A stretch of DNA of 64,000 nt from Amphibalanus amphitrite. Lineage: Eukaryota; Arthropoda; Thecostraca; Balanomorpha; Balanidae. The DNA lies in assembly GCF_019059575.1 (NCBI RefSeq), contig NW_024881704.1, positions 682,001 through 746,000 on the forward strand, written 5' to 3'. The notes under the pieces were generated by a model that worked only from the letters and a program-made list of their open reading frames with translations, was not told the origin of the DNA and did not search any database. Positions 1-64,000 of this stretch are shown here, piece by piece (position 1 is the first letter of the stretch; the number at the start of each line of letters is the position of its first letter). A program made the translations under genes and the position numbers.

Positions 1-1539
1 TGGGACGACGTTACCGACGATCCAGAGCTGCGCGAGCAGATGATGTACATGGCTGAGCGGATGGTGAAGGATGATCCAGCGCGAGGTCACTGGCACGTCA
101 GTGGAGACAGTGCTGTCGTGTGGACGGACGCCTCCTCTGTGGCGGCGGGAATCGCTCTGGAGACGCAAGATGGAAACATCATCGAAGACGGATGCTGGCT
201 TCGAAAGGATGAGACGACTCACATAAATATGGCAGAGCTCGATGCCGCCCTGCGAGGCCTCAATCTAGCTATCGCCTGGGGCATGCGAGTCATCGAGCTG
301 AAAACGGACTCGGCCACTGTTCATCGCTGGCTCGACGATGCATTAAGTAGCCGAGCACGTCTCCGCACTAAGGCCCACGGGGAAATGTTGATACGGCGCC
401 GAGTCGACATAGTCAAGCAGTTGGTGGCCGAATTCAACCTGCATCTGACAGTGACTCTGGTGAAGTCGGCGGACAACAAAGCGGACTGCCTCAGCCGGGT
501 TCCCGCTCAGTGGCTGCGCGGTCCACTGAACGGAGAGTCCGCTGGGACATGTGGTGCTGCGGTGAATGCTGAGTGCACCAGCGGTGATGAAGATAGCTCC
601 AGCACGAGCGGTGATGGCGGCGATGGCGTCGGGGCAGATGGGACCGAGGACGAAGAAAGAGGACGGCGAGCAGCGGTTCGCGAGGTGCACACCCGCGCAG
701 GCCATCCTGGAGTGCAGAGAACGCTGTTCTTCGCTCGGCGCGAGATTTCTCCGAACATTACGAGGAGAGAGGCGCGTGCTGTCGTGTCCCACTGTGACGC
801 ATGCAGGTCTATCGACCCAGCACCAGTTAAGTGGAAGCCTGGGAAGCTGGAGGTGAACGAGTCCTGGACTAGGCTGGCGATTGACGTCACGCACCACCAG
901 CGCAGTCTGTACCTGTCGGTGGTCGACTGCGGTCCTTCGAGGTTCAGTTTGTGGAGATTGCTTCGAAGGGCAGATTCAGCGCACGTCATTGAAGAGCTGC
1001 ATCGAATTTTCAATGAACGTGGAGCTCCAGAAGAGATCCTGGCGGATAATGATACCGCCTTTCGCAGTCGGGCGTTTGCAGTGTTCGCGGCAAAGTGGAT
1101 AATTCGGCTGAGGTTCCGCGCCGTCTACCACCCAAGTGGAAATGGTGTGGTAAAGAGGAATCATCGGACCGTGAAGGTCATAGCCGCAAGAACAGGGTGC
1201 ACCGTTGGCGATGCCGTGCATCTTTACAACGTAACACCTCAGGACGGACAGAGCTCGGCTACGACACCAGCCGGACAGATCTACCGGTACTCGGTCAGGG
1301 ACAGCGTGAGGACAGACACTGGCACTGGTGGTGATCCAGCGGACGGCAGCGGTCCGGAGGGCAGGGACAGCACCTACACTGTCGGGGACGCCGTGTGGGT
1401 CCGACAGCCTGGATCACGCTGTGGTGATAGGTCGCAGCCGGGTGTTGTTACCAGGGTGCCGTCACTTCATATTGTAGAAGTGGACGGGACCCCATGGCAC
1501 GTTGGTGATGTTCGGCACCGCAGTGAGAGTGACCCTTGA
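1..1539 (+). CDS. Ty3/gypsy-like retrotransposon pol, 3' half (RNase H + integrase), cut by window edge
   Basis: The frame is open from base 1, so the ATG at 40 is internal and reverse transcriptase lies off the left edge. Residues are numbered from that ATG. An RNase H domain comes first: WTDASS near residue 28, an acidic residue in NMAELDA, KTDSATV, and NKADCLSRVP near 147. A linker rich in Ser, Gly and Asp follows. The integrase then starts with an HHCC finger (HTRAGHPG to CDAC, about 216-256). Its catalytic core has LAIDVTHH and LADNDTAF as the two Asp sites. Where the family normally has Glu in GNGxxER, this copy reads GNGVVKR (Lys at about residue 372, codon 1153-1155), which should abolish integration. 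The tail (GDAVWVRQPG to VEVDGTPWHVGDVR) is a GPY/F-like module. The frame is otherwise intact and ends at TGA 1537-1539, so the copy is probably young but integrase-dead. Assignment to Ty3/gypsy rests on the domain order and the tail. Confidence 0.85.
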   Translation, partial: WDDVTDDPELREQMMYMAERMVKDDPARGHWHVSGDSAVVWTDASSVAAGIALETQDGNIIEDGCWLRKDETTHINMAELDAALRGLNLAIAWGMRVIELKTDSATVHRWLDDALSSRARLRTKAHGEMLIRRRVDIVKQLVAEFNLHLTVTLVKSADNKADCLSRVPAQWLRGPLNGESAGTCGAAVNAECTSGDEDSSSTSGDGGDGVGADGTEDEERGRRAAVREVHTRAGHPGVQRTLFFARREISPNITRREARAVVSHCDACRSIDPAPVKWKPGKLEVNESWTRLAIDVTHHQRSLYLSVVDCGPSRFSLWRLLRRADSAHVIEELHRIFNERGAPEEILADNDTAFRSRAFAVFAAKWIIRLRFRAVYHPSGNGVVKRNHRTVKVIAARTGCTVGDAVHLYNVTPQDGQSSATTPAGQIYRYSVRDSVRTDTGTGGDPADGSGPEGRDSTYTVGDAVWVRQPGSRCGDRSQPGVVTRVPSLHIVEVDGTPWHVGDVRHRSESDP

Positions 1540-1620
1540 AGGTCAGGGGGTGGTGTTTGATGTGGGATGGTTCGGCACCGCAGTGAGAGTGACCCTTGAG
1601 GGTCAGGGGGTGGTGTTTGA
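1511..1620 (+). repeat. 60-bp tandem duplication at retroelement 3' end, with purine-rich tract
   Basis: The last codons of pol and the bases after the stop occur twice with a 60-bp offset: 1511-1560 and 1571-1620 match almost perfectly. Each copy ends in a purine-rich GGTCAGGGGGTGG followed by TGTTTGATG. That would suit a polypurine tract next to the start of a 3' LTR. The second LTR needed to prove LTR limits is outside the window. Confidence 0.6.
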
Positions 1621-4279
1621 TGGTGCCTCACTCTATTTGTATTTTATGTAATTGCCGGAACGCATAGTAATTTTCACTCGCGCAAAAACACGCGGATGGA
1701 AAATTTGACGTGCAGATTTGAGGAGGAAAATAGACAGTCGGTTTTTGGAGGAAGTTAACCGTCTTTTATATTCTATTTATTTTTTATATTACATGTATCA
1801 AGAAAATACCCAATAGTAGATGATCCCCTTGCAGATATCATTCATTAGCTGTAATTTAGCACCAAATCGTTGCAGACTGCAAAAGATATGAGCATAACTG
1901 GCTGTAGGATCTTATGTAACTGAATCCGTTGTAACCCCGCGTCCCTCATTTTGAGACGACCTTTCGGCGTTTGTTGCCAGCCGCATTGCCTTACTAATTA
2001 CGAGCTTTGCGATTGTTGGCTCTGGTAACCGCTGATAACCTTACAATTACCCATTAAATCAGCTCTTGTGGTGCGGCTGCTAACAGAAACGATTCCCACT
2101 TGGTATAATTACCACATTGCACCGCCCGGCACACACTTGACGACTAAAAACAACAAAAATAGCTGAAGTAGATTCAGTTAGGTTAGTTTAACTCATCGGT
2201 GAAACATAAGATAGACCAGGCAAGAACAGGGACTGTAACCCGGAAAAGACAAATAAGACTGCACAGCAGTTTAACTTATAAATAGCCCATCAAGATGCTA
2301 GCTGAAGTTGAGATCATCTGGTATCCGGGATATCGGAAATCTCGGAACGAGAATAGCACGATGGACAATCTCATCATACAAAAACACACGACACCAGTTT
2401 AGCTCTGTACCGGTGCCGTCCGTACCCAGCCCAGGCCGGGCCGGGACTTTTCGATCTTTCGATCTTTTCGATATGAGTCGATCTTCTCGTACCATTTGTC
2501 ATCTCATAATCCGGCGCCACGCCGGCCTCAATTCTGATACAAGTCGGAGTGGGCGAATATTTGGCATAGATTGACCGGGCTGGATCCCTCCTAGCTCGTC
2601 ACTTCATCTTTCATCAGATGATGGTCTGCGAATCAGACCGCCGTGGTCCGTGTAAACCACCCTGGTCCCCGGATCAGACCGTCCTGGTCTGTGTGGACCG
2701 TCTCGGTCCGGCCCGGCGTTGGTCCCAGTCCGAAGGATAAGGCGGGGATCATCACGGGACTATCGCGTGATGCTTGTGTTTGTGGCAGACAGATTGAGAG
2801 TTGGATAGTGTACGGGATGCTATCGGTCTGCTTTTGAGCTCAGCTAGTCGGCTAATCTCGGATATTATGAATATAATAAGAATTGCATTCCTTTTTCTAG
2901 TACTTCGCCGCATCTTAAGTACTCACCTCTCGTACCAGATGCACTGACTAAGACAAAACAACCACAGAGCAGGCCATGCGAAAACAGGCTCATTTATCCG
3001 CCCACGACTGCTGGAGCCCCTCAAACAACAATCCCCCATGGCCGGCGAGCAGCGGCGCCCTTGAACTGGCGACCTGTCTGGAGCGCTCTCTGGCGGCCCA
3101 CAGGTCGCTCCGCACCGTACTGTTCCCCTGTGACCGGGTCGGTGAGTTCACACTCCCTGACCTGGCGGAGAGCGCCCGGGCAGCCACCGCGGCCCGGCGG
3201 TGACACTACCGGGACTACCACAGCTGCCATGGCCCTCGGCGCTCGTCTCGTTCAACTATACCCTTGGATTGGATGTTCATCGGGCCGGCACCTACCACCT
3301 GACGGTTTTCTGGTAGTCCCCCCCCCCCTCCCCCTCCAGACCCTCTGACGACCCAACTCGAGCCGACCGAACTCTCCTGTAGCGGCGGCGGCGGGGCGCC
3401 CACAATAGCCCACTATTTGGACGTCCAGCTAATTTCGGCCCATAGTCCGTCCAGACCCCACAACTCCGACGGTGGCTGCCAGTAACCCTCCCAGTCTCCC
3501 TGCTAGCCCCTCTCCCAAAATGGGAGAAATTAATCGCCAAATCGCCAAATTAATTAAATTAACTTGCCAATAGGCATTCATAGTCACCTGATAATGGGTG
3601 GTGACGTAGCGAAACGAATATATCAGCGATCCGCACGGTAGATAATGACGGAGCCGCTGACCAGAATTAATTTCAAAATGGTGCGCGCACAGGCAAAAAG
3701 TTGAATTGCATCCGCTAGCATTGTTTTTGTTTCGATATTCGAGATGAACAGTCTATGTATACTTCAGACTTCTGATCTCGCTGTCAACAGCAGACATCCT
3801 GGATAGCCATTTCAGTGGAAGAACTCGCGGAACCTGTCGCCTTCAGCTGCGTGGAATCATAACTCAAACAACCGATTCCAGGCTGGATTGTGAACGCATC
3901 TTGCCCAGTTGATGGCAGGCCAGACGAGCAGCTCAGCGTCAGGTCATCGTGCTTGAGCAGTAGGTCAGGTCAGTCAGGTGATTTGGTCCGTCAGGTCCAA
4001 GCTTTCTAACACTTCGTTTATAGAGGGGTGAATGTCACATGTGCTAGAAAACAAACATAAGGTCGATATTTGGTGAGATGGATTATACTCAACAGGCATT
4101 TTGGACCCTACTGCTCGCGATGGGTCGAATTACTCAAATTATAAACATAAAAAATGTTCTGTTGGAAATATACGATTACACTTATCCAACTAATAACGAC
4201 AGACGCTGGTCAGGCCACGTCAGGTCAGGTCAGGTCAGGTCAGGTCGGGTCACGTCAGGTCCAGTCGTCGGTCACTCAC
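1621..4279 (-). other. Terminal part of aPKC intron (probable retroelement LTR plus intergenic-type sequence)
   Basis: No coding exon was recognised here. The left part (from 1621, right end unclear) is probably the 3' LTR of the retroelement. A degenerate tandem of GGTCCGTGTGGACC-like units lies at about 2630-2715, and a C tract at 3319-3332. A GGTCA pentamer microsatellite lies at 4215-4262, directly downstream (transcript sense) of the exon B donor. The last aPKC exon, with the FEGFEYINPLL-type hydrophobic motif, was looked for on the minus strand and not seen, so it should lie left of the window. Confidence 0.5.
4215..4262. repeat. GGTCA pentanucleotide microsatellite
   Basis: About eight near-perfect GTCAG/GGTCA units occur on the plus strand. 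In the aPKC transcript they read as repeated CCTGA(CC), starting about 17 nt after the exon B donor. A shorter CCTGACCCGACCCG stretch follows the exon A donor, so the two alternative exons share this kind of downstream sequence. Confidence 0.8.
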
Positions 4280-4395
4280 CGATCGTCGGGGGTCAGCTGG
4301 ACGGGTTCATCGGTGAACTCTGGCGGGAAGTTGGCCAAATCTCTCTCCGTCTCCACGCGGGGCTTATACGGCGGGGTCACCTGCTTCTGTTCGAG
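4280..4395 (-). CDS. aPKC: aPKC alternative C-tail exon B (mutually exclusive with exon A)
   Basis: This exon encodes the start of the AGC-kinase C-terminal tail: LEQKQ, then PPYKP, then the EPVQLTPDD turn motif with its phosphorylatable Thr. It is 116 nt long, enters in phase 0 after a TTTGTTGCAG acceptor and leaves in phase 2 at CG|GTGAGTGA. It matches exon A (4812-4927) in length, phases and donor octamer, and is identical at 21 of 38 residues. In place of the NFD motif that reaches the ATP pocket in AGC kinases it has NFP. A CTGAC branch-point-like motif lies about 32 nt before the acceptor. Using A and B together would break the frame, so they should be alternatives. The turn motif makes this exon a certain family match; the alternative use is inferred from the sequence. 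Confidence 0.9.
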
Positions 4396-4811
4396 CTGCA
4401 ACAAACGTCCGCCAGGGGCGCCACCGTCAGCGGCGGCCGGCCGGACGGTGACCCGGCGCCCGGCGGGCGGCGCTACCTATCGCACCCGGCGACCGACAAC
4501 ACGGGCACAACACTCAGCTGCCAAAACGAAACGTAAGCACTGCACCGAACAAAACGAAAGCGCAGCCACTCCTGAAAACATAAACGTAAGGCGCTATCGC
4601 TGCCTAAAAAACGCAACTCAACGCCAAACACCACTATAACGGGAACGAAAGCCACAGCGGTTGTAACGTAAACCATACGAAGCAGTACCAACAAACACAG
4701 GGACAGGGTCCAGCAGGCGGGCAGGCTGGCAGGCTGGCAGATGCAGGCTCAAGCCGACCTCGACAGTGAGCGCAGGCATGCGGGTCGGGTCAGGTAAGCC
4801 ACATCACTCAC
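4396..4811 (-). other. 416-nt intron between the alternative exons A and B
   Basis: This spacer starts (transcript sense) with the GTGAGTGA donor of exon A and ends with the TTTGTTGCAG acceptor of exon B. After the donor comes CCTGACCCGACCCG. It also holds short CAGGCTGG repeats near 4720-4745. At 416 nt it is long enough to be spliced, so steric blocking does not obviously explain exclusive use. Frame disruption, decay of the double-inclusion product or RNA pairing would have to. Confidence 0.7.
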
Positions 4812-4927
4812 TGGTCGGTGGGAGTGAGCTGGACCGGCTCAGACGTGAACAGGGGGTCAAAATACTCCAGGTCTACGTCGCCCGACAGCGGGGGCACGTA
4901 CGGAGGTATCAGCTGGCGCGCCTCCAG
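4812..4927 (-). CDS. aPKC: aPKC alternative C-tail exon A (mutually exclusive with exon B)
   Basis: This is the second version of the C-tail exon and comes first in transcript order. It reads LEARQ, PPYVP, LEYFDPLFT and then the EPVQLTP turn motif. It is 116 nt long, with phase 0 entry after CTTTCCGCAG and phase 2 exit at CA|GTGAGTGA. Compared with exon B it keeps the Asp of NFD (as YFD) but lacks the Asn, and the stretch between PPY and the turn motif is almost wholly different. Both copies keep an open frame, consensus splice sites and the turn-motif Thr, so neither looks like a dead copy. The remaining C-terminus, in a common last exon, would be read in the same frame from either. Confidence 0.9.
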
Positions 4928-7900
4928 CTGCGGAAAGGCACCGACGCACCAGCGGTTAGTTGGGTTAGTGGGCAGCGGGTGAAGTGGGTTTAGTGGGGTT
5001 AGTCAGTCCCGGGTGTAGTGGGGGTTTGTGTCACCTGGGTTAGCGTGGGTTAGTGAAAAAGTGATGCCGGGGTAAGCGGGTTTGTTGTGGGGAAGGGGAG
5101 TGAGACAGTAAGCGATGAGAAGTGACCACTCGATTAGTGGGGGACTGTCCGATGCCCATGCTTTATCCTGAGATGTAAGGCTAGAGAAGCGGGAGAAAAT
5201 CAGTGGCTTGTAGCGTGGCAGAACAACGGAGCAGAGTTATTTTGGCCTGTATGATATACGTCGCTTCTATCATTAGAGCCAGGACAAGTTAGCACAGGGA
5301 AGGATCATTCAAGATTCACCGGTTACCAGCATACGTGCAGCAAGAGTTACTTCAACATTCATCAGTTAAAAGTGGCACACACGCACATATTGTTAGCAGA
5401 ACCTCCAACAACACTTGCATATGTGTTTGAACTTTGAACAGCAAACAACCAAAGCACTGGCACCACATTAATACACGTAACAGCGGTAACATTGACACTC
5501 AAACACAGCAAAACTCGTCGTGGGCGCATTGTGGGCTTAATGCACGTCACCAGAACACGCACTTCCAAATAACGCAGACGGGACAACCAACGAGGGCATA
5601 ACCACGAGGCTTACATCTGCTGCTGACAATTTACAGATAGCATGAACAGCGAAATTCGTATATAGCCGTACATAGTAATTCAGTTAAAATTCGACCTAAA
5701 TTCGATTTGCAACCCACGTGACATTACGCTATCAAGAGGATATAACTGTATGCTACCCCCAGCGCCTGTCTAGCATCAAGTCCGGTGGAGCCGCTTTATG
5801 CTGGTGGCCTCCGTCAAATCTCTAACGTCTTGCCTGCTCAAGGCTCAGTGCAGTAATCGGACGGACAGGCACGGAATACCGCGCTGGCTGGGACAGGTAG
5901 CAGCCAGTAGCAGCGGCTCTGATGTGCCGAGAAACCACCTCCGTTGCACAGTCACGCGCGTGAGGCCATTTTAAGCCCGGCCACCACCGTCGGCGCGGCG
6001 CGGCGGTGACGAGGAAGACCCGACTCGCCTGTTCCGTGCACTGTTTGTATCAACATGTCAAACTAAGCCTGATTTCGCGAGTAGACTCCATAAATCCGGT
6101 TGCCATGATGTCATTTCATGCACAGCGCCCGACCACAAGCGCCCACCGAAATACGAAGCCCGCCGGCTTCCAACAAACTCCCAAATGCCGGCGGTCACAT
6201 GACGTTAGATCGCTGGCGGGGGTCGCTTTGATGACACCGGTGAAAACTCCCCGCTGCGGGGCCGCTCCACTCCCCGAAATGGCGACACGGCACAGCAAAC
6301 GGAGCCCGCCGCCCGGCCGTGTAGGAGGCCGGCAGGTAAACATCCCACCCCCGATCGACAGATACTCCCCGGCACGTCGACAGCAGCATGCGACGCGGAC
6401 CGAGTGACCCGCGCTGCCACACACGCTTGCCGTGGGCCAGTCGGCGGCAGGACGGGGGCGGAAAGGGATATCCAGGCCCCATTTGGGAACAGACACATGT
6501 CACGATGCATCGGAGCGCATGCAACCGAGTGACAACAGAGGTGCCGTTGTCCTAGCGGCGATAGTCGACCCACGGCCTGTCGACAGCGCTATTGTTGTCA
6601 GATGAGACAAACTGGCTCGACCGCGGCGCGTGGCGCCGTGTGGGGAGCCGCGTGTCACAGTGTCGAGCGCCGCGTGTCAGGTTCGGGTGACGTGTGTTAA
6701 GTGTGTGTCGGTGTGTCGGATGGCCCGCTTTAAGTCGGCACCATTACTGACCGACGACAGAGTCACAGACCACAGCCTTGGCCAGCAATTTCAGTGCGAC
6801 GAAGTGACTAAATTGACCCCGTCACGGCGGAGGTAGCACGGCACGCCACTGTGCTGGCAGCCGGGTCCGAAACGAAGCTCGATCAGGTGACCACCGGCGC
6901 TCTGACGACTACCATTTCCTCGCTCATCCCTCACCGGGTAAAACTGTGGCAGTACTTAGCGCCGGATACCGCGCCGGCGAATCTCAAACGCTCCAACTGC
7001 CATCCGGAGGGCCGCTCTTGGTAAACACTGACGTCAAAGGGTCGCGCGCGCCGGCCCGATTCGATCGCCGGTCGACTAACATTTGGGTTCGGCGGGCTGC
7101 GGAGGCCGGACAGACGGTAAAAATGCGGAAACAGCAGCGCGCCGCCGCGACAGCCGCTCCGCCCGCCGGACGGACAGGAAATGAGCTCGCTCAACAGCGC
7201 CGCCGAGCCCCGGTAAATGTTTTGGCGCCGCCCGAACAGTCTGAGGTGATCGCTCACAGCTAATGGACGACCGATTATAAAAGTCAACGGGGAAACATTT
7301 ACAGCTCATGCAAATAAAGACATTGCCCAAGGCGGTCTTAGCAAAAGCAGGCGAAATATTCCAACAGCGAAGGCTTGTCAGACATTGGGCGGCACACTGC
7401 CGAGAAGTTAGGCATTTTCATTGTTCAGAAGTGAACCGTAGGTACTGGAGGTGCGCGAGCCTCATAATCCCAGCATCAATTTAATTACATCTTCAAAGAG
7501 TAAGTTCGCGCACCAGAATTTAGAGCGAACGCTTCGCTGGGCTCTTTCCACGCCAATCTCTTCAAAGAATCCAATTGCGCTGCCTCCCGTGAAAAATAAG
7601 TCGCTTCAAAGGCACCTGCCGGCAAGACGAGAGATTCCAACCAATTCGTTAGTTTAAAAGTTCCGTCTTCAGGGCTGCCGGAATTTCTCAACAGCGAGTC
7701 ACGGTGCCGGGGGTCCGGGTCGACCTGTCACGGACCATAAACTGTCCTGCAAGGGGCCGACGCCGGGCCGCTGGCCAGTCGCCGAACAATGCCACGGCGC
7801 TCCGCATGCCGCTCGAGCCAAACTCCAAAACTGCGACGCTGGGGACGCGCGCCCACACAAACGGATCTGCCCGACCGACAGCCGGAAAAGCATTAACATA

Positions 7901-10900
7901 CTTGCGAGCGCCAGAGTCGTTAGCGACAACGAACTTGTTCTCGGACGTTCCTGAATTGTATCCGGAAAGCAATGAGCGCGGCTCGAGTGCCTGAGATGCC
8001 CGGTTCGTCAACCATCCGGTGGGTCAGCAGCGGAAAAGGGACGTCCACCTAGCTACTGGGGGCCGCGTGACGACATAAATCCGAATTGATGAGCCGCACA
8101 GAGGATGATTCACTCTTCTAGAAATAGAAAATTACGTATGCAAGATCTCGGGTTCGGCGCCGCTCAACAATGCCGATGGCGGGATAAAAGGTTCATGACG
8201 GCGTTCTTTAAGATCGTTTTCAGCATGTGACGCGGGTTAGTAAATGCATCCTTTTACGTACACAATAATATTCAAGGTTATGTGGATTACTAACATGGAT
8301 TTACCAACAACGTAAAGCCGTTCTGTCAGATTAAGATGTCACTGAGCCTTGCAATATTAATTTTTTGCTTCTGATAAAACTACCGTGATGAAGGACTATA
8401 AAACTTTTATCATATTTATATAAATGTTATCTAGCATAATGATCTAGCGTTGCAATGGCCACGGTAGCTCGCCAGATTGCATGACACATGGGGGCAACAC
8501 ATCGCTACTGGGTATAGTGACCGGAAGTCACGAGAAGCGGACCACGCGATCAACATCTTGGCACAGCATCTGGCACTGCTCTGAACGTTACATAACAGCT
8601 TCTAAAAACGGCAGAAAATACGGAAGAGTAAAAAACCACTGCATTCCCAAGATAATATTTGGATACTGTTTAGTTAAATCCTCTTACACCACGCCACTCT
8701 ATTTCAAGCCGAACTGAGCCCAGCTATGCGCAATCTTATTTTGAACCATGCCCAAGCTCCAACCGAGCTCTCCGCGCTCTGCCAAACCACCGGGCTGCTT
8801 TATCCGGAGGGCAGCGTCCGGCTGCCTTGCAGGCCCGTGTCCTGCCCTAATGAAATTTCAGACTGAGCTGTGCCCAGCGGACCGGAATCGGCCGCGGCGG
8901 TGCAGCGGTGTAACTTTGGCCCGCTTCCTGCCGGCCGGGCGGTGGAACGCCGTCACCGCCCGGCCCGGAGCTGCACGTACCGGCTGCCGTCCCTACCGGC
9001 GCAGAGGCACGGAGCACCGGGCACACGGTCGGGTTAGTCGGGTCAGAGGGGTCAGTCAGTCCACCAGCCGGCGCGGGTTGCGATAGCTGAGATATGAAGA
9101 GAAATGCAGTCAATATGTCGCGCTACATGTCACCCAACCGGAGCCATGTATAGCTGCTAGACAAATTGGTGGCGTTTTACAGGCAAGGCTGACAACTGGG
9201 AAGATATAGTGCCAATCTGGCACGTGGCTGTTTCAATGCGCTTGTCGTCCGGCCTTTCGGCTTTTCGGCGACTCTGCAACTCGGGTCTGTCAACTGCTGG
9301 ATACATGACTATTGACTGGGCGCCTTGCTGGGCACAGTGATTGATGGCCGACAGATTCTGGCGGATTATCCATCGCTGCTCAGGTTGCAGCCAGTATGCC
9401 AACATTTCCTGGAAAAGACATCTACACTAGCCATAGCCAAAGCCTGGTGTCTCTGCAGGTCTGCCCGTTAATCTGAGCTAATATCCTGGCGCCGCGTGGG
9501 CCTCCCACTCGCGATCGAAGGCGCCCAATCAATGTCAATGCTGCGCCTTGAGAGACGGGACAGATCCACACAGCATGATCAGTTAAACACAAGGTAAGTA
9601 ACATCACGACCACAATGATGCTAGCTAGACCATCAGTGGGAACAAAGCAGGAGACCACCGTGCACGAGCTCTAACCACCATGAATAGTCATGACACGGTC
9701 CTTACGAGCCACGTTACACCTTCCGTAGGCATTTTCGTTACACCTTCCGTAGGCATCGTAGACACCACTGCAGTCAGTTATGCCGTGCGGAGTTTCCAAG
9801 CAACCCCCGCCAGTTGCGATAGCTGACTCAGTCTCAGCACTCAGCAGCAGTGTCAGCGACACCCGCAGGGACAGTGGATTGGACGGCGGCGGTCGCTAAA
9901 CCGCAGACCGATGATAAGCCAGCCACCGTCTCTGGTAATCCACGTGCCGACGGCGGCGGACCGGGCGGGGGAGGCCCCTCAGCCGGTAGCTGATCCAGGG
10001 GATGCCGGTCCCCGGCCGAGCCCCCAAGTAGTCCCCAAGCTCCACTGTTATGGAGTACAGGAACGGTGACAGCTGGGTGGCCAAAAACGATGGCAAGGTA
10101 GCCGGTGGTGAGCGGGTGGAGGGCTGTCAATGCACCCAATGACCTCAGGTGACGGCACGAGACGGCATCAAGAAGTGACCCAAACGACCAAGGTAGATTC
10201 TAGCCCTAGGTTCGCTTGATTAGCTTATCAGATGGATTACCTTAGAAACCAGTCCATGTGGAATGAGCTAAGCCACCAAACAAACAACCACAACGATCCA
10301 CGCCTTCCATCATCATTGACTAAACCGATTTTTTTTTTTAGTCAATCAATCCATCTCGCGCTCTTCAATCATTTTTTTTTTTTGAAGTCTGAGTAAAAAA
10401 AAAACCCTCACCACCTTTCACCCCTTCCGCGTACGTACTACGGCGCACGGGCGACAGCTGTCACAACCTGTCACCTGGGCTGTCACACCAGCCGCCACCT
10501 TCCTCCTGTAAGGCGGCACGCCACGCGGCCTGTCCGACAGACAAAAAACCACCGAACACGGCGCGTGACACGGCGCCTGACGCGCCGGCGGCGGTACCGC
10601 GACAGAGCGACAATGCCGCGGCGGCGACGGAGGGTTCCGCGAAAACCGGCACCGCACGGCGGCCGGCTGGATAGGTAGAGGGGACGCACGGACAGACGGC
10701 GGCCTTGGCTCATAGCTGGGACAGGGACGGTATGAGAGAGACGATGGTGGCGCTACGCACGGAGCTGCACTGCTACCTGGCGGACGTTTTGTGAAACTTG
10801 AGCGCAAAAATGATACGGTAAAAGTTGCTTTGTGGTCTGGATGCCGACCAGCCCCAATAGCCACTTTGGTCATTGGTGGTACGGGTATCTACTTCCATGC

Positions 10901-11449
10901 GTGAGCATCACTGCCGTGGCATATGCATTGCAAGTCGGTAACTTATCAAACACCTAATAAGGATCGCGCACCTTATTTACAGAATTTCCTCACATTCGGA
11001 ACACACAAAAATTCAGCTCTCATTACAGACTTGCCTGGTAAAGTGACCTACATAACGCCACCATACTGCAATTCAATAACAAAGGTCACACGATAGGGCT
11101 AGAAAAACAGCACAATGTGGCATATAGACAGTTTACCACACCGCGTCATAATCAACTCCTGTAATCACTGTCATCACACAGCAAACACAGTGACAAGAGA
11201 CATGAGAACGACATAAACACGCGCGGAGCCCACCATCACTAACCAACACATACATCACTGAGACAGTGACGCCTAATCATTAATTATATTGCATGCATAC
11301 TCGTTATTAAATTGTCAGACGTCCTTGTGCAGTTACTTTGATACACCACGTCAAGCCGCCCTTTCGGAGTCAGTGGCACCTATTTCTTTTCCCTTCCCAC
11401 CCACGGCCAATCCTCTAGCCAACCTCTTCCGTAAGTCCCCTAGACATAC
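4928..11449 (-). other. Large aPKC intron upstream of the alternative exons
   Basis: No coding exon was recognised. At the 3' end (transcript sense), 4955-5060 carries repeated CTAACCC motifs on the minus strand, described separately. A direct repeat of about 20 bp (GTTACACCTTCCGTAGGCAT) occurs at 9713-9754, and there are poly-T runs near 10330 and 10372. The 6000-7250 and 8750-9070 stretches are GC-rich and open in several frames, but I recognise no protein there. Confidence 0.6.
4955..5060 (-). promoter_or_regulatory. Cluster of CTAACCC branch-point-like motifs before exon A
   Basis: Read on the minus strand, the 130 nt before the exon A acceptor contain about five CTAAC motifs, mostly as CACTAACCC, in a degenerate tandem (TGGGTTAGT on the plus strand). 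CTAAC fits the metazoan branch-point consensus. The nearest one lies about 35 nt before the AG at 4928-4929. Exon B shows only a single CTGAC at a similar distance. This could strengthen or modulate exon A use; function is inferred. Confidence 0.35.
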
Positions 11450-11619
11450 CAGTTCCCAGTCGATGGACTTGAAGAAGGGGTGGTTGACGATGTCCTGGAA
11501 GCCGGTCTCCGGGTGGCAGCCCAGCCGCTCGCCGGGGTTCTTGTTGAGGAATCCCTTCAGGATGCTGCACGCCTTCACGGAGAGCGACCGAGGGATGCGG
11601 ATCGTCTTCTCCAGAATCA
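11450..11619 (-). CDS. aPKC: aPKC exon: C-lobe end of the kinase domain
   Basis: This exon encodes [13 protein letters not shown], then [18 protein letters not shown], then [11 protein letters not shown], which are the last helices of the aPKC kinase domain. The family segment RLGCHPxTGFxDIxxHPFF is almost intact. It starts in phase 1 after GTCCGCCAG (completing the V codon of the previous exon) and ends in phase 0 at CTG|GTATGT. That matches the phase 0 entry of both C-tail exons, so either can follow it. Length 170 nt. Confidence 0.96.
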
Positions 11620-12876
11620 CTGGCGGACGGCAGCGGCGGGAGGTAAGTCAGGTGATGGCCCTAGAGAAATGCTGCCGGGTCTCACGGAGCTGGGGCGATG
11701 GTGCTTGGGAAGGGCGACGGGCCTACGGGGAGGTGATGGTCCTGATAGAGGGGTGATGACAATCAGGAAACACGTGACGCCGCGATGAACACACCATTAG
11801 CGGTGGAGACACTCGAGAGGGCGGCCGATGTCTCCTGCGGCGTGCCAGGGCGTCATCTGGGAGCCGCCTATGCGTGAGTTATGGTAGCCTTGATTACATC
11901 CTAGCGTTCAACAGTTCAAAGGTTGCAACATATAACCATAGGTATTAAAGCAAAACCTCGCTAAAATGTAGCTACCATGATGAAAACAAACTGAGTAGAC
12001 GAATAAGACAAAGAAAACTGAGGTTGCCTTTGATCCATCAAACATGTCCTAGTGTTTGCAAAAAGATTAAAGGACCAGAGATTATAACACACGGTTTGCT
12101 GGCTGAAGCTATTAACAAAACTTACAATTCAAAAGTCAGCTTGCCGAAAAATGGGGCAGGATTAGACAGCAAAATGGCGGATCTGAAAACATATTCACTC
12201 CAATGCCACGTGGGGCACGCTAAAATCGCCAGTACAGCGAACTTGCACACAATCAGTAGGCCCGTCCAACTTCTGTAATCGGGGCGAGTAGTGTCGGGGT
12301 TATATCAAACAACAAATCCCGGCTGGCTAGCCCGCTTCGCTCCGAGCTACGAGCGAGTCTCCCGCTGCCCTAACGTCAGTCTCACGGCACACCACGTCAC
12401 AAAGTGACGTCACATCACGTCACGTCACACAGCTGACCGGAGACGTGCGCAATGAGCGCCCGTCGGAGGTGGGGCGCCATCGCGGCGGTCAGCTCTGGCG
12501 AGGAGAGGCTGGCACGCAGCCCGGCCGGCCAGCACCCTGTCACGTCACAGCGGCGGACCGGCGCGGAGTTCACGAACTGGTTAAAACAGAGCCCGGGACA
12601 CTCTGCAGCCTTTTGGACCCCCTGTGGTTCCCCACAGCCCTTCCCAGAGGCCCAAGCAGTCTCCTGCAACCGACTGTGCCCCCACGCTAGCAAGCTGCAA
12701 CCTCCTAAAGCCCTCGTGATTCTATAGAGCTCCGGTAAAAGCCCTGCAGTCAGCCAAAGCATTTCAAATATAGAGATCAATTAACATCACTCATGAGAAC
12801 CTTCATCCTTCCGGTCATCAGAGCCTGGTCTCAAATTTCCAGCCCCCAGGGATGAGACAACTACGGTTCTACCGAC
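11620..12876 (-). other. aPKC intron (1.3 kb)
   Basis: No coding content recognised. A cluster of cAMP-response-element-like sites lies at 12388-12430, including one perfect TGACGTCA and several CACGTCA units. Confidence 0.6.
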
Positions 12877-12995
12877 CTTGGAAGAGGTAGTCCTCGGTGT
12901 TCTGGTCGGGCGACTCGGAGCAGACGCCGATGTCGAACGGACTCCTTCCGGCCAGCATCTCATACATGAGCACTCCGAGCGCCCACCAGTCGACA
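12877..12995 (-). CDS. aPKC: aPKC exon: kinase subdomains IX-X
   Basis: This exon encodes [20 protein letters not shown], then DIG, then [12 protein letters not shown]. The [12 protein letters not shown] helix and the aPKC-specific loop ending NTEDYLFQ are clear. It enters in phase 2 after GTCGGCAG and leaves in phase 1 at CAAG|GTCGGT. Both agree with the neighbouring exons at 13578 and 11619. Length 119 nt. The donor is the weakest of the set (GTCGGT) but gives the only frame-consistent join. Confidence 0.95.
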
Positions 12996-14108
<1,113 letters not shown>

Positions 14109-14228
14109 CTCTCTCGTGCAGGAAGTTGAGCGCCAGGCAGATCTCGGCCGTGTAGAACTTGGCGTGCTCCTCGGGCAGCTTCCTCTGCCGCTGCATGTGG
14201 AACATCAGGTCGCCGCCGCGAACAAACT
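14109..14228 (-). CDS. aPKC: aPKC exon: kinase hinge and helices D-E
   Basis: This exon encodes (E)[39 protein letters not shown]. The GGDLMFHMQ hinge region is diagnostic for PKC-type kinases. It enters in phase 1 after TTATCTCCAG, completing the Glu codon begun at 21786, and leaves in phase 1 at AGAG|GTGGGG. Length 120 nt. Confidence 0.97.
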
Positions 14229-16111
14229 CTGGAGATAAAACAGCCAAGAAATGTCAATCCACCACTGCGCAAAAACTCTCAAAACACGGGTGTGGACGAG
14301 ATCGGCACCACGCACAAACCCTTAAAATGGCCCTGGACAGTGAGGTAACAATCGAACATAAGCTCTAAGAACACACCCAACATTAGGTAGGTGCTGGTGA
14401 CACGGACCGCCCACCACTATCCATCGCAAGGCAGGTGTTGGTCCACATCTCAAACCGCCACCCTGCCTCTCCGGTCTATGAAGTGGCATCGAGCACAAAC
14501 CACGCGCGGTATAAATCCGGCTGATGAATCCTCCTCAGAACTGTGGGGAGGTGTCCGGAACTCCAACGTCCCCCGCGTCCACCGGCTTTGTGGAAACGAC
14601 AGTGGTAGGAGAGAGGCGCCAGCCCCCGGGGCCACATACATATTTCATGCGATATTTTATGCCCATAATTCGGCCGTTCTGCCGGCGGCCGGGACGATTC
14701 GACGACTTTAGTTCGGAGTATGGCTGGGTGACGACTCTTGGGACGCACTGTGGCGGCCGGAGAAAGGCCGATATGGCGGCCTTTCAAGGCAGCGCTTCAG
14801 AACAGCACTTGAGGGCGCCACTTGAGAATGGCGTCTCCAAGCAGCGCTTCGAGCCAACACTTCCGGGGAACACTCTAAGCGAAGACAATTACGTAGGCAT
14901 TTCAGAGTTCCGAAGTAACTAGTTCAGCCCACATTTACTGCTACGTACTGATGCATCATTCGCCGTTTACACACCAAAGAAAATATCCGTAACCTCCTAT
15001 GACGAGAGCCCAACCAGCCATTAGAAGCCGGAAAACCACCGATGACACGGTCGCCTGGGGAAGACGTTTATGCGGCGCGATTATCTCTTCGGACATGATT
15101 GTCGGCAATAGGGACCCAAATCGCGTCCTCGCATGCCGCGCCACCGTGATGCAAACACAGCGGACGGCGATGACAATGCCGGGCTAATTGGATCGTTCCA
15201 TGTGATTGTCGGCACGCGAAAGTAGCCTCTATTGACGGCGACCGCTGCTGTATGCGCTGTGTGCTTGACGTATAAAGCGTAATGACCGCAGTCGTGTCTA
15301 TGTCCTATACCAATAGACAACAGCGTATGCATGCATGACGTACGTTTTTAGTGGTCATTTAATGCTATTATACAGTTATACACACAATGTCAGCGAGCAG
15401 CTGATAAGAAATGATAAAGCCTTGACAGCCCAATACAATATACATAATGCAGTCGCATGTTACTACATATGTAACGATTCGAGTTGCCGGAATGCAATCA
15501 CAGCCCTTATGGAATCAATAAAGATGCCGAAATGCAGACTAAAGGCAGCACTGGGCGATACGTTACCAAACCACCCAGTTTACGCCTCCCGAATCACTCA
15601 GGTCACGTTGCTACATTCCAGAGTTCAAGGCATGTCGACATTTGGACCACTGCAACGAGGTTTTTCAACGAAGTTATCAGCGACATGAGCACATTTCAGA
15701 AAATCAGGGAAAACAAAACAACTTGCATGTCAGTACGAATACGGCAGTTCATCAGGAATTTGATATTACGACAGGGGTAGTTACTTCATGATTTTCCCAT
15801 TTAAATAAAAACTAATTGTCATTCTTTCAACAACAAGCATAACACCATCCTCGGAGGCAATTTCGAACATCACGCGGCGGCGGCGACGGCGGAGGCTGTG
15901 ATGAGGAAGGCGTCGGTGTGCCTGCGGCGTTGGCGGGCGGTGGCGACGGCGGCGGGCGATGGGCGGCGATGTCCTCTGCCATGTCGGACGCCGCCGGGCG
16001 GCCCGTTAGGACGTCTCACCACTAATGGGGCCTGCCGGTGCGGCGCCACGTCCGCCACTCTGCCGACCTACTACCGAGAAACACGAGACGCCGCCGCCTC
16101 CCCGCCGACGC

Positions 16112-16200
16112 CAGACAGGCAGGCAGACAGAGACAGACAGACAGAGACACACATCACAGACAGAGAGATGGGCAGACAGACAGGCAGACAGGCAGATGGA
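16112..16200. repeat. (CAGA)n-type microsatellite
   Basis: Imperfect tandem of CAGA and GGCAGACAGA units. It drives several arginine/threonine-rich spurious open frames across 15.9-16.4 kb. Confidence 0.8.
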
Positions 16201-18589
16201 CGGCGCCGGTCGCCGCAGCCTCGCTGCCAGGAACAGCCGCCGGCAGACGCAGCCGCCGCCACATCAGGCCAGCCACTGGCTTCCGCTTACACCAGCCTTA
16301 CGCCGAACAGCGGCCGTCGCTGCAGCCACCAGTTTCAGCGTGAATACCAGCCGGCCGTCCTAACTGGTTAAATATAGCTCTACTGTACCCGCTAATTAGT
16401 TCTGCTGCTATCGCGAAGATTTGCTAAACTTAAAGTGTGCTCTTGCATCGGCTCATGGCTTGAGTTAACCACTTTTGTCTCAAACTGTTCAGTATTAGGC
16501 GAACAGTTACAAGTCATGTTCAAGATTCTTCAGAATGCAGGTCTCGCAACAGATGAAAATTGCCAGAACAAGTTCGATATCCGGGTCCAGTTAATCCACA
16601 GTACGTAGTGTTTCATACACTCGGCGTCATCTTCACAAAGTCATCTCTTACGTCTAAAACTCGCCGACACCGGGCCAAAACGTACGGCCGTGTCAAATCG
16701 CCGACAGTTCCGCGGCGCTGCGCGGTACGGTAATTGATCCGGCCGCAGGAGGTGATCCATGTGGAGTGTCACGTGGGCTGACACGATGGGATGTTACAGG
16801 ACGGGGACCGGCGGCGGGCCGGTGATAGCTATATACTCTGGGCCAAGCTCTGGGCGATAGCAGGGTATATTGACTTACAGGGTATGGTCATTTGGCAGCC
16901 CAGGATTTGTGATGGATAATGCGCAGCAAAGACATCTCTGGCGCATGCTTTTAGCATGAGGATACTTTTTACAATATATGACGTAATTATTATTTTATTA
17001 CAGTTTTTGATGATTTTTGTGTTTTTGTTTTTACTTTTTCACCGTAATATAATTAAGACTTTGTATTTACAAATAATTCATGTTTTTGTCAGTGCTGTGG
17101 ATATGTTGAAAAAAGAATTGACGTCATCAAAGGTTGAGTGAAACAATTTACTACTTTCACGTAAACTTGACCTTGTTGGTAATGGGAAAAATGTAATGTA
17201 AACATATATCAGTCTCTGTGCTTATGTTGATTTGTGGTGAAAGCTAGTTATTTATTTGAATTGTGGTGGAGTTTTGGTTCAGTAGGTATGATATATATAT
17301 TAACCACCCGCTGAAATTCAATGCAAGCAATTTTGAGCTGAAATTTCTGCATCATTTGCGCTGAAAGCTGGGGTCGTGCTGTGAAACATCAAAGAACTCA
17401 CCTGTTCAACTTACCTGTTGGGGGTTCCCTGCCTTTAAGAGTACAACATAGAGGCGCAAATGTAAGCCCCAATAAAACAAGCCCCTGGCCGGAAGTTCAG
17501 ACCCTCTTCAGACCCGCTCGCAGGATGAGTCTGCTGCTAGATTGACCAGCGTGCTGAAAAATTTGGTGACCACCATTTGCAATAAAATTCTGCTGCAGCC
17601 GTGCGCCGAAAAATTCAGCGGCCACCATGCGCTGAATTTGGCGCATGCGAAATTGCGCCAGGCTGAGACTTGTGCTGAAATTTTTGGCGCAATTCTGCCA
17701 TTACGCCAAACATATTTGGTGTATTTTTTTCAGTCTGGGCGTGGCCCATCCAGAGCAGCTCTGCGCTCCAAGGTCCTGTGGTGGTGAGCGTCTCGCCTCA
17801 CCAGAGGTGGACTGGCGATGGTAGCCAAGATGCCAGCTTTCAAACACCAGGTGCCAGAATCAATGCGTAATTATGTACATTTACCTTTCCAGACTTAGCT
17901 CTGCCTTAATAATGCTGTGATTGTTTGGAAGACTAATAAATCTTGCATGCTTTGTACACAGGATGACTAGACCATTAGGCAAAACATTTTACCTGCGTTA
18001 AAATCGTGCTAGTGAATAGTGACCAATATGCACATTGCTTTCTTGTCCATAAACTATTTTTGGAAGCATTGATTCAATGCAACCTGAATAAAAATATGTA
18101 CAGTTGTCAGTTACACATAAGCAAATACCATTTTACTTATTAAATTTAGAGCTGCTCAGTGATTGCACAGTTTCTGAAAGAAAGATGGGTATCATGATGC
18201 CTGTTGTTCTCGATTATTTGTTTTATAGGGGTGCTGCAGCGTCAACAGGCTCATGATACTTACTACCCTTTTATTATGCCCTTTGTCCACGCCATTGACA
18301 ATATTGTTGTGCAAGAAAAAGTATAAATTAAGTGTTTTTGCTGGATAAAGGGTGGGATTTATTTGTTTGTTTCTTTTTGTAACTACACGCTCCGCGGCTG
18401 AACCTCTACCTGTATGGAGTGTGCCGTGTCATGCTGCGCCGCTTAAAAACGCATTATGTTATGCCGTCCTAATTGCCTCGCATCGTATCTTTTAAAGACA
18501 ATAATTGAAGCGTGAGCGTAACGTGAAAGGCCACAACATCGAGAACTCCAACACATTTTTCCCTATTTGTTGTCAGGTCTCCGGAATGG

Positions 18590-19605
18590 CGCGACAGAAA
18601 GTCCGGCCCGCCTACGAGCTGCTGTCTGCTTCGTGCGGTCTGGCCGCACAGACGTACTCGGTACATGCCCGGAAAGGAGAAAGAGACAGCCTTCCTCTTC
18701 ACCATTGACAGCGGCATGGGCGTCCTCAACAGCTCGGCCATCCGAGGGACGCCAAAACACTGCGGAGAGGCTGCTCCGGTACTCCCGGGCAGGAGGACGC
18801 CCTCTCTAAGCTGGTGGAAGAGGTGGAGGGACTGCGCTTCGGCTCAGCTGGTCACCTCCTCCCGTTCCAGAAGGGTCTAGTAGTGACAGTGAAGGTGGAG
18901 CGGGGTCTGCTCGCTGACGTGCTCGCTACCCTACCGGCTTTCCCAGAACCGGCTGTAGGGCTCGTTCAGCCACATCCGCGGCTCTGGCGGCGGAAGCCCC
19001 AACCCCACGACGACAGAGGTGAAGGGGCGCCTCCGCCTGTTCACTCTGATCCAGCTTGCGCGTCACGGGCCCACGGCGTGCAGATTAAGAGTCGCTCACC
19101 CGCGGCGCTCCCGGTACCAGCAGCGGAGGCGGAGGCGGGGGCAGAGCCGGAGGCAGATGAGGATCAAGCCGACCAGGCGCAGATGGTGGTGCAGGAGGCG
19201 GTATACCCTGAGCCGCCCCAAGAAGTTCCTGAGGGGACGGAGAGCCTGGAGCCCGTTCCTGACGAGCCAGCCCCGGACGCAGAGGAGGAGGCGGAGCAGG
19301 AGAGGGCGCAGCTACTGCGGGAGGCCGAGACAGTGCATATACCGCCTGCGCCCTCAGCGGCGCTGGACGCTGAGACTGGTGTGCCGGCCACCGAAGGTGC
19401 AATGGCGCATCTGGCCGGCTACATCGCCAGAAAATGCGGCCCCAGTTTCGGCGCGCTGGCGATGGCATCTGAGGACGCGCCAGTTCAGACGCTCTGGACT
19501 CGACTGCGCAGCGCGGCCGGCGGACTCACGATCCCCTCCCAGCTCTGCTTAGACCTGTTAAATCAGCTCGAGGCGGAGTTCATATATGTTTCACGTGTTC
19601 GCTAA
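18590..19605 (+). pseudogene. P-element/THAP9-like transposase remnant
   Basis: The fragment runs across at least two frames. One frame (about 18665-18790) has GVLNSSAIRGTPKHCG. After a frameshift near 18770-18810 the frame of 18814-19605 continues with KLVEEVEGL, LLPFQKGLVVTVKVERGLLADV, and later HLAGYIARK and GGLTIPSQLCLDLLNQLEAEF. The words PFQKGLxxxxxxLLxDL, LAGYIxRK and GGLxxPS are, as I know the family, typical of the C-terminal half of P-superfamily (THAP9-like) transposases. An acidic Glu/Pro-rich stretch of about 80 residues separates the two blocks. No zinc-finger THAP domain or terminal repeats were found, so it is a decayed fragment. It sits antisense within an aPKC intron. Confidence 0.6.
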
Positions 19606-21785
19606 AGTGTCTTGAAAATGCTCAAATGTGTGCCATTCGTGATTTGCCTGATGATGCAGTGCAAGTACTGTGAAACGCGTTGCAGTTAATATAGCTGATG
19701 ATATGTAAATGCAGTCTACATCCATATCGTGCTCAAATAATGTAGCGCACAAGCTACCCTGAGGTAGGCTTTGAATTCACCGAATTTTCCAGTCGACCGT
19801 TCAGATGGAAATCAACTTGAGTACCCTGGTATGCTGAGTATGTTTTCGTAGTGTTACATAGCGTACCGTCGGACAGAATGGAGCTATGCTGCTGTGACAT
19901 TCATCGAACCTCCCGTTTGATATTGGTTGCATACTGTGCAATGTGCATGTGTGCACTTTCACATATCGTGTTATCTGAAATTGAATCGACCTATGCCGCT
20001 GTGCCGCTGCCTGGGTTGCCGGCGACAGCGGCGGAGCGCATCTGATCGGCACAATGTTACAGATCAGGATCCGTCCTGTCTGGAGGTAATCGGACCGGTG
20101 TTTGTCTAGCCAGATGTCCTCCATCGTATCACTGATATTCATCTGTAAGGCTGTGCTCTTGCCTAATGCAGCTTCCATCCATTCAGTCAGTTTTGAATTG
20201 TAATAGAGGAAGCCAGATGTCATAGATGTCTTCGTTTAAGGGATTGTTTTCGCATGTCATGCATCGGAAATACAATCAAAATAGAATTAATTGATGATCA
20301 GCTATGCAACCGCAAATCAGCAGCATCGAATCTATGTACAGCATTGTTATGCACTTCTATAACCGAAGTGATCCGACGAAACACCAGCGACCCTCAGCCA
20401 AAATATACATTATATGCCCTGGAACCACAAGTGTTTGCTAATTCGATGCACATGAATACCGCGACTTTCCGCATGGAAATCAACAGCTATTATCACCGGT
20501 AACCAAAAACGTTATTGCCAGACGTTCATTTCAATGATAGCAACACAGCAACGCTAGTCAATGGGATGTAGAACTTCTTTCGGTGGCATATTTTGCATAC
20601 TTCTCTACTTTTCTTCAGTAAAACTGACCCGGGATGCATAAGATAATCCATTTAGCTTTCAAATGACATTAGAAGTTTTGATTTGAGTTTCATAGTTCCT
20701 GAGATAATGCGGCTAGAAAAATGGCTAAAATCAGGGATTTTCCCATAGCTCAACATTAGTGAAGGAAAAACTTCAAGCTCTGGTGACGTCACGTGAGGAG
20801 GAAGCTGCCAATGACAATGACCGGGGGCCGGGCGATAGCGCCACTGCCTCAGACAGACACACAGACGCCACAGGTGGCCGAGGGGGCGTCAAACGCAGGC
20901 AGCGCGCGCGCCGCGTGGAGCGGACTCAGTCTGGGCTGCAGGAACAGTGGTGGAATGTCCGGTGGGGCTAGATTCAGGATGACAGGAGAATGCGCTATCA
21001 TGTGTCTCATGAATGAGAAATAGCAAATCGAGGCTTGACATTACCTTACCGAATAGGTATCGGCATAAAAAATACAGCTGAGTCAGGCACAGAAAATATC
21101 TTCTGAACCCAGAGTAAAGCACAAGACGGCATCTTCTAAGCATAATCGTTGTTGCCAAAACCGATTTATCCGAGAAAAAAGCACTGTGGAACTTGACCAG
21201 AGTGGCATCTTAGGCACAAATCAAACAAAATTAAGCCAATCAGTGGCACGTGGGCACAAAATCTGCACCACTTACGATAACCCATTAATCGGTCTTATGG
21301 TGATACGGGAAACTGTTCGACTAACGATTCTAAGAATGATCCTGCCAATCAACCAAGTCATGAAACAGAGCTTCAACTTTTCTGCCCATAAATCTGTCGT
21401 AAAACGAACAGGGCGCTGATTGGTTGATGGTTCTCAGAACAGCCTTGCGCCGGTCGTAGTCACGAAACTGTCCTCTTATCTTTTCCTGTAGGTCACGTCG
21501 TAAATATTTCCACCTTTTCCTGTCAATTACACAGTGAATAACTCCGTATCGATCCGACAGGACAGTTGTCCGACTGAGTTGCAAGGTCAGCAAATGTTTG
21601 TCAACAGGTAGACGGACACATCAATGTAGCCTTCTCCCCCAGGAAGTCCTTATAAAGCACCACCTCGCCCATCCCTTATCACCACTTCGACTCTACCAGA
21701 TCCGTTTAGACATCCACAAGACAACGCATATTAGAAAACACTCAGTCACTAGTCAGACCATTGATAGGCACCCTCGTTCGCTCAC

Positions 21786-21933
21786 CGATAACAAAGAAGA
21801 GCCGGCTGGGACTCTGGAAGCACGAGTGCAGTCCGACCAGGAACGGGTGGTTGGAGGCCGTCTCGAACACGTGCTTCTCGGTCTGCACCCAATCAATGTC
21901 CTCGTCGTCCGTCACCAGCTCCTTCTTGATGAC
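21786..21933 (-). CDS. aPKC: aPKC exon: helix C and beta4-5 of the kinase N-lobe
   Basis: This exon encodes [40 protein letters not shown], then RLFFVI. It carries the helix-C Glu in QTEKHVF, which pairs with the catalytic Lys, and the aPKC signature [16 protein letters not shown]. It enters in phase 0 after GTGTCGTAG and leaves in phase 1 at ATCG|GTGAGC. Length 148 nt. Confidence 0.98.
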
Positions 21934-22645
21934 CTACGACACGCAACGCGGCGGTCAGCACCAACTTTGAACTCCTGTATGTACAGACGGCTATCACAAG
22001 AGGGGTGGAACTCCAGGAACTCCCATGTTATAACACAGGGAATGAACGCCAGGTATATACCACAAAGAGACGCAGCGACACCAGACATCCGCACATTGAG
22101 TGCGGGAATAGAGTATCCTAAGCGCTCTAATGCACAGGAAACGACCAGGCATTTCGCACCTTGAAACACAATATCATCTAGCGTCGCGCACGTTTTAACA
22201 GACGTTGAAATATCGCTCCGCGGCCATCAAGTTCGTCCCACAACACGACCTAACGCAGCGAACACACCAAACGTCTACCGTTATGGCTCTTAATTACCGC
22301 CGCTGTGTCATGGAACACACAGAAACGTTTCGTGAATGCCGTCGTTAACCGGCATGGACAGGTGTTGTTGCGTGACTTGCTGACAAGCAGCTAACATAAT
22401 GATGTAGTTAGGGTGAGGGAATTCGACAGGTAGAAGTTCAGACGCGTGTTACGTAGAAATTTATTGCTGAAGAATCGCCAAATTATCTAAATGATTGAGT
22501 GGTAGCAGGAAGCCAATAAGGAAGTAAAGTTAAGTGCATTTCTTGGAAGACATTGCTAATTAATAAACTATCCACAATTAAACCACCACAGTGCCGTTGA
22601 GTAGTGCATAAACACTAGGTAGCTTGTGGGATTCGAGCCACTGAC
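21934..22645 (-). other. aPKC intron (712 bp)
   Basis: Nothing recognised. The first 20 nt after the donor contain GGCTCGAATCCCAC, which resembles a tRNA T-arm/B box, but no tRNA fold was seen around it. Confidence 0.5.
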
Positions 22646-22776
22646 CTTCATAGCGTAGACGCGCTTGGTGCGCTTCAGCTCGACCATCAGCACCTTGGCG
22701 TAGCTGCCGCGTCCGATGACGCGGATCAGCTCGAAGTCTGCCAGCGAGTACTGCCGCTGACCTCCCGGCTCCAGAT
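22646..22776 (-). CDS. aPKC: aPKC exon: glycine-rich loop and catalytic lysine
   Basis: This exon encodes a short linker, then [20 protein letters not shown], then [22 protein letters not shown] is the ATP-binding glycine loop, with the Tyr/Ala of PKC family members. The last codon is the catalytic Lys of AMK. The intron falls right after it (AAG|GTCAGT, phase 0) and the next exon continues V-I-K-K. Entry is in phase 1 after GTCCCGTCAG. Length 131 nt. Confidence 0.97.
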
Positions 22777-25700
22777 CTGACGGGACATGGGGCGGCGGTA
22801 AGACGGACGTACTGATAGAATTACTGTGGGTCTTGTGATGTTACACAGTGGGTTGCACTGGGTTACAGGTTCTTGTTACAGTGGGTCATGATCAGACTCC
22901 GGACGGCACATCGCTGCTGTATTACTGCCATGGCACTGATTGTGGATCACGGACCCACCCGCTCCAAGACGCTGCACCTGGAATTTGTGAAGACTTTTCG
23001 ACTTACTTTGCAATAGCGGCAGCTGTCATCAGCAACCAAATTACACTACACCTACGACCTTGAAGCTACAACTAGGATTCTAGCACACTTTCTTCTTCTG
23101 CTTTTGCTCTGCTCTACTCTCCTCTCTATGCCTTGCTCTCCTCTGCTCTGCTCTCTCCCACGGGTCGCCAGGCGGCGGCTAAGACGCGCAGTGTCACCGC
23201 CCTCCGCCGAGGTACAGGTGGCGGCGCCGGCCGGGCCGCTCCCGGGGGACCGTTTGAGCGGCCCGGGTCGTCGCCTCCGCCCGCTACCTCACCTGGGCTC
23301 TGATCCATACGGGCGGCGCGGTCGTCGCTCGTCGCCGCCCGCTGTCGCCGCCGGCGCCAATACCGACCGGGCGGCAGCGCGGCTCAAGGCAGAGTCTCCA
23401 CCGGCCTCCGTCCCGGTCACACGAGGAATATTAACGGGCACACGCCTACCTGCGCTGAGTCGGGAGGAGACGACAGCTTCGAAAATACCTCGAGCATGGA
23501 GAGGAGCCCCTCGAACGGAGGCCGGTCCGAGCGTAGAGGCACAGATAAAGTGACCTTCCGCGAATGTGCGGGCCGAGGGACCGTGCCAGGATGATGGGTC
23601 ATGAGCCCGGCGGGCCGCGGCCGATGGCCCCCGGGGTGGCGATGGATCAGACGCCATTCGTTATCCCATTCACCGACCGTGAATGGAGCGCCACCGCCGC
23701 CCTCAGACAGGGTGGCCAGCCGGTATCGGCCCGGGAGGGAGGACCGAGACAGACACCCCTGAGACATGCCTGAGAGACGGAATAACCAACACCGAGAGAC
23801 GGACAGCTCAGATGTAGTCGGCCGTCAGCCGAAGAATCTATCGTCAATCCAGCACCAAAAAACGGATGTCAATCCAGTACCCTGAGATGAATCGTGGGCT
23901 TCAGAGACTTGGATAGCTTTGGGCACCATTTCATAATGATTCGATCGACGCGTATTCTGACCGGTCGATCACGCAATATCCGCAGCCGCCAACTACGACC
24001 TGTTGTTACCCGAGCAACTGCTGTTCGTGAGGAGCCTCGCGTCGTCCTTCAGAGGCGCGGTCTCAACTGCCTAGGATCACGGTCGATAAGTTCGTGATTC
24101 GGCCACCCGTCACATCAGCAGCACCTTTTCCATCAGCTGGAGCAGTCGGTGCGTAAATTACGTGATTTTAACTTTATTGGAGTTGACGGCACGTTGCATA
24201 AAGAGTCCTACAAAAACAAACGTCTTAAAATCAAATTTTAAGCATCATTTAGTTGATCCGATACAAACGAGCATCACTAGCCTGCGGCAAAAGACGCCAG
24301 GGCTGGTATACTACTACTAGTCTCACTTTCCACTTTCTTTGCTAGCCCTAACTAGCCCTAACCCTTTCTTTGCAAGACAAACTTCTGTTGCGGCCGAGGA
24401 GAAACACCGCACGCGTGTTTATGACTTCAAACGCGACCCGTGCGCCGATGAAGGCGGTAGGTGGCGAGATTTCCACGAAACACTCCCCTGCGCCGGCGTC
24501 TAGCGAGGTGAATTTCCGCCGGGTGCCCGCGGGCTATTGTTTGCAGAAGCCGCGCCAGTGAGGCGCTTTTCCCGTATCGCGCTGTGGACTTAAAGAGGCC
24601 GAGCGGAGCGCGTATCAGCTTCCAACGCTCAGGATTATGCTGTTTGACTAGACTCATCTGTTTGCTGACAGAACGATCCGAACGTATACAGCTAGGAAAT
24701 CAAACAGTGTGTAGGAATGTGCGCCGCGTGTGTCAATTCATCATAGAGCTTATTTAGTATTAAAGGTTCCGTCAGGCCCTATGGGAATCGATATGAATTT
24801 TTAGCGATTAAGACAAAATTAGTGCTCACAACATTTAAATACCTTTTTGGAGGCATTCAATATCGGAAAATTCATTGAAGGCGGACGCTCGAGTGCTCCC
24901 AAAGAAGTCCGAACAAACAGTTTAATTGCAATCCAAACGTCCACTGATATTGCCTATTGCATCTGGTCGGTGCAGATAATAAAACGATACGAAAAAAACA
25001 AGTCCGTTGGAACAGAACTTGAAATTACAGCGATCGTTGCATCGAAGGACACAAGATACTGTTTTCTCAGTTCGAGAAAGTATAATATTCCATCTCTCAG
25101 CTACCAAGCAGCCTGTTCAGAAACGGTCTCTGGGTGTCAGGTCGGGCTACCAGAAGCCGTGTCGGTAGCGGGCACATGACCGCTCCAATATCGCCCGGTG
25201 CAGCCGATATGTCTTCGCTACCGTCCCCGCCCTGAGCGATGGCCGCCCTCCGGTCTGACCCCTGTACCACTGGCGTCTACCGTACGGCTACCACGTGTGC
25301 ACGTGCTGCTGAGGGCATGGCCATGGGCGTGTCTTTTGTGTTGATGAACCGGGCGTCCTGACATTGCAGAAAATTGACGAAAATACCCTTCTAACCCACA
25401 AATCAATTTGGGTTCAACTCCCTTCTCAATTACCGGTATAGAAGCGCAAACTCTTACTCGATTTACATTTTTTGGAGGGGTGACATCGGTCAACGCCCTA
25501 GATGAAACATTTCGCACGACCCCGAAACGGTGTCGGTCGCACATCGAATATGGTCCAGTGCGCACGACAGCCTCATTTGAATAAGGCCCACTCGGACTTA
25601 GGCAGCGTCCGTCATAAAGTTGGTCATAAAGGTAGCGTCAAATCGCTTTGATTATCAGCACGAGAGCGACAATTCTGCAGTTCAAGACTATGTCCTACGT

Positions 25701-27155
25701 TCCAGTGATCTTGGTTCAAGGCTGACGAATAAAAAGGCAGCGGCCGCTTCATATCTTGATCCTGACGCCTACCAAGAACGACAAAAGACATCTAACACGA
25801 AGTCTTTTGATTCGTAGCTATCGAGAAGGCGCCGACCACGTCCAGATTGGCCAGGATGGGACGGGATCCCACAGGTCACTGACCCGTTCGGGATGTGGTC
25901 GAATCACATCGGCAAGTGACCCGATCAATGATGAAGGTAGCCAATCACGAAAGGCGCACAAAGTCGCTGTAAGAGTAGCCTCTCATGTTCGGCAGCAGGC
26001 ACCGTCCATTTCCAACGGTGCCATATTCTGAATCTGGCTGAGCTGATTCACAGATTCACAAACAACGTTCGCTGACGAACGCCGACAAAATCGACCGCCA
26101 ACAGCGCCACAGCCAGCCAATCCTTTTTCACTCAGCTGTCAACAATAGCTTCTCTATATTCAATATGATCACTTGTATTGCTGTTCGGGCGGATTCGGTT
26201 TCAATAAGCTGAGAGCAGTGACGGCGCGGGCTGCCAATGCCGCAGCACCAGATACAATCGCCTACAATGTAAATAACTGAGACAGCGCGAACAAAGCGGC
26301 TTCCGATACCCGTGTTGACACTTCAGTCAAACTTTAGCGCCGCTGTCGGCGCTCGAATCACCGCCAAATCTAGTCAGGGCTCCGTCCCAACTGGCCGAAT
26401 CAGCCCACGGGCCGTCCGTCTCACAAGTTGGCCGCGGCTGGCAGGCATCATTGTCGATATATAGGACACCCAGAGGAGCCGGACCGTGTCTCAGGCCATC
26501 TGATGACGTCACAACACGACTTCTGACGTCATCACGGCAATCATGGCTTCCAAATTCGGCCCAGCCAAATAGTGAGACGGCATAACGGATTTATGTCGCT
26601 ACTATCACTCTTCAGAAGACGTCGTCAATGGCTGTCGGCGAAGGGCGTCGATACATAGCTGATGCGCATTATTTACAGTCTGACACCGCACCACTCCTGC
26701 AGTGGTATCTAATCAGCGGCACGCGGTGGCACGGAAAGGTGTCGTTACTCACACTTCTACGATTTTAGCTGGGTGAAGTAAAGCCTTTGGATAATTTACG
26801 AGTTTACCCAAGGAAAAATACCTCAGCGAATTAGCTGATGCAGTGTTTAGTTAAGGCATCTTTGCACGAAAAGGTGAACCTATCTTTAACTAGCTAGTCT
26901 GCAGCAAACCCTTCCAAATATTTCAAACGCGCCACCTCACGTGCACCACCAAACGATTTTCCATCAACCAAATGTGTGCCGACATTTGAAGTGAAATTCA
27001 ATTCCAGCACAAAAAGCACCGCCGCAAAATGTAGCCGCAAAGGTGAAATCAAATAACAACAATAAGATCAAAGCTTTGAACTGTTATCAAACGAAAAAAA
27101 TATTCACTCCACCGCAAGAATCGAACCCACGACTACCGCTCCGACTTTCACTGAC
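22777..27155 (-). other. aPKC intron (4.4 kb)
   Basis: No coding exon recognised. It holds a pyrimidine-rich CTCTGCTCTNC tract (23095-23160), GC-rich sequence to 23.8 kb, CCCTAACTAGCCCTAACCC at 24343-24363, and the CRE inverted repeat at 26502-26533. At about 27115-27145 (minus) a GGGTTCGATTC word resembles a tRNA B box followed by an A/T-rich tail. It may be a decayed tRNA-derived SINE, but this is weak. Confidence 0.5.
26502..26533. promoter_or_regulatory. Inverted pair of perfect CRE palindromes
   Basis: GATGACGTCA at 26502-26511 is followed 12 bp later by its exact reverse complement TGACGTCATC at 26524-26533. Each arm contains the full TGACGTCA site bound by CREB/ATF-type factors. It lies in an aPKC intron. 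Binding is inferred. Confidence 0.4.
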
Positions 27156-27269
27156 CTGCCGACGGCGCGTCGACGCTGACCACTTCTGTGGCGGCGGACG
27201 GGGGTGGCAGCGTGTCCTCGATCGGCACAGGAATGTGCGCGCTGGTGGGCGGCACCACACTGTCCGCCT
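27156..27269 (-). CDS. aPKC: aPKC exon: Pro/Ser-rich linker between C1 and kinase domains
   Basis: This exon encodes EADSVVPPTSAHIPVPIEDT, then LPPPSAATEVVSVDAPSA. The linker is poorly conserved in the family, so this call rests on structure. A CTGTTTCAG acceptor in phase 1 joins exactly to the C1 exon, there are no stops, and a GCAG|GTCAGT donor in phase 1 joins exactly to the glycine-loop exon. Length 114 nt. It could be an optional exon, because it starts and ends in the same phase and skipping it keeps the frame. Confidence 0.8.
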
Positions 27270-28247
27270 CTGAAACAGTGCACCGACAATCAGAACGGGA
27301 CAGCAGAGTCTCTAAAATAGCACACAGACAGTCAGAACGAGGGCAGTGAGAGATGGGTTAACGACGGGGAAACGACGGAAACGGGTCAAAAAAAAAAAAC
27401 CCGGAACGGTTTGTGATGAAGCATAGCACAGGGACAGAAAAAAGACGGAAGGAGGGTTTATATGAAAAAAATGACGGGCCGCTACCACGCGCCGCGTTAT
27501 GCTTTAGATGACGGCCGTTAGACGAGACGATTGTAGCGTAACATTTGCAAACACGGCTTTAGGACAGCATTTCAGAGATAGAGCAGACGTGTTAGGGGTC
27601 CCACTGCCCGGTTTAGCACACATAAAACGACGGTCAAAGAGAGGCACGGCACGTAAAAACCAGTGGAACGACGCTTCGGGCGCCAGGTAAACTGGGAGAG
27701 AGCGGCAGGTAAACGGGGAGAGAGCGGCGCTGAAATCCGTGCGAAAGGGCGCGGGACACTGTCTGCTCAGGAGACAGGCAAAGAGAAACGAGCCAGAGAA
27801 GTCGGTCAAAACGACCGGCCGGCAGTCAGCGACAGTCCGACCGTACAACTGCGGGACTGGTACGAAGATGGGTCGCAGCACTTTGACAATGGCCGAGACA
27901 ACTTCTTTCGGAAAAGGCGGACTGTTAACATTTCCACATCGTGGCGTGTCCATCCGGACAGGTTTAGAGGGACAACTTTTCTCTCAAGTCTCCCGCGACA
28001 GTGACGGACATAGGACAAAACAGTCACAATGCTACTACCGAAAACACATCAGTTTGTTAGCTCTACATACTAGCTAAATGTACATTCTATAATCAAGCAT
28101 CCTCTAGTTCAGTGGTCGGCAGGTCCTCCGGGGTCGTGCCCCCTTTTTTGGCGCCAGGCAGCGCCATTACCCCCACCTGCCAGATCCCATTGGTGATATA
28201 ACCATGGTTACTAAAATTCCATACTTTTCCGCGACTCTTTGGGTACC

Positions 28248-28301
28248 ATATCTGCGAGAAACCACAGGCTCCCCCCCCCCCCTGCGGTTTCTCGCAAATA
28301 T
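28248..28301. repeat. Imperfect inverted repeat with poly-C loop inside the hAT element
   Basis: The 21-bp arms at 28248-28268 and 28281-28301 match at 19 of 21 positions when one is reversed. They share TGCGAGAAACC and its complement, around a 12-bp loop that is almost all C. The pair sits close to the left end of the element. Confidence 0.7.
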
Positions 28302-28550
28302 CTCAAAAAAAGTTGAGCGCCACCATTTTGTCACATTTTGTCATGCATTTTGTCTGCACATGTTGTGAAAATTTCAGACCAAAGTCGCTCAAAGTCAGGT
28401 CACCAGATCACGTCAAGTGACCTCACCTCAGTAAAGACTGTAACGCCTGTTGTAGCTACACAGAGTAACAGATCTCTTTCAAACTTTCAGGAATTGACAA
28501 AGGCAACAAAACATGTACAAAATTTGTATCTCGGATATTTGATGTAGGTG

Positions 28551-29176
28551 ACCAAAGGTCAGCTCACTTTCACGCCCTCTCTCGTTATCAATGGGAGAGG
28601 TCGCAAAGTCAATGGTAGAAATTGAAAGACGCCTCTTTTGGATGAGTGTCATTCCTAGCACTGTGAAGCACTGAATCACAAGTTAAACATGACCACTGAG
28701 CCGGAAAACTGCACCCGTAACCCCGCTGTATGTCCCTGAGGTCATTCCAGGTCGTGAACGGTATCTTATAGTTTTTCGCCAATAACTTTTGATAAAGGCA
28801 TGCCAGAGCGATGAAAATACCTTAGATGTGTTTAGCATTTTCTTTCAGCATTTTGCGAAATGCCTAGGCAATTTGCAAACTGCCTGACCCACCAAAGGTC
28901 AGCTCACTTTCACGCCCTCTCTCGTTATCAATGGGAGAGGTCGCAAAGTCAATGGTAGAAATTGAAAGACGCCTCTTTTGGATGAGTGTCATTCCTAGCA
29001 CTGTGAAGCACTGAATCACAAGTTAAACATGACCACTGAGCCGGAAAACTGCACCCGTAACCCCGCTGTATGTCCCTGAGGTCATTCCAGGTCGTGAACG
29101 GTATCTTATAGTTTTTCGCCAATAACTTTTGATAAAGGCATGCCAGAGCGATGAAAATACCTTAGATGTGTTTAGC
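28551..29176. repeat. 286-bp direct duplication inside the hAT element
   Basis: 28551-28836 and 28891-29176 appear identical along their length, 340 bp apart, with a 54-bp spacer. Both begin ACCAAAGGTCAGCTCAC and end GATGTGTTTAGC. The lack of divergence points to a very recent duplication or an assembly artefact. Confidence 0.9.
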
Positions 29177-29301
29177 TCGACGACACGGATCACCTGATGT
29201 GCAAAAAGACCTTCGATGCTTCTCGACGGGGGGAGCACGATGCTGATAATAGTGAGCTCTTGCAAGTTCTGAGTGAAACGCTACTAAAGAAAAACTATCA
29301 G

Positions 29302-29344
29302 CAAACAACGTACATTTTATCAGCAAACAACGTACATTTTAGCC
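29302..29344. repeat. 22-bp tandem duplication
   Basis: CAGCAAACAACGTACATTTT occurs twice in direct succession within the hAT element. Confidence 0.75.
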
Positions 29345-32300
29345 ATTTTTGTCTCCGCAGGCTAAATCGTTATTCTTAGGTTAAATCTGAGGGCGTCATC
29401 AGAAAAAAAACGTTAAGAGAGCTATCGAATGCGTTTTTCCGCAGCTCTGTAGCTCTATCCTTTCCTGAGCTATAGCCCAGTTTGTCGAAAATTGTCAAAG
29501 GTTGACCTGGAAATTGGCGAAATTTTACGTTCGATGACCTCTGGTGAGCTGACCTTTGACTTGGCCTAAAAAGTGGCCATAGTTTTCCTTCATCATGTCT
29601 TACTCTCTTTCAAACGCCGACTACGGCGTTTCGCTAGTGACCCAGGCGCCAAATTAGTAGGCTGTAGGGGGGAGGGGGATCAACTTCCACCTCCAGCAGG
29701 GCGTGGATACCCAGGAGCCCCATCAGGGCGCGGGTTAACCCCCATACGAATAGGGGTAGCGTGTATTTTTCGGGAATAGATCACGTTAAAAGGGTCAGAT
29801 CATAAAAACTGTACCCTCGAGCCGATCATTTTTATCTGTCCTGAAAATGGCATGACCTTAACCCGAATAACCGTTGATTTGTGAGATCTTTCTTGAGATC
29901 ATGGCAGTCCACAAAATCTCACTTCAAGAAGTTACAGCAAGAGCCGATTTACTCGGGATTTGTCATTGACCTCTGGAAGGTCACCAAATGACCAAGGACC
30001 TTTAAATTGGGTAGCAGCGGCTGCCTATCTTCACGGGCAGCACGCTCAATTTTTCTGCAAAGCTCCAGCTCAGAGGCCGAGATGCACGGGTCAGGGTGCA
30101 ATGGACAACTCCTCTCCCTTGCTTTAGTGACTGTGAAAACGCCAACAGGCGAGCGCCGGCCAATACATGACAGTTACTTTCCACGGCTGTACGGAATGGT
30201 GAGCAGCTATGTACATTAAAATTGGCATGCGCCAGCTGATCAGTTCATGCTTTGTGCGTTTGCCCTCGACTAATTTTTGAATCCTGGGGCACAACAGTTG
30301 CGATGTCTGTCCCATCAAGAGAGCCATTAATTCTAAAAAAGATGAGGCTTTCTCAGAGGCCCTCATTACCCCCCGCCGAAGGGCGCCATTACCCCCAAAG
30401 GGGGCATGCCCCACCATTTGCCGACCCCTGCTCTAGTTGAATTCACACCGCTCGGTAGCTCACGCACTCCCAGTCTGTCACCATCGCGTTGCCACACCCA
30501 GCAGGACGCGTTCGGCGGCGAGGAAACACACGCCAGCGCGACCAGAAAAACGCACTCAGAGCGCCAACGAGCCAACGAGACAAACCCTGTTACGGTCCAG
30601 CCGCCAGCTCGTTACCACATACTGAGGACGACGACAAACACATCCGAGGCTCTGGCCGGCAGAACAGGCCTTTCTCGACCTTCCAGCGTGCCTGTACCCC
30701 TCGCAAAGCTGTCGTATTCAGTCCACTAACGCAGCGCCTGCGGTCCCCCACCCCTGCAGGGTAGGTCCCACCCTCCCCGCATCCCTGCACGTCGCGCGCG
30801 GGCCGCCCGCGCCGCCGACTCCAATTTACGATCGGATGGCGTTTTATTCATCGACGGCGCCAGCATATTCGGCGTCGCCGGTCCGAAAGGTCAGGCCGGC
30901 CGCGCCGCGTGCCAGCGCCGATAAGCGCCGCCGGTCGCGGCGCCGCCGCTGGGGAGCTGGCCGGTGATGCGATGCATAGGATTGACTGACGGATGACGGT
31001 TCAAGTCGCCCGAAGATACGAGCTTTCCGGCCGCGGGGTGACAGGCTTCGGTCGTTCACTGCAGCGCAGAGGTCAAAGGTAGCACGGGTAATGATTTTGG
31101 AGAGTCTCGGTTCGTGTTCGGACAAAGTTCGTCACAGGTCACAATCGGTAAACATGAGCTACAATCGCCGAGCTTTTGAACGGTGATTATTTCTGCACTA
31201 AATGCATGCAATCAGAAGTCAGAAACCACTTCACGTCTTGAGCACAACCCAGAATCAATGCACAGTTTTCAACGGTCGTGGCAGTGCATCAACGTCAGTA
31301 GAAAGCGTTTCATAATGGACACGGTGCGCGACCCAACACAACACTATCTTTAACGCCACACTTAATCCTCTCAAACACTTAAAACTGCAGCGGCGATAAC
31401 ACGGCAAATAAATCCCCTTATCGGGATCTGGTGCCGCACGAGTTTCGCGCTGGCAACAGCGTTGGCAGCGCTCTGTTTTCGCCCCTCCCCTCCCCTACAC
31501 TCGGAGAGAGGGGACGGGGAGAGAGCCGTGAGGCGGACAGAGCGGCGCTCGCTTGCGTGAAAGCTGCTACCGTTAGCCATCATTACCATTGACGCTGGCA
31601 CGCGAGACAGCCGACCGCCGCGCCGTGCCGGCGACTCTCTCCCCACTGGCGTCAATGGGCGCATCGGTAGCGCGCCCGGCAGACTCGCAGATTAATTGGT
31701 TCGCCACACCGGCAGCGGATTGTCCGCGGCACAAAAAGGCACATCAGGCTCAGTTCGGAATAGCGTTTGTACAGCAAACGCGATATGCGTTTACACAGGA
31801 AACGTGATATCTTTACATATCAGCTTTGTATCGAAAATAAACCAGACCTGCCGCCACTAACACCGCAAAAGATCACGCGACAAAACATAACGAACACGAC
31901 ATCTTGAGCGAACATAGCGCGACCTCATCCTCCACCACTCTAATCACACTGAGATACAACAGTGCTGGCGGCAACGCTAGCACAAACACCAGGACCGCAT
32001 CGGAGGTCACACGGCCTGCCAGAAGTCTGTCCTTTTTTGGGGCGCGATGTCGCGCCGTGCGATGACTGTTTTTGCTGCCGAGAATGACACATTTGTCTCA
32101 GTTGTCTCGCCGGACACAGAGATCTGGCGCGGCGCGTGATGGCCCACACAAAGACGGGGAAAACGAGGCAGAGCCCGACCTGCACACGCCGCGTGGTCAC
32201 CGGAACAGATGGTCGACTTTTAGGGTAGAGGTAACAGGCGACATACGTTTTTGTATCATTCCCCGTGCCAGCATCCCGCTGTTGAGTCTCTGCGTGTAAC

Positions 32301-32634
32301 TGCCGTCACTAATTGTGAGTGAATAAGCATTACCCGCCGGCGCTTTGAAGTTTTACCGAAACACGGAAGTTATTGGGATGTTGTTAGATCGGCGCAGATC
32401 AGGTCGACGTGACCCGATGCCTTGACAAATACACCGTTCCATCCACACATGTACCTTAAACAGGTCAAGCAGCACATGGTCTCCTTCTACAGCAAATTTC
32501 ACAGGTCCCTTCCACCTCAACCCTCACTGGCTTCCTCATAACTCATAAATCCCTACCATCTTTACCACCGCACCCCTCACTGAATCCCTCCCTCACCACA
32601 CATCCGCCCCGCCCAGCAGCATCCCGCCACTCAC

Positions 32635-32827
32635 CGGGTGAAGGCACATCCCGCTCGCCGTTAGCGGAGTCAGTCACCAGGTGTGTCGGCGCCACCGGCT
32701 CGCCCGTGCATTTCTTCTTCAGTAGCTTGTGACACTTTTTATGGATGAGCAGCTTACACTGGGTGCACTTGAAGCCCTGCCGTCCCAGGCCCCAAATCCG
32801 GTCTTGGCAGTAGGCACAGGCGGCGCT
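32635..32827 (-). CDS. aPKC: aPKC exon: C1 (atypical zinc finger) domain
   Basis: This exon encodes [40 protein letters not shown], then a linker ending DVPSP. With the His of the previous exon it builds the C1 zinc-ligand pattern: His, 12 residues, Cys-x2-Cys, then Cys-x2-Cys, His-x2-Cys and a final Cys. [18 protein letters not shown] is what I recall of insect aPKC. In aPKCs this finger does not bind diacylglycerol and serves in autoinhibition and protein contacts. It enters in phase 0 after TTTTGACAG and leaves in phase 1 at CCCG|GTGAGT. Length 193 nt. Confidence 0.97.
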
Positions 32828-34787
32828 CTGTCAAAAAAGGTGTGTTTTGTAAGGATCATGGAAAAGCAGCGCAACAAGAGGTTGGAGAGACGTATTGGCA
32901 TAAGGGCAGTTTAGAAAGCAGATGAAATAACTGGAATAAATACAGTCATACGCCACAGTCATAACGAGACGCCTCGAAGGACCAGCCAATGCAGATCAGG
33001 ACCGTCGCCACGCCACGCTTTAGCGCGGGTGGCGCGGCGGCCGGTGGTAGACTGTCCCGCCTTACATGCCGGTACTGCGGTACAGTCTACCAGTCCAGTC
33101 ACCGCCTTCTCCGCACCGTGTGCGCTGTGCCTCAGTGCACCGAACACAATGACAAGACAGGCGCGGAGACATCAACGCATGAGTGCCGCGTGTTTCTGTC
33201 TCTGTGTCTGTGCAGTGTGGACTAGTATAAAGTAAGCAGCAGTAGTTATCACCCATCTCCCGACTCCCACCCAATTTAAAATCGACATACCACCCTGCAG
33301 TCTCAGTTTACTCACACATGCAGAGTGAACATCGAGTAGTATCTTCGTTATTACATATCATTTCATTTTATTTTGTTGAAATGATAGTGCATTTATCCTT
33401 TACTCTTTCTACGGTGTAAGAGCATAAGGTTATTTCCAACACGGCTTATCTCCATGGCAATTTTTCATTTAGTCCCTACAAATGCGGGCGCCATTTTTGT
33501 CGCGCGATATCCAACCACCTTCGTTCACGCCCACCCCTTCATCCCAAATTCCTGCGGCGTGGGCTCGGTCGTCTGGTCGCCCACCACACCGTTTCAGCAC
33601 GAGCTGGTTACCAGGGGAGCGGCGCCTGCCAGCGCCGACCGGCGCCCTCCCACGACCAGTCGGCTAATTGGTGAATGGTTCCGCACCACCCACCGGTGAG
33701 CAGCGCTACGCCCCAGCACCGCCGGCGCGGCGTCTGCCCGCAGCGGGGACACGTCTGCCGCAGTGACTCGGAATGGCACCTCTCCAGACCCCCGCCAGTT
33801 GGCCCACCAGACACATGGCCCCATCGGGGAAAAATCATAAAAGGCAGACGAGAGGGGATGCGAGAGCCTGCCGTTTGGATTTTCTTCAGATCAATCCCAA
33901 TACAAAAATGTAGATAACATCGCGAAATTATTCTAGTAGCAAAAGTCGGCACAAGTTAATTTCCTCGTGCATGATCGGCTCATAAGCTATGGACACACCA
34001 GCACCGCAGACCATGCGATTTTCATGAGCCCGTCTGGCAGTTTGTGTCGATTTTTCCGCCACCGTCGGCGGTGCCGGGATGCGGAGCTGGCGCCGACTCG
34101 GCACCGGCCGTCTCCATTATTCATTGGCCGGCGGTGTGCGGACCGGTCGGACGGTCGGCCGCCGACACTGAATGGAATCTATAATGTAATATGTGGCGCT
34201 GGCCGCCGCTGGTGACCGGTGACCGCGGTGATTGTCACCACCGGCCAGATGACCCGGTGATGACCGCCGGCCGGCAGGGGGTAGGTGCCGGCGGTATCGT
34301 CCGTGCCGCGCCAGACGGCCGGGTGGACGGACAGACGCCCAGGACAGGCGGTAGGGTGCCGGTGATATGGCCCGTGGGTCGCGACGGGCAGACAGTAATA
34401 ATGGAGCAGCCGCCACCGCCGATCGCTTCCATCCTTCAGGTGACGATAGATACTAGATACACGATTTGATTAGATGGACTCCAGAATGAATAGATAGACA
34501 GGGGTTCCGAGGCGAGACAGCGCCGCTCCAAAACGTCTCTGCGCTCTCATAAAGAGCAAAGGAATGTTGTTCACCATAGCGCTTCAATGCGCATTGCGCA
34601 GCACCTCTAAATTTATCCCAACAAATAGAAAGTGTAGTCACAATTGATAACAACGCAGAATTAGACGAAAATTATCAAAAATAAACCACTTTGCATTGAT
34701 GCACTATGGTGCCATGGTTGAATGTCCTATCCGGTATGCAAAGAACCGACATGTATTATGTAGTGCACTCGGTACGTAAGGCAGTGT

Positions 34788-34880
34788 ATCCTGGTACCCC
34801 GGCCAGTACACCGAGTACCCTGGCACACCGGCCAGTACGCTGAGTACCCCAGTACCCGGGCCAGTACGCTGTGTACCCTG
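34788..34880. repeat. Tandem of about 30 bp built on GGCCAGTACNCNGNGTACCC
   Basis: About three diverged copies, each carrying GGCCAGTAC followed by a GTACCC word. It lies 110 bp before the DR1-like array. Confidence 0.65.
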
Positions 34881-34989
34881 GTTTACCCCGCCGCCGGCAC
34901 GGCACCATCGATCGTCGGAGCAGCGAAGAGCTCAGCTGACGGCCCGCCGTCGGCCGCTCAGCCGCCGCGCCGCCCGCGGGGACATACCG

Positions 34990-35400
34990 GGTCAGAGGTC
35001 ATATGTCGCGGTCAGAGGTTACCGGACCCCATCAGAGGTCACCTGTCGCGGTCAGAGGTTACCGGACCCCATCAGAGGTCACCTGTCGCGGTCAGAGGTC
35101 ACCTGAACCCGTCAGAGGTCACCTGAATCGGTCAGAGGTCACCGGACCCGGTTAGGGTCACCTGCCCTGTCATAGGTCACCCCTCTCGGTCAAAGGTCAT
35201 CTCTCCCGGTCAAAGGTCATCTCTCCCGGTCAAAGGTCACCTTTTCCGGATAGGGGTCACAAGTATCGGTCAGAGGCCATCTGCTTTGGTCAGAGGTCAT
35301 CTTTCCAGTCAGAGGTCACCTATCGCGGTCAAAGGTCACCTTTCCGGTCAGAAGTCACCTGCCCTGGCCAGAGGTCACCTGTCTCGGTTAGAGGTCACCG
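34990..35400 (+). repeat. About 21-unit minisatellite of DR1-like AGGTCA half-site pairs
   Basis: Units of about 19-23 bp each carry GGTCA-G/A-AGGTCA followed by a short variable spacer. The word is a direct repeat of nuclear-receptor half-sites with one spacer base (DR1). Four units are the perfect GGTCAAAGGTCA, at 35188-35199, 35208-35219, 35228-35239 and 35327-35338. Most others read GGTCAGAGGTCA. Spacers vary more than the half-site word. It lies in the aPKC intron between the pseudosubstrate and C1 exons. DR1 elements are bound by RXR/USP and HNF4/COUP-type receptors; a role here is inferred. Confidence 0.85.
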
Positions 35401-36935
35401 CAGTCCTCACAAGGTGCCTGGTCGAGTGTGACTGCGCGGTGTGACATTTCAGCAATTGGTTTCAAAAATTACTCAGCATCATATAATTCGTCTCTATTGC
35501 CTTCTTAACTCTTCTATCCTGTTCTTTTCTGTCGTCCTCGTCAGCTGCACCCCCTTCCTGGGCCGCAGTTCGGTCACTTCCTCGTGCCAGGGTCTGCCCC
35601 GACCGTGGCAGATCGGGCGGGGACGGGCGGAGGGGAGGGAGGGCCCTGGGTACATCATCACTCGCCGGCCGGCACGCGCTAACAAGGGGGCGGGACGCCG
35701 GCCAATCGGCCCGGATAATGGTCGCCAATGGCGGAAAATTAGCCGGAATCACCGCCAAACGTGCCCAGCGCGTCGCCGAGGAGCCAAAAATGCGCGCGAC
35801 ATGGCTGCCAGCAGACCTTTATAGTTTGCACCCGATCATCAGCAGCGATTCCAAGAGCGATTCGCGCGGCGCAGTAATGGCCTGCATGGGGTAAAATCAA
35901 ACAAATTTCGACACGGAATGATACCCCAAACAATGAAGCCACGAATATCCTCAAGGAAGGAAAGGAAATAAATTACCTTATTTACGCTAAGAAAATAAGG
36001 ACTCATAAAGCATGCTATGCTTACCAAGCATATTATGCAACAACATAAAATAATGACGGGATAAATCAGACCATAATCGAGAGCAAAAAAGGTTCGATGA
36101 AGCAGCCAATATACCCAAGTGATTTCAAATGCCTTAAACGATTATTTTGGTGGCAATGATGGAGCGTTCTTCGAATGTCTGCAATAGAACGAAGGTCACG
36201 TTACTTCCATAAATTTAAATGATGAAAGTATCATACAAAATGCATGGCTTTTCGTTTGCTTCCGAAGATTGATGAGAAGTTTCCAGACGCCTAAATATAC
36301 TGCCCTTGACTGCCAGTTATTTATGCGGAAACTTTTGATGAATTTAACGGCACCGCTTAGTGTATATCATGATCCACTTTATGCATCCAATGCAGCCAGA
36401 AGTCTCACATATCGGCCCGTATTGTATCGCTCTCGATCACTGCGTCTTTCTATGCGGTGACCTGACTGCACCTGCCGCCGGCCGGTTCACATGGTCCACG
36501 CCAAAACAGTGGCCCGGGCGGCATGTCGCGGCAATGTCTCGCCAATCAATAACTGGCCCGGAGGCACGCCGCCACCTGGACCGGCCACTTTGAGTCGGTG
36601 CGGCCCCCAGCAAGTATGATGGATTGACGGGTATCGTGAGAATGGCACATCACTCGTACCCCCCCCCCCCCACTTCCACGCAGCTTAGCTCTGACGTCAT
36701 TGGTACCTAGAGGGGGGGGGGGTGACAGCTGGGTGCAAAGTCCGCACAGCAGCAAGCAGGAACTGGAGCGCAGTATCCTCAAAATAAAAGATTCCGGGCA
36801 ACTTCATCAAACATTATTGTCCTGCATTTCAGCAGGAACGAATATCGAACTTTTTAAGTTTTCATTTCGAAATGCCTCTGTTTTTACTTAGAGTCGCTGT
36901 GCCGACATTTCAATCTTCAGTTCAGTAGCACTCAC

Positions 36936-37021
36936 CCGGTTGAAGCGTTTCGCCTGGAAGATATGGCCATTGACCTTGTACAGTTTCCTCCATCGCCGGG
37001 CGCCGCGCCGATATATGCTTC
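36936..37021 (-). CDS. aPKC: aPKC exon: pseudosubstrate and start of C1
   Basis: This exon encodes [14 protein letters not shown], then [26 protein letters not shown] is the aPKC pseudosubstrate, with Ala in place of the phosphorylated Ser/Thr, and it is essentially invariant from flies to humans. The His in NGHIFQ is the first zinc ligand of the C1 domain. It enters in phase 1 after GTCCCCCAG, its first two bases completing an Arg codon started by the 44571 exon. It leaves in phase 0 at CGG|GTGAGT. Length 86 nt. Confidence 0.98.
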
Positions 37022-39760
37022 CTGGGGGACAGAGCGAGGGCGGCGTCACCACTGGGTAACCGGAGTGGGCTGGAAGGGGGCGGGGTACACGGCAGTACAG
37101 ACGCACACATGGGGAGTGCACAGACTGCACAGAGCTGACTGAAGCAGGCGACGTGACAAGACACCAATGAGCCGCCTCGGCTGAACCCTACACAGCACCA
37201 CACCCTCGCGATGCCGGCGGCAGTGAGTGTTGCAGCTCAGAAGCCCTCCGACCCGCCCAGGGCCATCCATTTCACTGCCGCCAGTCGGACGAGCCCTGCG
37301 GCTGGTTCGTATGCGGCGCCGATGAGCGCCGCATATGCCGCCGACGCCACGGCGACAAACAAGACGCACTCGAATACCGATCAGAGGCCATCAGTAATAT
37401 GGAGGGAGGAAAGCGGCTGCTGGGGTGAGCGGGGTTCCTGATCGAGTCTGGTACACGGGTCACGGTCAAAGGGTCACACAGGGTCAGAGGGACGGGTGGC
37501 TGAGCCGGAAACTTCGTGTGTAGTTTTATTTGAGGGATACTATATTCATACTTCTAATTTGATGGTTTGCATGACTATTTTAAGAATATTTCACTTGCAA
37601 AATTACCACGTAAGTCAAATTACGATGCTACGATTACAGCGGCATGCCCGCTACTAAAAATACCAAGTTGATATGCGCCGCACCCCGAACATCTTGTGAA
37701 CATTTTCGCTGTACCTGTTTTGCAGCCGGGATAAGTTATTGTTCGGTGGCAGATATGAGGCGGGCCAAGCTCATAAAGGCTCGATGTCATCCCCAACTAG
37801 GCGAGCTCTATGCATAAATAGAGGCCATTTTCTGTAGCGGAAGAGGCCAATTCGCCTGCCAACAGCAGCCCAGAGACCCCGTTTAGTCGCCGTTAGTAGC
37901 TAAATCACAGGGAGAGACATATGAAAACAAAGTTATTCTTAAGTGAAGGAAGGTACTATAATGCATTAATGTGGCGACAGCGTTACTGAGGTACATGCAC
38001 TGTAAAAAGCTCAAACTCAGAAAAAGTATCTATTGAGCTAAACCGATCATCGCTATAGAACAGCTCACTTTTTATCAATCCCTGCACGAACTGTCACCTG
38101 CAGAATTGACGCATATGTTCTGTCACAAAATATCTTCCAAGTTAATGCACTTCTTGCACGCAACAGCACGGACGTCAAAACTGCCTAACGACCAGCCCCA
38201 ACTTGGACGACATAAAAGCATTCCTGACCTGAATGGTGAAAACGCTATTAACAGCAAAGAAACACCACAAACACGACCTCGCGTGAACGCTCGTTTTCCA
38301 CACGATATCGTCATTATTGACAGCAGCTTTTGGGGCGGCAAGGCGGCATTCGCGCACTCCTCGGGGAAATGTTCTCCCCTATGTTGATTGAGTTTCATGA
38401 CAGCCCCCGCTGACGGCCGGACTATACCATTTTTAGTGCACTCGGCCGAGCCAGGGCTGACCTTTCCAGCGAACGCCAGCTGCCGTTATCCTACCACCTG
38501 CTCGACGTGCATAGCACAAATACGGCCATGTGTGACGCACATTCAAGCGGCCAAAATCAATCACACAATCAATCAGCAAAGTTCGAGCAGTTCACGAAAC
38601 AGCTAATCGATGAACCAACAGCAGAATTATAGTAAACCTATCGTTTTTATAGTAAGCCTTGTGATGGGGTTCGCTTGTCGGCCCGTGAGATCAGGAAAAA
38701 TGTCGCTTTTTCAAGTAATTCCTTTCCAAAAGCTTAGAAGTCATTCCAAACTTCAAAAGTCAGTTTTATCCGGAAGCCGGCGTCGCTGACTTATGGGCTA
38801 TGAGAGCATCAGGAACTTCTCATGCGACCCGCAGAAAAGGCAAGCGTACGCAGCACACTCAGACGAGAATCGTTACCAAAACGCGATATCACTTCTCTAA
38901 AAGAACTTAAACCAGCAACCTTATTTACCTTCTCTTTGTCCCTTCCTGGGAAGACTATCGTGTCCGATAGTTCACCCTTGAAATAAAAAAAAAACTAATA
39001 AGAAAAATGCAATGTGAACACCCCGCCGCCAACGAACCTCCTCCCCCCCCCCCCCCCCCCCAGCCACATCTTCCACCAGTGAGACACCTCTGGTCGATCG
39101 CCGGACAGGCCGACCCGGCAGCCGCTCGGTACCGAGACTAGCTGACGGTGCGCCACTGAGCCTGACACGACGCCAGGCCGGGCCGGCCGCCACTGAACTT
39201 TGTAAAGGTCACCGTCTGTGGCCGCGACGTGAGAGACCGCGCCGGCTGACCCCAGAGTCGCTCACGGGCCGGGGCCGGATTGCCGGAGCGGTCAGGGAGG
39301 AACGGACACCGCCGCACGCGACAGGAGCAGGCAATGTCGATGTAGATGAGAGTGCTCGCGGTCGTCAGGATAAGACGTATGAACGTGAATACAAGAAAGA
39401 CACGTTATACTGAGACGACGACAGGGGGAGAGAGCACGGGCCAGAAAGATAAGGGTGAACTTTTCAGCTGCCAGCTGCATTCTTAGTATGCATTGCGGCA
39501 CAAGGAAGTAGTCCTTTGTAAACGTCGCGAACCAGACAAAAGGTCGGTGGGGGTTTACCGGGGGAGTTCAGCGACGTAATCAGATTGCAGTTCAGTGAGC
39601 CGTTGCTTCCTCTATTTGCAATCATCTGAATATTCACAGAGCGACTTCCGACATTTTCTGAACTCCGTCTTATTTCGCCTTTCTCCGAGTGCGTCGCCAG
39701 TTGCAGGCGCGTATTGGAGCATCGAGCAGCAGTTGCAGCAGCCAAACGCCCCAGAGTGGC

Positions 39761-40007
39761 GAGAGAGAGGAAGAGAGGGAGGGAGAGAAAGAGAGAGGGA
39801 GAGGGAGAGGAAGAGGAAGAGGGAGAGGGAGAGGGAGAGGGAGAGGGAGAGGGAGAGGGAGAGGGAGAGGGAGAGGGTGAGGGAGAGGGAGAGGGAGAGA
39901 AAGAGGGGGAGGGAGAGGGAGGTAGAGATAAAGAGGGAGAGGGAAAGGGAGAGGGAGGTAGAGATAAAGAGGGAGAGGGAAAGGGAGAGGGAGGTAGAGA
40001 TAAAGAA
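39761..40007. repeat. (GAGAGG)n purine minisatellite
   Basis: Almost pure purine on the plus strand. A GGGAGA-based hexamer array runs into about 2.5 copies of a 36-bp higher-order unit containing GGTAGAGATAAAGAGGG. It is open on both strands (Arg/Glu repeats on plus, Leu/Pro on minus), which explains the long open frames here. Confidence 0.9.
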
Positions 40008-41363
40008 TAACAGGAGGCGCTACATTATACAAATACATGTCCAGTTTCAGCTGATGGTCAAAGCATCCCAATAGGTTTTATAGGAAGCGCATTGCTAAGC
40101 AAGACCTTTTCCATTGAATATCTCTAAAAAAATAATGTTACCTTCTTCGAATGATAAGCATTATAATTCATCTAAATCACACGCTTGCATTGTAAAAATC
40201 ATCTGTGCCGGCATAATTATCATGCCCAAAGTGAGTTTCACTCGACTTGTTTTCCCGCCACAGACAATCAATATTTCCAGCTCGCCTTCGGCGTAGCCCC
40301 ATAGCGCCTCGGGCTCGGACCAACGCCAAAGTAACTCCCTCCATCAAAGCATCATCTATTCTGATGGCCATTCGGCTTTCAACGTCAAATCTAGAATCAT
40401 CAGCCATAAGCGATGGCCCGGCGGCACTTAAGTACTTCGTCCGCCGCAACTGTCACCTCCGCTTTCAGCTACTGGGCGCCCCAGTTCGCCCGACCGCCAC
40501 CCAATCTCAAACCCATCACAGATTCCCGCGGATTATCGAGTTTCGATTGAATTTTTACAAAAGAGCTTATCTTAAAATACTACAAAAAACGCTCCGAGCC
40601 AAATGTGAGCTCTCATTTGAAACAGCTCCGGGTCTTACACTAATGGGCGCCATTGTTCTCTCTCGCGCGGGCGGCATTCGCGATAGAAAATCAATCGGCG
40701 CCGAAATCTCAGTGAACTCCTGCCGACTGGGAGGCAAACAGAGCCGCTAACAACCCGGAGCTCGCACTCGGCCCGGCCCTCCTCCTCGCCAAACTTCACT
40801 AAGCGCATCTCTCGCCTGGCTATCCTTTTCGAGTTGCGGAGCGCCGCGGCGGACGAGTGCCCGGACCGGCCACAGAGGGTGGGAGGGGTGGGAGCGGGGC
40901 GGGGAACGGAAGACCGGCAGCGTGTGGAAGGAGGGGAGGGGGAGAGGCGCCGGGCCACATGCGGAACTTTATATACCGTGGCGGTTGTAGCTACAACCCC
41001 AATTTTTAAAAGTACAACCCCAATGGCAAAACTACAACCCCAACATTGGAAAATTAAGAATTAGCCTGAAACACATGAAAATGAACAAAATATGTATCCC
41101 CACAGAAGCAGATAATTGAGATATATCAAGAAAGTGAAGATATCAATAAATTAGGACATCTTTTTGAATTCCAGATGCTAAAAACATTGAAAGTGCTCTG
41201 TTAAGAACATATTATTCCGCTGAGACAGTGAGCAGAGCATGATATGAAAGTCAATCACTTCACACTTCTTAAGCATACTAAGTGAATCATATTGAAAGTG
41301 TTCCAAAAAATATTAACATGTAACATGAAAGTGTGAAGCAAAAAAAAATCATAACATTCATCA

Positions 41364-41540
41364 TACTTTTGCAGTGGCGAATCCAGCTCAGAGTTTGGGG
41401 GGGGGGGGGCAAACCATAACAATTTATCGATTCTTTCCATGCCTCGTCCATAGGCGTAATATTAAAATTATGCCGTTTGGGAGGGGCAAATGCCCATTTT
41501 GCCCCCCCCCCCTGGATCCTGATCCGCCACTGTACTTTGG
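41364..41540. mobile_element. 161-bp hAT-like MITE
   Basis: The element (41372-41532) starts CAGTGGCGAATCCAG and ends with the inverted form, CTGGATCCTGATCCGCCACTG. Flanks TACTTTTG (41364-41371) and TACTTTGG (41533-41540) form a 7/8 target duplication. Poly-G and poly-C runs lie just inside the two ends, so a single strand could fold into a hairpin. The core word ATTCTTTCCATGC...CCATAGG is shared with the MITE at 43439. Confidence 0.75.
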
Positions 41541-42024
41541 GGTTTTCTCACTAAATATTTCATACCTGTGGGTTGTGCTTATCAAAGAGATAAGCATAGA
41601 TGAAAAGTTTGACACAAAACAGTAAGCTTCAGAAATAAATTAACCTAACCTAAGCCTCCACCCTGTGTAGCATTCAATCACCATAGTTAATCATAATATC
41701 AAATACATTTTTTAAGTGAAATATCACTCTGTTCGCAATTTTGTCAGTTGGCGCAATACCACCAATCAGCACGAATAATATTTGGCTAAAATGACGACAC
41801 TTGAAATCAACGTTGACGACCATAAAAAGTAAACACCAATCCTGTGCGATAATTAGTGCTGATAATCTTTACTGACAGGTTCGCGAACAGAATGCAAACG
41901 ATGCAAACTAAGTCACATGCACGTCACATGTAAGCCAGCATGACGCATTTGATACAAATGCAAGGTTTTGGCGACGTCTGTCAAATCAGCAGCAACGAAT
42001 ATCAGCCTCACAGCAGCATATTTC

Positions 42025-42863
42025 GGGGTCTTTCGATTTGGCTGAAAATCGGTATCCAGGGCCTCCTCGATGCGCTGATTCCGAAAATATGCCTCTTTGG
42101 GGTGGTATTTTGCACCGTTAACGAGTTAATGACCAATTAACATCTTAACGGGAAACGGCGGGGTCTTTCGATTTAGCTGAAAATCGGTGTACAGGGCCTC
42201 CTCGATTCGCTGATTCCGAAAATGTACCTTTTTGGGGTGGTATTTTGTACCGTAACCGAGTTAACGACCAATTAACATTTTAATGGGAAACGGCGGGTTC
42301 TTTCGATTTAGCTGAAAATCGGTATACAGGGCCTCCTTGATCCGCTGATTCCGAAAATGTACCTCTTTGGGGCAGTATTTTGCACCGTTAACGAGTTAAC
42401 GGCTAATTAACATTTTAACCGGAAACGGCGGGGTCTTTCGATTTAGCTGAAAATTGGTATACAGGACCTGTTTGATGCGCTGATTCCGAAAATGTACTTC
42501 TTTGAGGCAGTATTTTGCACCGTTAACGAGCTAACGACCAATTAACATTCTAACGGGAAACGGCGGCGTCTTTCGATTTGGCTGAAAATCGGTATACAGG
42601 GCCTCCTCGATGCGCTGATTCCGAAAATGCACCTCTTTGTGGTGGTATTTTGCACCGTTAACGAGTTAACGACCAATTAACATTTTAATGGAAAACGGCG
42701 GGGTCTTTCGATTTAGCTGAAAATCGGTATGCAGGGCCTCCTCGATGCGCTGATTCCGAAAATGTACCTCTTTGGGGTGGTATTTTGCACCGTTAACGAA
42801 TTAACGGCCAACTAACATTTTAACGGTAAACGGCGGGGTCTTTCGATTTAGCTGAAAATCGGT
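42025..42863. repeat. 135-bp satellite, 6.2 copies
   Basis: Copies begin with GGGGTCTTTCGATTT or a variant at 42025, 42160, 42295, 42430, 42565, 42700 and 42835. The period is exactly 135 bp each time, although the copies differ by scattered substitutions. The last copy stops after about 29 bp. Each unit carries GTTAACGAGTTAACG and TGATTCCGAAAATG. No open frame is shared by all units. Confidence 0.93.
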
Positions 42864-43429
42864 GACGTTCAGTGTCTCAGGGGCACACAAACAAGCCGCT
42901 ATGTGTTCCTAGCCATCGTGGCTGTGAAGAGTATGCGTTTTGTTTACGATTCGCCAAACAATGCATAATACATTTGCTCGTTGAAAAAAAGAAGATCATC
43001 TAGTTAATTGAAGTATTCGGTGATATGAAAAGGCTGTGGCATTTATTATTTAGTTTCCTCAGGTTGAGATAATTTAGATCCAGTGTTATGTTCCTTTGCG
43101 GCATTGTGTTCGGTATGTTGTCCTCGTTTGCAAAATATCTCATGTCTGATCAGTCACTATTCCGGTTTATACTACCCGTTTCCGTAATAGACGTATTCCA
43201 GACGACAGTGGCATTAATATACAAAGATGGACTCGTTTTAAGTTTTTTAGTCTAAAAATAACGTATCCCTGTTTAGGTCTTCGTTGTCAATTGCCACGAG
43301 TGGCTTAAATTGTTACTCGTAGGGAAAGAGCCCTGCTCCAATACTGAGTAATGTTTGTGTCAAATGTGGAAAGAAACAAGTATTCATAGGGACTGTGATT
43401 TTGGGCGTTTACCTACCGTTTCCGAATCG

Positions 43430-43597
43430 CCACGACCAGTACCTAGCGGCGGAACACCCTCAATTAAGGGGGGCACTGTCGACTTTTGATCCCATTCTTT
43501 CCATGCAACGCCCATAGGGCTAATGTTTAAATGCCAAAATCAAAGGGGGCACGGTTCCCCGGTGCCCTCCCCGTTCCGCCGCCTATGGCCACGACCA
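43430..43597. mobile_element. 150-bp MITE with 9-bp flanking repeat
   Basis: The element (43439-43588) is flanked by the direct repeat CCACGACCA (43430-43438 and 43589-43597). Its ends are inverted around TAGCGGCGGAAC and GTTCCGCCGCCTA. Inside, a GGGGGCAC...GTGCCCTCCCC pair would extend the hairpin. The core is homologous to that of the MITE at 41372. A duplication of 8-9 bp leaves hAT or Mutator-like origin open. Confidence 0.6.
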
Positions 43598-44570
43598 TGG
43601 TGGCGACTGGCGATACCCGAGTACCTACAACCAGGCACATAGTCAATGGAGGGACGACAGGGTCAGCCGTCTCTCCCTGGAGATGGACCACTTTTATTTT
43701 TTTTTATTTTTTTTTGTAAATGAAAATGTGGGCCCCTCCCGAAAAATAGTGGGCCGAATCCGGGGACTTTTCGGGTTTTGGTGGGGTATACCCTGGGCTC
43801 CGGCAAACTACAACCCCAATGAAAAACAAAAAGTTCCACCTCTGCGCCGGGCGGCAAAGGCAAAGGCCAACCTGCTCACAAGGAGCTGTGTGCCTATCCG
43901 TCTTTTATCACGTGTAAAGAAAATGCATCTCTTCTGAGTCTGATCAGTACACCCGTTGTGAATTCCCACTCTCCCTTTACGCAAGGCCCTCCTGGCATCA
44001 CGGCCTGGACCACACGAGACCCGAACCCGTCCCTTCGCGACAGCGACCATTCGCCAACCATTCCTCCGCGACCCCCCCCCCTCTCCCCCCGGCCCGTCCG
44101 CCGTCGTCTGCCGCCACCGTCGCCTCGTCGCGGCCTGCGTTATGCATGGACTCGTTGACGGTCCCAACGAGGTCAGCCGAGAGCCAATATAGAGGCAGAC
44201 GATTATTACGGGACGGCATCGCCCAGACACCCCCGGCGCCCGGTTATAGAGCACCGGCCGCCCGGCCGCAGGGGGCTTCTCTCGCATGAAAGAATCCTGT
44301 GGTAAGTTGGTGAAAGGAGGATATTAACAGCTCCTTTGCTTATAAATTGAAAAGATAAAGGCTATAATATTTTCCCAGAATCACAGACCTAACAAAACTT
44401 CAAAGTTTGGCACTGAATTTGGATAATCTAACGATTGCTTGAGGCAGCGACTGAAGCACCAACCACCTCTGCAAGGTGCTCCTACCAGTCGCTCCCGGGA
44501 TCAGCTTTTAACCGTAGCTGCTACCGGCCGCTACTGACATCACACGAGCAGCGTTTGTGTAAGTACTTAC

Positions 44571-44621
44571 GGTCTTCACCGGCGCATGGCATCCCCGGGG
44601 CGGGCGGCACACCGGGAAACA
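44571..44621 (-). CDS. aPKC: aPKC exon: end of the PB1 region
   Basis: This 51-nt exon encodes (V)FPGVPPAPGMPCAGED. It corresponds to the HVFPxVPxxPGMPCxGED segment that closes the PB1 domain of aPKCs and leads into the pseudosubstrate. It enters in phase 1 after TTTGTTGCAG and leaves in phase 1 at GACC|GTAAGT. The split Arg codon is completed by the 37021 exon. The PB1 domain binds Par-6 and p62; its core is not in this exon. The acceptor and first 17 nt are duplicated 65 bp upstream. Confidence 0.93.
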
Positions 44622-44699
44622 CTGCAACAAAGAATAAATGGGAGTTAGCTAACTCGAAACAGACCTAGGCCACACACCGGCAAACACTGCAACACAGAA
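44606..44699 (-). repeat. Duplicated 3' splice-site region of the 51-nt exon
   Basis: The acceptor and start of the exon at 44621 recur 65 bp upstream in transcript sense. The copy reads TTGTTCTGTGTTGCAG then TGTTTGCCGGTGTG (putative exon start 44686), against TTGCAG then TGTTTCCCGGTGTG in the real site. Reading on from the copy gives VFAGVWPRSVSS and then a stop, so its use would truncate the protein. Confidence 0.75.
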
Positions 44700-45119
44700 C
44701 AAAGAGGGGCGTCAGTTAACAGGCAGCACAGAGCGGATTCTTGAATAGAGGGTATCAGCAAGCTACAGCGCTGGCACAGGGGGAAGGTTAGCATCGGCGC
44801 TGACGCAGGGGAGGATCAGCCCCGGTGCTGGCGCCGGGCGGAACACAACAGGCGCCAAAACAGACACGAGACCGCGTAACGTCACGGACGTCAGCCCAAG
44901 GCAGACCGTGATAACAGGGAACGGCGGCGCCGTCGACACGCACAGCGAACACGTCACCCGAGAATACAACATAATACAATGGACTGGCGGCAGAGGGAAC
45001 GCGAACAGAGAACTGAGGAATAAATATAATTCCGTAACATCAAAGCTTGGCGACTCAGCTGCAGTTCAGTCAAGAAAGAAGCAAGAAATACCAAGCAATC
45101 TAGTAAGACTCGGCATTTA

Positions 45120-45923
45120 TACAGGGTGATTTTTTTTACTTGTTAAAAAGTAATGAGGTCTAGTTGCGTTAAAATGCAAATATATATTGCAAAATTATAT
45201 ACCAGGATGACGAGCATTCTGGGACATTTTGATTTCATGCAGACACGATGTGAAGGAACGTCTATCGTGTATTTTAATTGTGCTTGAAGTTACCCCCTCT
45301 CTCACCGACACGAATCAGCCCGCCTGAGCACGTGTTGAACAGCACCATGGACTCCCATACTCATTAGGCGGACTGAAAAGGCTCCTATCGCCTATTTTCA
45401 GCTCTGCCAGATATTTCCAATGTTTTCTTGTTATATCTGCCATAGCTGGGTCCAAAAACTAGAAGTCTAGGGAGGGCAGGTCGAGGATTTTTATACTGGC
45501 GGCCTTGGTGGTGTCTGATTCGCTGTTTTTCTTTCTCCCTGAAGACTGATTCTTCAGAGGCTGCACATATGCCAGATAGACCGTTTGAAGGTTATTTATG
45601 ACTACAAGCTTGTTCGTGCATTAGTTAACGTCTTTCTGAGGTATCTCCTTGATGATCGCAATGCTTCGAACTGCCTCAATGCTTCAAAATCATCGTTTTG
45701 TGTCGTTCCTTACTGAACGGCGGTGGACCATGCGTGCCCAATTGGTGGGACATTTTCAGACTCCATTGGGGCCGAGGCCGTCGGTTAAAAGGGACAAATC
45801 ATGACACCATACAAAATGTCCCAGATTTATCTATCACGTGCATTGCTTTTTTGCACGCGATTTTTCGATTTAGGGACCACCATTGACGTTTACTTTTTAA
45901 CAGTTAAAAAAAATCACCCTGTA
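45120..45923. mobile_element. 800-bp mariner-like element with TA duplication
   Basis: The element (45122-45921) is flanked by TA on both sides. Its ends are inverted: CAGGGTGATTTTTTTTACTT at the left, and a right end whose reverse complement is CAGGGTGATTTTTTTTAACT. The similarity continues through GTTAAAAAGTAA, for about 30 matches in 32. TA duplication and CAGGGTGATTTTTT ends are typical of Tc1/mariner elements. The interior is too short for a full transposase and no DDE motif was seen. A plus-strand frame near 45700-45800 (ERRWTMRAQLVGHFQ) might be a remnant. Confidence 0.8.
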
Positions 45924-48900
45924 TACATGATTTATTTACCGTCCCGAGATGTTATTTTAGTCGATTCAGAGGGTACACAATTTCTAATCGCGAGGAGAGT
46001 GGTAACTTTGCATCACATACACGGGACGCTTGACGCTTCACGGGCGGGGTAGTTGCCCACACAACACCAAAAGAAGAGAACTGCCGAGAGAGGCCATCTC
46101 CCTAGGCCTACAAGGAACCCAGGTTTGAGTTACAAACAGCGATATGAACAGCGACCGAACATGCAGAGCATCTACAGGGGATGCTGTGGATGCAACTACG
46201 AAAACGACTCTATGGTCATTTTAGTTACAGAGGTGATAAAAATGTATCATTTCATGTTTGATAAAAACCCTCCAGCGATGACTTACAAAAAAAGTGGATT
46301 ATAAGTGTCGTTTTGACGCGTTCTTATCACACACATTTCTGCACCGGGTCGGCCCTGCTGTAGGTTTCACAGATCACCTGCGCCCCCGCCCGATAATGGG
46401 CGACGACGGTGCGGCAGCGGCGCCTGCTCCGATCATTACTGGAGCCCGCGGCGCCCGGCAGTCCAATCCACTTCTCCCCGAGGCGGTGGGCGCCTTTGAT
46501 CTCTCTGGCTGGTGCATCACCCCGTGACCCAGCCCCAGGTCCCGCCACGACGGTCGAGAGACGCGTTCAGCCTTCAGCGCTAACCCGGCATGACTCGGAT
46601 GGCAACGGAGCACCGTGCAGCGCTGATCACTTGGAAGCCCACGTGTTCCAACTCGGCGAAATTATTCCATCAAAACTTTCATGCATGAATCAATAATGCA
46701 GCTGGTGGATACCATCATAAAAACATACGGCACCTAAAAACATCGAAGCCGACTGATTCGCTTTTCCAGCGACTGCAGTTTCCATTTTAAATATCCGTCC
46801 TTCCCCAACCGCCACCTTCACGCGGTGGCGGCGGACCGTTTCATTCCGGCCAACTAGCGGCGGATTTATAATCAATCCGCGGCACCGGCCGCCGGCCAGT
46901 AATTGGTCTCGCGGCTGGAGCTGTCACACCGAGAACCCTGTCGGATGACAGCCGCAGCGGCGCTCTTCGATCGTACTCTGCGCCGGTGAAGAGCGCTCCG
47001 AGCAGAGTTAAGACGAAACGGGGGCACCGCACGCTTACAGGCTGGTAGCGTAGATTGTTTTGAATTTCTTGTTCCTTTTTTGTAGCATTGATTTTAATAA
47101 CTTGACAATACACAAGGTACGATTCTTAGCCCCCTAAGATCTTACCCTTTTACGGTACGCTCTTCTGCAGGGTCACTGACGATTGTGTTGACCGCCCAAT
47201 GACCACCGTCCCCCCCCCCAAAAAAAATACACCCCAGGACTTTGCCTGTGCATCACTAGAAACGTCCCTTGGTGCCTCCCTTCCTTTCGCATCAGAGGCA
47301 ATATCGCCCCTTGCATGAGCGGGTCACTACTAGCTACGCGTTGAATCTGAACATTTTCGATGGAGCCCACGGTCGGACCCGGGGGTGACGAGGCCACGGG
47401 AAGACGCCGTCGAGGAGGTGACACATTCGAGTCCATTGCCCCAACCGCTCACCCCCCCCCCCCCCCCGGTCCAGTCTGTTTATAGTCAGCGTCGCCGCCT
47501 GGCTATAAACAGGGCCAGCCAACTTCTCCAAACAAGTCCTAACTCGATAAAGAGGCCAAGCGGCCCGTTCAGAGGGCCGGTTGAGGTCAGCGGCGTGTCG
47601 CGTCCCGCCCCAGTTTGGACTGGGCACCGCTCGATCGATGGGGCACGGACCCGCCCCGGTGGGCGGTGGGCGGTGGGCGGTGTGAAGTTGGAGGCGGACA
47701 GTGGGCGGTGGACCACGCAGTATTCCCCAGAGGATACCCTAAATACACTGTTTACGACCAAGATACGAATCAACTGTCACCACCTAAAAGCCAGTTGCGC
47801 AAGGCCTTTGTGTGGAATTTGATGTCTTCCAATATCAGAGAGATCTGCACGAAGCTGTCAACGCTACTGAATTCACGACTGCGGAGTTCTATAGCCCACA
47901 CTAGCCTCCCCACTCGTAGAAAAGCTCTGAAAGATATCTCTCGATCGTCGCCCGTCTTTCAAAGCTTCTGAGTGTCACTTCAGGCTAACGACGAGCCCGC
48001 AAAAACATCGATTTCCCGTGAAGCAAAAACCTTTCCATTTAACGACCAACCATTCTTCAAGCAAGGCTCTCGCACATTGGCGTCAAAACAGCACGGATTT
48101 ATGGGTTGCGTGGGCTCTCGTGAGGTCATTCGACGGACAAATTACCGGCCGTACGAGAAGGGTTACCTCCAAGATGATCCCCAGGGCTCAATAACGTCAC
48201 TCGTCAGCTTACGCCGCAGCCTGTCACGAGCTTGCCGGTGACGCTGTTGGAGTTTGAACTGGTCAGAGGCGCCGGGTGGGAGGAGAGGCCCTTATCAACC
48301 GTTGCGGTAGTCGTTAGTTGGAACATTGTTTTGCTGATGGGATGGACGAACTCGCAAACAAGCCCTCTCCAAAGGCAAATGCCGCTGCCAGATCCAACGC
48401 AGAGTACGTTTCAGATAGATTAGTTCGCCAACGCCAAATGACAGTCGGCTTTGGTCGGCCCGATCGGAGCTACAGCGGCAGTGCTGAAAACACGTCCGCC
48501 GGTAAATTTCCGTGCAGATTTCCGGCCAGCATTTAGCCGGCGTTCCAGCCGTCACATTGCGCCCAATTTACATGCACGGCTGCGCGCCGGACGAAACGCC
48601 GGCAAACTTCCCCGTGGACACGCCCGGCCCGGACGGACTTTTGCAGCGCATATGGAGTTTTCCCAGGAATCGTCAGATTCCCCGCGGACGAGATGACTGC
48701 ATCAGGAACAATTGTGTGCTGCACGCTCGCGGCGTTCTGCCGGCCGGAGGTAGCGCCATGCAGAGCGGCTCGCCGAACCCGTGCTCAGTGGAGGCGGCCC
48801 GCCATGACGCCCTTCGCAGTCTCATTGGCCCGTCCAGCAATGTCGCTCGGCAACCGTGACGTCACCAGCTGACGCAAGTGGTATGTAATGACGTCATAAA

Positions 48901-49155
48901 CGGAATTCGTCGTAATTTTGGACCCGGCAGCGAGCGCTGCCATTTCAGGAGCTTTCAATTGCAAGGTCACATTGCCATTCTGCATGTTTTGGGGGTCTAT
49001 GCGGTAGAAGGAACACTCCTGCTAATTCTTCGATGCTGAAATGCGGCAGAAATGTAGCCTAGTGACCTCGGAAAAGAGGCTAGTATATTTTAATTGCACT
49101 TAAAACGACGTGCCGTCGTTTCGAGCACGGGCAACCTCATGTGATTTCCTCGAAA

Positions 49156-49209
49156 CACAGCGGCTATATAAGACGTGGCAGTCACAGCGGCTATGTAAGA
49201 CATGGCAGT
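49156..49209. repeat. 27-bp tandem duplication with TATA-like word
   Basis: CACAGCGGCTATATAAGACG...CAGT and CACAGCGGCTATGTAAGACA...CAGT follow one another directly. The first copy contains CTATATAAG, a good TATA-box match on the plus strand, but no gene downstream was recognised. Confidence 0.6.
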
Positions 49210-50730
49210 CACGACTGAGCGCCGAAACCAGTGTGGCGACATGAAAGGGCCGAGCACTCTGCTGGCATCAGAAAGGTACGGCGAATTATATAAATCCTTC
49301 CATCGGCTGCCAGGCATCCTACAGTCCAAACAGGACAACACCAATCAAACATCGGCGATAAGGGACTCAGATTGCATAGCCCCGCCAGGCATAGGCGACC
49401 TTGTTTGGAACAGCGGTAGGGCCTGGCGGCACATCAGGCCTCACGTCCGATTTTGATAGGAGTTTCATGTAAATCAGTGGCTAGACGAAATTCAGACGAC
49501 CGAGGACCATCGCCCACGTAGACACAAGACAGGAACATAGCCATTCAAATGAAACAGCACGTAACAAGCCAGATCGACCCTCCCACTCGCTGTACCCATG
49601 AGCGGAAATTCGAAAACGGAAATCCGTAAAGCCGCGATAATGTAAAAGAAAACAACGTAGTACGTGGCAAAATAAAATGTTGGCAGAAGATAGAGAAGGC
49701 GAACTCATCTACATACACTTGCTCAGAAGAGTAGGTGCCGGTCACGAGCTACCCCTCGTGACAGACACGAGCGGTAGCTCGTGCCTGTCACAGCGTAGTC
49801 ACGGATGGTCACAGAGGTGTCACGAATAGATCACGAGGTGCCACCGTAGCATAACGGGATAGTCACACTTCACGAATGGGTCAGGACTCACACGGTAACA
49901 CTGACGTCACGGCCTTACTGGGAAAGTTACGAATTCAAGGAGTACTGCACCACAGCCGACGATACAATAGTATATGGCATTACGCATGTATTGGTTATAT
50001 ATTCAATATCATGAGTGATGAATGCAAGCATCTTTATATGAAACATGACGATTTTCAAATCCTAGTGTTAGGTAGTTGATTAGCACAACGAAATCTTTTT
50101 AAATACCGCTAGTTAGTATTTACTATGGGTTATCATTTCTTATGACCGCGTCCCGTCTATCTTTAACAACGACCCGGTTCATCAAGGAACATTTCACGGA
50201 TAATCGAGTGTACGCCACGGCCCATTTAGCACCATTCGCCCAGCCACGGGAACGTATCATGTTAGGGTCGGCGATCCCAGTATATTTCATCATAGTGTGC
50301 TCAGTCGACCACTGAAAATGTCCCTTCTTTGCAAGCCAGCGGATTTCCCCTGCCGCGCTTAACAAAAGTTTTGCAAGATAATAAGGCAACGTATTTACCT
50401 CAGGTACTGCTATCACGCATAATTTAGTTCAAGTCCCGATAAAAATGCAATAGACAAGATAAATGTACCCCCAAGCGTGTAAAATGCGCAATATCATTGA
50501 ACTACGCGGAGCATATGAGACAGGCTTTAAATGCAAAGTCTAGTCAGCTACAATTCTTTAGTCCAAAATGCACCATCGTATCAATCTACCCCACCACGTA
50601 ATTAGTCGACCTGACCCAGCCTGACCAAATGGCTGTGAAGGTGAGCCTTTGCTCTTGCTACACTCGTTCCCATCATCCGGCATCAACCACTCAATATAGC
50701 CTGTTCGGCGGGTGTCTGTTTCTAATCACT

Positions 50731-50940
50731 TCGGCACCCAGCAGATGCCGCTCGCACCCTCAGGCACCCGGCAGACGCCCAGAACACTCTCAGACACCCG
50801 GAGGGCACCGACCGCACCCTCAGACACCCGGAGGACACCGACCGCACCCTCAGACACCCGGAGGGCACCGACTGCACCCTCAGACACCCGCAGGACACCG
50901 ATCGTACCCCCAGACACCCGGAGGACACCGACCGTGCCCC
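50731..50940. repeat. 30-bp minisatellite, 7 units
   Basis: Units begin at 50731, 50761, 50791, 50821, 50851, 50881 and 50911, each a variant of CAGACACCCGGAGGGCACCG plus ACCGCACCCT. The period is exactly 30 bp, a multiple of three, so several frames on both strands stay open through it. These are not taken as genes. Confidence 0.93.
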
Positions 50941-53329
50941 TAGGCGCCCGAGACAGTATCGGCGTTATTGGCGGAGAAATTGCTGTGATAGACATCCGAG
51001 ATAGAACCACCGCGTCCGACAATCGAATCGGCACCCATGACAAACGGCGATGGTATTGGAGAATAACATAACACAGAGATTCGTTACGGATAAAATTACA
51101 CACACTGTCGCTGTTACCGAAGAAAGCAGAAACTAACTTTTTTTAGTGGCCTTATATATCCTCGGCCTCGCGTTGAACTTGGAAGCAATTACGAAAATGC
51201 ATTACGGAAAAATGCAATAGGAAAAATTAATATATACTGAACAGACGTATATTAGTTAACACGAATGGTATAGGTAACTTTAGCACAAAAATGATGATCA
51301 TGCTCAAGGTGTTAATTTCGAATGAAAATCCTTCAGCAGTCGGCAAGGAGCTAGCAAGAGTGTTCAGGAAATCAAGCAAACAGTCTACGCATGCACAAGC
51401 ACATTCACTTGCACATTTGATGTTGCTGAATAGTAAAGACCTCCAGTTTTTCAACTGCACTTGTTTTTAGCTTTAGAATCCGTACTTTTTCCAGCGGTGT
51501 CATCGCAGCCTATGCATAATTTAGAGGGCAAGACGAGGCTCGGGTAACGTCACTCGCGCACGCCACGGATCCAGGTCGACCGTGCCTTCGACACAGGGTC
51601 AATTTTACTTAATACCGAGACCGACAAACAGGCCATAGTTACCTATATTCGTCAGCTCCGTTCAGCCTGAAGCTGAGCTCAAGGACAGCCAGTGTTTTTA
51701 ATTTCGTTAAGCTATGGTAAATCTAATGTAAGCACACTCACAGTGGAAACTTGGAAAGGCAAAATACGAGTATGCATAAAAAATATGAGAGGTGCTGAAA
51801 ATTGTCTCAACACCTGTAATATCATAACTTGTTAGCTGCTCTATTGACAAAACTTAATTGATAACTTAATCTCGACATATGACAAGCGCTTTGGATGAAG
51901 AATCCATCAGCCTCATCCCTCTTTACACTAGCAGGCGCCAATTCACAGACGATAATCTCTCTACCGGAGACACACACGCGTCACACTAAATGGTGACCCG
52001 GTATTCCAGGCAGGCGGCAGCCGCTTCTCATCTGCTCCCGTCCGACTCTTTTCAGCGCCCGCGAACCGAACAATACGCCTCTTCTCAACCCGGATGACAA
52101 CTGTAATATAGCGAAGCAGACCCTTTTACCAATTACATGGCAGACAGTGATCAGTGATGTCCAGAATAACGTGCAGAACACTAAGAACCGTTCAGTCATA
52201 CGTTCCGCACACACAGAATGCAGAGCACTCCCAACGAGAAAAGCACTGCGGCATAACTCTTGCATCACCCAATACGCGGCATCGTCCCGATTCCGGGCGG
52301 CAGGTCCGCGGCGTGCCAGCCCGGGACACTGGCATGACGCTCCCCCATATTGAACAGATAAAGAAATGATGAGACGGCGGATGGAGACGGTAACCGAATC
52401 AGGCCAATCGTGCGGCGGCCGGTGTCGTTTCCGACACAGCCCACGTCACGTCAGACACGATCCCGGGATGGGGCGTTCCGACCCGACCGCAGCCGTTACT
52501 CCAATCGGCGAACGTATCAATAGTTGAGTTCACCGCGGCGGCAGCACTGGGAAGGAGCGGAAAAATCCAGCCCAAAGAAGGGCGAATGTAAACTAAGTAA
52601 TTGCGATAATAATTCAACTGAGCATATTATGAAAAAATATACCGAGAGACTTGGAAAGAGCACTCAGTCGCTTTGAATCGTTCTGATCCTTTGATGTTGC
52701 TCCGTCCCCATGCACTCTGATACTTTGATATTATTCCAATTTCCACCTACCATTTAATGGCGATAGCGTGCACATTAAGTGGGTTCTCACCATTCTTTCA
52801 TCTCAGCCAGTCAGACGGTGGCTGGGCGCGCTGGAGCGCGGGTCACGGTTCCGGTCTGGAACAAAGGCCGCCCCGGCACCGGGACGCAAAGCGGAAAGGT
52901 GCCCCGACAGCCCTTCTTCCCCGTCGCCGGCACGGAAATGTTCCGCCGCGCCTGAACGCCGCAATGATGCGCTTTCTTCGCGGTAACAAGCCTGGCATAC
53001 GGAGGACGATCGTTAATGCGGACGGCTGGTGGAGGCGATATGAGTTCAATGGAGAGAAGTCTAAAACTTCGGCAGGTACAGGCGCCGAACACAAACTTGT
53101 CCGAATCTATGTCATGACACGGGTATGGGTGACAACAGCCACAGATGCCAAGACATACACCTTTATGTCATTGTGCCATTGGTTATACCTATTGACTGCC
53201 TTAGGTCAGCTATTTCGGTACCTGAACAGACCCGGTACAGCCCGGCGATTCTTCTGCGGCCGCCTCCGCGGCTGCCCCGACTCGGTACAGCCACGGCTCT
53301 CCTAGCCTCTGCTCCGGTCCGGTATATCC

Positions 53330-53560
53330 CGACTCTGCCCGGCCCACCTCTTCTAGACTGCCCGGCCCGCCGCTCCCTGCAGGTCTAGATTCTAGTCTAG
53401 GTCTGCAGGTTTAGATTTAGGTCGGCTGTGTCTCTGCTCTGCTCGGCCCAGTACAGCCGCCGCCTCCCTGCAGGTCGGCTGTGCCTCTGCCCGGCCCGGT
53501 ACAGCTGGGCTCTACCCGGCCCGGTACGGCAGCCGCTCGCTGCAGGTCGGCGGACGTGCT
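53330..53560. repeat. Degenerate CGGCCCGGTACAGC / CTGCAGGTC repeats
   Basis: CCCGGCCCGGTACAGC and GCTGCAGGTCGGC-like words alternate irregularly over about 230 bp of GC-rich sequence. Confidence 0.55.
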
Positions 53561-54035
53561 CGGCATGCAGAGCGGCCGGGCGCTGTGCTGAGCGGCCGCT
53601 CGGCGCCCGGCGGCGCGGCGGCGCTGTGCGACAGGACGGCCCATTGACCGGAGCCGGCTTACCAAGCGGCTCGGCGCGGCGCCGGCGGCCGCTCGGTACG
53701 TCCGGATATTGTCAGAGGACAGAGGCGCACTGGACGCCGAGCCGCGGCACGGCGGCGGACGGTCAGAGACGAGAGGCAGTCGTGTGTCAGCACCGGTGGA
53801 TGGTTATCGCGGGCATCGGCACGCGACAAACGGCTGACCAGAAAACACACCCGGAGAGCGGCACGGGTAGCACGGGCAGGCCGAGCGGGGGTAGCTTGCC
53901 AAAACGGAGCCAAATGGATGCCAAATGGATGAAAAACTCTGTTTCTCACATTTGCTACGTTTTGTTAGAGGAAGAATCAGTGACGACTGATGCTTCAAGG
54001 CAAAGTAAAATAAGCATCGAATGATTAAATCTGAC

Positions 54036-54063
54036 CATAGACCTCTGTATACAGAGGTCTATG
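54036..54063. repeat. Perfect 28-bp palindrome
   Basis: CATAGACCTCTGTA is followed with no spacer by its exact reverse complement. A single strand could form a 14-bp hairpin with almost no loop. Confidence 0.9.
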
Positions 54064-54986
54064 ATCTGACATAATGGTAAGCCACAACAAACATTCACAG
54101 CGCACATAGACCTCAGCCTCAGCGCTGATCTCTACCCACTTGCGCTGCCAGCCCGAACAAGTCCCCACAGTACGCAACTAATCAACGCTCGGGGAAGGCG
54201 TTTGATCACCTCAGACCGGCCCAGCCCCCAACTAGGTCAAATACCGGCCAGTCCAGCGGAATAATCGGATGACTCGCCGTGCATACAGCAGCGGCGGGTC
54301 GGCAGGCGGAATGCATGGCTGCGTGCCTCGACTGGAGAATCACGGAACGCGAGTCGTAAACTGCAGACCCGCGTCGTGAGTTGCGGAATTTGAGTCATGA
54401 ACCAGACTATGAAACATGAAAAGCATGATCTGATGACTGGGGTCTTCAGACGCAACGGAGATCATCAGCAGCTGAGTCAGGACAAGGATCCTCCGACAAT
54501 TCCTGATCATGAACTGCATTGAGTGTATATTCTGAGTCATGGACTACAAAGAGTCGTGAACTGCGAACGCTATCAATATTTTCAAGATTTCACCTCATTC
54601 AAGATAGTCCCAGTCCTCGAAATCTAGTCCTAAAAAGCAAACAGACGCATAAATATCACTATGAAAGTCGGGGACCGCGGAAAATGTTCCGACCGCCACA
54701 TGGGAGAAGAATTAGAGCACAGGATTCTCCTCGTGGCCAAGAGCGGAAATCAAAGTTGAACCACAGAAATCAGGACCCTCCTTTGAGCCGAGGTCGAGTC
54801 AGGACGGTCTGTTGGGCGGGGCGGGAGACGATGTCACGGAATAAAGAGGCAAGTTCGAGAAGAATAGAGGCGGAGGACGCGGAAGAGGCGGGTCCGGAAG
54901 TCGGACTCAGCGGATGTGTGTCGGAGAGCTGAGGTCGGCAGCCGTCTCTGTCAGGAAGTTCAGATCGCAGCAGAGAGCTGGGATGA

Positions 54987-54993
54987 AGAGAGA

Positions 54994-55044
<51 letters not shown>
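54987..55044. repeat. (GA)n microsatellite
   Basis: Nearly uninterrupted GA dinucleotides, followed by a G run. It drives the Arg/Glu open frames nearby. Confidence 0.95.
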
Positions 55045-55051
<7 letters not shown>

Positions 55052-57158
55052 TGGGAGAGGGAGAAGGAGGGAAGAGAAAGGCGGGTCAGAATTCCAAGTC
55101 AGAAGGCTGGGAAAAAGTAAAACTCGTTGCATTCGAAAGGAAAAAGGTTTTACATCAGAAAAGCGCTATAATCCAGGATCAAAAAGGTCACACCAGGTCA
55201 TGTAAGATTATGTCTGTAATGGCCAACATGCAACACGTATTGTGCAACAACTCCAAAATTCATGTCGCTAAATCAGAGAAGATGGAGAGCAGGACAAGAA
55301 AGCTGTCAAAGATCTTAGCTATGGGTGACAACGGCACCGAAGACCTAATCCCAGTGCAATACAAAAGAAGTATAGTGGCCACGTAAGAAACATTCTGTAA
55401 ATATGATATCAAATACGCACGACCGCTAGAGACCTGAAGGCTGGATGACCGCTGCTTCGACAAGGATCTGCAATCACTGCTGTCTGAGCCTCATCAGTCG
55501 GACTTGATCTATGGTGAGGCGGCGTGTAAATACCATAGCCGTGGGCAAACAGAGGGGCAGCTGCAGCGCAGCAACACACCGAAGTGGGGCCATCAACAGC
55601 TGATAACAGGCTGGCCCAGCGCCAAAGGTCGCGACATCAAGAACATAGGACTACTAAGCAAACACTGACAGGTGCATCCGTAAACGAGACTGTAAAACAT
55701 TGCGAATAGCTTAGTAAGGACAAGTAACTTTTTTACGATTTCATCGAAATGACACACAAAACAAAATATAAAAACAAACACAAAAACTGAACCATTACAA
55801 GAGTGCGAAACACTTCCTCGAATTAACGTCATGAAGACAGCAAACCCCCATGCCCTTGTTTTGAGCTAAATGAAATCCGAAAAATATTGCAAGGCATTTT
55901 ACCCTTTCATCATACCAGGCGACAATTAACATTCCTTATTAAAAAGCCGGAATTTCCCCACCCCAACAACTCGATAACCTCACTCCAGCGGATCAAAGCC
56001 GGGATGTGGCCACACTATCGTTGCTGTTGATTACGACAAGGCTTCCGTTTCAAACAGGGTGGCTAGCAGCCGCGGGGGAAGCGACTCACGTCAAGTCGTG
56101 GCTTCGCTGGCCTCCACATAAACCAAACCACCATCGAGGTGACTAAATAAGCCCAGAGCTGTGAACGGGGGCTCGGTCTCAAATGACCGATTTAATAGTG
56201 GTTTTTAAACAAGCAATCAACTCCGTCAAGCGGATTTTCAAAACAGATTGAAGGCTGATAGAGGAATAAATATCTATTTTATAAAGTCCTCCTCTGGGGG
56301 TCAAGAATTCTGAAAGTCGAAGGCTCAATGAGACGCTAACAAAGCTGCGACACGATCCTTCTGAACGCGGGACCGGGAGATTCTGAAGAGGCTCTGCGGC
56401 ACAGCATACCCTAGCAGGCGTCGTACGCTACTGCCATCTAGCGGCGGGTCTACGAAGTTCTTCAGCCTCGCAAGATCAACCAGACTCCTGAGAGTCCTCC
56501 ATCATCCCGGAAATATATAATGCATTAATATGCATGGTCTCTTGTCACAGATCCTCTATGGTTGTCACAGCCAATCACCCGAGAAATAATACAATAGAGT
56601 TCATCCCAGGGCAATCACTTGCCCAGATGAAACACAATCTCCCCCAGACGGACGGATGAGGCGAGTCGGGCCTTCCCAGGAGAGGTGACCTCGCCAGACG
56701 CCGCGGCAATTCATCCGCCAGCGTCTACCCATGCTCTCGCCGGCCGCTTCCCCGTCATTTGCCCCATAACCCAGCCGGTTCCGGGCCGGCGGCTGATCTC
56801 ACGTGACGGCCGGCCGTTTGGCAGCGGCACGGCTTGGCAGGCGGGCCGCGCGCGCTGCCACCTTTGTGCTCCCGTCAGCGTAAAACCGGCACCGATGGCA
56901 CAAACTGGGCATTAGCGGGCCGGCTGGCAGCGGCCGCCGCCCGTCCGCCGGCCCGCTAATCCCGCTAAGGTTGTGACGGATCGGGGCCGCCCGCCGACCG
57001 CGAGTTACGGGTTCCGCCGACAGCGGCCGGGACGCCCGCCGATCCACCTCTCCTCTGAATGAACTGGAGAACGAGCGCAGTGGCGTATCCAGGGGGGAGG
57101 CCAAGAGGCCATGGCCTCCCCCTTTGGCATCAAACATGCAAGTGGGCCCTTTGGGCTA

Positions 57159-58406
57159 CTTGAGTGCAGTAACGTACCCAAGGGGGCCATGGGGGCCCTG
57201 AGAGGCGCCCTGGTTACCTGAGGGTCCCCCTTGATCACCTGAGGGGTCCCTGGTTATCTGAGGGGCCCCTGGTTACCTGAGTGGCCCCTGGTTATCTGAG
57301 GGGTTCATGGTTATCTGAGGGGCCCCTGGTTATCTGAGGAGCCCCTGGTTATCTGAGGGGGCCCTGGTTACCTGATTGGTCCCTGGTTATCTGAAGGACT
57401 CCTGGTTACCTGAGGGGCCCCTGGCTACGGGGGCCCTGGTTACCTTAGGGGCCCTGGTTATCTGAGGGGCCATGGTTACCTGAGGGGCCTATGGTTTTCT
57501 GAGGGGCCCCTGCTTACCTGACGGGCCCCTGATTACCTAAGGGGCCCGTGGTTGCCTGAGAGTCCCTGATTATCTGAGAGGCCCCTGGTTACCAGTGGGG
57601 CCTCTTGGAATATGAGGGCCCCTGGTTATCTGAGGGACCCCTGGTTACCTGAGGGGCCCCTAGTTATCTAAGGGGCCCCTAGCTACCTGGGACCCCTGAT
57701 CCCCTGGGTGACCCCTGGCCAGTGATCTGAAGAAACCCTGGTCACCTGAAGGGCCCATGTTTACCCGGGAGTACCTGGTTATATGAAGGGCCCCTGCAGT
57801 CACATAAAAGGCCCTTAGTTACCCGTAGAACCCCTGGTATAACCGTCCCCTGGTTATCAGAGGGTCCCCTGGTCCCCTGGTGGGCCCTTGGTCAATTGAA
57901 AGACCCCTGGTCAATTGAAAGGCCCTGGTCAATCTCAATTGAAAGGCCCCTGGTCACCTGAGAGGCCCCTGGTTACCTGAACGGCCCGTGATCACTCGGA
58001 TTCAATGATAACGCCTAAGTGATGGCCCCCACCAGTGTCTCTAAGCCCTAAGGCCCTCACAACGGCGCCTGCGAGGACCCCACACCAGCGCATCTGACGG
58101 CCTTTCACCGACACCTCTGAGGGACTAACACAGGTGACTCTGAGGCGCTCGCTCGCTTCACTTCCTCATAAAATACCGTGCATTTCATGCATACTTCTCA
58201 AGCACATTTTCTCAGGGCTTAGACAGCCAGACGGACACAGAGGCCCGTCTGCAAGGGGGGACCGGGCCCACTGTGCCCAATCCCCTCATCGAAAGGCTCT
58301 GGATACGCCCCTGCCTGGGTTGACAGCGGCATCCGGGTGACCCGTGGGCCCCTTTGAGAGCAGGCATTGCATTGGGCGAAATCCAGAGTACGTGCCTGCT
58401 TGAGTG
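57159..58406. mobile_element. Nested hAT-like element with perfect 8-bp target duplication
   Basis: The insert (57167-58398, 1232 bp) is flanked by CTTGAGTG at 57159-57166 and 58399-58406. It starts CAGTAACGTACCC and ends GAGTACGTGCCTG. Inverted, the ends agree at 8 of the first 10 positions (CAGNNACGTAC). It lies wholly inside the element at 57078-59532, so it inserted later. Most of it is the GGCCCCTGGTTA minisatellite. Another CTGGATACGCCCCTG word near 58299-58313 resembles the outer family's end and may mark a further fragment. Confidence 0.75.
57197..57990. repeat. GGCCCCTGGTTA(T/C)CTGAGG minisatellite
   Basis: About 40 diverged units of 17-20 bp, each built on GGGGCCCCTGGTTAYCTGA. It fills most of the nested hAT-like element. 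GGGGCCCC is itself palindromic. Confidence 0.9.
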
Positions 58407-58499
58407 TCCCAAGAGAAACGACCTTCAGGGCCTCATCCAAAGTACTGGCCCAAGCATAAATAAAGTCAAACTGCGTCAAACTATCTTAAAATGTCATTT

Positions 58500-59060
58500 C
58501 CTCAGAGGCCAAGGCCCCAGAGGCTAGCGTGGGCCCTCAGAGGTCGCTTTGGCGGCCATAAAGAAGCTTAACTCGAGCGTGGGATCCTTTGACGCTGGTA
58601 TAGAGCCCTAAGGAGCCAGCGCTCAGCCCTCTAAGGCCAGCGTGGGGCCCTCTAAGGCCATTTTGGGGTCTTCTAAGGCCAGTGTGGGGCCTTCTAAGAC
58701 CAGTGTGGGCTGGCATCGGGCCAATAGAGGCCACCTCGAGGGCCTCGGCAGCAACTTTTCAGATCTTATGCATGTTTGGGTCCCCTGAGGTAGGAGTGGC
58801 CCTTAAAGGCCGGCGTGAGACCCTCAGCTGGGGCATCATAGGCTTCTAGAGACCGGCGTGGGTTCGAAGGCGACATAGGGTCGTCAGATTGACTATAAGA
58901 CTCCCAAGAACCAGCGGGGGGGGGGACCTATGAGGTCAGCCATAGCATGGGTCTCCTGAGGCCATTATGGGGCCCGGAGGCCAGCGTGGTTCACTCTGTT
59001 GCCGGTGTGGGGCTTTCAGAGGCCAGAATGAGCCTTCAGAGGTCGAAGTGAGGCCAATGT
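58500..59060. repeat. Diverged GAGGCCAGCGTGGGGC minisatellite
   Basis: About 15-20 irregular units with AGGCCAGNGTGGG and CCTCTAAGGCC words. It belongs to the outer hAT-like element, so both nested elements carry their own minisatellite. Confidence 0.7.
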
Positions 59061-60431
59061 GGGCGACATAGAGCCATCAGAGTCTAGATCAGAGCTCAAC
59101 CCGAGTCGGGCCCTTCTAAAGTTAAGGGTATCAGCCCTCAACCAGGCACCAGCCCAAGACACTAAGAGATTAACATCTTCGCTTTGAAAAATATTAGGTA
59201 CAATCGCAAAAAAATGACAAAACATTTTGCTTTTGATAATCTTTAGTGGTCCCGGCGACGACTAAAGCAAAAAAAAAACTGTATGCCTACTGCTGAAATA
59301 AATTGTACACTACATACAGAGCTATCGATATCGATGGCTTTTTCACGTTTTTTTTTTCTTTTTTTGATTGCCGAATGTGCCAAAAAAGGCTCCCTTACCT
59401 ACATGGTGAAAGTGGCAAAGAACCGCACCTGGGCGTGGGTTAAGTACGCCACTACTGGGGCCCCTAAGGTAAGGGTGGGGCCCCTTGAGCAGGTTTGGCC
59501 TCCCCCTTTTCAAGATCCTGGATACGCCACTGAACGAGCGCGTCGTATGCAGATCGGGGATGAACTGAGAGGAATTGGGGCGAATTTACAGGTCCCGGCT
59601 TTGTTTACAGGCCAACATCCTTGATTGGATGCAGTCCGGGTAGAGACAACACTGCGATCCGCGCCAAACCGGGGTGGCACTCCGCCATCGGCCATCCTTT
59701 TATGAACATTGTGCAACGTTCATAATGTATCACACATCACATAACATGCATTATCTAAGGAACATCGTTCGCTGTGCAATAGCAGTGAAAGGAGCACGGT
59801 AACTCATGTCAGCTGGTTGTGAAGCCGACAGCAGGCCATCTATTACTTGCATGCTGGTATTGTTACATCGGGTAAGGCCATTACAACATAATGCTGGGCT
59901 AGATGGACGGAAACTTGTAGACAATTACTCCAAAATGGCTGGGTAGTGGGCCAAATGACTGATGACGGAATCGACTACATTCGTCTCCAAACGACGCCAA
60001 GCGAGAGACAAGTAAAAAAGGAAAGGCAATCCTGTCTGCACTTTGTCGAGAAATAGGGTAGAAGAACCACTCAAGGGACTTGAAACAAGTTGCAACCAAT
60101 ATCTCCTGTTTTCGACATTGTTTTCAGTTATCGAGCCAAATAACGCATGGGTCGTTTAAAAGAAGGGTTAGAAGAGTATCTGTGATAAGAGGGTTAAAAA
60201 ACTGAGCACATATTTACACAGAGGTTAAAGGCATTAACTGTAGCCGAAAGGGGAAGAAAATGCAAGGGTGAAGAGAAAGGGATCTACAGGGACGGAACTA
60301 GCTACTAACAGAGCAAATAGAACGGTTTGGTCCAGAATGCTGCGCTTCTGAGTTAAAAATGGGAGGGTGACATTGCAGATTGAGCCATTCAAACCAATAA
60401 ATGAATTGATAACTGACCGCGACGCACATCG

Positions 60432-61301
60432 TCAGCCCTGCGACTGGTTGGCCGACCTGCCGCCAGAGGCGCTGCGGTCGGGGTCGCTCCTCTCAGTACC
60501 TGGCCGCGCCGCCGCGAGATGGCCGGGTTGCTGACCGTGGGCGTCTGCCGGCGGCGGCCGCCGCTGCTGAACCCACACACGACTCGGTCCGTCCTCTGCC
60601 GCCCCCGCCCCCGCCCCGGCCGCCGCCGCCGCCGCTGCCGCCACACCGGCCGCCGCGGCTGCCGCCGCCACGGGCGCCGACCGGCCCGGGTACAGGGCGC
60701 CGGGCGGCGGCGGGGGACCGGCATTATCCAGCCGGCTCTGGTAAAGGTGCAGCGTGCCCTCCTCACCCACAGAGCGGGCCGGCAGCAGGCGCGGCGGCGG
60801 CGGCGGAGGCAGCGCGCGCGGCCGCTCGAAGCACTGTCTCTCCGGGGCTGCGGGAGGCGCGCAGCAGGCAGGCCGCTCCGGCTCGGCGGGTCCGCAGCAG
60901 GGCGGCCGCTCCAGCTCGGCGGGCCCGCAGCAGGCCGGCGCCCGCTCCGGTTCACTGAGTCCGCAGCACGACTGTCTATCGGGCGGCACCAGCGGCGCTC
61001 CGGGGCCGCAGCAGGTTCGTTCCGACACCGGCGGCGGCGGACAGCACAGGCGGCCCGACGACTGCGAGGCCGGCGGCGGCGGCAGCGGCGCGCCGCGCGG
61101 TCGGCACCCGGTCCGCGGCGCCGGCTCGGGCGACAGCTGACACTGACACTGGCAGCCGCAGCCGGCCTCCAGCGGACAGCCGGCGGCCGCCGCGCCGCCG
61201 CCGCTGTTGGGCAGGTAGCCGTTACCGGGCCGCGCCGGCGGCTGACCGCTGCCATCCAGTCGCGGTCGCAGAGAGAACGTGCTCCAGTAGCCCCAGGCCA
61301 T
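60432..61301 (-). CDS. Hypothetical Pro/Ala/Cys-rich protein or alternative 5' exon (uncertain)
   Basis: A 289-residue open frame starts at an ATG in good context (CTCATGG). It has no recognised domain. Residues about 86-140 contain an 11-residue repeat of the type CCGPAEPERPA; its DNA units are 33, 33 and 36 bp, so length changes keep the frame. Poly-Pro and poly-Ala tracts follow. A CCAG|GTACTG donor in phase 1 lies near 60495; its phase would fit the 44621 exon or any other phase 1 aPKC acceptor. Against it: the DNA is very GC-rich and stop-poor, and an antisense frame of 322 residues is also open. It may be a separate gene's exon, an alternative aPKC first exon lacking PB1, or non-coding. 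Confidence 0.3.
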   Translation of the reverse strand: MAWGYWSTFSLRPRLDGSGQPPARPGNGYLPNSGGGAAAAGCPLEAGCGCQCQCQLSPEPAPRTGCRPRGAPLPPPPASQSSGRLCCPPPPVSERTCCGPGAPLVPPDRQSCCGLSEPERAPACCGPAELERPPCCGPAEPERPACCAPPAAPERQCFERPRALPPPPPPRLLPARSVGEEGTLHLYQSRLDNAGPPPPPGALYPGRSAPVAAAAAAAGVAAAAAAAAGAGAGAAEDGPSRVWVQQRRPPPADAHGQQPGHLAAARPGTERSDPDRSASGGRSANQSQG

Positions 61302-61822
61302 GAGGCCGGCGGCGGCCGGTCGGCGCGCCGCTGCCCCAGCGGGCGAGTGTCGGCCCGCGGCGGCGGCCGGTCGTCTCCGCTGCTGCTCAGGTGCTGCCGG
61401 CCGCGGTCGATAGGCGTCGGCTCACTTCAGGGCGGCCGCGGCGCGACCAGCGGCGACATCGCTTCCCAAGATGGGATTCGGCCCTGATGAAACGGTGCTG
61501 ATACGCTTGAGCCAATCCCATTCGGTGGGCCACTGGGCGACCGGCGCGAATGGGATCGGAGCAACGACCCCCCCCCCGATCACTCTCCGTCCCCCCTCCC
61601 CGCCGCCGAACCACAGCCCACCAAACGAGACGGACCGACCCATTGACACCCCGCCGCTCCCAACCGACCCAATGTCACCAGCCGGGCAGACTCGGTCTGA
61701 CCCTGCCGGACCCTAAATAATCCACCCACTCCAGACCAAAATAATCCACCAAATTCACAGACCCTGACCCATCCTACCGACCCAGACCCGACTCCACACG
61801 GTCTAGCCCGGTACGCCAGTTT

Positions 61823-62190
61823 CCTAGGTCACCAATAATGACATCCCGGGACCCCGAAGTCACCATCACTTCTCCGGGCTGCCCCCAGGTCACCATCACT
61901 GCTTCCCCAGTCATCAGGCCACCAATAGCTACTCCGCAGTCCTCACAGGATCCGTCACTACTTCTCAACCCACAGGTCACGAGTAACTACTTCCAAGCCC
62001 TCAGGTCACCGTTAACCACTACCCCAGCCCTCGATCACCAACAATCACTCCCCCTGCTCTCAAGTCATCTATAACCACTTCCCCAGCCCCCAGGTCACCA
62101 ATAACTACTCCCCCCGGCCCCCAGGTCAGCAGTCTCGGCCTCGTCCGTCAGGTCACCAGTCTCGGCCTCGTCCGTCAGGTCACCACTCCG
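61823..62190. repeat. AGGTCACC-containing minisatellite, about 24-bp units
   Basis: About 14 units of roughly 22-27 bp, each beginning CAGGTCACC and followed by AATAACTACTCCCC-like sequence. The last two are near-identical (CAGTCTCGGCCTCGTCCGT). Single AGGTCA half-sites recur here, unlike the DR1 pairs at 35 kb. Confidence 0.8.
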
Positions 62191-62463
62191 GGCTCCATCT
62201 TCATAACGATATGCATCGCCAACAACAGCCGCGCGCCGCGGGCGCAGACATTGTTTCCGTAATAGCCATTTACATAATGACCGCGGCGCACATCACTCAT
62301 CGGTTTCCGCCGAATCGACAGAACAATACCAGCGGCCAGTGCTCACGCAGAACCTCCCTGCAGGAACGAAAGTACCGGAAAACGGCCGACACTCGGGCCA
62401 AACCGCGTCCTCTTCCCATTCGTACGGAACATTTCCAAAGGAAAGAAGCCCTCCCAGCGAGCA

Positions 62464-62947
62464 TTAAAGGGACACTCCCACCTTAACATTAGTTTTGAGT
62501 TGAGATAGCCAAATTGGTGGCCATGGCCTGAAAATACCGGTTTGGGCATTCACAACATCGAAAAATGCTTTAATTCGGAGATATGGAATTTCAAACTTGC
62601 AGTTTTCGGATTCTAAGGGGCTAATGCATTGGTATGCCCCCTTAGAATTTGTGACGTCAGCGGAGATCTAACGATTTTTAAATGTTTGACTAAAACGTTT
62701 TGTAGCACGCGGTGGTATATGCTATTTGCGCGCAACAACTGCCGCAAACGCCGCACTTCTAAAATAAAGTCGCTAGAAACAGCGGAGATCCCAAAAAGTA
62801 AACAAAAGTGAAAGTCTAATATCTTGAAAACCGGTGATTATTTTTCGATGAAATTTGGTAGATATTCATTTTTTCTCTTTCTGAACCGAGCGACATCACT
62901 TTCATGCCAATTCATTAACTTTTTTGAAGGTGGGAGGGTCCCTTTAA
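62464..62947. mobile_element. 476-bp piggyBac-like MITE with TTAA duplication
   Basis: The element (62468-62943) is flanked by TTAA at 62464-62467 and 62944-62947. Its ends are inverted: AGGGACACTCCCACCTT at the left, and a right end whose reverse complement is AGGGACCCTCCCACCTT (16 of 17). TTAA target duplication is the mark of piggyBac-type transposition. No coding capacity. Confidence 0.82.
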
Positions 62948-64000
62948 GCAGAGCGCAGAGGACGACCAGCGACCAGTGAGGACGAAACGGCTCCAATCCT
63001 TCTGGATACGCAGTTTGGTCGGCTGTAAAGCCGTTTCAGTGCAGGCGAATAGCGCTACTATCGCCGGCCACCGAAACGATACTGAGCCGGCGGCGCCCCT
63101 AATGTGCACGTGGGCCGGCCCGACGAGCGACGGCCCAGCGGCGGGCGAGACGGCCCGGCCGACGACCATCGTCCAAACCGATGCTGTCGTTGTCGAGCTA
63201 TCGGCGCTGAGAGTGCGTGCGGGCCGCCGCGAGCGTGCCATGCCGGCCGCAGAGCCGCAAAGAGAAGACCTCCTTGAGGTCGTCAGCGACTGTCTAGGGT
63301 GCTAACCACCGCTGTGGCGCAGACGGGGTCTGCCCACCGGTCACAAAAGCCGTCCCGTCGGGGATATATCTCCCCCGACTGCCGACAAAGCGGCGCGCCG
63401 TCCGCCGGATTTCGGCAGATTGGTGAGCGGAAGCCGCCGCCGGAATCCAAACGGGCCGGCTGACCGCCCCTGCTGTGAGCCGCCGCCGGCGCCGCCCAAC
63501 AGCGCGAGCGATCAGGATTAGCGTGCCAGCGTGGCTCTGCGGAGGAACTACGGCCAGTATCTGTGAGCCGGGACCATCATTGTAGACCGAGCCGGACAAA
63601 TGCAAACAAGCCTGGATAAGGTTTCCCATAAGTCAGAGTCATATCAGAGGACATATCTATGCAGAATGTTTTCGTGAACCATCACCAGACACCGTGGCAC
63701 CACAGCACCCTATCTTCTCTTAGCCATCGCCGCCAGCGCCGCCACCCCGGCGCCTGGCGACGTCTGGTCGCCGTCTGGTCTACGTAAGACGATGTTGGCC
63801 ACGACGCAACGACAGCGACGCAGCAGCAGCAGCAGCGCTTATTGTGGACCGACACGGCCGTCGATGGAGCCAACACATGACGACGTTATGGGCCGGCCTG
63901 TCGGTCCCTTCGAACCGCCGCGCCATGCCGTCTCGGCCAAAACCCACAGCCTGCCAAGGGCGCACCGTCGTACAGACAGCTCGGCGTGGGCCAGCGATCG

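Follow-up and report, generated by a model that had tools for sequence, protein, structure and literature searches.

The question raised by this locus is what two 116-nt exons, lying 416 nt apart in an atypical protein kinase C (aPKC) gene of the barnacle Amphibalanus amphitrite, contribute to the C-terminal tail (C-tail) of the kinase. We analyzed a window, meaning the whole stretch of 64,000 nt (C207:682001-746000), together with the genome assembly from which it comes (807.55 Mb, 2644 contigs). A sequence-only reading had interpreted the two exons, here called A and B, as tandem-duplicated and mutually exclusive versions of the same piece of the AGC C-tail. With good confidence, we conclude that the locus is an aPKC gene with a tandem-duplicated, alternatively used C-tail exon pair, most likely an old splice switch.

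Anatomy of the locus and its two C-tail exons

The aPKC gene runs on the minus strand from a linker exon through the pseudosubstrate and C1 exons to the kinase exons, the last of which occupies 11620-11450. Its parts are given below in window coordinates, except where the contig is named.

44571..44621, minus strand: aPKC linker exon
36936..37021, minus strand: aPKC pseudosubstrate exon
32635..32827, minus strand: aPKC C1-domain exon
22646..22776 (ends approximate), minus strand: aPKC kinase exon with the glycine-rich loop
21786..21933 (end approximate), minus strand: aPKC kinase N-lobe exon
13578..13759 (end approximate), minus strand: aPKC kinase exon with the catalytic loop and activation segment
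12877..12998 (ends approximate), minus strand: aPKC kinase exon
11450..11620, minus strand: upstream exon common to A and B, end of the kinase C-lobe (...DWEL), phase 0
4928..11449, minus strand: intron 5' of exon A
4812..4927, minus strand: exon A, 116 nt, LEARQLIPPYVPPLSGDVDLEYFDPLFTSEPVQLTPTD, motif YFD; counterparts in Pollicipes and insects
4396..4811, minus strand: A-B intron, 416 nt, U2-type GT-AG sites
4280..4395, minus strand: exon B, 116 nt, motif NFP; 38/38 identical in the public record P0068
1..4279, minus strand: first part of the 35.5-kb intron downstream of exon B
C207:650813-650726, minus strand, outside the window (in L006): common last exon, acceptor ag followed by GAAAGTGATC, hydrophobic motif FEGFEY

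The assignment to the atypical PKCs follows from the exons located by tblastn, which cover the pseudosubstrate, C1 domain, kinase domain and a C-tail with an acidic hydrophobic motif, and from PB1-type matches upstream of the window (L015, C207:766001-776000). In the barnacle Pollicipes, record P0002 was matched by the Pfam PB1, C1 and kinase domains. The last exon, which had been predicted to lie to the left of the window, was found there, 35,466 nt further downstream of exon B. A 512-aa retroelement-like frame on the plus strand (window 1-1539, RNase H and integrase by eye), open at the window edge, sits inside this large intron. At the other end of the window, a minus-strand frame beginning MAWGYWSTFSL... 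starts at 61301 and runs downward; it holds the sole MAWGYW on the minus strand of the window, and MAWGY stands at the N-terminus of 6/128 fetched aPKC proteins (Folsomia, Periplaneta, Neocloeon, Lycorma, Anopheles and Malaya). This frame looks like a conserved alternative aPKC start that replaces the PB1 domain.

The coordinates of both exons on the minus strand (4927-4812 and 4395-4280), as well as their spacing, were verified. Each contains 38 full codons, and the two agree at 21/38 residues and 67/116 nucleotides; as had been claimed, PPY and the turn motif EPVQLTP are kept by both, and the NFD-type motif reads YFD in A and NFP in B. Splice reconstruction reproduced the phases of the earlier reading, with both exons entered in phase 0 from the exon ending at 11450 and left in phase 2. 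An AG precedes both exons and the donor octamer GTGAGTGA follows both, although the octamer carries little weight because two other donors of the aPKC gene also read GTGAGTG; its use as strong evidence was consequently dropped.

The homology of the pair was supported by independent comparisons. A tblastn search with a human PKC-iota query (residues 530-567) matched exon B at 1.7e-10 and exon A at 1.4e-8, and the Pfam Pkinase_C model scored the full tails at 46.8 and 47.2 bits (cut-off 20.9). These matches and the similar Pkinase_C scores ruled out a chance resemblance between A and B. Moreover, all ten exon columns that are invariant in a 32-protein alignment are kept by both exons. The pair thus shows equal length, equal phase, intact splice sites, homology and a position as neighboring internal exons, features by which mutually exclusive tandem exon clusters are recognized in the sections of PMC3228551 that define them. 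No third copy of the cassette was found at the aPKC locus. Just downstream of the exon B donor lies an array of TGACC pentamers (window 4208-4266), the only one with at least three units in 104 kb of contig C207, and a shorter TGACC-related stretch (window 4783-4798) lies just downstream of the exon A donor; both are also present on contig C470, a second copy of the locus described below, and they are possibly a shared splicing element.

Reading frames and exon choice

In the proposed mechanism, the pre-mRNA would join the exon ending at 11450 to either A or B, and either of these to the same last exon with FEGFEY. Reconstructed transcripts that contain A alone or B alone encode a full aPKC tail to the normal stop. 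Omission of both exons shifts the frame, which then runs past the normal stop. The prediction that inclusion of both would break the frame was borne out, as A+B adds six residues followed by a stop, located 97 nt before the junction of B with the last exon. A stop so far ahead of an exon junction usually marks an mRNA for decay. Barnacle transcripts would accordingly be expected to use one exon at a time, and A+B transcripts would be likely targets of nonsense-mediated decay.

A protein search with the exon A region returned one match of two candidates, P0001, annotated as Atypical protein kinase C of Amphibalanus amphitrite and identical at 43/43 residues. P0001 has A only, lacks exon B and the last exon, and breaks off within the exon A donor at ...LTPTDQ. 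Exactly this end is expected if exon A were an alternative terminal exon, with read-through to the TGA in GTGAGTGA so that the resulting aPKC would lack the hydrophobic motif; it is the exon A donor itself that closes the frame, and P0013 of T. douglasi likewise stops just after A. However, P0001 lacks most of the catalytic-loop/activation-segment exon (13759-13578) and is therefore an incomplete model. A similar stop would also follow exon B, and the exon A donor is a good one in either copy of the locus. Furthermore, A continues into the last exon in Pollicipes X2, Bacillus rossius X6/X10, Aedes aegypti X3, Culex X3, Malaya X1, Culicoides X2 and Thrips palmi X2. We consequently regard a terminal exon A as very improbable and retain the reading of two internal alternatives.

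Exon B has a counterpart in P0068, a complete, intron-free 591-aa frame on a 2248-base contig that is 81% identical to Pollicipes; owing to these properties, it probably derives from a spliced transcript of a barnacle-like crustacean. Relative to the window, P0068 is identical over the exon B stretch (38/38) and matches the kinase exons at 259/277 residues.

A cockroach record, P0017, contains A joined to B out of frame. After A and one joining residue, 40/40 residues are co-encodable with the normal frame of B, compared with at most 5 for 200 shuffled tails. This join confirms the order and phases of the two exons in cockroach and indicates that exclusion is not absolute there; single A and single B tails are also present in records of other species. 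Mechanisms that would impose strict exclusion by a steric block or by a U2/U12 mismatch were rejected, given that the 416-nt intron is long enough to be spliced and that both donors are U2-type GTGAGT. A search for RNA pairing, confined to 250-nt flanks in one species and compared with a simple shuffle, gave pairings equaled by 30/30, 4/30 and 18/30 shuffles. With a spliceable A-B intron and U2-type sites at both donors, nothing found here enforces the choice of exon, and broken frames together with decay may instead remove splicing errors.

Distribution, constraint and age of the pair

The pair had also been proposed for verification in related species, and it is present in insects. The interpretation as tandem-duplicated exons for the same aPKC C-tail piece, each sufficient for a full tail and each conserved elsewhere, stood, except that the arrangement is not special to the barnacle. 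The protein lists comprised the single match for the exon A region, the best 120 of 1183 matches for the C-lobe plus A, and 9 matches for an Aedes A-type tail; all queries were A-type (two barnacle, one Aedes) and the database was clustered at 90% identity, so that isoforms are under-represented and absence from flies, moths, beetles and wasps shows nothing. Many of the relatives' records are automatic gene models.

Among the matches listed, A-type tails occur in at least 17 named species, two barnacles and 15 insects. The barnacles are Amphibalanus amphitrite, the species of the window, and Pollicipes pollicipes (isoform X2). The insects include polyneopterans (Bacillus rossius X6 and X10, two Timema species, Periplaneta X5 and Gryllus bimaculatus), thrips (two Frankliniella species and Thrips palmi) and dipterans (two Aedes and two Anopheles species, Malaya, Culex and Culicoides). 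Both types are found in the records of at least seven insects among the matches listed, namely Bacillus rossius (X5 being B), Periplaneta (X2 being B), Gryllus, Timema cristinae, Aedes albopictus and the two Frankliniella species. Predicted isoforms of both types are thus already in public protein records. Merged models that hold both exons place A first in 6/6 cases, again among the matches listed.

We also identified a second copy of the locus on contig C470 (L002, L008-L012), about 95% identical and colinear from the upstream exon to the last exon, which carries A, B and the last exon in the same order as C207. As C207 and C470 alone match the upstream exon at >90% identity in the genome search, C470 is probably the other haplotype, with a recent duplicate as the alternative, and the assembly probably holds both haplotypes of some regions. 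Between the two copies, exon A differs at 3/116 positions and exon B at 3/116, all synonymous, compared with 21/416 (5.0%) in the inter-exon intron, 5.0% upstream and 11.8% downstream. The neutral probability of three synonymous changes out of three is 0.019-0.032 for A and 0.011-0.024 for B, on small numbers. Neither exon looks like a relic, though the counts of changes are small. The donor of exon A is good on both copies. Between the window barnacle and Pollicipes, exon A is identical at 30/38 residues and the kinase exons at 275/277; judged from this comparison, exon A is under weaker constraint than the kinase exons in barnacles. The A tail of mosquitoes is identical at 40/40 residues between Aedes aegypti and two Anopheles records.

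These data bear on the idea that one copy is a relic or a poison exon, such that protein comes from B alone and the only effect of A is to reduce aPKC output by way of transcripts with a broken frame. The premature stop of A+B 97 nt ahead of the next junction, the A+B form in cockroach P0017 and the lower conservation of A relative to B in barnacles are all in keeping with such a role. Against it, the three changes in A between the copies are all synonymous, none of the 10 invariant columns is lost in A, the mosquito A tail is unchanged between Aedes aegypti and Anopheles, and annotated isoforms join A in frame to the last exon. Therefore, we give this explanation only a slight chance and favor two protein-coding alternatives.

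The motif state was then compared across 123 parsed tails from 128 proteins, mostly the first tail of each; P0005, P0006, P0028, P0029 and P0040 were left out, as were the B tails of merged models such as P0004, P0018 and P0127. In this sample, xFD is found in 107/123 tails (81 HFD, 23 NFD and 3 YFD) and xFP in 16/123. Ten of the 16 xFP owners are named, and all ten are pancrustaceans; the named chelicerates, molluscs, echinoderms and fish in the list have xFD. Within this sample, the distribution suggests that A represents the common state and that the FP of B is derived, so that the FD of A is probably ancestral.

To place the duplication, a tree was built from 32 hand-chosen tails over 38 columns, without near-duplicates and without P0068 (its B tail equals that of the window); with 38 columns only, the tree is weak. 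The nine B rows, from barnacle, insects, Daphnia and malacostracans, lie on one side of a branch with support of 94/87, a value below the level at which the tool itself regards a branch as shown. The A rows form no single clade and occupy several places, and forcing them together was not rejected (p-AU 0.453). A tree that keeps barnacle A and B together is worse by 10.9 log units (p-AU 0.125), and one that does this for polyneopteran A and B is worse by 15.6 log units (p-AU 0.052). Barnacle B is identical to insect B at 33/38 residues but to barnacle A at only 21/38. A recent, barnacle-only duplication was set aside as the leading reading in view of the grouping of the B tails, these identities and the cost of 10.9 log units.

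Separate duplications in barnacles and insects, with the pairs having become alike by convergence, are unlikely but deserve more weight than the alternatives considered above. Tandem exon duplication has recurred in PKC genes, as PRKCB, Pkc53E and pkc-2 are among the convergent cases in the portion of PMC9741552 that treats them; in addition, the A tails are scattered in the tree, and lineage-specific pairs survive the AU tests at the 0.05 level (p 0.125 and 0.052). Conversely, the B tails of barnacle, insects, Daphnia and malacostracans group together, barnacle B is closer to insect B than to barnacle A, A stands upstream of B in the barnacle and in the 6/6 merged insect models, and the 10.9 log units count against holding the barnacle pair together. 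A single duplication before barnacles and insects diverged is the most economical reading and the most likely one.

Possible function and precedents

Each exon encodes the part of the AGC C-tail that begins where the C-lobe ends, includes the NFD-type motif and extends to the turn motif. Beside the Phe of the motif, A has Y and D and B has N and P, and the tether before the Phe differs too. Both barnacle forms keep the Phe, the turn-motif Thr and the common hydrophobic motif, and both should therefore mature as kinases. In the structures described in the consulted part of PMC12687424, the Phe of the NFD motif contacts the adenine of ATP bound to PKC; the motif is also able to face outward (PMC12687424; PMC3675085, in the passages on this motif). 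A, with YFD and the tether VPPLSGDVDLE, and B, with NFP and a different tether, may position the tail differently above the nucleotide pocket or with respect to partners, and our best guess is that the isoform difference tunes closure of the ATP site, stability or partner contacts. Tissues or stages could thereby set aPKC activity, stability or partner choice, in the manner of PKC-betaI and PKC-betaII.

We tentatively extend this to a more specific proposal, which we consider possible though somewhat doubtful: a pancrustacean switch that predates the barnacle-insect split may exchange Asp, which follows the ATP-contacting Phe in A and is the ancestral residue, for Pro in B, yielding two polarity kinases with different nucleotide-site closure or partners. 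The fly aPKC protein presumably carries NFP. If the proposal is true, insect aPKC work with the B-type form only would have missed half of the system.

A close precedent is PRKCB, in which, as proposed for the aPKC pair, the PKC C-tail with its NFD, turn and hydrophobic motifs is exchanged by regulated splicing (PMC13385876; PMC3537621, in the relevant excerpts). According to the part of PMC13385876 concerned, PKC-betaI and PKC-betaII differ only in about 50 C-terminal residues and in membrane affinity. In PRKCB, a conventional PKC rather than an aPKC, the betaII exon is included or left out and brings its own stop, so that about 50 residues up to the protein end change, in the account given by these excerpts. 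In contrast, the aPKC pair consists of two internal exons with a common last exon and changes 38 residues; neither exon ends the protein, since both run in frame into the last exon. PMC9741552 names PRKCB, Drosophila Pkc53E and C. elegans pkc-2 as genes whose homologous tandem exons are convergent in different phyla; these exons resemble the aPKC pair but belong to conventional PKC genes, and the main text of that paper, as far as consulted, makes no mention of aPKC. FYN is a further parallel, as its FynB/FynT exons are mutually exclusive tandem exons that alter a kinase next to the ATP site (PMC9741552, in the section concerned); FYN is, however, a tyrosine kinase, and its exons cover the SH2-kinase linker and N-lobe rather than an AGC C-tail. 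Dscam and 14-3-3zeta likewise choose one exon from a tandem cluster that is old in arthropods, but do so with competing RNA pairings (PMC6071210, in the parts dealing with these genes).

The aPKC exon pair was not found in the main texts, as far as consulted, of PMC3228551, PMC3303723, PMC6071210, PMC4603746 and PMC9741552. More generally, no description of it was found in the literature searched, a scope to which most subscription papers did not belong. CG42783 is a gene that we take to be aPKC. An event CG42783:7 is listed without detail among Drosophila splicing events in the accessible part of PMC4603746. Tandem mutually exclusive exons are well known as a kind, and the aPKC pair is probably a further case, an old one, in an important kinase.

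Cell polarity depends on this kinase, whose C-tail extends into the ATP pocket; a choice between exons that is conserved at just this place would amount to a natural experiment on the control of a kinase by its AGC tail and would add a further PKC gene with a C-tail switch beside PRKCB. For annotators and for users of insect aPKC constructs, the existence of two forms is of practical concern, as at least six public models among the matches listed hold both exons at once.
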